Source: Rhodospirillales bacterium
GTDB lineage: Bacteria; Pseudomonadota; Alphaproteobacteria; ATCC43930; CGMCC-115725
DNA: 50,987 nt
Assembly: GCA_028291405.1 (NCBI GenBank)
Contig: JAQGID010000229.1
Span: 1-50,987, forward strand
Direction: 5' to 3'
In this document: in pieces, positions 1-50,987 of the stretch
Layout: every line of letters starts with the position of its first letter
How positions within the stretch are numbered: position 1 is the first letter of the stretch
The notes under the pieces: generated by a model
What the model saw: the letters and a program-made list of their open reading frames with translations, nothing else
The model's database searches: none
Told to the model about the DNA's origin: nothing
Translations under genes and position numbers: made by a program

Positions 1-23
1 TCTGCGCTCCGTCCCTGCCGTTT

Positions 24-49
24 CTGCCGGCGCGTTCCCGCGCCGGCAG
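24..49 (-). terminator. strong GC hairpin just past the acyl-CoA synthetase stop
   Basis: A perfect 11-bp stem (24-34 with 39-49) closes a 4-nt loop, 12 bases beyond the stop codon of the minus-strand gene ending at 62. No U-run follows on the minus strand, so it is not a classical intrinsic terminator. It could be a GC-type terminator or an mRNA 3'-end stabiliser. Confidence 0.5.
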
Positions 50-61
50 TGGAGGAGATGG

Positions 62-2227
62 TTAGCGCATGACGATGAGGGCGTCGAGAGCGATGACGCC
101 GTCGGGATATGCCACCAGCGGGTTGACGTCGATCTCCATCATGTCGGGGACCGTCTGCATCAGCCGTCCGACCGCAGCGACGGTGCGCGCCACCGCCTTG
201 ACGTCGACCGGCGGCGCGCCGCGGAAGCCGTGCAGCAGCTTGGCGGCGCGCAGCTTGAGGATCTCCTCGACGATCGCCTCTTCCGGCAGATCGGGCGGCA
301 GCAGCCGGACGTCGCCGAGGGCTTCGATCCAGATGCCGCCGAGCCCGACGAGCAGCACCGGACCCCATTCGGGATCGCGTCGCGCACCGACCACGAGCTC
401 GAGCCCGGGCGCGCCCATCGTCTCGACCAGCGCGCCGTCGAGCTCGAGGCCGGGCTGGGCGCGGGCGACGCTCTCGGTGAGCTTGCGCCAGGCGGCGCGC
501 AGCGACGCCTCGTCGGCGATGCGCAGGATGACGCCGCCGGCGTCGCTCTTATGCGTCAGCGCCGCGGCCTGCGCCTTGAGCGCGACCGGGTAGCCGATCC
601 GCTTTGCGACCGCGACGGCCTCGTCGGCATTTCGCGCGAGATCGCCCTTCGGCACCGCGATTCCGGCGGCGGCGAGGATCTTCTTGCCCTCCCATTCGGC
701 GAGCGTGCCCTTGCCGATCGCCGGCATCTTGGCGAAAGGCGCCGGCGTGACGGCGCGCGACGCGGCCGCGGCGATCCGCTTGCCGTGCGCCGTGATCGTC
801 GCGATCGCCCGCAGCGCGCGTTCCGGCGAGCGGATCTGGATCAGGCGGTTCTTCGCCGCAAGCTCGTTGAACTCGGGCGCCAGCGGCGAGCCGTCGCCGA
901 GGATCGAGAGCACCACCGGCTTGGTATTGCCCTCGAAGGCCTTGAGCAGGCTGTGCATGTATTTGATGGATTGTTGCGGCTGGCCGACCGTCACCGAAAC
1001 GATAAGGCTGCCGATCGCCGGATCGTCGAGCAGCGCCTTGGCGCCGATGCCGATGAGGTCGGGCTGCCAGATCGGCTGCGTCGTCAGATCGAGCGGGTTG
1101 CGCGGCGGCGCGAAGCTCGGCAGCAGCGGCGTCAGCGTCGCCTCCGCGGTGGCCGAGAGCGGCGGCACCTCGAGTCCGACGTCCTCGCAGAAATCGTAGA
1201 CGATGCCGCAGAAGGCGCCGGAGAAGGTGACGACGCCGATGCCGGCGCTCGGCGGCTTGGGATAGCGTGTCAGGATCTCGACGACGTCGGACAGCTGCTC
1301 CAGCGTCTCGACGAGGACGATGCCGTGATGCTCGACATAAGTCCGCATCACCGCGTAGTCGCCGGCGAGCGCGCCGGTATGCGAGCGGGCGGCCTCCTGG
1401 GCGCGCTTGCCGCGGCCGGGATGCATCAGGACGATGGTCTTGCCGGCCGCCCGCAGCGTCGCCGCGCCCTTCAGGAAGGCGGCAGGATGGCGGATGTGCT
1501 CGGCATAGACGACGACAACCCCGGTCGCCGGATCCTTGGCGAGGTAATCGAGGAAATCGGCGACGCCGAGCCCCGCCTCGTTGCCGGTCGAGATCGTATA
1601 GGATACCGGCAGGCCGCGCAGATCGTAGGCCATGCGGGCATGGCCGATCAGCCCGCCGCTCTGGCCGATCAGGGCGATGCCGGGGCCGGCGTCGCGCGCC
1701 ATCGGCACGACCTTCGAGGCGCCGGCGAAGCCGACCGCGAAGCTGTCGACGTAGTTGGTGTAGCCGAGGCAGTTCGGTCCGACGAGCCCGAGCCCGCCCT
1801 CGCGCGCCATCTTGGCGATGATCTCCTGCTCGGCGCGGCCCTCGTCGTTGAGCTCGGCGAAGCCGGCGGCGAAGACGACGGCGGCGCCGACCTTGCGGCG
1901 GATGCAGCCGGCGATCGCCTCGCGCACGCCGTTGGCCGGCAGCGACAGCACGGCGAGATCGACGCCCTCGGGCAGCTCGTCGACGGTCGTCAGCGACGTG
2001 CGGCCCTCGATCTCGGCGCCGCTACGGTTCACCAGGTAGATCTCGCCCTGGTAGTCGTTCATCGTCAGATTCGCCAGCATCGTCCGGCCGGCCGTGTTCG
2101 GCGTCGAGGAGATGCCGATGATTGCGACGGCACGCGGCCGCATGAGCCGTTCGACGACCGCGGCGCCGCCCGGCGCCGCCGATGTGACGGTCTCATTGTT
2201 CACGGGCACGCGCGGCTCACTCGGCAT
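62..2227 (-). CDS. ADP-forming acetyl/acyl-CoA synthetase family protein
   Basis: This 721-residue protein should ligate CoA to a carboxylic acid at the expense of ATP, giving ADP and phosphate. The sequence shows an N-terminal Rossmann CoA-binding domain (about 25-155, with VGPNCLGY at 149-156), two CoA-ligase domains (about 180-460, with GQSGG at 188-192), the SHTGALAG motif carrying the likely phosphorylated histidine (H283), and a C-terminal ATP-grasp domain (about 505-721). This is the single-chain alpha+beta fusion known for acetate, feruloyl or pimeloyl-type synthetases. The start at 2227 is preceded by GGGGAGGA. The acyl substrate cannot be read from the sequence. A hairpin follows the stop. 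Confidence 0.9.
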   Translation of the reverse strand: MPSEPRVPVNNETVTSAAPGGAAVVERLMRPRAVAIIGISSTPNTAGRTMLANLTMNDYQGEIYLVNRSGAEIEGRTSLTTVDELPEGVDLAVLSLPANGVREAIAGCIRRKVGAAVVFAAGFAELNDEGRAEQEIIAKMAREGGLGLVGPNCLGYTNYVDSFAVGFAGASKVVPMARDAGPGIALIGQSGGLIGHARMAYDLRGLPVSYTISTGNEAGLGVADFLDYLAKDPATGVVVVYAEHIRHPAAFLKGAATLRAAGKTIVLMHPGRGKRAQEAARSHTGALAGDYAVMRTYVEHHGIVLVETLEQLSDVVEILTRYPKPPSAGIGVVTFSGAFCGIVYDFCEDVGLEVPPLSATAEATLTPLLPSFAPPRNPLDLTTQPIWQPDLIGIGAKALLDDPAIGSLIVSVTVGQPQQSIKYMHSLLKAFEGNTKPVVLSILGDGSPLAPEFNELAAKNRLIQIRSPERALRAIATITAHGKRIAAAASRAVTPAPFAKMPAIGKGTLAEWEGKKILAAAGIAVPKGDLARNADEAVAVAKRIGYPVALKAQAAALTHKSDAGGVILRIADEASLRAAWRKLTESVARAQPGLELDGALVETMGAPGLELVVGARRDPEWGPVLLVGLGGIWIEALGDVRLLPPDLPEEAIVEEILKLRAAKLLHGFRGAPPVDVKAVARTVAAVGRLMQTVPDMMEIDVNPLVAYPDGVIALDALIVMR

Positions 2228-2269
2228 CTCTGATCCTCCCCGGGGACATTCCCAGGGAACCTTATATCC

Positions 2270-2299
2270 GCGCGCGCGACGCTTGCAAAGAGCGCGCGC
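2270..2299 (-). terminator. GC-repeat hairpin between the small proline-rich gene and the synthetase
   Basis: GCGCGCGC at 2270-2277 can pair with GCGCGCGC at 2292-2299 around a 14-nt loop. It lies downstream of the minus-strand small gene ending at 2324 and upstream of the synthetase start at 2227. It may end the short transcript. There is no U-tract, so the call is weak. Confidence 0.3.
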
Positions 2300-2323
2300 C
2301 GGCCTTTGCCTCGGACTGCGCGG

Positions 2324-2494
2324 TCAGGCCTGCATCGGCGGCGGCTCGTCGCGCGGCACGGGGGCCGGGATCGGACCTGGCGGCTCGCGCACCGGCGGCG
2401 GCGCGTCGGGATCGGGCGGCGGCGGCGGATTGCCGGGAGGGTCGGGTATTCCGGGCTGCGGCCCGTTGGCAAGGATGGTCTCGCTGATCGTCAT
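2324..2494 (-). CDS. small proline-rich protein of unknown function (56 aa)
   Basis: An ATG at 2494 opens a 56-codon frame ending TGA at 2324. The product starts MTISETILANGPQPG and is then almost wholly Pro, Asp, Gly, Glu and Ala, with PPPPPDPDAPPP-type runs and a MQA end. It has no signal peptide, no membrane segment and no cysteine, so it should be soluble and disordered. I do not recognise a family. It is a separate small transcription unit between the synthetase and the ABC exporter, with a relatively AT-rich upstream region (2560-2650). Coding status rests on the coherent amino-acid bias and clean start and stop. Confidence 0.5.
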   Translation of the reverse strand: MTISETILANGPQPGIPDPPGNPPPPPDPDAPPPVREPPGPIPAPVPRDEPPPMQA

Positions 2495-2653
2495 TCGTCC
2501 TCTCGCTGCGGCGCGGTGATAGCGCTGGTCAGCCGGGTAAACGACGAGGAACGACGAACGGCGGCAGTCGAGTCCGAAACCTCAGTCCGGTGTCGCCGAA
2601 CCGTTCGTATCAATACCGAATACGCAAAATATGACCCTTTGTGAGTAGATTGA

Positions 2654-4468
2654 TCATCCCGGAGTCGTCCCGTCCGGCTGGACCGCCATGCGGTCGAATT
2701 GCAGCGCCGCGAGCCTCGCGTAGAGGCCGCCCTGGTGGATCAGCTCGTCGTGGCGTCCGATCGCGACGACCCGTCCCGCCTCCATGACGACGATCCGGTC
2801 GGCCTTGAGCACGGTGGCGAGCCGATGCGCGATCACCAGGGTGGTGCGCCCGGCCGAGAGCGCCGCCAATGCCTGCTGGACGAGGAACTCGGATTCCGCG
2901 TCGAGCGCGCTGGTCGCCTCGTCGAGCAGCAGGATCGCCGGGTTCCGCAGGATGGCGCGGGCGATCGCGATCCGCTGCCGTTGGCCGCCGGAGAGGCGCA
3001 CGCCCTTCTCACCGAGGAAGGTCGCGAAGCCCTGCGGCAGGCGGTCGAGGAACTCCGCGGCATGCGCGCCCATGGCGGCGGCACGCACCTCGTCGTCGCT
3101 GGCGTCCGGCCTGCCGTAGCGGATGTTCTCCCAGGCATCCGCCCCGAAGATCACCGGATCCTGCGGCACGAGGCCGAGCCGGTTGCGCAATGCCGCGGGC
3201 TCGACCTCCTGCAGATCGACGCCATCGATGCGCACGGCGCCGGATTGCGGATCGTAGAAGCGCAGCAGCAGCTGAAAGACCGTCGTCTTACCGGCGCCCG
3301 AGGCGCCGACCAGGGCGATCGTCTCTCCGGGAACGACGTGCAGCGCGAAACCGTCGAGCGCGGCATCGTCCGGTCGCGCCGGGTAGCGAAAGCCGACGGC
3401 ATCGAACTCGATCTCGCCGCGTGGCGACGGCAGCGGCGTCGGGCTTGCGGGGGCGACGATGTCGGATCTGGCATCGAGCAGCTCGATGATGCGCTCGGCA
3501 GCACCGGCGGCGCGCTGCAGATCGCCCCAGACCTCGGAGAGCGTTCCGACGGCCGCTGCGACCACTACGGCGTAGAAGACGAAGGCCGAGAGATCGCCGC
3601 CGGTGAGCCGGCCGGCCATGACGTCGTGGCCGCCGATCCACAGGATGACGGCGATCGCGCCGAAGGCGAGAAGAATGACGAGCCCGGTCAGCACCGCGCG
3701 CACGACGATGCGATGCCGCGCGACCGCGAATGCCGCCTCGGCTTCACCGCCGAAGCGCGCGCGGTCGACGTCCTCATGGGTGAAGGCCTGCACCGTACGG
3801 ACGGCGTTGATCGCCTCCTCGGCATAGGCGCTGAGGCCGGCGATCGCGTCCTGACTGTCGCGCGACAGGCGCCGTACCCGCTGGCCGAAGATCAGGATCG
3901 GCACGACGACGAGCGGCACGACGAGCAGCACGAGCGAGGTCAGCTTCGCACTCGTCACGGCGAGCATGAAAAGGCCGCCGACCAGGAGCAGCGCGTTCCG
4001 CAACGCCTGCGACAGCGACGAGCCGATCACCGTCTGCAGCAACGTCGTATCGGTGGTCAGCCGCGACAGAATCTCGCCGGTCCGGCGCGTCTCGAAAAAC
4101 GCCGGGCTCAAGGCGATGACGCGGTCGAAGACGGCACGCCGGAGGTCGGCGACGAAGCGCTCGCCGATCCACGAGATGAGATAGAAGCGCAGGAACGTCG
4201 AGGCGGCGAGCAGCACGACGACGGCGATCAGCACCAGGACGGCACGATCGAGCAGCGCCGCGTCGCCGCTGCGGAACCCGTCATCGACGAGCCGCCGCAG
4301 CCCCTGTCCCAGCGCCAGCACCGTTCCGGCCGCGATCATCAGCGACAGCAGCGCTCCTGCCAGCCGCAGCCGGTACGGCCGCATGAAGCCGAAGATGCGG
4401 CGGAGCCCCGCGAAGCTGCGCTGGGATCGGCCTGCCGACGGCGGGACGGCTGAAAATTGCTGGGTCAT
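2654..4468 (-). CDS. ABC exporter, fused membrane and ATPase domains (half-transporter)
   Basis: The 604-residue protein has a six-helix exporter domain (about 30-320) followed by a nucleotide-binding domain. Visible motifs are Walker A GASGAGKTT (388-396), Q-loop VPQDP, signature LSGGQ (492-496), Walker B ILLLDE (512-517) and the switch histidine H548. Such half-transporters (MsbA/LmrA type) dimerise to export lipids, drugs, peptides or siderophores. I chose the ATG at 4468 because residues upstream of it do not look like exporter sequence and would cross the palindrome at 4541-4560. The gene is divergent from the siderophore-interacting protein, which suggests, but does not prove, a role in iron or siderophore traffic. 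Confidence 0.88.
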   Translation of the reverse strand: MTQQFSAVPPSAGRSQRSFAGLRRIFGFMRPYRLRLAGALLSLMIAAGTVLALGQGLRRLVDDGFRSGDAALLDRAVLVLIAVVVLLAASTFLRFYLISWIGERFVADLRRAVFDRVIALSPAFFETRRTGEILSRLTTDTTLLQTVIGSSLSQALRNALLLVGGLFMLAVTSAKLTSLVLLVVPLVVVPILIFGQRVRRLSRDSQDAIAGLSAYAEEAINAVRTVQAFTHEDVDRARFGGEAEAAFAVARHRIVVRAVLTGLVILLAFGAIAVILWIGGHDVMAGRLTGGDLSAFVFYAVVVAAAVGTLSEVWGDLQRAAGAAERIIELLDARSDIVAPASPTPLPSPRGEIEFDAVGFRYPARPDDAALDGFALHVVPGETIALVGASGAGKTTVFQLLLRFYDPQSGAVRIDGVDLQEVEPAALRNRLGLVPQDPVIFGADAWENIRYGRPDASDDEVRAAAMGAHAAEFLDRLPQGFATFLGEKGVRLSGGQRQRIAIARAILRNPAILLLDEATSALDAESEFLVQQALAALSAGRTTLVIAHRLATVLKADRIVVMEAGRVVAIGRHDELIHQGGLYARLAALQFDRMAVQPDGTTPG

Positions 4469-4540
4469 CGCTGCATGATCGACACGTCGGCGCGCCGGAA
4501 ACAAGTGCCGCCGTCGCATTGGCGGCGATGGGGCTTGCAT

Positions 4541-4560
4541 TATTTCGATATATCGAAATA
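4541..4560. promoter_or_regulatory. perfect 20-bp AT-rich palindrome, candidate operator
   Basis: Positions 4541-4560 are self-complementary over all 20 bases (TATTTCGATA then TATCGAAATA), in a surrounding of roughly two-thirds GC. The site sits between the divergent ABC exporter (start 4468) and siderophore-interacting protein (start 4606), so it could control both. Its shape resembles operators of PadR-type winged-helix regulators, which in other bacteria (YqjI/YqjH) control a siderophore-interacting protein. No regulator gene lies nearby. Confidence 0.7.
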
Positions 4561-4605
4561 TACTCTGAATTAGATGAGAGCCAACAGCAATGGGGCTGGA
4601 CGCGA

Positions 4606-5394
4606 ATGAGTACCGACACACGAATGGCGCCGATCGATCCGGCGCTCGCCAAGCGCGTCGGCCGGACGTGGTCGCTCACCGTCGTGGGCGCGCAGGATGT
4701 TGCGCCGCGCATGCGCCGCGTCCAGTTCACCGGCCCGGAACTTGCCGAGTTCAGCCCGCGGCCCGGTCAGGAGATCATCCTGCTGCTGCCGCAGCAATCG
4801 GACGAGCCCCTGCGCCGGCATTATACGATCCGCCACTTCGATCCCGCGCAAAAGCTGCTCGACGTCGACTTCGTTCTGCACGGCGACTCGCCGGCGGTGC
4901 GCTGGGCGGGCTCGGCCCAGAAGGGCGATGCGTTGAACGTCATGGGGCCGCGCGGCCGGATCACGATGGTCCCCGAGGCCGCCTGGCATCTGTTCGCCGG
5001 CGACGACACGGCGCTGCCGGCGATCTTCTCGATGGTCCAGGCGCTATCGGCGCAGGCCAAGGTGCAGGTCTTTCTCGAGGTCGGCGACGAAAGCGACCGC
5101 CAGGCGCTGGACGGCGGCGCCAATGCGACGCTGGAGTGGCTCTATCGCCGCGGCACGCGGTCGGACGAGAGCCTGCTGCTGATCGAGCGGGTCGCCGCCT
5201 TCCCCTTGCCGGACGGCGCCGGCCACGCCTATGTTCTCGGCGAGACGCGCAAGGTTCGCGCGCTGCGGCAGGAGCTGATCGCCCGCGGGCTCGACCGCGA
5301 GCAGATCTCGGCGGAAGGATATTGGCGCCCCGGCCGCGTCGGCGGCCACGACCATATCCTCGACCCTGGGATGGAGCAGCGCCGACCGGGATAA
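4606..5394 (+). CDS. siderophore-interacting protein (FAD-dependent ferric-siderophore reductase family)
   Basis: The 262-residue protein belongs to the ViuB/YqjH family, which uses a flavin to reduce ferric siderophores in the cytoplasm and so release iron. It has the FAD-binding barrel with RRHYTIR (70-76), a GDSPAVRWAG segment (93-102), the AGDDTALPAI nucleotide-binding turn (131-140) and the family C-terminal EGYWRPGR motif followed by GGHDH. Length is normal for the family. The ATG at 4606 leaves the usual short lead before the barrel; no strong ribosome site is seen. It is divergent from an ABC exporter across a 20-bp palindrome and convergent with the rhomboid gene, 19 bp away. Confidence 0.9.
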   Translation: MSTDTRMAPIDPALAKRVGRTWSLTVVGAQDVAPRMRRVQFTGPELAEFSPRPGQEIILLLPQQSDEPLRRHYTIRHFDPAQKLLDVDFVLHGDSPAVRWAGSAQKGDALNVMGPRGRITMVPEAAWHLFAGDDTALPAIFSMVQALSAQAKVQVFLEVGDESDRQALDGGANATLEWLYRRGTRSDESLLLIERVAAFPLPDGAGHAYVLGETRKVRALRQELIARGLDREQISAEGYWRPGRVGGHDHILDPGMEQRRPG

Positions 5395-5413
5395 TCCCGT
5401 CCGGTCGCAGCGG

Positions 5414-6145
5414 CTAGGCGGCGTCCCGCTCTCGCCGGTCGAACAGCCCAAAGAGCGCCAGCCCGGCCACGAAGCCCCCGGTATGCGCGACCCAGGCGAT
5501 GATCTCGCCGTCGCCGCCGGCCATTCCGGTCTCGCCGGTGACGACGTTCATGACGAGCCACACGACGACCATCGGCCACAGCCGCGTCCCCCCGCGCCGC
5601 GCGATGAACCGCAGGATGCCGCCGAATAACCCGCTCAACGCTCCGGAGAATCCGATCACCGGATCCGGCGACGTCGGATAGACGGCGAAATGCGTGGCGG
5701 CGGCGGCAATGCCGCAGAGCAGCGCGAATATCAGCATCCGCCAGCCACCGATGCGCCGCTCCACGCCCGAGCCGAAAGCGAGAAGCGCCAGCATGTTCAT
5801 GCCGAGATGCAGCAGGCTGCCGTGCAGGAACTGGTACGTCACCGGATCGAGCAGCGCCGTCCAGTGGAATGCCCCGGGGATCGTGTAGCGCGCCGGGATG
5901 AAGGCGAATTCCAGGAGCAAGGCGTCGTCGAGTTGCGGCGGCAACAGCAGCCGCACGACATGGACGGCGACATTGGCGATCAACAGCCCTTTCGTCACCG
6001 GCGGCAGATTGAAAATCGGCTGTCGTGGGTGAGCGAGATCGCTCCCGGATGATATTGCCAAAACGCCGCCCGCCTCATCTGAGCCGCCGGCGCGGGAAGA
6101 GGCCGGTTGCGCAAGCCCTGTACACGAGGCGAGCCCCGGCCGCAA
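5414..6145 (-). CDS. rhomboid family intramembrane serine protease
   Basis: The protein (243 residues as drawn) cleaves membrane proteins within the bilayer. It shows the rhomboid signature: HGSLLHLGMNML in helix 2 (108-119, with the oxyanion His and Asn), the catalytic serine in GFSGA (S167), and the catalytic histidine in WVAHTGG (H221). About six hydrophobic segments are visible from residue 52 onward. The first 40 residues look unlike the family, so the true start may be further in, for example a TTG before AISSGSD; I see no clear ribosome site. It converges on the siderophore-interacting protein and lies 10 bp downstream of the unknown gene ending at 6156. Confidence 0.88.
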   Translation of the reverse strand: MRPGLASCTGLAQPASSRAGGSDEAGGVLAISSGSDLAHPRQPIFNLPPVTKGLLIANVAVHVVRLLLPPQLDDALLLEFAFIPARYTIPGAFHWTALLDPVTYQFLHGSLLHLGMNMLALLAFGSGVERRIGGWRMLIFALLCGIAAAATHFAVYPTSPDPVIGFSGALSGLFGGILRFIARRGGTRLWPMVVVWLVMNVVTGETGMAGGDGEIIAWVAHTGGFVAGLALFGLFDRRERDAA

Positions 6146-6155
6146 CCGCAGGCGC

Positions 6156-7151
6156 TTAGCGGCGCCAGCTCTGCTGTTGCGGGAAATTATGCGCGGCGAA
6201 GCGATAGGTTTCCTTGATCAGCGCCTCGCTCTCGCTCGACCGGATGAGCTCCTGCACCGCCCATTTATCGCTGAGACCATGCCAGTCGCGCAGGCGGAAA
6301 TGCAAATCGTCGCGTACCTCGCGAACGTAGTTCGCCTGCGAATCATAGTTCTTCAGGATGCTCATGATGTCGGCGGTCTGGGCATCGACTAACGCGAAGG
6401 TCGCGTCGAGGTCGGCGATCGGCGCCCGCAGCAGCTGCAGCACCCTGACGATGTCCTCGGTGACGGATTTCTCCTTCACATAGACCTTGGCGAGCTTGGT
6501 CAGATTGCCGAAGATCATACGAACGCCGCCTTGCAGCTCGCGCAGCGCTTCGATATAGGCGAGCTCACGCGCGAACAGGTCGATCTTGTCGACGACCTCC
6601 TGCCGACGGTCATAGCCGATGCCGATCCGCTCGGCGATCTCGGCGATCGCCTTCTGGACCCGCGTCTTGGTGGCGGGATCGTCGGCAAGCTGCTCGAGCT
6701 GGCTGACGTCGGTGATGACGACCTCTTCCTTGTTGACCCACGCGCTCAATTGCACTGCCAGCCGCGACTGGGCGATCTGGCGGTGGCGCGCCTCGACGCA
6801 CCATGACGCGCTGCCGTCGAGCAGCTCGCAGGGGATCGAATCCTGCGGCCGGATCTCCTTGACGTAGCGCAGGCTCTTCTCGATGAGGTCGAGCAGCTTG
6901 CCGTCGCCGCTGTCGGGCGCGATGCTGAACTCGAAACGCAGGGTCGGCAGCGTCAGCGCGGCGTTGAGGTCGCCGAGCGGCACGTGAAATACCGGCTCGC
7001 GCGAATCATGGGTCAGTGAAAAATACGCGCGGTCGACCGAGAAGATCTTGTGCTGAAACGCAAAATGAGTGCTGGCTCCGCTGCCGCCAGTGCTGCCCGG
7101 AGGGAGGGTTTTTTTCGGCGTCAGCAGGGGCCGGGAAGTGGCCTGTTCCAT
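6156..7151 (-). CDS. conserved-looking hypothetical protein, helical C-terminal half
   Basis: I do not recognise this 331-residue protein. The first 35 residues are Pro/Gly/Ser/Thr-rich and probably disordered. Residues 36-150 look like a compact alpha/beta domain (SVDRAYFSLTHDS, LRFEFSIAP, ending near QLSAWVNKEE). Residues 150-331 are mostly amphipathic helices with regular Leu/Ile spacing (DKIDLFARELAYIEALRELQ and following) and could form a coiled-coil bundle. There is no signal peptide, membrane segment or obvious catalytic motif, so it is probably cytoplasmic. It shares its strand with the rhomboid gene downstream (10 bp gap) and may be co-transcribed. Codon use matches its neighbours. 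Confidence 0.75.
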   Translation of the reverse strand: MEQATSRPLLTPKKTLPPGSTGGSGASTHFAFQHKIFSVDRAYFSLTHDSREPVFHVPLGDLNAALTLPTLRFEFSIAPDSGDGKLLDLIEKSLRYVKEIRPQDSIPCELLDGSASWCVEARHRQIAQSRLAVQLSAWVNKEEVVITDVSQLEQLADDPATKTRVQKAIAEIAERIGIGYDRRQEVVDKIDLFARELAYIEALRELQGGVRMIFGNLTKLAKVYVKEKSVTEDIVRVLQLLRAPIADLDATFALVDAQTADIMSILKNYDSQANYVREVRDDLHFRLRDWHGLSDKWAVQELIRSSESEALIKETYRFAAHNFPQQQSWRR

Positions 7152-7407
7152 GATGAATTTGAAACCATCCCCTAGTTTTGCCGCTCTTGGCTGGCTGAGA
7201 GGCTCGACTGTGCCCGTTATTCGTTAATTTCTTGCTAGGCATGCAATTGTTTTGCAACGCGCTAAGCGGCAATTCGAGAAGCTGCAGCGGCGGTGCAACA
7301 AGAGATCGCCGGAACGAAGCCTCCAGTATAGGATCGCGCCCATATATTGCTCGAGCCACCCGGGACGTAACGGTAACCTACGGATCATGTCGATGCCAGG
7401 GACGCAG

Positions 7408-7569
7408 ATGTCTCGTCGCAGCAGGGTTTGGATCGCGGTGACCGCCGCCGCTGCGCTGGTCGTCCTTGCCGTCAGTGCGCCGCGCATCCTCGCTGCCGTC
7501 GATCGCGTGGTCCACCCACCAGCCTCGAACATCATCATCGTCGTACCTGAGGGTGCCGAAACGGTCTGA
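7408..7569 (+). CDS. small single-pass membrane or exported protein
   Basis: A short frame encodes MSRRSRVWIAV followed by a 20-residue hydrophobic stretch and a polar tail ending VVPEGAETV (53 residues). A positively charged start followed by one hydrophobic helix suggests an inner-membrane anchor or uncleaved signal. The ATG at 7408 has AGGGA about eight bases upstream; an in-frame ATG at 7387 would add seven residues but has no ribosome site. It ends 39 bp before the Liv-type binding-protein gene on the same strand and could be its operon leader. No family recognised. Confidence 0.45.
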   Translation: MSRRSRVWIAVTAAAALVVLAVSAPRILAAVDRVVHPPASNIIIVVPEGAETV

Positions 7570-7608
7570 GCCGGGCAAGGGTGAACGACTAAAAAACGGG
7601 GAGGATTT

Positions 7609-8820
7609 ATGAGAACTCCGACGATCGCGGCGGCATGCTGCGCGGCGCTCCTTCTGCCGGCGACCGCGGGCGCCCAAGTCTCCGAAGATGTCGTGAAGCT
7701 CGGAGTCCTCAGCGACATGAGCAGCGTCTATTCCGACGGCACCGGCCAGGGCTCTCTCGTCGCGGCCCGCATGGCGGCGGAGGATTTCGGCGGCACGGTC
7801 CTCGGCAAGCCGATCGAGATCGTCGGCGCCGATCACCAGAACAAGCCCGACGTCGGCTCGAACATCGCACGCCAGTGGTACGACGAGGAGAAGGTCGATG
7901 CGGTCGTCGACGTGCCGACCTCGTCGGTCGCCCTCGCGGTCCAGGAACTCACGCGGCAGAAGGACAAGGTGTTCCTGATCTCCGGCGGCGGCAGCTCGGA
8001 CCTGACGGGCACCGCCTGCTCGCCGAACGGCATCCAATGGACCTATGACACCTATGCGCTGTCGCACGTCGCCGGCAAGGCGATGGTCGAGCGCGGCGAG
8101 GACAGCTGGTTCTTCATTACCGCCGATTACGCCTTCGGCCAGGCGCTCGAGCGCGATGCCGCCGACGTCGTCAAGTTGGCCGGCGGCAGAGTGATCGGCG
8201 CGGCGCGCGCACCGCTCAACAACCCGGATTTCTCGTCCTTTCTGCTGCAGGCGCAGGCCTCGAAGGCAAAGGTCGTGGCGCTCGCCAACGCTGGCGGCGA
8301 TGCGCAGACGGCGATCAAGCAGGCCGCCGAGTTCGGCCTGACAAAAGGCGGCCAGAAGCTGCTCGCGCTGCTGGCGCAGATCACCGATATCCACAGCCTC
8401 GGCCTCGCGACGGCGCAGGGCATGACCCTCACAGAGGGATTCTATTGGGACATGAACGACGAGACCCGCGCCTTCTCGAAGCGGTTCTTCGAGCGCGTCC
8501 ACCGCATGCCGACGATGATCCAGGCCGGCGTCCATTCCGCCGTGACGCATTACCTCAAGGCGATCCAGGCCGCCGGCACCGATGCGGCCGAGCCGGTCCT
8601 TGCCAAGATGCGCGCGATGCCGGTCAACGATTTCTTCGCCCACGACGGTCGGGTGCGCGCCGACGGCCGCATGGTTCACGACATGTATCTCGTGCAGGTC
8701 AAGACGCCGGCGGAATCGACCGGCGAATGGGACATATACAAGGTGCTGGCGACGGTCCCGGGCGACCAGTCCTACCGCCGGATCGACCAGGGTGGCTGCC
8801 CGCTCACGGCGAAGAAGTGA
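7609..8820 (+). CDS. ABC transporter substrate-binding protein, Liv (branched-chain amino acid) type
   Basis: This 403-residue periplasmic protein has a clear signal peptide (cleavage near TAGAQ, residue 22) followed by the two-lobed periplasmic-binding fold of the LivK family: KLGVLSDMSSVYSD, then AARMAAEDFGG and IARQWYDEEKVDAVVDVPTS. This branch (Peripla_BP_6) binds amino acids, amides, urea or aromatic acids. A strong ribosome site (GGGGAGGA) precedes the ATG. No LivHMGF permease or ATPase genes are adjacent, so in this window it is an orphan binding protein; its partner must be encoded elsewhere. Next to it on the opposite strand is a broken PPOX gene. Confidence 0.9.
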   Translation: MRTPTIAAACCAALLLPATAGAQVSEDVVKLGVLSDMSSVYSDGTGQGSLVAARMAAEDFGGTVLGKPIEIVGADHQNKPDVGSNIARQWYDEEKVDAVVDVPTSSVALAVQELTRQKDKVFLISGGGSSDLTGTACSPNGIQWTYDTYALSHVAGKAMVERGEDSWFFITADYAFGQALERDAADVVKLAGGRVIGAARAPLNNPDFSSFLLQAQASKAKVVALANAGGDAQTAIKQAAEFGLTKGGQKLLALLAQITDIHSLGLATAQGMTLTEGFYWDMNDETRAFSKRFFERVHRMPTMIQAGVHSAVTHYLKAIQAAGTDAAEPVLAKMRAMPVNDFFAHDGRVRADGRMVHDMYLVQVKTPAESTGEWDIYKVLATVPGDQSYRRIDQGGCPLTAKK

Positions 8821-8862
8821 CGAGCCACCCGGGTCCTCGACCGCCGCGGGGCAAAGACCGTC

Positions 8863-8901
8863 CTTCTCAGCTGGCCTTCTCAGCTGGCCTTCTCAGCTGG
8901 C
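8863..8901. repeat. three exact tandem copies of a 13-bp unit
   Basis: CTTCTCAGCTGGC occurs at 8863-8875, 8876-8888 and 8889-8901 without a mismatch. The array covers the stop codon of the degraded PPOX gene (stop at 8893), so each copy repeats the end of that reading frame. It looks like recent slippage or duplication. Confidence 0.95.
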
Positions 8902-9515
8902 TGCCGGCGCGCGAAGCCGTGCCACTTCCGCCTCCAGCTTCCCGATCCGCGCGTCACGCTCCTGCAGCATCGCGGCAACCTCGGCCGCCTCGAACCGCTG
9001 GGGGATATGCTGCGGGCAGTTGTGTCCCAGGCGGCGACCTTGAAGAGATTACTTGCTCCGGCCGGGCGCGATAGTCCGCCGGCATCAACCGCGCCGACAG
9101 CGCGGCGTCGTTCTCGACGACGCGTGCCTCGCCCCACAGCTTGACGCGGCGTCGCGCGGCGTAGTCGATCAGGAACAGATCGGGCCTTGGGATTCTCCGC
9201 AAGGCTGCCCTGCGTGATGTATTGGCGATTCCCCGCGAAATCGGCGAAGCCGATCGTCTTGTCGTCCAGGACCTTCAGGAAGCCGGGCGGTCCGCCGCAA
9301 TGCTGAATGTAGGGCTGGCCGTCCTTGCTCGCCGTCCCGAGAAAGACGCTGATCTGGCCTTCGACGAACTCGGCGAGATCCGGCGTGATGACTGTCTGCC
9401 ACGAGCCGCGCTCCTCCATGGCCGCGTAGCCGTCGCGGGAGCCCTTACGCAGCTGGATCGCCTTGACCGTGGGCGTGAAGGCGACGTCGCTGGCGTAGGT
9501 TGTCGTGCCGTCCAT
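8893..9515 (-). pseudogene. pyridoxamine 5'-phosphate oxidase-family flavoprotein, broken by three frameshifts
   Basis: The intact ancestor would be an FMN-binding split-barrel protein of the PPOX superfamily, about 205 residues long. Reading on the minus strand from ATG 9515, one frame gives an N-terminus with FVEGQISVFLGTASKDGQPY and ends in sense near AENPKA (about 9185). A second frame continues with LFLIDYAARRRVKLWGEAR to about 9050. A third gives LFKVAAWD to about 9025. A fourth segment gives NCPQHIPQRFEAAEV and a helical tail to the stop at 8893. Together these restore a family-like protein, so the gene has at least three indels or the assembly has errors here. A GGAG precedes the start. 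Confidence 0.8.
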
Positions 9516-9722
9516 CGAGGCATCTCCGCCGAAGGAACCAGGCAGGTAATCTATGACCTTCCATGGCGAGGCAGCAGAGGGCAAATCGGGAGGGTTCCCC
9601 CCGAAAATTGCAAGCGCGACGAATCGCCTCGAGGCGACGGCTCGTCGATGACGGGCAACCAAGAGGCCGACCCTCGCCGCCGCCGACGTGGACGGATTTC
9701 GCTTGTCAAAGCCCTCCGCTTA

Positions 9723-9756
9723 TTTCTTAATCGGAAGTTCGTTGCGGATTAGAAAA
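9723..9756. promoter_or_regulatory. imperfect AT-rich inverted repeat upstream of the IclR gene
   Basis: TTTCTTAATC (9723-9732) is nearly the reverse complement of GATTAGAAAA (9747-9756). It lies 17-50 bp upstream of the IclR start, in the AT-rich part of the divergent region with the broken PPOX gene. It may be the core promoter and an autoregulatory operator. Confidence 0.4.
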
Positions 9757-9772
9757 TCATGAGCTCGCTTCA

Positions 9773-10666
9773 ATGACATCCCTTCCGGCGCCGGTCGACG
9801 GCGCCGCGCGCAGTGAAAAAAACAGTGCGGGTGTCCAGTCGATCGAAGTCGGCGTCGCGTTGCTTCGCGTCCTCTCCCGCGCCGAGGGTCCGATGAAGCT
9901 GACCGATCTCGCGGTCGGCGCCGGACTTTCCACGAGCCGCGCCCACAAATACCTCGCGAGCTTCATCCGCTGCGGCCTGGTGCGCCAGAGCGGGATGTCC
10001 AACCGCTACGGCCTCGGGCCGCTCGCCGCCGAATTGGGTTTCTCCGCCCTGCGCGGCATCGACGTCGTCGAGCTGTCGCAGGAAATCCTCGACGAGCTGC
10101 GCGACCAGCTCCAGACCGTCGTCTCGCTGGCGATTTGGGCCAATCGCGGGCCGACGATCATCCGCCGAGCGATCCACGAGCAATCGGCGTCGCTCGTCGT
10201 GCAGCTCGGCGGCGTGATGAACGTGCTGACCTCAGCCGGCGGACGCGTCTTAGCGGCCCATCTCGACCGCGCCGCGACCGCGCCGTTCATGACCGCGGAG
10301 CTCGCCGCGAAGAACGCGCTGGCAGCCAAGGCGGGACTGCGGACGATGCGCGACGTCGATGCCATGCTGGCCGAGGTGCGCGCGAGCGGCTTTGCGGCAA
10401 TTTCCGGAACGATGCTTGCGGGCATCGTCGCCGCCAGCGTGCCGGTCTTCGACTATGCCGGAAAGATCGCGGCCGCGTTGACGCTCGTCGGCCTGGAAGG
10501 ACAGCTCGAACTCGACCCGGAGAGCCGGACGATCCGGACGCTACGCGCGGCGGCCGAAGATTTGTCGCGGCGCCTCGGTGCGCCGGCCGTGCCCAAGGAT
10601 CTGCTGCCGCAACCGCCGGCGCCGCGCCGCCGCGGCGAGCGGCCGCCCGCTCTGCTAAAAGCCTGA
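9773..10666 (+). CDS. IclR family transcriptional regulator
   Basis: The 297-residue protein has the IclR layout. An N-terminal winged helix-turn-helix (about 20-85) includes SIEVGVALLRVLSRAEGPMK and STSRAHKYLASFIRCGLVR. The effector-binding GAF-like domain (about 95-270) contains VLTSAGGRVLAAH and FAAISGTMLAGIVAASVPVFD. IclR proteins usually control adjacent catabolic or uptake genes and bind small acids. Here it heads a same-strand cluster (isomerase, ABC importer, flavin monooxygenase), which is its likely target set. The C-terminal 25 residues are Pro/Arg-rich and beyond the usual family end. It is divergent from the PPOX pseudogene across about 257 bp. Confidence 0.93.
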   Translation: MTSLPAPVDGAARSEKNSAGVQSIEVGVALLRVLSRAEGPMKLTDLAVGAGLSTSRAHKYLASFIRCGLVRQSGMSNRYGLGPLAAELGFSALRGIDVVELSQEILDELRDQLQTVVSLAIWANRGPTIIRRAIHEQSASLVVQLGGVMNVLTSAGGRVLAAHLDRAATAPFMTAELAAKNALAAKAGLRTMRDVDAMLAEVRASGFAAISGTMLAGIVAASVPVFDYAGKIAAALTLVGLEGQLELDPESRTIRTLRAAAEDLSRRLGAPAVPKDLLPQPPAPRRRGERPPALLKA

Positions 10667-10725
10667 CGACGACCGGACCGGTGGCGACGCACCGGCGGCG
10701 AACCAACAGACGAGGGGAGTGATCG

Positions 10726-11466
10726 ATGCCGCAGACGCCGTCCAAGGAATTGCCGCGCTATGGCTGGCGAGCCAGGCTGGGAATGCTGCTGCCCTCGGGC
10801 AACGTCGCGGCCGAGGCGCAATTCAATGCGATACTGCCGAGCGGCGTCAGCCTCCACACGACGCGGCTGAAGCTGACGGGCAGCACCGACAAGGAATTGC
10901 TCGCGATGACCGAGGGACTCGAGGAGGGCGCATCGCTTCTCGCCGACGCCTGCGTCGACCTCATCCTGTTCCACTGCACGGGCGTCACGACATGGGACGC
11001 GGAGATGGACCGGACGCTGCCGGCGCGCATCACGGCAGCAACGAAGCTGCCGGCGACGGCGACCTCGCGCGCGCTGCTCGCCGCGTTCGAGGCGCTCGAG
11101 GCCAAGCGGATCGTGATGGTCTCGCCCTATATCGAAGCAATCAACGCCCGCGAGGCGGCCTTCTTCGAGAGCAATCGGATCCGTATGCTCAAGACCGTCG
11201 GTCTCGGGATACCGGCGGCGAAGGACATGATCTCCGTCGAGCCCGGCGAATGGTATCGTCTGGTGCAGGCGAACAAGCTGCCGGACGCCGACGCCTATTT
11301 CATCAGCTGCACCGCGGTGCGGTCGCTGGAGGTCATCGAGGATCTCGAGCGCGATCTCGGCAAGCCCGTCGTAACGAGCAATCAGGCGGCAGCGTGGCAC
11401 TCGCTGCGGACGCTCGGGATTCGCGATTCGATTCCCGGCTTCGGCCGCCTGATGACGCTCCAGTAG
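10726..11466 (+). CDS. maleate cis-trans isomerase / Asp-Glu racemase-like enzyme
   Basis: The 246-residue protein belongs to the superfamily of maleate isomerase, Asp/Glu racemase and arylmalonate decarboxylase, cytoplasmic enzymes using a cysteine pair. It starts with RLGMLLPSGNVAAEAQF. One candidate catalytic cysteine is in FHCTGVTTWD (C84) and the other in ISCTAVRSLE (C195). This spacing matches maleate isomerase better than arylmalonate decarboxylase, which has only the second cysteine. GGGGAGTG precedes the ATG. It lies 59 bp after the IclR gene and is followed by ABC importer genes. I expect it to isomerise, racemise or decarboxylate the imported compound or a breakdown product; the exact reaction is open. 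Confidence 0.82.
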   Translation: MPQTPSKELPRYGWRARLGMLLPSGNVAAEAQFNAILPSGVSLHTTRLKLTGSTDKELLAMTEGLEEGASLLADACVDLILFHCTGVTTWDAEMDRTLPARITAATKLPATATSRALLAAFEALEAKRIVMVSPYIEAINAREAAFFESNRIRMLKTVGLGIPAAKDMISVEPGEWYRLVQANKLPDADAYFISCTAVRSLEVIEDLERDLGKPVVTSNQAAAWHSLRTLGIRDSIPGFGRLMTLQ

Positions 11467-11467
11467 A

Positions 11468-11489
11468 GCGACCGCGACGCATCGGTCGC
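11468..11489 (+). terminator. short hairpin between isomerase and ABC ATPase genes
   Basis: GCGACCG (11468-11474) pairs with CGGTCGC (11483-11489) around an 8-nt loop, immediately after the isomerase stop and 20 bp before the ATPase start. A pyrimidine stretch follows. It could be a weak terminator or a processing site that sets different expression of enzyme and transporter. Confidence 0.35.
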
Positions 11490-11508
11490 GACGCGCTTTC
11501 TTCGACAC

Positions 11509-12351
11509 ATGGAATTGCCCGGCATGATTCAGTCCGCCGCCGCCACGATCCGCGCAGGCAAGACATCCGACGCGCTGCTGAGCCTCGAGGGCGTGAGCAA
11601 GCACTACGGGATGCGGGGCGGCGAGACCGTCGCGCTCGCCTCGATCGATCTCGAAATCCGCCGCGGCGAGTTCATGACGATCATCGGTCCGTCGGGTTGC
11701 GGCAAATCGACCCTTCTGCAGATCGCCGCCGGCCTCGTCCTGCCGAGCGCGGGGACCGTGCGCCTCGACGGGCACATCGTGACCGGCCCGCCGCCCGGCA
11801 TGGTGTATCTGTTCCAGCAATATACGAAGTCTTTGTTCCCATGGCGCAACGTGCGCGCGAACGTCGCCTTCGCGTTGGAGCGCAAGGAGTCCAATCGCGG
11901 TCGGCGCAACGAGGCGGCGCAGTCCTTCCTCGCGATGGTCGGTCTCGAGGACTTCGCCGACCACTATCCCTGGCAGCTCTCCGGCGGCATGCAGCAGCGA
12001 GTCGCGATCGCCCGTGCCCTCGCCGCCTCGCCCACCGTGTTGCTGATGGACGAGCCCTTCAGCTCCGTCGACGCCCTCACCCGCATGGAGTTGCAGGCGC
12101 TCGTGCTGGAGGTTTGGCGGAAGCGCGACGATCTGACGATCGTCTTCGTGACCCATGACGTCGAGGAGGCGGTCTATCTGTCCGACCGCATCGCCGTCCT
12201 CAGCCGGCGCCCGTCGACGATCGAGCGCATCATCGACACCGGCCTACCGCGGCCGCGCCATCCGATCGAGACGCGCGACAACCCGATCTTCCTCAGGCAT
12301 CGCCACGAATTGCTCGGCACCCTGCTCGGACGCGCCGATGCCCATCCTTAG
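11509..12351 (+). CDS. ABC importer ATPase, nitrate/sulfonate/taurine (SsuB/TauB) type
   Basis: This 280-residue cytoplasmic ATPase would power the importer formed with the next three genes. Motifs are Walker A GPSGCGKST (60-68), Q-loop YLFQQYTKSLFPW, signature LSGGMQQR (157-164), Walker B VLLMDEP (177-183) and switch H216 in VTHDVEEAV. The Q-loop and DVEEAV stretches are typical of the NitT/TauT family. The start could also be ATG 11524; the first 20 residues are not conserved-looking. Its stop overlaps the following permease start by 14 bp, which points to translational coupling. Confidence 0.92.
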   Translation: MELPGMIQSAAATIRAGKTSDALLSLEGVSKHYGMRGGETVALASIDLEIRRGEFMTIIGPSGCGKSTLLQIAAGLVLPSAGTVRLDGHIVTGPPPGMVYLFQQYTKSLFPWRNVRANVAFALERKESNRGRRNEAAQSFLAMVGLEDFADHYPWQLSGGMQQRVAIARALAASPTVLLMDEPFSSVDALTRMELQALVLEVWRKRDDLTIVFVTHDVEEAVYLSDRIAVLSRRPSTIERIIDTGLPRPRHPIETRDNPIFLRHRHELLGTLLGRADAHP

Positions 12352-13114
12352 GAAATTCGTCGATCTGCTGCCGGGCGTCGCGTTCATCGCGGCCGTGATC
12401 CTGATCCTGCAGCAATGCGTCGAGGCGGGCGTCATCAACCGCGCCCTGTTCCCGCCGCCCTCGGTGATCGCTTCGACGCTGTGGGAGCTGATCGCCGGGG
12501 GCGAGGTAATGGGGCCGCTCGGCGCGACGATCACCCTCTTCGCCGCCGGCTATGTGCTGGCCGCGATCGTCGGCATCCTGCTCGGCCTGGCGATGGGCAC
12601 GAACCAGCGCGTGAACGACCTGCTCGATCCGCTGATCGAATCCATTCGGCCGTTGCCGAAGGCGGCGCTCATCCCCGTGCTGATGCTCTTCCTCGGGCTC
12701 GGCACGACGATGAAGGTGACCGCGATCGTCCTGGCGAGCTTCTTTCCGATCGTGATCAACACCATCCAGGGCGTGCGCGGCGTCGATCCCGTGCTCGTTG
12801 CAACCGGCCGGACCTTCGGCCTCTCGCGGCTCGCGATCACGTTCAAGATCATCCTGCCGGCGTCGATCCCCTATCTGCTGGCAGGGATGCGCGTCGCGCT
12901 CGGTCTCGCGCTGCTGATGACGATCCTTTCCGAGATGCTCGCCGGCACCGGCGGGCTCGGCTTTCTCGTGCTCGAGAACCAGCGCGCGTTTCACATCCGG
13001 CAGATGTACGCGTGGCTGGTGATCCTGGCTGTGGTCGGCGTCGCGATCAACGCGGCGATGGTCGCCGCGGAACGCCGCTTCGTGCCATGGCTGGATAAAT
13101 ATCGTGTGAACTGA
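12338..13114 (+). CDS. ABC importer permease 1, NitT/TauT type
   Basis: The 258-residue inner-membrane protein has about six hydrophobic helices and the binding-protein-dependent permease loop (ATGRTFGLSRLAITFKIILPASIP, starting near residue 154), where the ATPase docks. It is similar to SsuC/TauC permeases. I chose ATG 12338 because it gives a normal-length permease and overlaps the ATPase end; the open frame upstream is arginine/serine-rich shadow sequence. A second, different permease follows the binding-protein gene, so the channel may be a heterodimer rather than the usual homodimer. Confidence 0.92.
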   Translation: MPILRKFVDLLPGVAFIAAVILILQQCVEAGVINRALFPPPSVIASTLWELIAGGEVMGPLGATITLFAAGYVLAAIVGILLGLAMGTNQRVNDLLDPLIESIRPLPKAALIPVLMLFLGLGTTMKVTAIVLASFFPIVINTIQGVRGVDPVLVATGRTFGLSRLAITFKIILPASIPYLLAGMRVALGLALLMTILSEMLAGTGGLGFLVLENQRAFHIRQMYAWLVILAVVGVAINAAMVAAERRFVPWLDKYRVN

Positions 13115-13150
13115 CGCGACCGACAACAACGACAAACCCGGGAGGACGAC

Positions 13151-14143
13151 ATGACGAAGATCTCGCGACGCAAGGCGACGACGCTGGTGGCGGGCGCCAT
13201 CACCGCACTGGGCTGCGGCCTCAAAGCGCCGGCGGTCTGGGGCCAATCCACCATGACCAAGCTGCGGGTCGGGGTCGTGCCGGTACTTGATGCCGGCGCC
13301 TTCTTCATCGCCGAGGCGCAGGGCCATTTCGCCAAGGAGCGGCTCGAGATCGAGGTGACGCCGACGCCGGGCGGCGGACCGAGCATCGCCGCGCTGGTCT
13401 CCAATCAGTTCCAGATTTCGATGTCGACGGTCACGACGATGATCTCCGGCGTGGCGGAGGGCATCGACCTCAAGCTCGTGACCGGCGTCTCCGGCGCCAA
13501 GCCTTACCCAAACGACTACTCGGCGATCATGGTCCGCAAGGACTCGGGCATCAAGACCGGCAAGGATTGCATCGGCAAGACCGGCGCCACGCATCTCCTG
13601 CAGAACTTGCCGTGGTTCTGCACGCGGCTGTGGATCGACAGCACCGGCGGCGACTCTTCGAAAGTCTCGATCATCGAGGTGCAGTTCCCGCAGCAGCAGG
13701 ACGCCTTGCTCGGCGGGCGCATCGATTTCGCGGCGACCAACGAGCCCTTCATGTCGGCCGCCATGCAGGCGGCGCCCGACAAGCTGGAAATCGTCTCCGG
13801 GCTGATGGGGACGATGATCCCGAACACCATCGTCGCAGCCTTCGCCGCGACCCAGGATTACATCACCAAGAACAAATCGGTCGTCGAGGCCTTCGCGCGC
13901 GCCTACGGCCAGGGCGCCGACTGGGCTCAGCAGAACAAGAACAACCCCGAGATGATCGAGCTGATCGCCAAGTTCACGAAGCTGCCGCCGGAGCGGCTGC
14001 GGTCGCTGATCGCTTGGCCCGACTATATCCGCGCGATCCAGCCGGCGAGCCTCGAGCGCATCGCGCAGACCATGCAGCGCTACGGCGCGCTGAAGACGAT
14101 TCCCGATACGGCGAAGATGATCTACGAGACGGCACGCACCTGA
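13151..14143 (+). CDS. ABC importer substrate-binding protein, NMT1/THI5-like (NitT/TauT)
   Basis: The 330-residue protein starts with a twin-arginine-like signal (SRRKATTLVAG, cleavage near AVWGQ), so it may be exported folded through Tat. The mature part has the NMT1/SsuA-like fold: LRVGVVPVLDAGAFFIAEAQ, then FAKERLEIEVTPTPGGGPSI and a VSNQFQISMST stretch. Such proteins bind aliphatic sulfonates, nitrate, pyrimidines or aromatic acids. GGGAGGA precedes the start. It sits between two permease genes, and its stop overlaps the second permease start by one base, so the three are tightly co-translated. Confidence 0.92.
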   Translation: MTKISRRKATTLVAGAITALGCGLKAPAVWGQSTMTKLRVGVVPVLDAGAFFIAEAQGHFAKERLEIEVTPTPGGGPSIAALVSNQFQISMSTVTTMISGVAEGIDLKLVTGVSGAKPYPNDYSAIMVRKDSGIKTGKDCIGKTGATHLLQNLPWFCTRLWIDSTGGDSSKVSIIEVQFPQQQDALLGGRIDFAATNEPFMSAAMQAAPDKLEIVSGLMGTMIPNTIVAAFAATQDYITKNKSVVEAFARAYGQGADWAQQNKNNPEMIELIAKFTKLPPERLRSLIAWPDYIRAIQPASLERIAQTMQRYGALKTIPDTAKMIYETART

Positions 14144-14967
14144 TGCCGGCGGTCGCTTCCGTAACCGAGGGGAAAGCCGGGGGCCGTCTGCGGCGCCCGG
14201 CCCTCCGCGACATCATCGGCGGCAAGCGCCTGGGCTTCTGGTTCATCGTCGCGCTGCTGCTGCTGTGGGAGCTGTCCGCACGCAGCGGTCTCGTCGTCAG
14301 CGCCAATTGGCCGCCGGTGAGCCTGACGGCGGTGGCGGTAGTCCACGGCCTTGCCGGCGGCGACCTGCTGGCGGCGCTGTCCGGGACGCTCTATCGCGTG
14401 GCCGCGGGTTATGTCGTCGGCAGCGCGTCGGCCGTCATCCTCGGCTTGCTGCTCTCGACGAGCGCGCTGGCGCGACGCACGCTGGAGCCGACGATCGAGC
14501 TGCTCCGGCCGCTGCCGATTCCCGCACTCATCCCGCCGCTCGTCCTGTTCCTCGGGCTCGACGACCCGATGAAGATCACCGTCGTCGCCTTCACGGTGTT
14601 CTTCCCGGTCTTCGTCAATACGCTGCAGGGCGCCATGTCGATCGAGTCGACCTTTCGCGCCGTCGCCGCGACGTTCGGGACGCCGTGGTTCGCGACGATG
14701 CGCGGGGTGCTGCTGCCGGCGACGGTGCCCTATATCTTCGCCGGCCTGCGGGTCAGCATCGGCCTCGCCTTCGTCTCCGCGGTCGCCGCCGAGATGGTCG
14801 CCGGCGCGTCCGGTGTCGGCTACTACATCACCTCGATGCAATACGCCGGACGCGGCGCCGACATGTTCGCCGCGATGTTCCTGCTCGGCCTCTCCGGCTA
14901 CGCCGTCAACGCCGGGTTCGTCGCGATCGAGCGGCGGCTGCTGTTCTGGTACCACTCGGCGAAATAG
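14143..14967 (+). CDS. ABC importer permease 2, NitT/TauT type
   Basis: The 274-residue inner-membrane protein has about six helices and the permease docking loop (VAATFGTPWFATMRGVLLP). Its overall form parallels permease 1 but the sequence differs clearly (for example RPLPIPALIPPLVLFLG here and RPLPKAALIPVLMLFLG there), so the pair is an old duplication. The ATG at 14143 overlaps the preceding stop (TGATG). The frame is open far upstream but that part is a shadow of the binding-protein gene. A heteromeric importer is the simplest reading; two alternative permeases sharing one ATPase is the other. Confidence 0.92.
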   Translation: MPAVASVTEGKAGGRLRRPALRDIIGGKRLGFWFIVALLLLWELSARSGLVVSANWPPVSLTAVAVVHGLAGGDLLAALSGTLYRVAAGYVVGSASAVILGLLLSTSALARRTLEPTIELLRPLPIPALIPPLVLFLGLDDPMKITVVAFTVFFPVFVNTLQGAMSIESTFRAVAATFGTPWFATMRGVLLPATVPYIFAGLRVSIGLAFVSAVAAEMVAGASGVGYYITSMQYAGRGADMFAAMFLLGLSGYAVNAGFVAIERRLLFWYHSAK

Positions 14968-14972
14968 CGCCG

Positions 14973-14996
14973 AGAATTTCCTAATGCGCAAATTCT
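14973..14996. promoter_or_regulatory. AT-rich inverted repeat between permease 2 and the flavin monooxygenase
   Basis: AGAATTT (14973-14979) and AAATTCT (14990-14996) are exact reverse complements around a 10-nt spacer, starting five bases past the permease stop. It may be an operator for a separate monooxygenase promoter or a weak terminator; TTTCCC follows it. Confidence 0.4.
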
Positions 14997-15094
14997 TTCC
15001 CTTCAAGAAGTCCGCGCGGTATTCTCGTCTCTGAAACGGACGCCTGGATCCGCCCCGCGACAGGGGCTTCGGACCGAACCAATGGAGCCTCGCC

Positions 15095-16240
15095 TTGCAA
15101 CCGAACCATTCGTTGCGTGACCGCGCGGCAATGAACAACGCGAATGCGTTCAAGATCGGCCTCTTCGGCGCGAATTGCTCGTCGGGCCGGGCCGTGACGC
15201 TGGTTACGGAACGCTGGTCCGCCAGCTGGACGGACAACCTCGATCTCGCGAAGCTGTCGGACGATGCCGGGATCGATTTCCTGCTGCCGATCGCCCGCTG
15301 GCGAGGGTATGGCGGCCACACGGACTACCAGGGCTCGACGCTCGAGACCGTCACCTGGGCGGCCGGGCTCCTCGCCGCGACGAAGCGGATCACGGTGTTC
15401 GGCACGGTGCATGCGCCGCTCTTCCATCCCATCATCGCGGCCAAGGAGTTCGTCACGGTCGATCACATCGGGCAAGGCCGGTTCGGCGTGAACCTCGTCG
15501 TCGGCTGGAACGAGGACGAGTTCGACATGTTCGGCGTGAAGCAGCGCGAGCATGAGGATCGCTATGCCTACGGCCAGGAATGGATCGATGCGATCAAGAT
15601 GATGTGGTCGGACCGCGCGGATTTCGACTTCGACGGAAAGTTCATCAAGCTACGCTCGGCGCGCTCGGAGCCGAAGCCGTTCGGCGGATCTCGGCCGATG
15701 CTGATGAACGCCGGCTCGTCGCCGGTCGGCCGCGCCTTCGCGCTGCGCAACTGCGACGCGTTCTTCACCAATGCGCCACGCGATTCGCTCGACGTGCTCA
15801 CCGAACACGTCAAGGCCGTGAAAAGCGAGGCGCGGCAGTACGACCGCGACATCGACGTCTATACGGTCGGCGTCGTGACCTGCCGGCCGACATCCGCGCA
15901 AGCCGAGGCGTATTATCGCCATTGCATCATCGACAACGCCGATTGGTCGGCGGTCGACGCGATCCTCGCCAAGAAGAAGATCACGCCCGAAGCCGTCGGC
16001 GCCGACGAGTTCGAACGGCAACGCAAGCACCAGGCCAACGGGATGGGCGGGCTGCCGATCGTCGGCGATCCGGATCTCGTGGCGCAGCAGCTGGCGAACC
16101 TGAGCACGGCGGGATTGCGCGGCGTCGGCCTCTCCTTCATCAACTACAAGGACGAGCTGCCGTTCTTTTGCGCCGAGGTGTTGCCGCGCCTGCAGCGCAT
16201 GGGCCTGCGCACGGCGGAACGCTCCAGCCTATCGCGATGA
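15095..16240 (+). CDS. LLM-class flavin-dependent monooxygenase, RutA/SsuD-like
   Basis: This 381-residue protein is a bacterial-luciferase-type monooxygenase that uses reduced FMN from a partner reductase. The TIM-barrel pattern is clear: KIGLFGANCSSGRAV, LPIARWRGYGGHTDYQGSTL, HAPLFHPIIAAKEF and the RFGVNLVVGWNEDEFDMFG block, which resembles pyrimidine oxygenase RutA and alkanesulfonate monooxygenase SsuD. I favour a TTG start at 15095 because GGAG lies seven bases upstream; an ATG at 15131 lacks a ribosome site. It closes the IclR/isomerase/ABC cluster and is likely to open a ring or cleave a C-S or C-N bond of the imported compound. No flavin reductase gene is adjacent. Confidence 0.88.
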   Translation: MQPNHSLRDRAAMNNANAFKIGLFGANCSSGRAVTLVTERWSASWTDNLDLAKLSDDAGIDFLLPIARWRGYGGHTDYQGSTLETVTWAAGLLAATKRITVFGTVHAPLFHPIIAAKEFVTVDHIGQGRFGVNLVVGWNEDEFDMFGVKQREHEDRYAYGQEWIDAIKMMWSDRADFDFDGKFIKLRSARSEPKPFGGSRPMLMNAGSSPVGRAFALRNCDAFFTNAPRDSLDVLTEHVKAVKSEARQYDRDIDVYTVGVVTCRPTSAQAEAYYRHCIIDNADWSAVDAILAKKKITPEAVGADEFERQRKHQANGMGGLPIVGDPDLVAQQLANLSTAGLRGVGLSFINYKDELPFFCAEVLPRLQRMGLRTAERSSLSR

Positions 16241-16855
16241 ACAGGCTTGCACGCCGAGGGTGCGTTCCAAAGATTCCTGGCCGACGTACACCTCCGCCTG
16301 GAAGCCGGCGCGGCGCGCGCCCTCGACGTTGACCGGCACATCATCGACGAAAAGCGAGCGCTCGGGATCGATCCCGGCGCGCGAGGCCACGGCCTGGAAT
16401 GCCGCGAGCGACGGTTTGGCGAGGCCGATCTCGAAGCTCAGATAGGCCTCGAAGCCGGCGAGCCTCCCCTTGCTCAATTCGACCAGGTATCGCCAGTGCT
16501 CCGGATCGGTGTTCGAGAACAGCATGACGCGATTCGCAACCGCCAATCGGCTGACGAGATCGAGCATTCCCGCGTCGATGCCGAAATGGCAGGTCCAGTC
16601 CGCCAGAAACCCGTTCCAATCCTGCGAATAGCCCAACTCGCGCCGCAACGCCTCGTGCAGGTCGGAGATCTTTAGCTCACCGGTGTAATAGCGGGGATCG
16701 ACGACCTGCTTCGTCAAGAGCTCGAGCGCGTCGGGAGCCGCACAATTTGCGGCGAGGCGCCGGTGAAGGCTGGGATTGTCGTGGCGGACGATGACCCCAC
16801 CGAGATCGAAGACGAGCGCGTTGAAGGGCAGCTTCGCAAATGCGTCCGATCTCAT
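16229..16855 (-). CDS. HAD-superfamily hydrolase, YihX-like
   Basis: The 208-residue protein has HAD motif I VFDLGGVIV (nucleophile D17, with the second Asp replaced by Gly as in YihX-type members), motif II LFSNTDPEH, motif III lysine in IGLAKPS, and motif IV LFVDDVPVNVEGARRAGF. The cap between motifs I and II is helical. YihX-type enzymes dephosphorylate sugar phosphates such as glucose-1-phosphate; the substrate here is unknown. I chose ATG 16855; longer forms add residues unlike the family. Its 3' end overlaps the end of the monooxygenase gene by 12 bp in a convergent arrangement, and it is divergent from the antiporter. Confidence 0.85.
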   Translation of the reverse strand: MRSDAFAKLPFNALVFDLGGVIVRHDNPSLHRRLAANCAAPDALELLTKQVVDPRYYTGELKISDLHEALRRELGYSQDWNGFLADWTCHFGIDAGMLDLVSRLAVANRVMLFSNTDPEHWRYLVELSKGRLAGFEAYLSFEIGLAKPSLAAFQAVASRAGIDPERSLFVDDVPVNVEGARRAGFQAEVYVGQESLERTLGVQACSSR

Positions 16856-17052
16856 TCCTTCAATCCTGGTCAAGTCGCGTGCCAGAGTGCACCGCAAAAC
16901 ATGAGCCACAATGGCGGCAGCAGCAGCGCCTGTCGACCCTGAGGAGATTCCATCGCGACGGCTCGCCACCGCTGCGCGCGATCACTGCGGAGCCGAGCGA
17001 GTCCGGCCAAGCCTATGGTCATCGTCTAGACCATTCATGGTACATTTTGGCT

Positions 17053-19614
17053 GTGACCAGCCTCGCCACGATAACGTTCGTCATTGCCGCGCTTCTCGTC
17101 TTCGTCAGCCTGACGCAGCCGGCGGCTGAGCGGCTGCATCTTCCGTACACGGTGCTGCTCGCCGTATTGGGCGTGGCGATCGGCGGGTTTTCGTCGGCCG
17201 TGCTGTACATCCCGCTCGAGGCGCTGAACGCCGTCGCGGCGCCGCTGGCCAATTTGCCGTTCAGCGCCTCGGTATTCCTCGTCGTCTTCCTGCCGATCCT
17301 GCTGTTCCACGCGTCGCTCACGATCGACATCCGCGAGATGGCGGCCGACGCGGCGCCGATCCTGCTGCTCGCGATCGTCGCGGTCTTCGTCGCTGCGCTC
17401 GGCGTCGGCTTCACGCTGCACCTCGTCGCCGGCGTACCGCTGGTCGTCGCGCTGCTGCTGGGCGCCATCGTCGCGACCACCGATCCGGCGGCAGTCGTCG
17501 GCATCTTCCGCGACCTCGGGGCGCCGGCACGGCTGACGCGGCTCGTCGAAGGCGAGAGCCTGCTGAACGATGCCGCGGCCATCGTGCTGTTCTCGGTCCT
17601 CCTCGAGATGCTGACCAACGGCACGAGTGCGGACATCACGGAGGGGCTCATGCGGTTCGCCGGGGATTTTCTCGGCGGCATCGCGTTCGGCTTCGTCGGC
17701 GGCCGGCTGTTCGGCGCGATCCTGCCGTTCCTCGGCGGCTCGCGCCTCGCCGAGGTGACACTGTCGCTGGCGCTGCCGTATCTCATCTATCTCACGGGCG
17801 AGGAGGTTCTCCAGATCTCCGGCGTCGTCGCGGTGGTCAGCGCCGGCCTCACCTTCAGCGCCATCGGCCGCGCCCGCCTGCCGCCGCACAACTGGGCCTA
17901 TCTCGAGCAGGTCTGGGACCAGACGGGGTTCTGGGCCGGCTCGCTCATCTTCATTTCGGCCTCGATCCTCACCCCCAAGCTGATGGCGGATTTCCATCTG
18001 CGGGATCTGTGGCTATTGCTGGTCCTCATCGTCGCGGCGCTGGTCTGCCGCGGGCTGGTGCTCTTCGGCATGCTGCCGATCCTCAGCGCGCTGCGCCTCA
18101 GCCAGAGCGTCAGCAACGCCTTCAAGCTGACCATCACCTGGGGCGGGCTGCGCGGCGCCGTGACCCTGGCCTTGGCCCTGGCGGTCACCGAGAACCCGCT
18201 GATCGACCCGGCGGCACAGGGGCTGATCGCCGTCCTCGCGACGGGATTCGTGCTGTGGACGTTGCTGGTCAACGGCCTGACGCTGCGGCCGCTGATCCGC
18301 GTTCTCGGGCTCGACCGCCTGTCGCCGGTCAATCAGGCGCTGCGCGATAAGATCGTCGCGCTGTCGCTCGCCGAGGTGCATGACGCGGTCAAGGAGACTG
18401 CCGAGGCCTACGAGCTTCCCTCAGATCTGGCAGCGTCGCTGATCGGTTCCGGCGCAGGCGCGGCGGAAGAGGCGGCGCTCGACTCGGGCCTCGAGGCGGC
18501 GATCACCAATCGCGACCAGATCATGATCGGCCTTGTCGCGCTCGCCAACCACGAGCGTCGGCTCATCCTGGCGCACCACGCGCAGCAGACCGTCTCGCGA
18601 CCGGCGATCGAACGGCTTCTTCGCAACACCAACCTCATCCTCGACGGCGCGAAGGCCGAGGGGCGGCTCGGCTATAAGCACGCGGCACGGCGGGCGCTTC
18701 GCTTCTCGTCGAGCTTCCGTCTCGGGCATCTCCTGCATCGGCGCCTCGGCATCGACTGGCTGCTCCAGCGGCAGATCTCGATCCGCCTCGAGACGCTGCT
18801 CGTCCGCGGCCTGGTGGTCAAGGAGCTGAGCCGCTTCAATCGTCAGCGCTTGGGGCCGCTGCTGGGCGAGCGAATCGTCCGGCTGCTCGGCGAAATCATT
18901 GCGGCCCGCAGCGATGCAACGGCGCGCGCCATCGAGGCGCTGCGGCTGCAATATCCGGAGCATGCGACGGCGCTGCAGCGGCGCTTTCTGAAACAGACCG
19001 GGCTGCGGCTCCAGCTGTCGCTGTTCGGCGAACTGTTCGACGAGGGGCTGATCGGTCGGGAACTGCACGACGCGCTCTCGCGCGAGCATGCCGCGGAGCG
19101 TCGGCGGACGCAGGTGCATCATCCACTGGACCTCGGGCTCCGCACCGAGGACCTCATCGCGCGTGTCGACGTCTTCAGCGCGCTGAACGCGACCGATCTC
19201 AAGGCGCTGGCGCGGCTGTTCCGCTCGCGGCTCGCCTTGCCCGAGGAGACGATCATCCGCAAGGGCGACCGCGGCACGCAGGTCTTTCTCATCTCCTCCG
19301 GCGCCGTCGAGGTCGTGCTGCCCCACCAGAACGTCCGGCTCGGCCGCGGCGAGTTCTTCGGCGAAATGGCGCTGTTGAGCGGCAAGCGACGGCAGGCCGA
19401 TGTCGTGTCGCTCGGCTATTGCCGGCTTCTCGTGCTGACGGGGACGGATTTCCGTCGCTTCCTCAAGGCGCGGCCGGAGGCCAAGGCGGAGGTCTACCGC
19501 ATCGTCAGGGCGCGCACGCTGATGAACGAAAGGGGTCTCTTGCCGGCAACGCCGCCAGCCTCGGCCGAGCGCACCTTCCCGCCCGCGACTGCGCCGGCGG
19601 TCGGCCGCGAGTGA
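17053..19614 (+). CDS. CPA1-type Na+(K+)/H+ antiporter with C-terminal cyclic-nucleotide-binding domain
   Basis: The protein (853 residues from GTG 17053) joins a NhaP/NHE-like antiporter to a long cytoplasmic tail. About 12 membrane helices cover residues 1-420 and include ATTDPAAVVGIF (DPAAVV at 144-149) and the ESLLND motif (168-173), with the ion-binding Asp of CPA1 proteins. A helical linker of about 270 residues follows, then a cNMP-binding/Crp-like domain (about 690-820) with GRGEFFGEMALLSGKRRQAD as phosphate-binding cassette. Binding of cAMP, cGMP or another ligand probably gates ion exchange. The start is uncertain (TTG 17047 is also possible). The stop overlaps the next gene's GTG. 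Confidence 0.88.
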   Translation: MTSLATITFVIAALLVFVSLTQPAAERLHLPYTVLLAVLGVAIGGFSSAVLYIPLEALNAVAAPLANLPFSASVFLVVFLPILLFHASLTIDIREMAADAAPILLLAIVAVFVAALGVGFTLHLVAGVPLVVALLLGAIVATTDPAAVVGIFRDLGAPARLTRLVEGESLLNDAAAIVLFSVLLEMLTNGTSADITEGLMRFAGDFLGGIAFGFVGGRLFGAILPFLGGSRLAEVTLSLALPYLIYLTGEEVLQISGVVAVVSAGLTFSAIGRARLPPHNWAYLEQVWDQTGFWAGSLIFISASILTPKLMADFHLRDLWLLLVLIVAALVCRGLVLFGMLPILSALRLSQSVSNAFKLTITWGGLRGAVTLALALAVTENPLIDPAAQGLIAVLATGFVLWTLLVNGLTLRPLIRVLGLDRLSPVNQALRDKIVALSLAEVHDAVKETAEAYELPSDLAASLIGSGAGAAEEAALDSGLEAAITNRDQIMIGLVALANHERRLILAHHAQQTVSRPAIERLLRNTNLILDGAKAEGRLGYKHAARRALRFSSSFRLGHLLHRRLGIDWLLQRQISIRLETLLVRGLVVKELSRFNRQRLGPLLGERIVRLLGEIIAARSDATARAIEALRLQYPEHATALQRRFLKQTGLRLQLSLFGELFDEGLIGRELHDALSREHAAERRRTQVHHPLDLGLRTEDLIARVDVFSALNATDLKALARLFRSRLALPEETIIRKGDRGTQVFLISSGAVEVVLPHQNVRLGRGEFFGEMALLSGKRRQADVVSLGYCRLLVLTGTDFRRFLKARPEAKAEVYRIVRARTLMNERGLLPATPPASAERTFPPATAPAVGRE

Positions 19615-20282
19615 CGAACGCCGACACGCTCAGGGCTCTGGTCTTCGATCTCGACGGCACGCTCGTCGACAGCGATCCCTTTCATTTCCAGGCGTATCAC
19701 GAGATCGCCGCCCGGCATGGCGTCGCGATCGATGAATCGTTCTTCGCGGCGCATGTCTCCGGCCATACCAACGCCGAGGCCTGCGCGGCCATGTTCCCCG
19801 CGATGACGCACGACGAGCATCGCGCGATCGCCGCGGAGAAGGAGGTCAATTTCCGCGCCGCGCTGGCGACGGCGCAGGCGCTCCCCGGCGTCCATGCGCT
19901 CTTCGACTGGGCGGTGGCCGAGAATCTTCGCATCGGGCTCGTCACCAACGCGCCGGCGGCGAACGTCGATCACATGCTCGGTGTGCTCGGCTTGACCGGG
20001 CGCTTCGATACGATCGTGCTCGGCGAGACGCTGGCGCGCGGCAAGCCGGACCCGCTGCCGTACGTCACGGCGTTGCAGCGGCTGGGGATCGACGCCGGCG
20101 CCGCGGTCGCCTTCGAGGACGCCGTCCCCGGCGTCATTTCGGCGGTCACCGCCGGGATCGCCACTGTCGGAATCACCGCAAGCCGCGGCGACGCGCTCGC
20201 CGCCGCCGGCGCCGCGCTGATCGTGCCGGATTTCACCGATGCGCGCCTGACCCGCTTCCTCGGTGTCTGCGGCGGAGGCTGA
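19611..20282 (+). CDS. HAD-superfamily phosphatase, beta-phosphoglucomutase/CbbY-like
   Basis: The 223-residue protein has all four HAD motifs: VFDLDGTLVDSDPFH (D13, D15), LVTNAPAAN, the lysine in RGKPDPLPY, and FEDAVPGVISAVTAG. The helical cap after motif I is typical of phosphoglycolate phosphatase, CbbY and beta-phosphoglucomutase. It acts on a small phosphorylated metabolite in the cytoplasm. The GTG start at 19611 overlaps the antiporter stop in a GTGA, so translation is probably coupled; this start gives a normal N-terminus. It converges on the peptide-type binding protein with only three bases between them. Confidence 0.88.
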   Translation: MTNADTLRALVFDLDGTLVDSDPFHFQAYHEIAARHGVAIDESFFAAHVSGHTNAEACAAMFPAMTHDEHRAIAAEKEVNFRAALATAQALPGVHALFDWAVAENLRIGLVTNAPAANVDHMLGVLGLTGRFDTIVLGETLARGKPDPLPYVTALQRLGIDAGAAVAFEDAVPGVISAVTAGIATVGITASRGDALAAAGAALIVPDFTDARLTRFLGVCGGG

Positions 20283-20285
20283 GGC

Positions 20286-21821
20286 TCAGTTCCAGTGCAT
20301 GTCCTGGAAGACGACGCCGTAGACGTTGATCGAATCCGGCGAGACGTAGAGGTCCTTGCCGTGGATGAAGACGTCCGGCCGGGTCGAGATCGGCAGGATA
20401 TAGGCGTTCTCGTTCACCCGGTCGAAGACCTTGCGGTAGTCGTTGTCGCGGCGCTTCTCGTCGAGCGTCGAGACGGCGTCGGCCGCGAGCTTCTGGATCG
20501 TCTCGTCGTGCCAATAGTCGCGGGCGCCGGTGAAATAGAAATCCATCGTCGGCGCGACGTCGGGCAGGCCGAGCGACGGCCATTGCCCGACGATGATCTG
20601 CGCCTTGCCGGCGCTCTGCTTGGAGCGGTAGCCGGCGAAGGTGACCTTGTCGACGGTCGCGCGGACGCCGATCTTGCGAAACTCGCCGGCGATCGCCTCG
20701 CCGAGCCCGTATGACGCCGGGATCGCGGTGACCTCGACGTCGAAGCCGTTGGGATAGCCGGCCTCGGCGAGCAGCTTCTTCGCCGCGGCGACGTCGAATT
20801 TGTACGGCTTCACGTCGGGGTCGGCGCAGCCGCGTTGCAGCTTCAGGCAGAGCGCGTCGACGACATGCACTGCCGCGCCGCCGGCGACCTCGGTCTTGAT
20901 CAGCAGATCGCGATCGACCGCCTGGATCAGCGCCTGCCGCACTTTCGGGTTCGACAGCACCGCATTGCCCGAGCGGTTCACCGAATCCATCGTCATGTAG
21001 TGGAAGTTGATACCCGAGGCGGCGGTCGTCGTCAGCGACGGAATGCTGGCGACCAGCGTCGCCTCGTCGCTCGTCTCGGCGTGCGACAGATCGATGCCGC
21101 CGATGCTGAGCTGGGCGAGCCGCGTCTGCGCGTCGGGCAACGGCTGGATGTGGATGGTGCCGATCGATGCCGCCGGCTTGCATTTGCTGGCGATCTGATA
21201 GGTTGGGTTTTTGGCGAGGACGATGCCGTTGCCGGAATCGACCGAGACCGCCTTATAGGGGCCGGTGCCGACCGGCGCCTTGCGGCCGAAATCGGCCTTG
21301 GTCTCGTAGCTGGCATGCAGCTTCGCCGGCAGGATATGCGCCGAGATCGCGAGCCGTACCGTCGCGATCGGCGTCACCTGCTTGGCGACGACGCGCAAGG
21401 TATGGGTGTCGACCTTCTCGGCGTGATCCATCCAGTTGAGATCGTCGTAGCGCAGCTTATTGTTCGGATCGTTCAACCAGTTGAGCGTATAGACGACGTC
21501 GTCGGCGCTGAAGGCGACGCCGTCGTGGAAGGTGACGTCCTCGCGCAGCTTGAACTCGAGCGTTCGGTCGTCGACCTGCGTCCAGGAGGTCGCGAGCAGC
21601 GGCATGAACTCGCGACTTTTCGGGTCGTAGCACATCAACGTGTCGAAGACGGCGTCGGTGGTGACCCGCATTTCGGCCTTGGGATCGTCGTATTCGAGGA
21701 TCGTGTGGATAGGATCGACGAAGGCGACGCGCAGCGTGTCCTTGGCCTTTTGCGCCTGCGCCGGCAAGGCCGCCAAAGCGGCGGCGATTGCCAGCAGCGG
21801 CATGAGATTCCGAGACTTCAC
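20286..21821 (-). CDS. ABC transporter substrate-binding protein, peptide/nickel (SBP_bac_5) family
   Basis: The 511-residue periplasmic protein has a signal peptide (LMPLLAIAAALAALPAQAQ) and the DppA/OppA-like fold: DTLRVAFVDPIHTILEYDD, then LEFKLREDVTFHDGVAFSADDVVYTLNWL (the family signature) and VRQALIQAVDRDLL. The family binds peptides, nickel chelates, sugars or glutathione. I chose the GTG at 21821 because GGAGGGAA lies just upstream. No matching DppBCDF genes are in the window, so it is an orphan. It lies downstream of, and on the same strand as, the ThDP enzyme, with a palindromic repeat between them. Confidence 0.9.
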   Translation of the reverse strand: MKSRNLMPLLAIAAALAALPAQAQKAKDTLRVAFVDPIHTILEYDDPKAEMRVTTDAVFDTLMCYDPKSREFMPLLATSWTQVDDRTLEFKLREDVTFHDGVAFSADDVVYTLNWLNDPNNKLRYDDLNWMDHAEKVDTHTLRVVAKQVTPIATVRLAISAHILPAKLHASYETKADFGRKAPVGTGPYKAVSVDSGNGIVLAKNPTYQIASKCKPAASIGTIHIQPLPDAQTRLAQLSIGGIDLSHAETSDEATLVASIPSLTTTAASGINFHYMTMDSVNRSGNAVLSNPKVRQALIQAVDRDLLIKTEVAGGAAVHVVDALCLKLQRGCADPDVKPYKFDVAAAKKLLAEAGYPNGFDVEVTAIPASYGLGEAIAGEFRKIGVRATVDKVTFAGYRSKQSAGKAQIIVGQWPSLGLPDVAPTMDFYFTGARDYWHDETIQKLAADAVSTLDEKRRDNDYRKVFDRVNENAYILPISTRPDVFIHGKDLYVSPDSINVYGVVFQDMHWN

Positions 21822-21856
21822 GACGTTCCCTCCCCCTATGCCGTCATTCTCCAGGC

Positions 21857-21938
21857 CGTCATTGCGAGCGTAGCGAAGCAATCCAGCCCGAGCGGCATCG
21901 GCCTGGATTGCTTCGTCGCGATGCTCCTCGCAATGACG
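21857..21938. repeat. intergenic palindromic repeat (82 bp)
   Basis: The arms CGTCATTGCGAGCG...GAAGCAATCCAG and CTGGATTGCTTCGTCGC...CTCGCAATGACG are near-exact inverted copies that can form a long hairpin. Elements with this core are common in many copies between genes of alphaproteobacteria. It separates the ThDP enzyme from the downstream binding-protein gene and may act in mRNA processing or termination. Confidence 0.85.
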
Positions 21939-21949
21939 GATCTAGTAAA

Positions 21950-23692
21950 TCAGAGCTTCGTCACGCAGGCATGCAGCACCGCGCTGCGGCCGCCGCGCAC
22001 CGCCTCGAGACAGCGAGCGATCGCCGCCGGCACCTCGTCGGGATCGACCAGCTTCTCGCCGTAGGCGCCGGCCGCCTCGGCGATCTTCGCGAAATCCATG
22101 TCGGGTGCGAGCTGCGCCTGAAAGGCCCCGATGTCCTGCGCCTCCCCCTTGGGATAGACGCGCAGCGTCGCCTGCTTGACCGCCGACCAGCCGGTGTTGT
22201 CGAAGACGATCGTGAACAGTGGCAGCCCGTATTGTTTCGAGGTCGCGAGCACGGCGGCGGGATTGTTGAAGTAGAAGCTGCCGTCGCCGACGATCTGGAT
22301 GACGATCGCGTCGGGCTTGGCCAGCTTGAGGCCGAGCGCCGTGCCGCCCGACGAGCCGAGCCCGCCACCGCCGGATTTGATCATCGTCAGGGGCAGCGGC
22401 CGCGGGATCTGCATGCTGACCGCGCCGGCATTGCGGATCGCCTCGTTGACGACGATATCGGTCGGCTCGATCGCCGCGGCGAGCGCGGCAGAGATCCAAT
22501 GCGGGCTGATCTGGCCCGATTTGCCCTTGTCTGCAGCGAGGCGTGCGGCGTTGCGCTTGCGCTCCTCGCCCTCGGCCGCCAGCGCCTCGACGCGCTTTGC
22601 CGCCTCGGCGCGGAACGCCGGCGTCGCCTGCGCTTCGAGCATCTCGACGAGTTGCGTCAGGATACGGCCGCTGTCGCCTTGGATGCGCAGATTGCCGGGG
22701 AAGCTCCACATCGGCGAGGCGCCCTTAAGGACGTCGATATCGACCTGCGCCCAGTATGTTGCCGGGTTGGCTTCGGTCTCGGTCGGGATCCACGGCACGT
22801 CGACATCGACCATCAGGCCGAGATCGGCCGCCGCGAGATGCTTGCCGTGCTGGAAGCCGCCGAAGCAGGGCGAATCCTGGAGGACGTTGTAGATCGAGAG
22901 GAACTCGACGATGCGGATGCCGGCGAAACGCGCCAGCCGGTCGATCGCCGCGGCCCCGGCCGCGCTGCGGCCGCCGTAAGCGGTGATCAGCAGCGGCGAT
23001 TTGGCGGCGAGGAGCCGGGTCGCGAGGCGCTGCACGAGCTCCGGATCGGCGCCGCTCGCCTCGCTCGGGCCGAACTGGTCGACCGGATAGGAGCGGACCG
23101 CCGACTCGTCCCAATCCTGCGTCAGCGTCTCGCGCGGCAGCATGAGATAGACCGGGCCCTTGGGTTCGCTTTCCATGATCGCATGCGCCCGGCTCAGCGT
23201 CTCCTTGGCGGTGACGCCGGAGGGCAGCGTGTATTCCCATTTGACGTAGGGGCGCACGAGACTGCCCTGGTCGAAGGGCTGCTGCACGAAATGGACGTAG
23301 GTGTCGCGCGAGCCGGTGAGCTCGCCGTAGCTGGTGAAGGGCGCGGTGCCGGCCATCAGCATCACCGGCAAGCGGCTGCGGAAGATGTTGTGCAGCGCCA
23401 TCGCGGAATTGGCGGTGCCGGCATCGACGTGGACGAGCACCGCCTGGCCGCGGCCGGTGGCGAGTGCATAGCCGGCCGCCATATGGGCGCCGACGTTCTC
23501 ATGCGCGCAGACGACGATCTTCGGCATGGCGCGGCCGGCCTTCTCCCAACGCGCCATCTCCTCGATGATCGGCGCGTGGTCGGTGCCGAAATTGCAGAAG
23601 AGATACTCGATGCCGAGCTCGGTCAGTCCTTCGAGGAAGTAATGCGCCGTCGAATGGGTCGTGGAGTTGCGGCGGTCGGGACTCGTCGTCAT
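21950..23692 (-). CDS. thiamine diphosphate-dependent enzyme, acetolactate synthase-like
   Basis: The 580-residue protein has the three-domain fold of the ALS/benzoylformate decarboxylase family. The N-terminal PYR domain carries the conserved glutamate (E65 in VCAHENVGAH), the middle domain spans about 200-335, and the C-terminal PP domain has the GDGSFYFNN ThDP/Mg motif near residue 465. It would decarboxylate or ligate 2-keto acids in the cytoplasm. It lacks the strong catabolic or anabolic ALS context (no ilvN or ilvC nearby), so the substrate is unknown. It sits just upstream of an orphan peptide-type binding protein on the same strand. The start ATG 23692 gives a normal N-terminus. Confidence 0.9.
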   Translation of the reverse strand: MTTSPDRRNSTTHSTAHYFLEGLTELGIEYLFCNFGTDHAPIIEEMARWEKAGRAMPKIVVCAHENVGAHMAAGYALATGRGQAVLVHVDAGTANSAMALHNIFRSRLPVMLMAGTAPFTSYGELTGSRDTYVHFVQQPFDQGSLVRPYVKWEYTLPSGVTAKETLSRAHAIMESEPKGPVYLMLPRETLTQDWDESAVRSYPVDQFGPSEASGADPELVQRLATRLLAAKSPLLITAYGGRSAAGAAAIDRLARFAGIRIVEFLSIYNVLQDSPCFGGFQHGKHLAAADLGLMVDVDVPWIPTETEANPATYWAQVDIDVLKGASPMWSFPGNLRIQGDSGRILTQLVEMLEAQATPAFRAEAAKRVEALAAEGEERKRNAARLAADKGKSGQISPHWISAALAAAIEPTDIVVNEAIRNAGAVSMQIPRPLPLTMIKSGGGGLGSSGGTALGLKLAKPDAIVIQIVGDGSFYFNNPAAVLATSKQYGLPLFTIVFDNTGWSAVKQATLRVYPKGEAQDIGAFQAQLAPDMDFAKIAEAAGAYGEKLVDPDEVPAAIARCLEAVRGGRSAVLHACVTKL

Positions 23693-23917
23693 CGGGATTT
23701 CCTCACATGAGCTTGCGGCCGGCCCGTTTTGCGGCGCCGCCGGATGTCGCAGGCATCGTCGTTTGCGGTAGCGGGCACGGCTGGCGAAGGCCGAACGCCC
23801 TCGATCCGGGTGAGCCGGACCGTTTCAGCGGCGCATTCTATCGGATGTTGCAATCGCCGCGCACCCCGAAAAACGTAGCGGGGAAAACGCGGCGGCCGCA
23901 ACCGATCGGAATCGGCG
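23693..23917. other. intergenic region between ThDP enzyme and hybrid kinase
   Basis: This 225-bp gap upstream of the ThDP enzyme start and downstream of the kinase stop shows no supported gene, RNA or clear operator. Short open frames on both strands have arginine-rich shadow composition. It probably holds the promoter of the ThDP enzyme. Confidence 0.5.
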
Positions 23918-25618
23918 CTAGGCGCGCCTGCCGCTGGCGATCGGAATGACGTTGAGGTCCGGTTCGGCGGCCTGCAGCTTCGCGACCATCGTCTCGAGCT
24001 CAGCCTGGCGATAGGGCTTCGCCAGTCGCGGCAGGCCGAGATCGTCGCCGCCGGGCAGATCGGCGTAGCCGGTGGCGAGAATGATCGGCAATTCCGGCCG
24101 TGCCTGGCGGATCTGCTTGGCGAGCTCGACGCCGGTCATGCCCGGCATCGCATGATCGGTGATCACGAGATCGATCTTCGCCTCGGCGCGGATGCGCTCC
24201 ATCGCGCCGGGCGCCGAGGAGGCGATGACCACCGTGTGGCCGAGGTCGGAGAGCATCGCGGCGGTGCTTTCCGCCACCATCGAATCGTCGTCGACGACGA
24301 GCACGTGGCACGGCTTGCACTCGGCGGCCGCGTTCCGCGCCGGGGCGCCCGTCTCGGTCGTCTGGCCACCCTCGATCACCGGAAACAGCAGCTCGACGGT
24401 GGTGCCGCTGCCAATGCGGCTGGAGATCCGGGTGCCGCCGCCGGATTGCGCCGCCAATCCATAGACCATCGAGAGGCCGAGACCGGTGCCCTTGCCGACG
24501 CCCTTCGTCGTGAAGAAGGGCTCGGCCGCGCGTTTGAGGGTCGCCTCATCCATGCCGCAGCCGGTGTCGGTGACCGAGACGGAGAGGTAATCGCCGGGCG
24601 CCAGGCCCTGCGCGCCGCCGCCGAGCCGGTCGCGGCGCGCCGTCAGGGTGAGGCGCCCGCCCTCCGGCATCGCGTCCCGGGCATTGAGCGCAAGATTGAG
24701 GATCGCGAGCTCCAGCTGGTTGCGGTCGGCGCGGATGAGCGCGAGATCGCCGCTGAAGTCCATGCCGATCTGGATCGACGGGCCGAGCGAGCGCTGCAGC
24801 ATCTCCGCCATGCTGCCGACGAGCCGGGCGACGTCGACGATCTCGGGCTTGAGCTCCTGGCGGCGGGCGAAGGCGAGCATGCGCTTGGTCAGCGCCGCGC
24901 CGCGCTCGCCGCTCTGTATGGCGCCATCGATCAGGCGCTTGGCGATCGGGTCGTTCTGCACCCGCTTGGACAGGAGATCGAGATTGCTCAGCGCCGCCAT
25001 CAGCAGATTGTTGAAATCATGCGCGAGGCCGCCGGTCAGCTGGCCGAGGCTCTCGAGCTTCTGCATCTCGTGCACCTGGGCCAGAGCCATCTCGCGCTCG
25101 CGCGTCCGCTCCTCGACGCGCTGCTCCAGCTCGGCGTTGGCTTGCGCCAGCTCAGCCGTCCGCTCGCGGACACGGTTCTCGAGCTCGATGTTCAGCGTCT
25201 CCAGCTGCCGCGTCTTGCGATACAGCTCGGCGAAGATCCGCACCTTCGCCCGCAGGAGCTCGGGCACGACCGGCACCGGCACGTAGTCGACCGCGCCGTG
25301 CTCGTAGCCCTTGACGCGGTCGAGGTCGGTCATCGCGATCGCCGAGACGAAGATGATCGCCGTCCTCTGGAAGCGCGGATGACCGCGGATCATCGCGGCG
25401 AGCTCGAAGCCGTCGAGGTCCGGCATGCAGACGTCGATCAGCATGACGGCGATCTCCTTCTTCAGGAGGTGCTCCAGCGCCTCCCGCGCCGACCCCGCCT
25501 TGATCAGGTTGTCGCCCAGCCCGTCGAGGATCACCTCATAGCTGAGCAACTTCGCCGGCTGATCGTCGACGAGCAGGATGTTGACCGGATCACTGGGGCT
25601 CATGGCGTTGTCGTTCAT
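23918..25618 (-). CDS. hybrid sensor kinase: receiver - coiled coil - histidine kinase - receiver
   Basis: The 566-residue soluble protein begins with a receiver domain (about 12-130; ILLVDDQ, phospho-Asp D62 in MLIDVCMPDLDG). A coiled coil (about 135-190) leads into the dimerisation domain with H200 in GGLAHDFNNLL. The ATPase domain (about 300-430) has N-box LNLALNARDAMPEGG and G-boxes DTGCGMDE and GKGTGLGLSMVYG. A second receiver (about 450-560; VLVVDDDSM, ITDHAMPGMTG) follows. There is no membrane segment, so its input is probably phosphotransfer to the first receiver. It starts 15 bp after the giant poly-HAMP kinase stop and is surely in the same operon, which makes it a likely downstream partner. 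No HPt or DNA-binding output domain is present. Confidence 0.93.
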   Translation of the reverse strand: MNDNAMSPSDPVNILLVDDQPAKLLSYEVILDGLGDNLIKAGSAREALEHLLKKEIAVMLIDVCMPDLDGFELAAMIRGHPRFQRTAIIFVSAIAMTDLDRVKGYEHGAVDYVPVPVVPELLRAKVRIFAELYRKTRQLETLNIELENRVRERTAELAQANAELEQRVEERTREREMALAQVHEMQKLESLGQLTGGLAHDFNNLLMAALSNLDLLSKRVQNDPIAKRLIDGAIQSGERGAALTKRMLAFARRQELKPEIVDVARLVGSMAEMLQRSLGPSIQIGMDFSGDLALIRADRNQLELAILNLALNARDAMPEGGRLTLTARRDRLGGGAQGLAPGDYLSVSVTDTGCGMDEATLKRAAEPFFTTKGVGKGTGLGLSMVYGLAAQSGGGTRISSRIGSGTTVELLFPVIEGGQTTETGAPARNAAAECKPCHVLVVDDDSMVAESTAAMLSDLGHTVVIASSAPGAMERIRAEAKIDLVITDHAMPGMTGVELAKQIRQARPELPIILATGYADLPGGDDLGLPRLAKPYRQAELETMVAKLQAAEPDLNVIPIASGRRA

Positions 25619-25633
25619 CGCTTTGCCGGTCTC

Positions 25634-31963
<6,330 letters not shown>

Positions 31964-32308
31964 GTTCCTGCTCCTCGTATGACGGACGAAGCGCCGGGCA
32001 ATAACGCACCCGGCCCTTGATTGATCTGCTGCTGCGTCCGGCACGAAAGATTGACCGCACCAAGAAAGTCAACCGATCCGCGCAGACCAAGCGGAATGTT
32101 CGCCAAAATACTCGACTGTCTCGTCAGGGTCACAGTCTCTAAAGATCGATGTCTAAACGCCGTTGCCTGATCCCAAAGGAGTACAAATATCCCAGCGCGA
32201 CTATTTAGATCAACAAGGAACCAAACGGTTGGGCTCAGCGTTTATTTGGCCCCGGGAGGCCTGACGCTACCTTCGAGGCATCTTGAGCCTATCGATCTTA
32301 GCGGACGA
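31964..32308. other. 345-bp intergenic region upstream of the giant kinase, no gene seen
   Basis: The stretch between the giant kinase start and tRNA-Gln is AT-richer than its surroundings, especially 32100-32250. It must carry the kinase operon promoter on the minus strand. On the plus strand GGAAC (32217-32221), 17 bases, then CGTT (32239-32242) matches the EcfG general-stress promoter pattern, but no plus-strand gene follows. I see no convincing open frame. Confidence 0.5.
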
Positions 32309-32383
32309 TGGCTGGGGCGGGAGGGATCGAACCTCCGAATGGCGGAATCAAAATCCGCTGCCTTACCGCTTGGCTACGCCCCA
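32309..32383 (-). tRNA. tRNA-Gln (anticodon UUG)
   Basis: Read on the minus strand, the 75-nt gene starts TGGGGCG at 32383, pairing with CGCCCCA at the 3' end, followed by discriminator G and an encoded CCA (32309-32311). The anticodon loop reads ATTTTGATT, giving TTG for glutamine, closed by a GCGGA/TCCGC-type stem. The T-arm GGAGG-TTCGATC-CCTCC is perfect. The U-A first pair and G73 are normal identity elements for tRNA-Gln. It follows ispE on the same strand. Confidence 0.97.
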
Positions 32384-32482
32384 ACAGAAAGGCCTGACGA
32401 AAGGCCGCGCACCATAACGAGAAAGCCGCGGGGTCGCAACAGCGCCCGAGCCAGCAACATCGCGCGCCGAAGCGATCGATTC

Positions 32483-33370
32483 TCAGGCCGGGCGGTCGGT
32501 GAGCAAGCGGCCGCCGGCGACCCACCAGCCCAGCCGCTCGGCCGCCAAAGAACCCGCGGCGATTACCGCCGCCTCGCGCGTCGCAAAGAGCGCAAAGCAG
32601 GTGGCGCCGCTGCCGCTCATGCGGGCGAGCAGCGCCCCGTCGCAGCCTTCGAGGGCATCGAGCACCGTGGCGATCTCGGGGACGATGGCAATCGCCGGCG
32701 GCGCGAGATCGTTGCCGCGCGACCGCAGCAGCGCCGCGAGCGCCGCGGCATCGCGCGGCGCCTCGGCGAAGCGCGCCGGCGCCGAAAAGGCGCCACGCCG
32801 TGCCTTGAAGACGGCGGGCGTCGGCAAGGCGATGCCGGGGTTGACGAGAACGATGCCGGTCTCGGGCAAAGCTGGCGCAGGCGCGATCGCCTCGCCGATG
32901 CCGCCGAGCCAGGCCGGCCGCGCGAAGAGGCAGACGGGAACATCGGCGCCGAGCGCAACGGCCAGATCGTCCATGGCGGCCGGCGCCAGATCGCCGCGCC
33001 ACAGGCGGGAGAGCGCGACGAGCGTCGCGGCGGCATCGCTCGAGCCACCGCCGATGCCACTGGCGACCGGCAGGTTCTTGGTGAGGCGAAGCGCCGCGGC
33101 GGGGACAATGCCGAGATGCGCTGCAAGGCTTGTCGCTGCGCGAAGCACGAGATTGTCGGCCTCGCCCGCGAGGCTGCCGGCGAAGGGTCCGTCGATCGCG
33201 AAGGAAAGATCGGCTGCCGGCGAGGCGGTCACGACATCGCCGATGTCGGCGAAAGCGACGAGGCTGTCGAGCTCGTGAAGCCCGTCGGCGCGGCGGCCGA
33301 CGACGTGCAGGTAGAGATTGACCTTGGCCGGCGCCGCGACGCGGATCGCGACGGCTTGCTCGCTGCTCAT
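32483..33370 (-). CDS. ispE: 4-diphosphocytidyl-2-C-methyl-D-erythritol kinase
   Basis: This 295-residue GHMP kinase phosphorylates CDP-methylerythritol in the MEP route to isoprenoid precursors. It begins with the family's APAKVNLYLHVVGRRADGLHEL block, has the ATP-binding glycine/serine loop PVASGIGGGSSDAAATL and the C-terminal MSGSGATCFALF motif. ATG 33370 gives the standard N-terminus; the frame upstream is a shadow. It starts 8 bp after the TPR lipoprotein gene and is followed by tRNA-Gln. The TPR/ispE pairing is common in alphaproteobacteria. Confidence 0.96.
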   Translation of the reverse strand: MSSEQAVAIRVAAPAKVNLYLHVVGRRADGLHELDSLVAFADIGDVVTASPAADLSFAIDGPFAGSLAGEADNLVLRAATSLAAHLGIVPAAALRLTKNLPVASGIGGGSSDAAATLVALSRLWRGDLAPAAMDDLAVALGADVPVCLFARPAWLGGIGEAIAPAPALPETGIVLVNPGIALPTPAVFKARRGAFSAPARFAEAPRDAAALAALLRSRGNDLAPPAIAIVPEIATVLDALEGCDGALLARMSGSGATCFALFATREAAVIAAGSLAAERLGWWVAGGRLLTDRPA

Positions 33371-33378
33371 CGTGTCGA

Positions 33379-35139
33379 TCAGCCGCCTTGTGCCGTGCCG
33401 AGGGCGGGCGGCGGCTTGGCGAGGCCGCGATCGAGCTTCGCTTCGATGCCCTTGGCGTCTTGCGCCTCGGGCTTGAACTGCAGCGCCCGACGCCACTGGT
33501 TGCGCGCCTCGACCTCGCGGCCGCTCCGCCAATAGGCGTCGCCGAGGTGATCGTTGATCGTCGGATCCTCGGGCAGCAGCTCGACGGCACGCTCGAGCTG
33601 CTGCGTCGCACGCGGATAATCGCCGACCCGGAAGAGCGCCCAGCCGAGGCTGTCGACGATGTAACCGTCGTTCGGGCGCAGCTTGACGGCGCGCTCGATC
33701 ATGCCGAGCGCCTCATTGAAATGCTGCCCCTTCTCGATCCAGGAATAGCCGAGATAGTTGAGGGCGACAGGCTGCTCGGGCTGCAGCTCGAGCGCATGCA
33801 GCAGATCCGCCTCGGCGCGCTGCCAGTCGCGGGCTCGCTCGAGCGCGACGCCGCGGCTGTAGAACACCGCCCAGTCGCGCGGCGACGCCTGGCGGATCCG
33901 AGCAATCGCCTGATTATAGGCGTCGACCGCCTCGGCGAAGCGGTTCTTGCCGCGCAGGATGTCGCCGAGCTCGATGAGCGGCTGCCGGCTGTCGCGCCGC
34001 TCGGCAGCCATCGCCCGTAGATCGGCAATCGCCTCGTCGGTGCGGCCGAGCGCTTCGAGATTGGCCGCAGCGCCCATCCGCGCGGTCCAGCCGAACGGCG
34101 AGCGCGGCGCGATGGCGCGGTCGATGGCAAGCGCTGCGGCCGGCCGATGCTGCGCCGCCAGGATGTCGGCGACAAGCAGCTGGGCGAATGGGAAATCGGG
34201 CTTCAGATGGAGCGCCAGCCGGCCGTAGATCAGCGCGAGATCCGCCGTCTCCGTCTGGTTGAGCAACGTCGCGAGATCGAAGAGCGCCTCGGCCGCGCCG
34301 TCGGCCGGCGTCGCGATCCGCGGCGGCGGCGGTTTGGCGGCGGCGAGACGGCTCTGCGCGAGGCTGACGAGGTCGTTGTCGGCATTCTCGGCGACGAAGC
34401 GCTCGTAGAGCGTTCGCGCTTCCGGCGTCCTGCCGCTGCGCTCATAGAGGCTGCCGAGCGCATCGACCGACCGCCAGTTCGCCCGCGTCGACGATTGCAG
34501 GACCCGCTTGTATGCCGCCTCGGCGTCGGCGGTGCGGCCCGCGTAATCGGCGATCAGCCCGACATGAAAATCGACCAGCGGGGCGAACCCCTGGACCTCG
34601 CGCAACGGCGCCAGCGCCGGCGCCACCCCGGCCGTGTCGCCCAAGCCGGCCTTGGACCAGGCGATCACGAGCGGCGTCATGAAGCGCTGGATTCCTTCGC
34701 GCGGCAGCTTCTGCGCCGCAGCCGCGGCACCGGCATAATCGCCGGTCTTGAGCTGTTCCAGGGTCAGGACGAGATTCGGCAGCACCGAAGCCCCGTCGAT
34801 CTGGTGGATCCGTTTCGCCAGGACCGTCGCCTCGGCGATGCGGCCTTCGGTGATGTCAAAGACGAAGGTCTTGTTGATCAGCTCGAAGTCTTCGGGATCC
34901 GCCGCCAAGGCACGACCGAAATAGACCGCCGCTGCGGCGTAGTCATGCTCATGCTGGGCGTGACGGCCGGCGAGGTAGCTGCCGAGCGAGCTGGTCTGCA
35001 CCGCCTCGGGCGGTAGATCGGCCGGGGTGGCTTTGCGTTCGGCGCCGCCGCTCGACGTGGCGCAGGCCGCAAGGCACGCGACGAGCAGCATCGCACCCAG
35101 CCTCGACGCCCGTCGCTTGCCGGCCACGCAATTCCTCAT
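33379..35139 (-). CDS. tetratricopeptide-repeat lipoprotein
   Basis: The 586-residue protein has a lipoprotein signal with lipobox LAAC (acylated cysteine at 26), so it should be anchored in the outer or inner membrane facing the periplasm. The rest is a long run of TPR helices; clear units include LNYLGYSWIEKGQHFNEALGM and VDSLGWALFRVGDYPRATQQL, with spacing near 34 residues. TPR proteins of this type scaffold envelope complexes; a precise role is not known to me. ATG 35139 gives the lipoprotein signal and has an AGGATCGAGG purine stretch before it. It lies 49 bp after ETF-QO and 8 bp before ispE, so the three are probably one transcript. Confidence 0.9.
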   Translation of the reverse strand: MRNCVAGKRRASRLGAMLLVACLAACATSSGGAERKATPADLPPEAVQTSSLGSYLAGRHAQHEHDYAAAAVYFGRALAADPEDFELINKTFVFDITEGRIAEATVLAKRIHQIDGASVLPNLVLTLEQLKTGDYAGAAAAAQKLPREGIQRFMTPLVIAWSKAGLGDTAGVAPALAPLREVQGFAPLVDFHVGLIADYAGRTADAEAAYKRVLQSSTRANWRSVDALGSLYERSGRTPEARTLYERFVAENADNDLVSLAQSRLAAAKPPPPRIATPADGAAEALFDLATLLNQTETADLALIYGRLALHLKPDFPFAQLLVADILAAQHRPAAALAIDRAIAPRSPFGWTARMGAAANLEALGRTDEAIADLRAMAAERRDSRQPLIELGDILRGKNRFAEAVDAYNQAIARIRQASPRDWAVFYSRGVALERARDWQRAEADLLHALELQPEQPVALNYLGYSWIEKGQHFNEALGMIERAVKLRPNDGYIVDSLGWALFRVGDYPRATQQLERAVELLPEDPTINDHLGDAYWRSGREVEARNQWRRALQFKPEAQDAKGIEAKLDRGLAKPPPALGTAQGG

Positions 35140-35188
35140 CCTCGATCCTTTCTCGTACGGCGCCGTCACGCGGCTGCCGCCGCAAAAT

Positions 35189-36823
35189 TCACATGTTCGG
35201 GTAGTTGGGGCCGCCACCGCCCTCCGGCACCACCCAGTCGATATTCTGACGCGGATCCTTGATGTCGCAGGTCTTGCAGTGAACGCAGTTCTGCGCGTTT
35301 ATCTGCAGCCGCGCCGCGCCGCCCGCCTCGTCCGTGAGAATTTCGTAGACGCCGGCTGGACAATAACGCTGCTCCGGCGAGTCATAGAGCGCATAATTGA
35401 CCGAGATCGCCAGCGATGGATCACGCAACCGCAGATGCGGCGGCTGATTCTCGGCGTGATTGGTGTTCGAGATGAAAACCGAGGAAAGTCGGTCGAAGGT
35501 AATCTTGCCGTCAGGCTTGGGATAGACAATGGGCGCACATTCGCTCTTCGTCTTGAGCTGCCGATGGTCGGCGTGATTGCGCAAGGTCCAGGGCGCCTTG
35601 CCGCCAAATACGTAGGTGTCGATGGCGGCATAGGCGAGCCCCGCCCAGAGGCCCCAGCGAAAAGCCGGTCGAATGTTGCGGGCGAGGCGCAGCTCATCCC
35701 ACACCCAGCTGCGCGCCAGCGCTTCACGATAGCCGCCGGCGGCCTGAGTTGCGCCGGCGGGATCGAGCCGTGCGAACACTGTCTCCGCCGCGACCATGCC
35801 CGACTTCATCGCGGTGTGGCTGCCCTTGATCTTCGGCGTGTTGAGGAAGCCGGCGGCGCAGCCGATGATACAGCCACCCGGGATCTCGAGCTGCGGGATC
35901 GACTGGAACCCGCCCTCGTTGAGCGCCCGCGCGCCGTAGGAGACCCGCCGGCCGCCCTCGAAGACGCGGCGGATCTCGGGATGGGTCTTGAACCGCTGCA
36001 GCTCCTCGAAAGGGCTGAGATAGGGGTTCTGGTAGTCGAGCCCGACGACGAAGCCGAGCGCGACCTGGTTGTCCTCGAGATGGTAGAGGAACGAGCCGCC
36101 ATAAGTGGCGCTATCGAGTGGCCAGCCGATCGTATGGACGACTCGGCCGGGGTGATGCTTCGCCGGATCGACCTCCCAGAGCTCCTTGACGCCGATGCCG
36201 TAGGTCTGCGGATCGCATTTCGCGGCGAGATCGAACCGCTCGATCAGGGTCTTCGTCAGCGAGCCGCGGCAGCCTTCGGCAAAGAGAGTCTCTTTGGCAA
36301 GCAGCTCGACGCCGTCCTGATAGGTCTCGGTCCGCTTTCCGTCCTTGCCGATCCCCATCGCCCCGGTCGCGACACCGCGGATCCGGCCGTCGTCGTCGTA
36401 AAGGATCTCGGCGCCGGCAAATCCGGCGTAGATCTCGACTCCCAGCGCCTCCGCCTCGCCGGCAAGCCAGCGGCAGAGATTGCCGAGGCTGATGATGTAG
36501 TTGCCGTGGTTCTTCATCTGCGGCGGCGTCGGCAGCCGGATCGCCTTGGTCTTGGTGAGCAGCAGGAAGCGGTCTTCGGTCGCCGGAACCTTGAGCGGTG
36601 CGCCGCGCGCGTGCCAGTCCGGAATCAGCTCGTCGAGCGCGCGCGGCTCGAAGACGGCGCCGGAGAGGATATGGGCGCCGACCTCCGATCCCTTTTCGAT
36701 GACGCAGACCGCGAGCTCGCGCCCCGCGGCGGCGGCGAGCTGCTTCAGCCGGATCGCGGCGGCAAGGCCCGAGGGGCCGGCGCCGACGATCAGGACGTCG
36801 TATTCCATTGTCTCGCGCTGCAT
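35189..36823 (-). CDS. electron transfer flavoprotein-ubiquinone oxidoreductase
   Basis: The 544-residue inner-membrane-associated enzyme passes electrons from ETF to ubiquinone, linking fatty-acid and amino-acid oxidation to respiration. The FAD-binding motif DVLIVGAGPSGLAAA (9-23) and ETF-QO blocks such as GAHILSGAVFEPRALDELIPDW (40s-60s) are plain. The C-terminal 4Fe-4S region has CPAGVYE and CVHCKTCDIKDP and ends WVVPEGGGGPNYPNM, as in the family. Length is normal. ATG 36823 and ATG 36808 are both possible starts. No etfAB genes are adjacent. It leads the TPR/ispE transcript. Confidence 0.96.
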   Translation of the reverse strand: MQRETMEYDVLIVGAGPSGLAAAIRLKQLAAAAGRELAVCVIEKGSEVGAHILSGAVFEPRALDELIPDWHARGAPLKVPATEDRFLLLTKTKAIRLPTPPQMKNHGNYIISLGNLCRWLAGEAEALGVEIYAGFAGAEILYDDDGRIRGVATGAMGIGKDGKRTETYQDGVELLAKETLFAEGCRGSLTKTLIERFDLAAKCDPQTYGIGVKELWEVDPAKHHPGRVVHTIGWPLDSATYGGSFLYHLEDNQVALGFVVGLDYQNPYLSPFEELQRFKTHPEIRRVFEGGRRVSYGARALNEGGFQSIPQLEIPGGCIIGCAAGFLNTPKIKGSHTAMKSGMVAAETVFARLDPAGATQAAGGYREALARSWVWDELRLARNIRPAFRWGLWAGLAYAAIDTYVFGGKAPWTLRNHADHRQLKTKSECAPIVYPKPDGKITFDRLSSVFISNTNHAENQPPHLRLRDPSLAISVNYALYDSPEQRYCPAGVYEILTDEAGGAARLQINAQNCVHCKTCDIKDPRQNIDWVVPEGGGGPNYPNM

Positions 36824-36957
36824 CGGTCCGGGCGGCCTGATACTTCCTGGGGTGAAAACCTCTGCCGCCCCTTATACGAGATCGGCCGCGCAAGCTTATA
36901 GGAAAAGCTGCACAGAATGCTTGCCTGCCCGGCACGCTGCGGCTCTTATCGGCGGCG

Positions 36958-37764
36958 ATGGCCGTGCAGCAAGATTTGCGACAGCTCCTCCGCTGGTATG
37001 TCGAGATGGGGGCCGACGAGGCGATCGGCGAGACCCCGACCGACCGCACGCGCCCGGCCGCGTCGCCGCCTGCGCCGCCGCGCGCGGCAGCGGTACCGGC
37101 ACCGACGGCGCGGCGCATCGCAGCGGTGCAGCCTGGCGACGCTGCAACGGCGAGCGCAGCCGCAATGCGGGCCGCGCACGACATTGCCGAGGCGGCGACG
37201 ACACTGGCTTCGCTCGCCGAAGCGGTCGCCGCCTTCGACGGCTGCGCCTTACGTCGCACGGCGACGACGACGGTCTTCGCCGACGGCAATCCCGGCGCCA
37301 GGCTGATGCTGATCGGCGAGGCCCCCGGCGCCGAGGAGGACCGGCTCGGCAAGCCCTTCGTCGGGCGCAGCGGCCAGCTCCTCGACCGCATGCTTGCGAC
37401 GATCGGCATCGATCGGTCGAGCGCCTACATCACCAACGTCCTGTTCTGGCGACCGCCGGGAAACCGCAAGCCGACGCCGGGGGAGATTGCCGCCTGCCTG
37501 CCCTTCGTGCTGCGCCATATCGCCCTGGTGCGCCCGGCGATCGTCATGCTGTGCGGCGGCACGGCGACGAGCGCGCTGCTCGGCGTTTCCGAGGGGATCA
37601 CGCGGCTGCGCGGCCGCTGGTTCGATCTCGCCGTTCCCGGGCTCGAGCAGCCGGTGCCCACGATCGCGACCTACCACCCCTCCTACCTGCTGCGCTCGCC
37701 GGAACGCAAACGCGAGGCTTGGCGAGACCTCCTGGCGGTCCAAGCACGGCTTGAATCAGCATGA
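36958..37764 (+). CDS. uracil-DNA glycosylase, family 4-like, incomplete Fe-S ligand set
   Basis: The 268-residue protein should excise uracil from DNA. The first about 90 residues are an Ala/Pro-rich extension. The catalytic part has motif 1 [25 protein letters not shown] and [17 protein letters not shown], and ends with a [14 protein letters not shown] motif, all typical of family 4. Compared with the thermophilic family 4 pattern (CxxC, KCRPP, ICxxx), one cysteine of the first pair is replaced (FDGC) and the KCRPP cysteine is tryptophan (FWRPP). Only the cysteines in DGCALRR and AACLPF remain, so a 4Fe-4S cluster seems unlikely. It is divergent from ETF-QO. Confidence 0.9.
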
Positions 37765-37870
37765 AGCAAGGCCTGAATCGGCCTGAGCAAAACCTGAGAC
37801 GAAAATCAAAACTGGCAATAATCCCAGGGTCTTATCTAAAATTAGGGCCAAAGGGGTTGCATTCGGCGGG

Positions 37871-37886
37871 TTAATGTTTTATTAAC
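37871..37886. promoter_or_regulatory. CtrA-type binding site (TTAA-N7-TTAAC)
   Basis: TTAA at 37871-37874, seven bases, then TTAAC at 37882-37886 match the full CtrA consensus, in an AT-rich pocket 41-56 bp before the lytic transglycosylase start. CtrA is the alphaproteobacterial cell-cycle or motility response regulator. A binding site fits control of a peptidoglycan enzyme; this is inference. Confidence 0.55.
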
Positions 37887-37926
37887 TGGCTAGATGGACC
37901 AGTGCACACAGCCAAGACAGTCGGTT

Positions 37927-39747
37927 ATGACTTATCTTGGAAGATCCAAATTAACTATGTTCTGTCGAGTGTCGGTTCTACTTTTGCCATTACTTGCGGC
38001 GACTGCAGCAACTGCGGCGGAACGGTTCGATACGGTGGTCTCGGCGGCGCACAATGGCGCAGCGTCCGAGCCGGCCCTGCCGGCCGTCATCTCGCAGCTG
38101 GATGCCTTTCGCTACCACGGCATCTTCGCTCTCCAAGCCGAGGCGCGGTGGCAGGACGCCGATCGCGAAATCGCGCTGCTCCACGACCGCCTGCTCGTCG
38201 GCAACATCCTCGCGCAGCGATACTTGCACCGCGGCTACAAGCCGAGCTTCACCCAGTTGCGCGACTGGCTGGTAAGCTATGCCGACCTCCCCGGCGCCGC
38301 CGCCATTCGCGCCCTCGCCCTCAAGTCTCGCCCGCCGGGGGGCGGCCTCCTGCCGCAGCCGGAATCGGCGCCGATCGCCCTCCGCGGCGTCGCCGACGAC
38401 CGCGCCGATCTTTGGCCCGGAAATCGCCCGTCACGCAGCGATGCGGGCTCGCCGCACCGGGGCGCAATACGCGCTCTCGTGCATTCCGATCCCGCCGCTG
38501 CGGAAGGCGTGCTGCGCGAGGCCGAATCGGCGCATGAGCTCGACGGCGCCGATTACGACGAGGCGGCGGCCGACATCGCGGAGTCCTACCTCTTCTGCGG
38601 TGAAAGCCAGAAGGCACTGCGGCTGACCCAAGCAGTGCGAACCGACGCGTTTCGCCCGCTCGCCGCTTGGGATGCCGGTCTGGCCGCGTGGCGGCTCGGT
38701 CGGCTGGCCGAGGCGCGCAGCAATTTCGAGACCCTGGCGCGCAACCAGAACCTGTCGCGCTGGGTGCAAAGCGCCGCCGCCTTCTGGGCCGCGCGCGTCC
38801 AAGCCCGATCGGGCCGGCCGGATCTCGCCGCCGCCTGGCTGCGCACCGCGGCACAGCACGAGCGGACGTTCTACGGCCTTCTCGCCCGCCGGTCGCTGCG
38901 CGCCCAAATCGACTTCAACTTCGAGCCGGCGAGCTTTACCGACATCGACTTGAATGCCGTCGTCGTCCTCGCACCGGCGCGGCGCGCGGTGGCGCTGCTG
39001 CAGGCCGGCAAGGGCGCCGAGGCCGAGCTCGAGCTGCGCGGTCTTGCGCGTGGCGCACCTGTGACGCTCTACCCGGCGCTTGCCGCGCTCGCCGAGCGTG
39101 GCAACATGCCGGCGCTCAGCCTGCAGATCGCGACGATGCTCTCGGAAGTCGATGGGGCGCGGCACGATCCGGCGCTCTATCCGATGCCGCGATGGCGGCC
39201 ACAAGGCGGCTTCTCGGTCGACCGCGCCCTGCTTTTCGCGCTGGTCCGTCAGGAATCCGAGTTCCTTCCGGAGGCGCGCAGCGCGGCCGGCGCAGTCGGG
39301 CTGATGCAGCTTATGCCGGTCACCGCGCAGGGCATGGCGACCCGGGTCGGCATCACGCTGCAGAAGCACGGCAGCCCCGGCTCGCTGACCGATCCCGGCG
39401 TCAACCTCGCCCTCGGGCAGGAGTTTCTCGGCTGGTTGCTGAAGCACGAGCAGATCAACGGCAATCTCATCATGGTCGCCGCCGCCTACAACGGCGGCAC
39501 CGGCAATCTGGCACGCTGGCAGGCGCGGCCGGAGTACCGCGCCGATCCGTTGCTCTTCCTCGAGACGCTCCCGAATCGCGAAACCCGCAATTTCGTCGAG
39601 CGCGTCTTGACCAATTACTGGGTCTACCGCCTGCGTCTCGGGCAGCCGACCCGCGACCTCGATGCCCTTGCTGCCGGAGACTGGCCGGTCTATGTCGGTC
39701 TTGACGATACGCAAGAGCAGGAGACCCGCCATGTCGCGGCTCGATGA
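37927..39747 (+). CDS. soluble lytic murein transglycosylase (Slt family)
   Basis: The protein (606 residues from ATG 37927) cleaves peptidoglycan glycan strands in the periplasm, leaving 1,6-anhydro ends. It has a signal peptide (VLLLPLLAATAATAAERF), a long alpha-helical superhelix (about 40-430), and a C-terminal lysozyme-like domain with catalytic glutamate in FALVRQESEF, then GLMQLMPVTAQ and VAAAYNGGTGN. These are the family 1 LT motifs. ATG 37957 is an alternative start that still leaves a signal peptide. A CtrA-like box lies upstream. The stop overlaps the moaB start by 17 bp. Confidence 0.93.
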   Translation: MTYLGRSKLTMFCRVSVLLLPLLAATAATAAERFDTVVSAAHNGAASEPALPAVISQLDAFRYHGIFALQAEARWQDADREIALLHDRLLVGNILAQRYLHRGYKPSFTQLRDWLVSYADLPGAAAIRALALKSRPPGGGLLPQPESAPIALRGVADDRADLWPGNRPSRSDAGSPHRGAIRALVHSDPAAAEGVLREAESAHELDGADYDEAAADIAESYLFCGESQKALRLTQAVRTDAFRPLAAWDAGLAAWRLGRLAEARSNFETLARNQNLSRWVQSAAAFWAARVQARSGRPDLAAAWLRTAAQHERTFYGLLARRSLRAQIDFNFEPASFTDIDLNAVVVLAPARRAVALLQAGKGAEAELELRGLARGAPVTLYPALAALAERGNMPALSLQIATMLSEVDGARHDPALYPMPRWRPQGGFSVDRALLFALVRQESEFLPEARSAAGAVGLMQLMPVTAQGMATRVGITLQKHGSPGSLTDPGVNLALGQEFLGWLLKHEQINGNLIMVAAAYNGGTGNLARWQARPEYRADPLLFLETLPNRETRNFVERVLTNYWVYRLRLGQPTRDLDALAAGDWPVYVGLDDTQEQETRHVAAR

Positions 39748-40273
39748 GACCCGCCCGTTCCTCGCCGTCAACATCGCGATCCTGACCGTTTCCGACACTC
39801 GCACCGAGGCCGATGACCGCTCCGGCAACACTCTCGCCGAGCTCGCAACGGCAGCCGGCCATCGCGTCGCCGAACGCCGCATCGTGCGCGACGACCAGGC
39901 CAGCATCGTTGCCCAGCTCCGGCGCTGGATCGCCGACCCGACGATCGACGTCGTGATCGCGACCGGCGGCACCGGCGTCACTGGCCGCGACGTCACGCCC
40001 GAGGCGTTTCATTCGGTTTACGACAAGGAGATCGCCGGTTTCGGCGAGCTCTTCCGCATGTTGAGCTATCAAAAGATCGGCACCTCGACGATCCAGAGCC
40101 GGGCCACCGGCGGCGTCGCCGGCAGCACCTATCTCTTCGCGCTGCCGGGCTCGCCGGGCGCCTGCAGCGACGGCTGGGAGGGCATCCTGCAGCACCAGCT
40201 CGACAACCGCTTCCGCCCGTGCAATCTGGTCGAGTTGATGCCGCGCCTGCAAGAGCACCTGACGAAGGCGTGA
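39731..40273 (+). CDS. moaB: molybdenum cofactor biosynthesis protein B
   Basis: The 180-residue protein belongs to the MoaB/MogA fold that adenylylates molybdopterin before metal insertion. It has VNIAILTVSDTRTEADDRSGN, then IATGGTGVTGRDVTPEA and the LPGSPGACSDGW segment near the end. It is longer than some MogA proteins and matches MoaB. ATG 39731 lies inside the end of the transglycosylase gene (17-bp overlap), so the two are co-translated. The molybdenum link fits MobA at the right edge of the window, though the two are not adjacent. Confidence 0.92.
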   Translation: MSRLDETRPFLAVNIAILTVSDTRTEADDRSGNTLAELATAAGHRVAERRIVRDDQASIVAQLRRWIADPTIDVVIATGGTGVTGRDVTPEAFHSVYDKEIAGFGELFRMLSYQKIGTSTIQSRATGGVAGSTYLFALPGSPGACSDGWEGILQHQLDNRFRPCNLVELMPRLQEHLTKA

Positions 40274-40342
40274 GGGGTCGGTAAGCTCGGCCGATGCCCA
40301 GGGGCATCCCCCGGGCCGGAAGATTGTTGGGACCCTCACAGC

Positions 40343-41404
40343 TTGCCGATCGACAGCGAGACGCTGGACCCGAAGATCCTTGCCGCGGCCGTCGCGTGCC
40401 AGCCCGGCCTCAGCGAAATCGGCGCCGCCGATCTCGTGCCGATGCCACAGAAGGGCGTCGCGCATGCGCATTTCCGGATCGGCAACCGTGGTCTGGTGTT
40501 GCGCGTCCTGCGCCTTTCGCAATGGGCGCTGGCGGCGGCCGACAACCTCGCCTACCAGGCCGAATGCTTCCGCCGAACTGCTCCCTCCGGCGCGACGCCA
40601 CAGCTCTACGCCGTGCTGCCGATCAGCGATGCGATGCCGCGCGGCGCGCTGATCGTCGAGGAGATCGCCGGCCGACCGCCGCGACTGCCGCACGATCTCG
40701 CCGCGATCGCCGCAGCGCTCGCCCGATTGCACGCGTTGCCGCCGCCAGAAGCCGGCGCCAGAGCGCCGCTGGTGGATCATGGATCCGGCGGCCCGATCGC
40801 CGCGACGCTCGCCGTGATCGAGCGGCAGGCGCCGGCGCTCGATGCCGCCGATCTCGCCGCAGCAACCCGCGAGGCCCTGCTTGACGAGATCGCCTGGGCG
40901 CGTCGCCTCGCGGCAGGGACGCCGGCGGCGGCGCAGCCGATCGCCCTCGCCGCGACCGACACCCATCCCGGTAATTTCGTCATCCGGCCGAACGGCGAGG
41001 CCATCCTCGTCGATCTCGAGAAAGCGGCCTACGGCTCTCCGGCGATCGACCTCGCGCACGCGAGCCTCGTCACCTCGACGACCTGGGACATCGACGTCCA
41101 GGCGATCCTGTCGCGCGACGCCACCATCGGGTTCTACCGCGACTATCTGGGGCGCATCGGCGACACGGAATCCGCCCGGCTGCGCCCCTTCCTCGCCCCG
41201 GCGCGGCGCCTGACCTGGCTGCGGACGACGATGTGGTGCGTCCGGTGGCGCGTCGCCGCCGCGACCGACCCCGACTGGTCGGCATCGCGCGTCGATCCCA
41301 CCCTGCTGGCGCATATGGCCGGGCGCATCGCCGAGTTTTGCCGGCCGGAGTTCGTCGCCGCGGCGCGCGCCGAATGGCTGAGCAACCGGGCTTGGGATTT
41401 TTAG
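40343..41404 (+). CDS. aminoglycoside phosphotransferase/choline kinase-like protein
   Basis: The 353-residue protein has the APH fold. An N-lobe with HAHFRIGNRGLVLRVLRLSQ is followed by a hinge near ALIVEEIAGRPP. The C-lobe has the catalytic loop ATDTHPGNFVI (catalytic Asp, Asn) and the metal site ILVDLEKAAYGSPAIDLAH. Such kinases phosphorylate small hydroxyl compounds, including choline, homoserine, sugars or drugs; the substrate is unknown and resistance should not be assumed. The start is a TTG at 40343; no ATG gives the full N-lobe. It follows moaB on the same strand after 69 bp. Confidence 0.8.
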   Translation: MPIDSETLDPKILAAAVACQPGLSEIGAADLVPMPQKGVAHAHFRIGNRGLVLRVLRLSQWALAAADNLAYQAECFRRTAPSGATPQLYAVLPISDAMPRGALIVEEIAGRPPRLPHDLAAIAAALARLHALPPPEAGARAPLVDHGSGGPIAATLAVIERQAPALDAADLAAATREALLDEIAWARRLAAGTPAAAQPIALAATDTHPGNFVIRPNGEAILVDLEKAAYGSPAIDLAHASLVTSTTWDIDVQAILSRDATIGFYRDYLGRIGDTESARLRPFLAPARRLTWLRTTMWCVRWRVAAATDPDWSASRVDPTLLAHMAGRIAEFCRPEFVAAARAEWLSNRAWDF

Positions 41405-41419
41405 TCACCAGAAAATTTT

Positions 41420-41434
41420 GTTCTTGAAATGTTC
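41420..41434. promoter_or_regulatory. LexA (SOS) box of alphaproteobacterial type
   Basis: GTTC (41420-41423), seven AT-rich bases TTGAAAT, then GTTC (41431-41434) match the alphaproteobacterial LexA site GTTC-N7-GTTC. It ends 25 bp before the radical SAM gene start, where it would overlap a promoter. The pattern alone occurs about once or twice by chance in this much sequence, but rarely at such a position. Confidence 0.6.
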
Positions 41435-41459
41435 CAATCGATGACCGACATTCTTCGCC

Positions 41460-42545
41460 ATGGAGATGCCGATCACCGCCCCGCCGCGCAAGGGTCGCGG
41501 CGCCCTCAGCAACGCCGTCGGTCGTTTCGAGCCGCAGCAGCGCGTCGCGACCGATGACGGTTGGGGCAGCGCCGATGAGGCGCCGCCGCCGCTCGCCACT
41601 GTCCTGACCGTCGACAGCACGCGTACGATCATTGCCCGCAACAACTCGCCGGATGTCGGCTTCGACCGCTCGATCAACCCCTATCGCGGCTGCGAGCACG
41701 GCTGCGTCTATTGCTTCGCCCGGCCGACGCACGCTTATCTCGGCCTGTCGCCCGGCCTCGATTTCGAGAGCCGGATCTTCGTCAAGCCGGAGGCCGCGCG
41801 GCTGCTGGAGGCAGAGCTCGCCAAGCCGGGCTATTCGTGCCGGCCGATCGCGATGGGCACCAATACCGATCCGTATCAGCCGACCGAGCGCAAGCTGGCG
41901 ATCACGCGCTCGATCCTCGAGGTCTTGCGCGCCCACAACCATCCCGTCTGCATCGTCACGAAATCGGCGCTGATCCAGCGAGACATCGACATCCTGTCGG
42001 ATATGGCGGCCAAACGTCTGGCCAGCGTCTCGCTTTCGGTGACGACCCTCGATCGCGGTCTCGCACGGAGCATGGAGCCGCGCTGCGCGACGCCCGAGCG
42101 GCGGCTCGAGACGATCCGCGCCCTGACCGATGCCGGAATTCCGACCGGAGTCCTCGCGGCGCCGATGATTCCGGCGCTCAACGATTCCGAACTCGAGGCG
42201 ATCCTCACCGCGTCGATGAAGGCCGGGGCGATCAGCGCCGGCTATGTCCTCCTGCGGCTGCCGCACGAGGTCAAGGCGCTGTTCCGCGAATGGCTCGAGA
42301 CGCATGCTCCCGGCCGCGCCAAGCACGTGCTGTCGTTGATCACCGAGATGCACGGCGGCAAGGCCTACGATGCGCAATGGGGCAGCCGAATGACGGGACA
42401 AGGCCATTACGCCGAGGTGCTCCGCATCCGCTTCGAGCTCGCCTGCAAGCGGCTGGGATTGCGCCATCGCGGCGGCACCGGCCCGCTCGAGACGCGCCTC
42501 TTCCGCAAGCCGGCGCGCAAGGGCGAGCAGCTCAGGCTCCTCTAG
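41460..42545 (+). CDS. PA0069-family radical SAM protein (spore photoproduct lyase-related)
   Basis: The 361-residue protein binds a 4Fe-4S cluster and S-adenosylmethionine through CEHGCVYCFA (C-x3-C-x2-C), preceded by SINPYRG. The SPL-like barrel continues with AMGTNTDPYQPTERKLAITR and LASVSLSVTTLDRGLARSMEPR. The family is related to spore photoproduct lyase, which repairs thymine photoproducts, but the function of the PA0069 branch is not established to my knowledge. ATG 41460 is taken as start; ATG 41466 is possible. A LexA-like box just upstream suggests SOS induction and so a DNA-repair role. Neighbours are unrelated. Confidence 0.93.
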   Translation: MEMPITAPPRKGRGALSNAVGRFEPQQRVATDDGWGSADEAPPPLATVLTVDSTRTIIARNNSPDVGFDRSINPYRGCEHGCVYCFARPTHAYLGLSPGLDFESRIFVKPEAARLLEAELAKPGYSCRPIAMGTNTDPYQPTERKLAITRSILEVLRAHNHPVCIVTKSALIQRDIDILSDMAAKRLASVSLSVTTLDRGLARSMEPRCATPERRLETIRALTDAGIPTGVLAAPMIPALNDSELEAILTASMKAGAISAGYVLLRLPHEVKALFREWLETHAPGRAKHVLSLITEMHGGKAYDAQWGSRMTGQGHYAEVLRIRFELACKRLGLRHRGGTGPLETRLFRKPARKGEQLRLL

Positions 42546-42708
42546 CAAGCGGCGGCGAAAACCCCATCCAACGCCGGTCGAGAAGCTGATAGAGTGCGGC
42601 GTCGCGGCCGATCGGCCGCCGGCGTGCCGGGTGGACCCAGCGGCGGACGATCCGCGAGGCCTGCCGGTCGCGACCGTTCCGCATTACCGAGAGTCGAGGA
42701 GAATTGCC

Positions 42709-44223
42709 GTGTTCGCTTGTCACGCCGCCTTTGTCGGTCCAGCGGTCGTGCCGCGCGCCTGGCATCGCGCCGTTGCCCGCTGCCTCGTGATCTGCTGCGC
42801 GGTCGCGATTGTTCAGCCGGCGGCGGCGCAGACGCGGGCGCTTCCCGACAGTTTCGGCGACCTCGCACAGACGCTCGGACCGTCGGTTGTCAATATCTCG
42901 ACGACCCAAGCGCCTAGCGACAAGGGCGACAAGGATTCCGCCGACAGCCCCGAGCTGCCGCCGAGCTCGCCGTTGGACCAGTTCGGCGATAGTTTCAGCA
43001 ATCGCGGGCGCCAGGGCGTGCAGCGACCGCAAATTCATTCACTCGGTTCCGGCTTCGTCATCGCCGCTTCCGGCCTGATCGTCACGAACAACCACGTCAT
43101 CGCCGGCGCCGAGGAAATCAACGTCATTCTGCCGGACGACACGAAGCTCAAGGCGCAGGTCGTCGGCCGCGACACCGTTACCGATCTCGCGCTGCTGAAG
43201 GTCGATCCGAAGCAACCGCTGACCGAGATCAAATGGGGTGATTCGACAAAGGCTCGCGTCGGCGATTGGGTGCTCGCCGTCGGCAACCCGTTCGGCCTGG
43301 GCGGCTCGGTGACCGCCGGTATCGTCTCGGCGCGGGCGCGCGATCTCCAGGCCGGGCCCTACGACGACTTCCTCCAGACCGACGCATCGATCAACCGCGG
43401 CAACTCTGGCGGCCCGCTGGTCAACCTCGCCGGCGAGGTGATCGGGATCAATACGGCGATCTACTCGCCATCGGGCGGCTCGATCGGCATCGGTTTCGCG
43501 ATCCCCTCCTCGCTGGCGCAGCCGGTGATCGAGCAGCTGATGAAGAGCGGCAAGGTCGAGCGCGGCTGGATCGGTGTCCGCATCCAGGCCATGAGCGACG
43601 AGATCGCCGATACGGTCGGACTCGACAAGCCGCGTGGCGCCCTCGTCACTGACGTCGATCAGAACAGCCCGGCGGCGCGCGCCAAGCTCCTGCCGGGAGA
43701 CGTCATCCTGAGCTTCGACGGCAAGCCGATCGAGAAGACGCGGCAGCTGCCGCGCCTCGTCGCCGAGACGCCGGCCGACAAGACCGTCCCCGTCGGCCTC
43801 TGGCGCGACGGCAAGGATCTGGCGGTCGACGTCAAGGTCGGCGCCCTGAACACCGAGAAGCTGGCCGCCGCGCCGGCTCCGGCCGACAGTCCGCAGAAGG
43901 TCACGCCGACCATCGACGCCGTCGGAATGTCGCTCGCCAAGGTGACGCCTGACCTGAGGCACGACATGGAGCTGGGTGACGACGTCAAGGGCGTGATCGT
44001 CGTCGACATCGACGAGGACAGCGCCGCGGCCAAGCAGGGCGTGCAGCCGGGCGACGTCGTCGGTGCGGTCGGCCGCGATGCGGTTACGACGCCGGAGCAG
44101 GTCGTTGAGAAGGTCGAAGCGGCCAAGAAGGGGGGAAAGAAATCGATTCTGCTGCGCATCGAGCGCGACGGATTCGGCCAGTTCTTCGCGCTCCCGATCG
44201 ACGGCAAGACCAACGGCGGCTGA
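42709..44223 (+). CDS. Do/DegP-family periplasmic serine protease
   Basis: The 504-residue HtrA protein degrades or refolds damaged envelope proteins. A signal peptide ends near PAAAQ (residue 41). The trypsin-like domain has the catalytic triad: H129 in VTNNHVI, D159 in TDLALLKVD and S233 in RGNSGGPL. Two PDZ domains follow (about 280-375 and 405-495). The GTG at 42709 is chosen because GAGGAGA lies at ideal distance; the longer frame adds unlikely sequence. It stands alone on the plus strand, followed after 118 bp by the Wza-like lipoprotein. No sigma-E or CpxR site was recognised upstream. Confidence 0.95.
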   Translation: MFACHAAFVGPAVVPRAWHRAVARCLVICCAVAIVQPAAAQTRALPDSFGDLAQTLGPSVVNISTTQAPSDKGDKDSADSPELPPSSPLDQFGDSFSNRGRQGVQRPQIHSLGSGFVIAASGLIVTNNHVIAGAEEINVILPDDTKLKAQVVGRDTVTDLALLKVDPKQPLTEIKWGDSTKARVGDWVLAVGNPFGLGGSVTAGIVSARARDLQAGPYDDFLQTDASINRGNSGGPLVNLAGEVIGINTAIYSPSGGSIGIGFAIPSSLAQPVIEQLMKSGKVERGWIGVRIQAMSDEIADTVGLDKPRGALVTDVDQNSPAARAKLLPGDVILSFDGKPIEKTRQLPRLVAETPADKTVPVGLWRDGKDLAVDVKVGALNTEKLAAAPAPADSPQKVTPTIDAVGMSLAKVTPDLRHDMELGDDVKGVIVVDIDEDSAAAKQGVQPGDVVGAVGRDAVTTPEQVVEKVEAAKKGGKKSILLRIERDGFGQFFALPIDGKTNGG

Positions 44224-44341
44224 CGCCAAGTCGACCATTCCGAAGCAGGCCAAGACTGGATCCGCGGCAGGGTTGGAACGCGACGCCGTCTCCGCTGTTC
44301 ATCTATCGCTCTGGCCGTTTGCTGTAAGGAGAGGAAGGGAC

Positions 44342-44902
44342 ATGCGCCTAAAAGTTCTAGCAGCCTTTGCTGCGTGCATCGGTTTTGCATTGACCGGTTG
44401 CATGGGCGGCGGCGGCGGCAGCCTGCCCCCGCTTCCCCAAACTGCGGCCAGTGAAAGCGCGTATCGCCTCGGTCCCGGCGACAAGCTGAAGATCAACGTC
44501 TTCGGCTCGGAAGACCTGTCCGGAGATTTCGCGGTCGGCGACACGGGCATGCTGAGCCTGCCGCTGATCGGCGACATCAAGGCGGTGGGGCTGACGCCGG
44601 ACCAGCTGAGCAACGCGATGAAGGCGAAGCTCGCTGACGGATTCATGCGCGACCCCAAGGTCAGCATCTCGGTCACCAGCTATCGCCCGGTCTATGTGAT
44701 GGGCGAGGTCACCCGTCCGGGCGAATATCCCTTCGCCAGCGGCATGTCCGTGCTGAACGCGATCGCGCTCGGCGGCGGCTACTCCTATCGCGCCAACCAG
44801 GAGTACGCGATCGTGACGCGCGATAATCGCGAATATCGGGCGAGCGGCACCAGCCGCATCGCGGCCGGTGACATCGTCCGCATTCCGGAGCGCTACTTCT
44901 AG
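44342..44902 (+). CDS. polysaccharide export (Wza-like) outer-membrane lipoprotein
   Basis: The 186-residue protein has a lipoprotein signal with lipobox LTGC (C20), then a glycine-rich spacer and the polysaccharide biosynthesis/export domain: YRLGPGDKLKINVFGSEDLSG, GMLSLPLIGDIKAVGLT and one SLBB-like beta-grasp segment (VYVMGEVTRPGEYPFASGMSVLNAI). It is short compared with E. coli Wza and has only one SLBB repeat, a form common in alphaproteobacteria. It would form the outer-membrane pore for capsule or exopolysaccharide. No glycosyltransferase or Wzc-like genes are nearby. AAGGAGAGGAAG precedes the ATG. It converges on the ion-channel gene. Confidence 0.92.
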   Translation: MRLKVLAAFAACIGFALTGCMGGGGGSLPPLPQTAASESAYRLGPGDKLKINVFGSEDLSGDFAVGDTGMLSLPLIGDIKAVGLTPDQLSNAMKAKLADGFMRDPKVSISVTSYRPVYVMGEVTRPGEYPFASGMSVLNAIALGGGYSYRANQEYAIVTRDNREYRASGTSRIAAGDIVRIPERYF

Positions 44903-44916
44903 GTCCCGGAAAAACG

Positions 44917-46197
44917 TTATCCGGACGGATCGTCGGCGGCGTTGTTATGGGCAACCCGTCGCGACGATTCCTCCGCAATGGCGGCCATGAGCTCGGGGCG
45001 GCGCGCCGCCAAATGCCGGAAATCAGTCACGTGCAGGACCAGCATCACCGAGGACCGCGACGCGACGACCGTCGCGGTCCGCGGCTCGCCGGTGATGAGC
45101 GCGATCTCGCCGAAGAAGGCGCCAGCGCCGAGACGAACGGGTTTCGGTGGGATCCGGATTTCGATCTCGCCGGAGACGACGAAATACATGCAATCGCCGG
45201 GTTCGCCACGCCGGACGACGACGGCGCCCTCGGGCACGTCGCGCGGACGCAGCAGACGCGTGACCTCGGAGATCGTCTCGGCGCCAACCGCGTTGAACAA
45301 GGGCACCTTGGTGACGAGATCCCAAGTCCGCTGCAGGTCGCGGCGTTTGAGCTCCTCGGCAAAGCCGTTGGCGAGGATACCGGCCCAAAGCGCGAAAAGC
45401 GCAATGCCGCAGATCATGACGCAGCCGCCGAGCAGCCGGCCGGCAAGCGTCACCGGAACCGCATCGCCGTATCCCGTCGTCGTCAGGGTCACGACCGCCC
45501 ACCACAAGGCGGTCGGCACGCTACCGAAAGTTTCCGGCTGAACGTCGCGCTCGACGAGATAGGCCAGGGTTCCCGCCGATAGCAGCACGATGATGAAGGC
45601 CAGCAACACCGATACCAGCGTCGACCGGGCGTCGGCGATCACCCGCCCGAGCAGCGACAGCCCTTCGGAATAGGGCACGAACTTGAAGAGCCAGGTGACG
45701 CAAGCGAGACGAACGGAGGCGGCGTCGGGCGAGAAAGCGGCGGCAATGCCGACGACCCAGGTCGAACAGAGGCCGACGAGACCTTGCAAGGTCATCGACC
45801 AATGCAGCCGGTCTCGCCAACGCCGGCCCTGATGCGACCACGGCGCTTCGGGAACGACGTACAGGCGGCACAGATATTCGGCTGCGAAGAACGCAAGCGC
45901 AACGTAGAAGACGGCGTCGAGCGCCGCGCGATAATCGGCGGAGATGTTCGGAACCGTGGCGAGGACGAGGGCGCCGACGCCGAGCACGACCATGCCGTGA
46001 TGGGCTAGGCGGAACGCCTCCGGCGTCCTGCCGGAGCGCTGCGGATCGAGGATCCGGTAGAGGGCGCGGCGGAGGAGCAGGTTACGTCGAGCGCTCTTCA
46101 CGCTGCGCCGATCCCGCTCGATCCGGCGATCCCTGACCGGCGCGCCGAACTCTCGATTGTCCCCGCCTTCGACACGACCGCTTCTCTTCTTGGACAA
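44917..46197 (-). CDS. cyclic-nucleotide-gated potassium channel homologue (MlotiK1-like)
   Basis: The protein (426 residues as drawn) is an inner-membrane ion channel. It has about six membrane helices between residues 65 and 275, the potassium selectivity filter TLTTTGYGD (filter 239-245), and a C-terminal cyclic-nucleotide-binding domain (about 300-415) with GAGAFFGEIALITGEPRTATV as phosphate cassette. The architecture matches MlotiK1, though the N-terminal part is longer. The S4 segment is poor in regular arginines, so ligand gating is more likely than voltage gating. The start drawn is a TTG at 46197 and is uncertain; a GTG before KSARR is possible. It ends a minus-strand run with Ku and a receiver. 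Confidence 0.88.
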   Translation of the reverse strand: MSKKRSGRVEGGDNREFGAPVRDRRIERDRRSVKSARRNLLLRRALYRILDPQRSGRTPEAFRLAHHGMVVLGVGALVLATVPNISADYRAALDAVFYVALAFFAAEYLCRLYVVPEAPWSHQGRRWRDRLHWSMTLQGLVGLCSTWVVGIAAAFSPDAASVRLACVTWLFKFVPYSEGLSLLGRVIADARSTLVSVLLAFIIVLLSAGTLAYLVERDVQPETFGSVPTALWWAVVTLTTTGYGDAVPVTLAGRLLGGCVMICGIALFALWAGILANGFAEELKRRDLQRTWDLVTKVPLFNAVGAETISEVTRLLRPRDVPEGAVVVRRGEPGDCMYFVVSGEIEIRIPPKPVRLGAGAFFGEIALITGEPRTATVVASRSSVMLVLHVTDFRHLAARRPELMAAIAEESSRRVAHNNAADDPSG

Positions 46198-46247
46198 GCC
46201 GGAATGCCGGAGTGTATGACAGGAAGAGGGCGCTCGCGCGAAACTAT

Positions 46248-46622
46248 TCAGCCGGTCGTCGGCGCGCTCGCGAGCAGGCGACGCAGGCTCGAGACCAGCA
46301 CCGGCGCGTCGTAGGGTTTGCTGAGGCGCTCATCGGCGCGGAGTCCGCTGACGATGTGCGGCCAATAGCCGGAGGCGACCAGGATGCGGAGCGTCGGCCG
46401 CAGCCGCTTGGCCCGCCGCGCCAGCTCCATCCCGCTCAGCCCGGGCATCACGACGTCGGTGAAGAGGACGTCGATCGCCTCGTCGCCTTGGAGGAGACCG
46501 AGGGCAGCCTCGCCGCTCGCCGCGGTCAGCACACGGAACCCCGCGTCGCCGAGGATGTCGGCAACCAGCATCCGCACGTCGTCGTCGTCGTCGACGGTCA
46601 GCACCGTCGTGCCCGCTCTCAT
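46248..46622 (-). CDS. single-domain response regulator
   Basis: The 124-residue protein is a stand-alone receiver: acidic cluster VLTVDDDDDVRML, phospho-acceptor D56 in VLFTDVVMPGLSG, switch residue in ILVASGY and the lysine in LSKPYDAPVL. It has no output domain, so it acts by protein contact or as a phosphate relay or sink. ATG 46622 gives the normal N-terminus. It lies between Ku and the ion-channel gene on the same strand. The SGYWPHI and LSKPYD features match receivers paired with HWE/HisKA hybrid kinases such as those at 24-32 kb; that pairing is only a guess. Confidence 0.9.
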   Translation of the reverse strand: MRAGTTVLTVDDDDDVRMLVADILGDAGFRVLTAASGEAALGLLQGDEAIDVLFTDVVMPGLSGMELARRAKRLRPTLRILVASGYWPHIVSGLRADERLSKPYDAPVLVSSLRRLLASAPTTG

Positions 46623-46726
46623 GCGGCCAGAATGCCCGACTACAGCGCTCGGGAAAAGGAAATTGCGTCGGATTTCTGCCAAAACAACAGGCAAATTGGG
46701 GGTAAGTCCGCCTCGCGGTGGATAAA

Positions 46727-47599
46727 TCAGGCCTTGCGGGCCGCCGGTTTGCGGCGCGTTGCTCGCTTTGCAGGCGGCTTCTTCGCCGGCGGCTTTTCCG
46801 CCGGCTCGCGCGCCGGCTTCTCCTGCAGGCTGCGCTTCAGCGCCGCCATGAGGTCGACCACGGTCGCCGAGGGCCGCTTCTCGGTGCTCTCCGGCGCCAC
46901 CGGCTCCTGGCCGGCGATCTTCGCGTCGATCAGCTTGCGCAACCCGGCCTGGCGACGATCCTCGAAACGCTTGGGATCGAATTTCCCCTCGCGCGCCTCG
47001 ATGATGTCGGTCGCCAGCGCGACCATGTCGTCATCGGGCTGCGTCGCCGGGATCTCGGCGAAATAGTCGCGGTCGGCGCGGACTTCCTCGGCGCTGCGCA
47101 GCGTCGTCAGCAACATGCCCTCGCCGCGCGTCTCGACGACGACGATGCGCTCGCGATTGCCGAGGACGACGCGGCCGATACCGGCCTTCTTGCGTTGCTC
47201 CAGCGCGGCATGGACGACACGGAAGGTCTCGTCGGCGACCGGTCCGTCCGGCGCTAGGTAGTAGGGCGTGTCGAGATAGATCGGGTCGATCTCGCCGCGA
47301 TCGACGAAGCTGGTGAGATCGATCGTCCGCGACGCCTCGGTCTCGATGGCCTCAAGGTCCTGCTCCTCGATGAGGACGAAGCGGCCTTCCTCGACCTCGT
47401 AGCCGCGCACCAGCCGGTCGCGGTCGACCTCGTCGCCGCTTTCGGCGTCGTGCGGCCGCATCTCGATCCGGTTGTGCGTTGCCTTGTTGAGATTGTGGAA
47501 GGCGATACGATTGCCGCGCGTCGTCGCCGGCTGCAGCTGCACCGGGCAGGAGACGAGCGAGAGCTTGAGAAAGCCCTTCCAGGTATTGCGCGACGCCAT
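46727..47599 (-). CDS. ku: Ku protein (non-homologous end joining)
   Basis: The 290-residue bacterial Ku forms a homodimeric ring on DNA ends and recruits ligase D. It begins MASRNTWKGFLKLSLVSCPV, has the Ku core blocks GYEVEEGRFVLIEEQDL and DPIYLDTPYYLAPDG, and MLLTTLRSAEEVR. It ends in a Lys/Pro/Ala-rich basic tail (about 255-290), as in many bacterial Ku proteins that use it for DNA binding. The frame is open far upstream through the MFS gene, but the standard N-terminus fixes the start at ATG 47599. No ligD lies in the window. It follows the MFS gene by 50 bp on the same strand. Confidence 0.95.
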   Translation of the reverse strand: MASRNTWKGFLKLSLVSCPVQLQPATTRGNRIAFHNLNKATHNRIEMRPHDAESGDEVDRDRLVRGYEVEEGRFVLIEEQDLEAIETEASRTIDLTSFVDRGEIDPIYLDTPYYLAPDGPVADETFRVVHAALEQRKKAGIGRVVLGNRERIVVVETRGEGMLLTTLRSAEEVRADRDYFAEIPATQPDDDMVALATDIIEAREGKFDPKRFEDRRQAGLRKLIDAKIAGQEPVAPESTEKRPSATVVDLMAALKRSLQEKPAREPAEKPPAKKPPAKRATRRKPAARKA

Positions 47600-47649
47600 A
47601 ATGACGGGAAACGGCCGGCGCCGCGTTAAGTTCGCCGACGACGCCGACG

Positions 47650-49014
47650 TCAGGGGGCGATCTCCTCGAGGATGCGGCCCCGCGTCTCGATGCAGAAGAA
47701 GGCGACGACGGCGGCGCCGAGCAGCGCGACGATCCCGAACAGCAGGAAGGCCTTGCCGACGTCCGAGCCGGTGAGGATGAACCCGACTGCGGTCGGCCCG
47801 ACGATCGAGGCGATGCGCATCCACGAGCTCGCGACGCCGACCCCGAGCGCCCGCATCCGCGTCGGGTAGGTCTCGGGGATGTAGAGATAGAGACCGGTGA
47901 GCAGGAAGGTCATGAAGAACTGGCTGGTACAGCCGAGCACGATGACGTCGGTCGCCGTGCGGTGGTCGCCGAGCAGATAGAGCACGATCATCCCGAGGCC
48001 GCCGCCGGTGAAGGAGATCAGGAAGCAATTGCGGCGGCCGATGACGTCGATCAGGCTCATCCCGACCAGCCCGCCGACGAAGCCGACAATCGCGAAAATG
48101 AAATTGTACTGCAGGATCTGCTCGATCGGCAGGTGGTAGATGGTCCGGAAGATCGTCGGCAGCCAGGTCAGCAGCCCGTAGCCGACGAAGGAGGTCCCGA
48201 AGGCGATCGCCCAGGCGGTGAGCGTCCGGCGGAGATACATGCCCTTGAAGAGATCGGCGAAACCGGCCGGCTTGGTGACAATCGGCGGGATGCTCGCCGG
48301 CAGCGGCGGCAGGATCCCGTTGCGCGCGGCACGCGCCTCGAGCTTCGCGACGATCGTATCCGCCTCCGGCAGGCGCCGTTTGCTGGCGAGCCAGCGAGGC
48401 GATTCCGGCGCCAGGCGGCGCAGCCAGATCGCCAGCAGCGCCGGCAACGTCCCGAGGATGAACATCCACGGCCAGCCGAGATGGGGAATGACCCAGATCG
48501 CGACCAGCGAGGTGATGACGATGCCGCCGGCGAAGCACGACTGCAGGAAGATGATAAGGCGGCCGCGATATTGCGCCTTGGTGAACTCGTTCAGATATGT
48601 CGCGGCGATCGGCACCTCGGCGCCGAGCCCGATGCCCTGGATCGTCCGGAAGACGAGCAGCGAGTAATAGTCCCAGGCGAAGGCGCAGGCGATGCTGAGC
48701 AGCGCGATGATCGCCAGCGTCCATTGCAGGATGCGCAGCCGGCCGTAGCGCTCAGCAGCCCAGCCGAGGCAGATCGCCCCGAGCATCTGGCCGACGAAGC
48801 CGGCCGAGATCAAGAGGCCGATCTGCGCCGGGGTGATGTGCCAGGCGCCGGCCAGGATCGGCAGGACGATCGCGATCGTCAGCGAGTCGAAGGCGTCGAA
48901 GAAATGCGCGGTCCCGACGATCGAGAGCAGTCGCGCGTACCAGCCGGATAGCGGCAGGCGTTCGATCCGCGCCGTGATCTGCTCTTCCGAGAGAACGCTG
49001 ATCGTATCGGCCAT
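47650..49014 (-). CDS. MFS transporter, metabolite:H+ symporter type
   Basis: The 454-residue protein has about 12 membrane helices with MFS motifs: DAFDSLTIAIVLP in helix 1, the loop 2-3 motif GWAAERYGRLR, and PIAATYLNEFTKAQYRGRL after helix 5, then a cytoplasmic loop (about 200-245) and PETYPTRMRALGVG in the second half. This form is seen in NiaP-like and aromatic-acid symporters; the cargo is unknown. ATG 49014 has GGGGAGG upstream. It is divergent from an FAD oxidoreductase, which may act on the transported compound. The frame stays open well upstream in shadow sequence. Confidence 0.92.
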   Translation of the reverse strand: MADTISVLSEEQITARIERLPLSGWYARLLSIVGTAHFFDAFDSLTIAIVLPILAGAWHITPAQIGLLISAGFVGQMLGAICLGWAAERYGRLRILQWTLAIIALLSIACAFAWDYYSLLVFRTIQGIGLGAEVPIAATYLNEFTKAQYRGRLIIFLQSCFAGGIVITSLVAIWVIPHLGWPWMFILGTLPALLAIWLRRLAPESPRWLASKRRLPEADTIVAKLEARAARNGILPPLPASIPPIVTKPAGFADLFKGMYLRRTLTAWAIAFGTSFVGYGLLTWLPTIFRTIYHLPIEQILQYNFIFAIVGFVGGLVGMSLIDVIGRRNCFLISFTGGGLGMIVLYLLGDHRTATDVIVLGCTSQFFMTFLLTGLYLYIPETYPTRMRALGVGVASSWMRIASIVGPTAVGFILTGSDVGKAFLLFGIVALLGAAVVAFFCIETRGRILEEIAP

Positions 49015-49176
49015 GGCCGCCTCCCCCCTCGCGCGACGGGCCCACCGGTTCGCTCCGGCCGCTCTCGCCCCTTTGGATAGGTTAGCGCAACCGCGGGAAA
49101 AAAGAAGGGTCTGTGACGCCGGCGCGGCGAGCTTGTAGGCTGTCGGGTAATCGATACAGACGAGGAGGCGACGCGC
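49015..49176. promoter_or_regulatory. divergent promoter region, MFS transporter / FAD oxidoreductase
   Basis: This 162-bp region separates the two divergent genes. Both starts have strong purine-rich ribosome sites (GGGGAGG and GAGGAGG). I see no clear palindromic operator. The arrangement suggests joint control, but no regulator gene is adjacent. Confidence 0.4.
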
Positions 49177-50523
49177 ATGGCGAGGGCGGAAACCGAATAC
49201 GACGTCGCGATCGTCGGCGGCGGCATCGCCGGGCTGACCGCCGCTCTCGCCGCCGCGGAGCGCGGTGGTCGCGTCCTGGTCCTCGAGAAATCCACGGAGA
49301 TCGGTGGCAATGCGCGCATCGCCGCCGGGATCTTCCTCGGGTCCCGCGATCCCGCCGGGCTGCACGCCTATATCCCCGACGGCGACGCGGAATTGCAGCG
49401 CGTCTTCTGCGACGGCTACGAGCCGACGCTGGACTGGCTCGAAAGCCACGGAATGCCGATCGCGCCGCTCGTCCTGCGGCAGGATTTCCGCGTCGCGCGG
49501 CCGATGGGGCTCGGCAAGCCGGGGGATCGCGCGGCGTTCATGGAGACGCTGGCGCGCCGCGTCGGCGCATGCGGCGGCGAGATCCGCACCGGCGCCGCGG
49601 TTCACGGGATCGAGCGCGCCGACGGCACGCTCGCCCTGGCGATCGACGATGCGCGGATCACGGCGCACGGCGTCGTGCTGGCGACCGGCGGCTTCGCCGC
49701 GAGCCCGGCGCTGCTCGAGCGCTATCTCGGCCCCGCCGCCAAGTCGCTGCGCATTCGCAGCCGACCCGGCGCTGGCGGCGACGGTCTGCAGCTCGGGCTG
49801 GCGCTCGGCGCCGCGACCGCCGGCGACATGCAGGCCTTCTACGGCCACAGCATGGCCGATTGCGCGCTGGCGCCGCAGGACTGGCAGCCGCTGACGCCGT
49901 ATTTCGCCCGGATCGGCATGCTGGTGAACCGCGACGGGCGCCGCTTTGCCGACGAATCCGCGAGCCTGCTCGAGGAGACAAATCCGCAGCTCGGCTTCCG
50001 CCAGCCGGGTGGCGTCTATTGGTTGCTGTTCGACGACCGCATCCTGCGCGGCGAAGGCGCCGACGGCGGCTCGAACGACGTGCTGCCGAGCGTCGACTGG
50101 CTGGGAAGCGCCCGCGCCCTCGGCGCGCCGATCGTCGAGGCGCCGACCATCGACGCCCTCGCGACCGCCTTGGCGGCGCAGGGCGTCGCCGCCGCGGTGG
50201 GCGACGAGATCCGGCGCTACAACGACGCCTGCCGCGCCAGGACGGCAGCGACGCTCAACCCGCCGAAGCGGCGCAATGCGCTGCCAATCGAAGGATCGCC
50301 GCTCTATGCGCTGCGTTGCGTCGCCGGGATCACGGCGACCTGCGGCGGGCTGGCGATCGATCCCAACGGAAGGGTGCTCGACGCCGGCAGGCGCCCCCTC
50401 GCCGGCCTCTACGCCGCGGGGGTCGACGCCGGCGGGGTCTTCGGCAAGACCTACGGCGGCTTCCTGAGCTGGTCGACGATCAGCGGCCGCTGCGCCGGCG
50501 AGCAGGCGATGTCGGAGTTGTGA
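49177..50523 (+). CDS. FAD-dependent oxidoreductase, fumarate reductase flavoprotein-like
   Basis: The 448-residue protein has the N-terminal dinucleotide fold DVAIVGGGIAGLTAALAAAERGG, the LEKSTEIGGNARIAAG block, GVVLATGGFAASPALLERY and the C-terminal GLYAAGVDAGGVFGKTYGGF FAD-closing motif. This is the fumarate reductase/succinate dehydrogenase, 3-ketosteroid dehydrogenase and tricarballylate dehydrogenase superfamily. Length and lack of a heme or FMN domain suggest a soluble dehydrogenase. GAGGAGG precedes the ATG. It is divergent from an MFS transporter and may oxidise or reduce the imported acid. Confidence 0.9.
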   Translation: MARAETEYDVAIVGGGIAGLTAALAAAERGGRVLVLEKSTEIGGNARIAAGIFLGSRDPAGLHAYIPDGDAELQRVFCDGYEPTLDWLESHGMPIAPLVLRQDFRVARPMGLGKPGDRAAFMETLARRVGACGGEIRTGAAVHGIERADGTLALAIDDARITAHGVVLATGGFAASPALLERYLGPAAKSLRIRSRPGAGGDGLQLGLALGAATAGDMQAFYGHSMADCALAPQDWQPLTPYFARIGMLVNRDGRRFADESASLLEETNPQLGFRQPGGVYWLLFDDRILRGEGADGGSNDVLPSVDWLGSARALGAPIVEAPTIDALATALAAQGVAAAVGDEIRRYNDACRARTAATLNPPKRRNALPIEGSPLYALRCVAGITATCGGLAIDPNGRVLDAGRRPLAGLYAAGVDAGGVFGKTYGGFLSWSTISGRCAGEQAMSEL

Positions 50524-50554
50524 CTCGCTTCGCCTCGCACCGACTGCGGCAGCC

Positions 50555-50704
50555 CCCTCTCCCGCTCTTGGGCGGGAGAGGGTCAGGGTGAGGGGCTTAC
50601 GTCCTTCACCATCGCCAAGGATCCGAGAGATATTGCACCGATCCCTCACCCTCCCATCGCTGCGCGATGGGCCCCTCCCTCTCCCGCCCGAGAGCGGGAG
50701 AGGG
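50555..50704. repeat. composite intergenic inverted repeat
   Basis: Two near-identical hairpins, CCCTCTCCCGCTC...GGGAGAGGG (50555-50582) and CCCTCTCCCGCCC...GGGAGAGGG (50677-50704), flank a middle part in which CAGGGTGAGGG (from 50584) and CCCTCACCCTCCC (from 50643) are inverted. It fills the convergent gap between the FAD gene and mobA and probably acts as a two-way terminator. Such repeats recur in many proteobacterial genomes. Confidence 0.85.
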
Positions 50705-50987
50705 CTATTCATCGGCGAGCATCCGCTCGGCGAGCGCGAGGTCGTCGGGTTCGTTGGCGTTGAAGAAGGGGTCGAAGGGAGTCGCCGGATATTCGACGAC
50801 GGCGAGACGGTAACGGGCGGTCCAGCGGTCGACCTTGCGGATGTCCTCGTCGACCAGCGTATGACGCAGCGCCTCGCGGAGGTCGACCGGCCAGAGGCCG
50901 AAGACGGGATGCGTGCGGCCGCCGGACGCGGCGCAGGCGAGATCAGCGCCGTCATGCGCGATCGCGGTCTGCATCCGGGCGACGAGG
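50705..50987 (-). CDS. mobA: molybdenum cofactor guanylyltransferase, C-terminal part (cut by window edge)
   Basis: The last 93 or so residues of MobA are visible; the gene continues beyond the right edge. MobA adds GMP to molybdenum cofactor. The visible part has [19 protein letters not shown] and the C-terminal motif [18 protein letters not shown], both typical of MobA. The stop TAG (50705-50707) touches the arm of the inverted repeat. It is convergent with the FAD oxidoreductase gene. Confidence 0.88.

Follow-up and report, generated by a model that had tools for sequence, protein, structure and literature searches.

A probable LexA operator overlapping the proposed -35 of a radical SAM gene of the PA0069 family in Alphaproteobacteria

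The motif GTTC-N7-GTTC, described as the LexA motif of Alphaproteobacteria (PMC8565304), stands just before a radical SAM gene of the PA0069 family in a Rhodospirillales bacterium. This raises the question of whether the gene belongs to the SOS response and, if so, what its enzyme would do when DNA is damaged. We studied the locus in a stretch of 50,987 nucleotides (hereafter, the window; Table 1). The protein scores 526.9 bits against the profile NF033668 (rSAM_PA0069, cut-off 360) and covers it in full length (profile positions 1-348), which bears out the family named in a first, sequence-only reading of this DNA. The same reading placed a box 25 bp before the start of the gene, and this is confirmed: GTTCTTGAAATGTTC lies at 41420-41434 on the forward strand, and 25 bases (41435-41459) separate it from the ATG at 41460. 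Our literature search found no paper settling the function of the family, and queries for PA0069 with radical SAM or with LexA returned none; two papers in which PA0069 occurs mention it only in passing.

Table 1. Features of the locus and its surroundings, in window coordinates.
Feature	Position	Strand	Basis or remark
moaB (start codon not settled)	39731..40273	+	TIGR02667
Upstream gene, 353 aa, presumably phosphotransferase-like	40343..41404	+	no NCBIfam match; similar gene in 6/110 loci, window included
Putative LexA operator (SOS box), GTTC-TTGAAAT-GTTC	41420..41434	+	pattern match; orthologue conservation
Proposed -35 hexamer TTGAAA, inside the box spacer	41424..41429	+	conservation of the TTG columns
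Proposed -10 hexamer GACATT, 17 bases after the -35	41447..41452	+	column conservation across loci; weak match in the window
PA0069-family radical SAM protein, 361 aa	41460..42545 (with stop)	+	NF033668; PF04055 Radical_SAM
Codons for CEHGCVYC (residues 78-85), [4Fe-4S] cysteine motif	41691..41714	+	C78, C82 and C85 in 140/140
Do/HtrA-family protease, downstream	42631..44223	+	TIGR02037

At the composition of the window, 1.09 matches to GTTC-N7-GTTC are expected by chance, and at least one was present in 72 of 100 shuffles, so the single match at 41420 proves nothing alone. It is the conservation upstream of orthologues that makes the box real beyond chance. The exact pattern stands in the roughly 250 bases before the gene in 94 of 110 PA0069 orthologue loci, i.e., in 28 of the 30 taken from whole genomes of the window's family and in 66 of the 80 taken from named contigs. 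The same pattern occurs in 3 of 1450 control windows of equal length from other parts of these loci, which are expected to be coding for the most part; the opposite orientation occurs in 2 of the very same 110 upstream windows. Nine of the 16 loci that have no exact box carry a one-mismatch site (accompanied in one case by an exact box in the opposite strand), and seven carry nothing; among these seven, one has only about 40 upstream bases and three are labelled as outside Alphaproteobacteria. The spacing between box and gene covers a broad range, from about -39 to -412 relative to the profile start.

Two other sets of orthologues extend these counts, some genomes being shared among the three sets. 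A phylum-wide draw, made of the best matches only, has the exact box in 50 of 57 fetched class members among the matches listed, and the reversed pattern in 2 of the 57. In the same draw, 30 of 30 further class loci among the matches listed have the box; 19 listed class members were left out of the box count. A draw across families comprised 57 genomes from 56 families (two genomes being from the window's own), of which the best 30 loci were examined and 29 were placed. Here the exact box is found in 27 of the 29 placed loci, and the other two have one-mismatch sites; the thirtieth locus (genome G399), outside the 29, has the box in the phylum draw (L284). The Sinorhizobium meliloti orthologue, the one inspected of 34 plasmid-collection records with a match, is annotated 'PA0069 family radical SAM protein' and carries GTTCTTGCTTTGTTC. 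The box is thus present in close and in distant orthologues. We give practically no weight to the alternative of a chance match beside a gene that is not damage-regulated, for which the expectation of about one match per window speaks and which upstream conservation in three partly overlapping orthologue sets rules out.

The genome encodes a LexA with LexA_DNA_bind and Peptidase_S24 domains, and GTTCTAGTTTGGTTC lies 59 bases before the start of its gene. Hence, a LexA of the alphaproteobacterial type, which the sequence-only reading presupposed, is encoded here with the same box upstream of its own gene. GTTCCTGATATGTTC lies 29 bases before the start of imuA, with imuB next (the ImuA assignment scores 77 bits against the NCBIfam profile, below its cut-off of 150). 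Both boxes are oriented opposite to their genes, unlike the box at the PA0069 gene, which does not point against its gene. The recA gene has one-mismatch boxes only, and no GTTC-N7-GTTC box was found upstream of uvrA in this genome. Of the genes that the first reading proposed to scan for the box, lexA and imuA-imuB have it, and recA has it with one mismatch only. Across the class, the same half-sites are present upstream of lexA, on either strand, in 26 of 30 lexA loci. The conservation at orthologues, the LexA of this genome, and the boxes at lexA and imuA all support the reading of the element as an SOS box under LexA control.

The pattern also has other matches in the genome. When two spacer positions are restricted to A/T, GTTC-N7-GTTC has 49 sites in the whole genome, and the reversed control pattern 13. 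We scanned 30 proteins encoded beside such sites, covering part of the 49; the genes were chosen in part by third-position G+C. No classical SOS gene besides lexA and imuA was found among them, so many of these boxes are probably not SOS sites. Three GTTC-N7-GTTC matches (L172:1546, L156:1501 and L150:1501, on contigs C380, C244 and C208) run into GTTCTTTGACAT and have some flanks in common. We take the GTTCTTTGACA element at these three sites to be boxA-like, and the sites look to us like boxA-type RNA leaders; such sites are a class of false positives in counts of SOS boxes. Boxes such as GTTCATTATATGTTC precede four DUF5681 genes of this genome (L012, L147, L149 and L182). Read on the gene strand, one of the boxes contains TATAAT and the others something close to it; these may be damage-controlled genes, or the boxes may be part of a common promoter of a mobile family. 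A second GTTCTTGTTTTGTTC box (L167:1564, contig C333) precedes two small genes of 112 and 103 aa, which have no NCBIfam match, the first being without a Pfam match as well. Both are candidate novel SOS genes.

The spacer of the box provides information on the promoter. In 154 de-duplicated PA0069 boxes, the commonest spacer is TTG[AT][TA][TA]T, and TTG occupies the positions of the proposed -35 element in 117 of the 154, compared with 0 of 28 lexA boxes. Column conservation across loci returns at +27 to +32 from the box. Among the 117 TTG boxes, a -10 element fits best at offset 27, i.e., 17 bases after a -35 that starts at the TTG: a -10-like xA...T is found there in 51 of 117, whereas offsets 36-59 average 4.8. 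Of the 37 boxes that lack TTG, 6 have it at offset 27, and for these boxes other offsets give better scores. The conserved TTG and -10 imply that the LexA half-sites flank the -35 of the PA0069 promoter. In the window, the proposed -10 agrees with TATAAT at 3 of 6 positions, and a scan with consensus promoters reported no sigma-70 promoter at the box. An in-frame ATG follows the -10 by 6-9 bases in 28 of the 28 boxed loci of the window's family. As the ATG falls where the transcript is expected to start, the mRNA is probably leaderless in this family, and the gene in the window probably has such a transcript. This arrangement is not general, since the annotated start in S. meliloti lies 64 bases after the box.

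Orthologues outside the class lack the alphaproteobacterial pattern and often have another. Among the best-scoring matches listed, GTTC-N7-GTTC occurs in 0 of 43 such orthologues and CTGT-N8-ACAG, which we take to be the LexA box of the groups concerned, in 26 of 43, lying 35-95 bases upstream of the profile start; a reversed control of the latter gives 1 of 43. A further 2 of these 43 (one of them read by eye, and for a pattern that had no control) have TTAG-N6-TACTA, presumably the Xanthomonad-type box, and 15 of the 43 have no recognised box of a known type. Among the matches listed, 19 of the 26 orthologues with CTGT-N8-ACAG come from a single family (f48) and the other seven from four families, which makes for fewer independent cases than the count suggests. 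Two genomes of another family (G128 and G286, family f50) have at least three PA0069 matches each, and their fetched copies (L234 and L223) have TTAG-N6-TACTA upstream.

The gene also co-occurs with LexA. Among 57 class genomes, 46 have LexA and 33 have an intact PA0069 gene, and all 33 have LexA; the intact gene is thus found in 33 of 46 genomes with LexA and in 0 of 11 without it (Fisher p 1.4e-5). Nine of the 11 LexA-less genomes are smaller than 2 Mb, and this small size could by itself account for the missing gene. For genomes of at least 2.3 Mb, the table becomes 31, 5, 0, 2 (Fisher p 0.03), with two LexA-less genomes only. In one genome in which no LexA was found, a PA0069 gene is in pieces with stop codons (G478:C3:15439-16481), which may be an assembly fault.

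These data bear on a reading without LexA, in which the conserved GTTC repeats would serve as an element of the core promoter or be bound by a different regulator. The conserved spacer TTG and -10 do show that the box overlaps a promoter, and some GTTC-N7-GTTC sites of the genome, such as the three with the boxA-like element, seem to be something else. However, lexA promoters keep the half-sites around a different spacer, which sets the half-sites apart from the -35. Moreover, outside the class many of the best-scoring orthologues listed have CTGT-N8-ACAG in place of the GTTC repeats, and no intact gene was found without LexA among the 57 genomes surveyed for the two. We regard this reading as highly improbable. 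Given the LexA box across the class and the other LexA-type box in part of the phylum outside it, LexA control is the preferred interpretation, and the enzyme is strongly indicated as one that is wanted upon DNA damage. Judging from these sequence patterns, it is very probably made upon DNA damage in this bacterium, as predicted for some other bacteria.

What the enzyme does is a separate question, and the sequence-only reading related it to spore photoproduct lyase. We aligned 140 PA0069 proteins, which belong to the class apart from a few whose loci have other labels; the 43 orthologues from outside the class were left out. The three cysteines of the cluster and the tyrosine before the third of them are invariant (140/140). 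The residue after the third cysteine is phenylalanine in 125 proteins, as in the window (F86), and tyrosine in 15. No other cysteine is conserved in the 140 proteins, the best positions being residues 329 (70/140) and 127 (45/140). An AlphaFold2 model of the window protein has a mean pLDDT of 79.1 and a pTM of 0.80, with residues 1-32 poorly defined. Spore photoproduct lyase takes ranks 1-6 of a Foldseek search with this model, and an alignment with VIA-align 2 gives it a Z of 19.7 (3.2 A over 262 residues), with the next family at 15.2. Further structural matches are NifB, lipoyl synthase, RlmN, and viperin. Searched by sequence, the single protein gave no solved relative, and a profile gave weak matches that did not include the lyase; the relation emerged from the fold comparison. 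A profile comparison with a distant lyase covers 55 columns at 12% probability, and an ungapped comparison gives no meaningful register. The claim that the catalytic cysteine of the lyase is missing is accordingly drawn from conservation within the family.

In passages of PMC5368176, C141 and Y99 (Bacillus subtilis numbering) are given as the residues by which spore photoproduct lyase acts, and Y97 as one that assists. The likeness of PA0069 to the lyase (PDB 4fhc and related entries) consists of the fold, the CxxxCxxC motif, and the tyrosine before the third cysteine. The differences are the lack of a conserved extra cysteine, an identity of 14%, and the position of Y99, which is mostly phenylalanine in PA0069 when placed by the motif rather than by alignment. 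If PA0069 were a true spore photoproduct lyase, the box would put the repair of the spore photoproduct under SOS control, as the name splB, used for such genes, implies. This would agree with the clear margin by which the lyase is the best structural match and with the invariant tyrosine, and one clostridial lyase, according to passages of PMC5368176, places its cysteine elsewhere. Against this, both C141 and Y99 are needed in the lyase, and PA0069 has no conserved cysteine beyond the cluster and has phenylalanine at the second position in most proteins. In addition, the Pfam lyase family (SPL, PF20903) has no match in this genome at E 0.001 and occurs in 2 of 192 class genomes, and the spore photoproduct is described in the abstract of PMC3742179 as the lesion of endospores. 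We therefore consider a true lyase improbable. The fold match together with the failed residue test indicates a protein that resembles a radical SAM repair enzyme and, although named for spore photoproduct lyase, is probably a different enzyme. Hence, the relation proposed by the first reading holds for the predicted fold and does not extend to the catalytic cysteine.

Another protein family gives a further point of comparison. The second-best NCBIfam match of the window protein is the Rv2578c family radical SAM protein (NF038135; 232 bits, under the cut-off of 430). Rv2578c belongs to the mycobacterial LexA regulon, and PA0069 itself is reportedly one of the genes in the 2006 SOS study of Pseudomonas aeruginosa. 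A literature search for Rv2578c with LexA found nothing.

LexA control leaves room for functions other than DNA repair, and the step from the one to the other is one that we infer. As part of the damage response, a LexA-controlled enzyme might instead modify RNA, a protein, or some small molecule. This would agree with the versatility of radical SAM folds, illustrated by the structural matches to NifB, lipoyl synthase, RlmN, and viperin, and with the frequent position of moaB, a cofactor gene, upstream of the PA0069 gene on the same strand (42 of 110 orthologue loci). On the other hand, a DNA repair enzyme heads the structural matches, and RNase HII often follows the gene, lying downstream in the same orientation at 66 of 110 loci (58 of the 80 contig loci and 8 of the 30 family loci; e.g., L064:3061-3663). 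The latter count was made after 8 of 10 scanned downstream genes had proved to be RNase HII. We judge a function outside repair to be unlikely, while giving it serious consideration, and prefer an action on damaged nucleic acid. The adjacency of the two genes raises the possibility that, in many alphaproteobacteria, the induction of PA0069 is coupled to that of ribonucleotide repair. The pairing does not apply to the window itself, where an HtrA-type protease follows; this protease is not a conserved neighbour, being found at 1 of 110 loci, the window's own.

The regulatory part of these results has precedents. Passages of PMC8565304 give SplB (COG1533) as SOS-regulated in several species and cite a ciprofloxacin study of P. 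aeruginosa (Cirz 2006); in passages of PMC3323433, splB is predicted to be LexA-regulated in alpha- and beta-Proteobacteria, read as photoreactivation, and this control is not seen in the gamma group; passages of PMC3765255 link SplB-like enzymes to SOS operons. Because these papers already tie splB-like genes to LexA or the SOS response, what we describe is mainly a further instance of a published pattern, namely LexA control of genes of this class. The splB gene of PMC3323433 is likewise of the radical SAM kind, has a relation to spore photoproduct lyase, and carries its group's LexA box upstream. The box in S. meliloti and the rarity of the Pfam lyase family in the class suggest that the published alphaproteobacterial splB is very probably the PA0069 family. 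Two points differ from the relevant passages of PMC3323433. In contrast to the negative result for the gamma group, CTGT-N8-ACAG is present in 26 of the 43 best-scoring orthologues listed from outside the class (GTDB merges beta with gamma), and, in contrast to the reading as photoreactivation, the catalytic cysteine of the lyase is not conserved in PA0069. The Bacteroidetes LexA networks in passages of PMC8565304 likewise have a COG1533 radical SAM protein, SplB, among their SOS genes, but with other LexA proteins and other motifs, and those passages show no PA0069 assignment. The portions of a paper on Caulobacter repair genes that were available (PMC1839093) contain neither 'splB' nor 'spore'. 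In the passages concerned of PMC3323433, PMC8565304, and PMC3765255, reached by searches not directed at these points individually, we found neither a -35 inside the box nor a leaderless start, and no mention of the missing cysteine, of the gene's co-occurrence with LexA, or of RNase HII as its neighbour.

Altogether, we are highly confident in an interpretation in which a LexA operator lies over the -35 of a damage-induced, probably leaderless PA0069 gene whose enzyme most probably acts on damaged nucleic acid. LexA binding, damage induction, the transcription start, and the substrate of the enzyme are the parts that we infer from sequence and predicted structure. As long as DNA is intact, LexA would sit on the two GTTC half-sites and keep RNA polymerase off the TTG-type -35 between them. 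Upon DNA damage, RecA would trigger the self-cleavage of LexA and the promoter would open. In the window's family, the transcript would probably begin at the ATG, giving a leaderless mRNA. The enzyme, with a fold close to that of spore photoproduct lyase, would then carry out radical chemistry on damaged nucleic acid by a route other than the cysteine relay of the lyase.

An operator over the -35, combined with an apparently leaderless start, makes for a compact promoter design, and the link to damage together with the missing cysteine makes the function of PA0069 a question that is directly testable. More tentatively, and as a possibility that we would not yet favour, PA0069 may be a damage-induced nucleic-acid repair enzyme with a new radical chemistry, made together with RNase HII in many alphaproteobacteria and kept under LexA as the motif changed. 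If so, this would be a lyase fold without a conserved hydrogen-donor cysteine, in which the substrate radical would be quenched in another way and probably a different lesion repaired. PA0069 and RNase HII, expressed from one LexA-controlled promoter, would form a clean-up pair behind the SOS polymerases, and the family would have stayed under LexA while the binding motif of LexA changed between groups.
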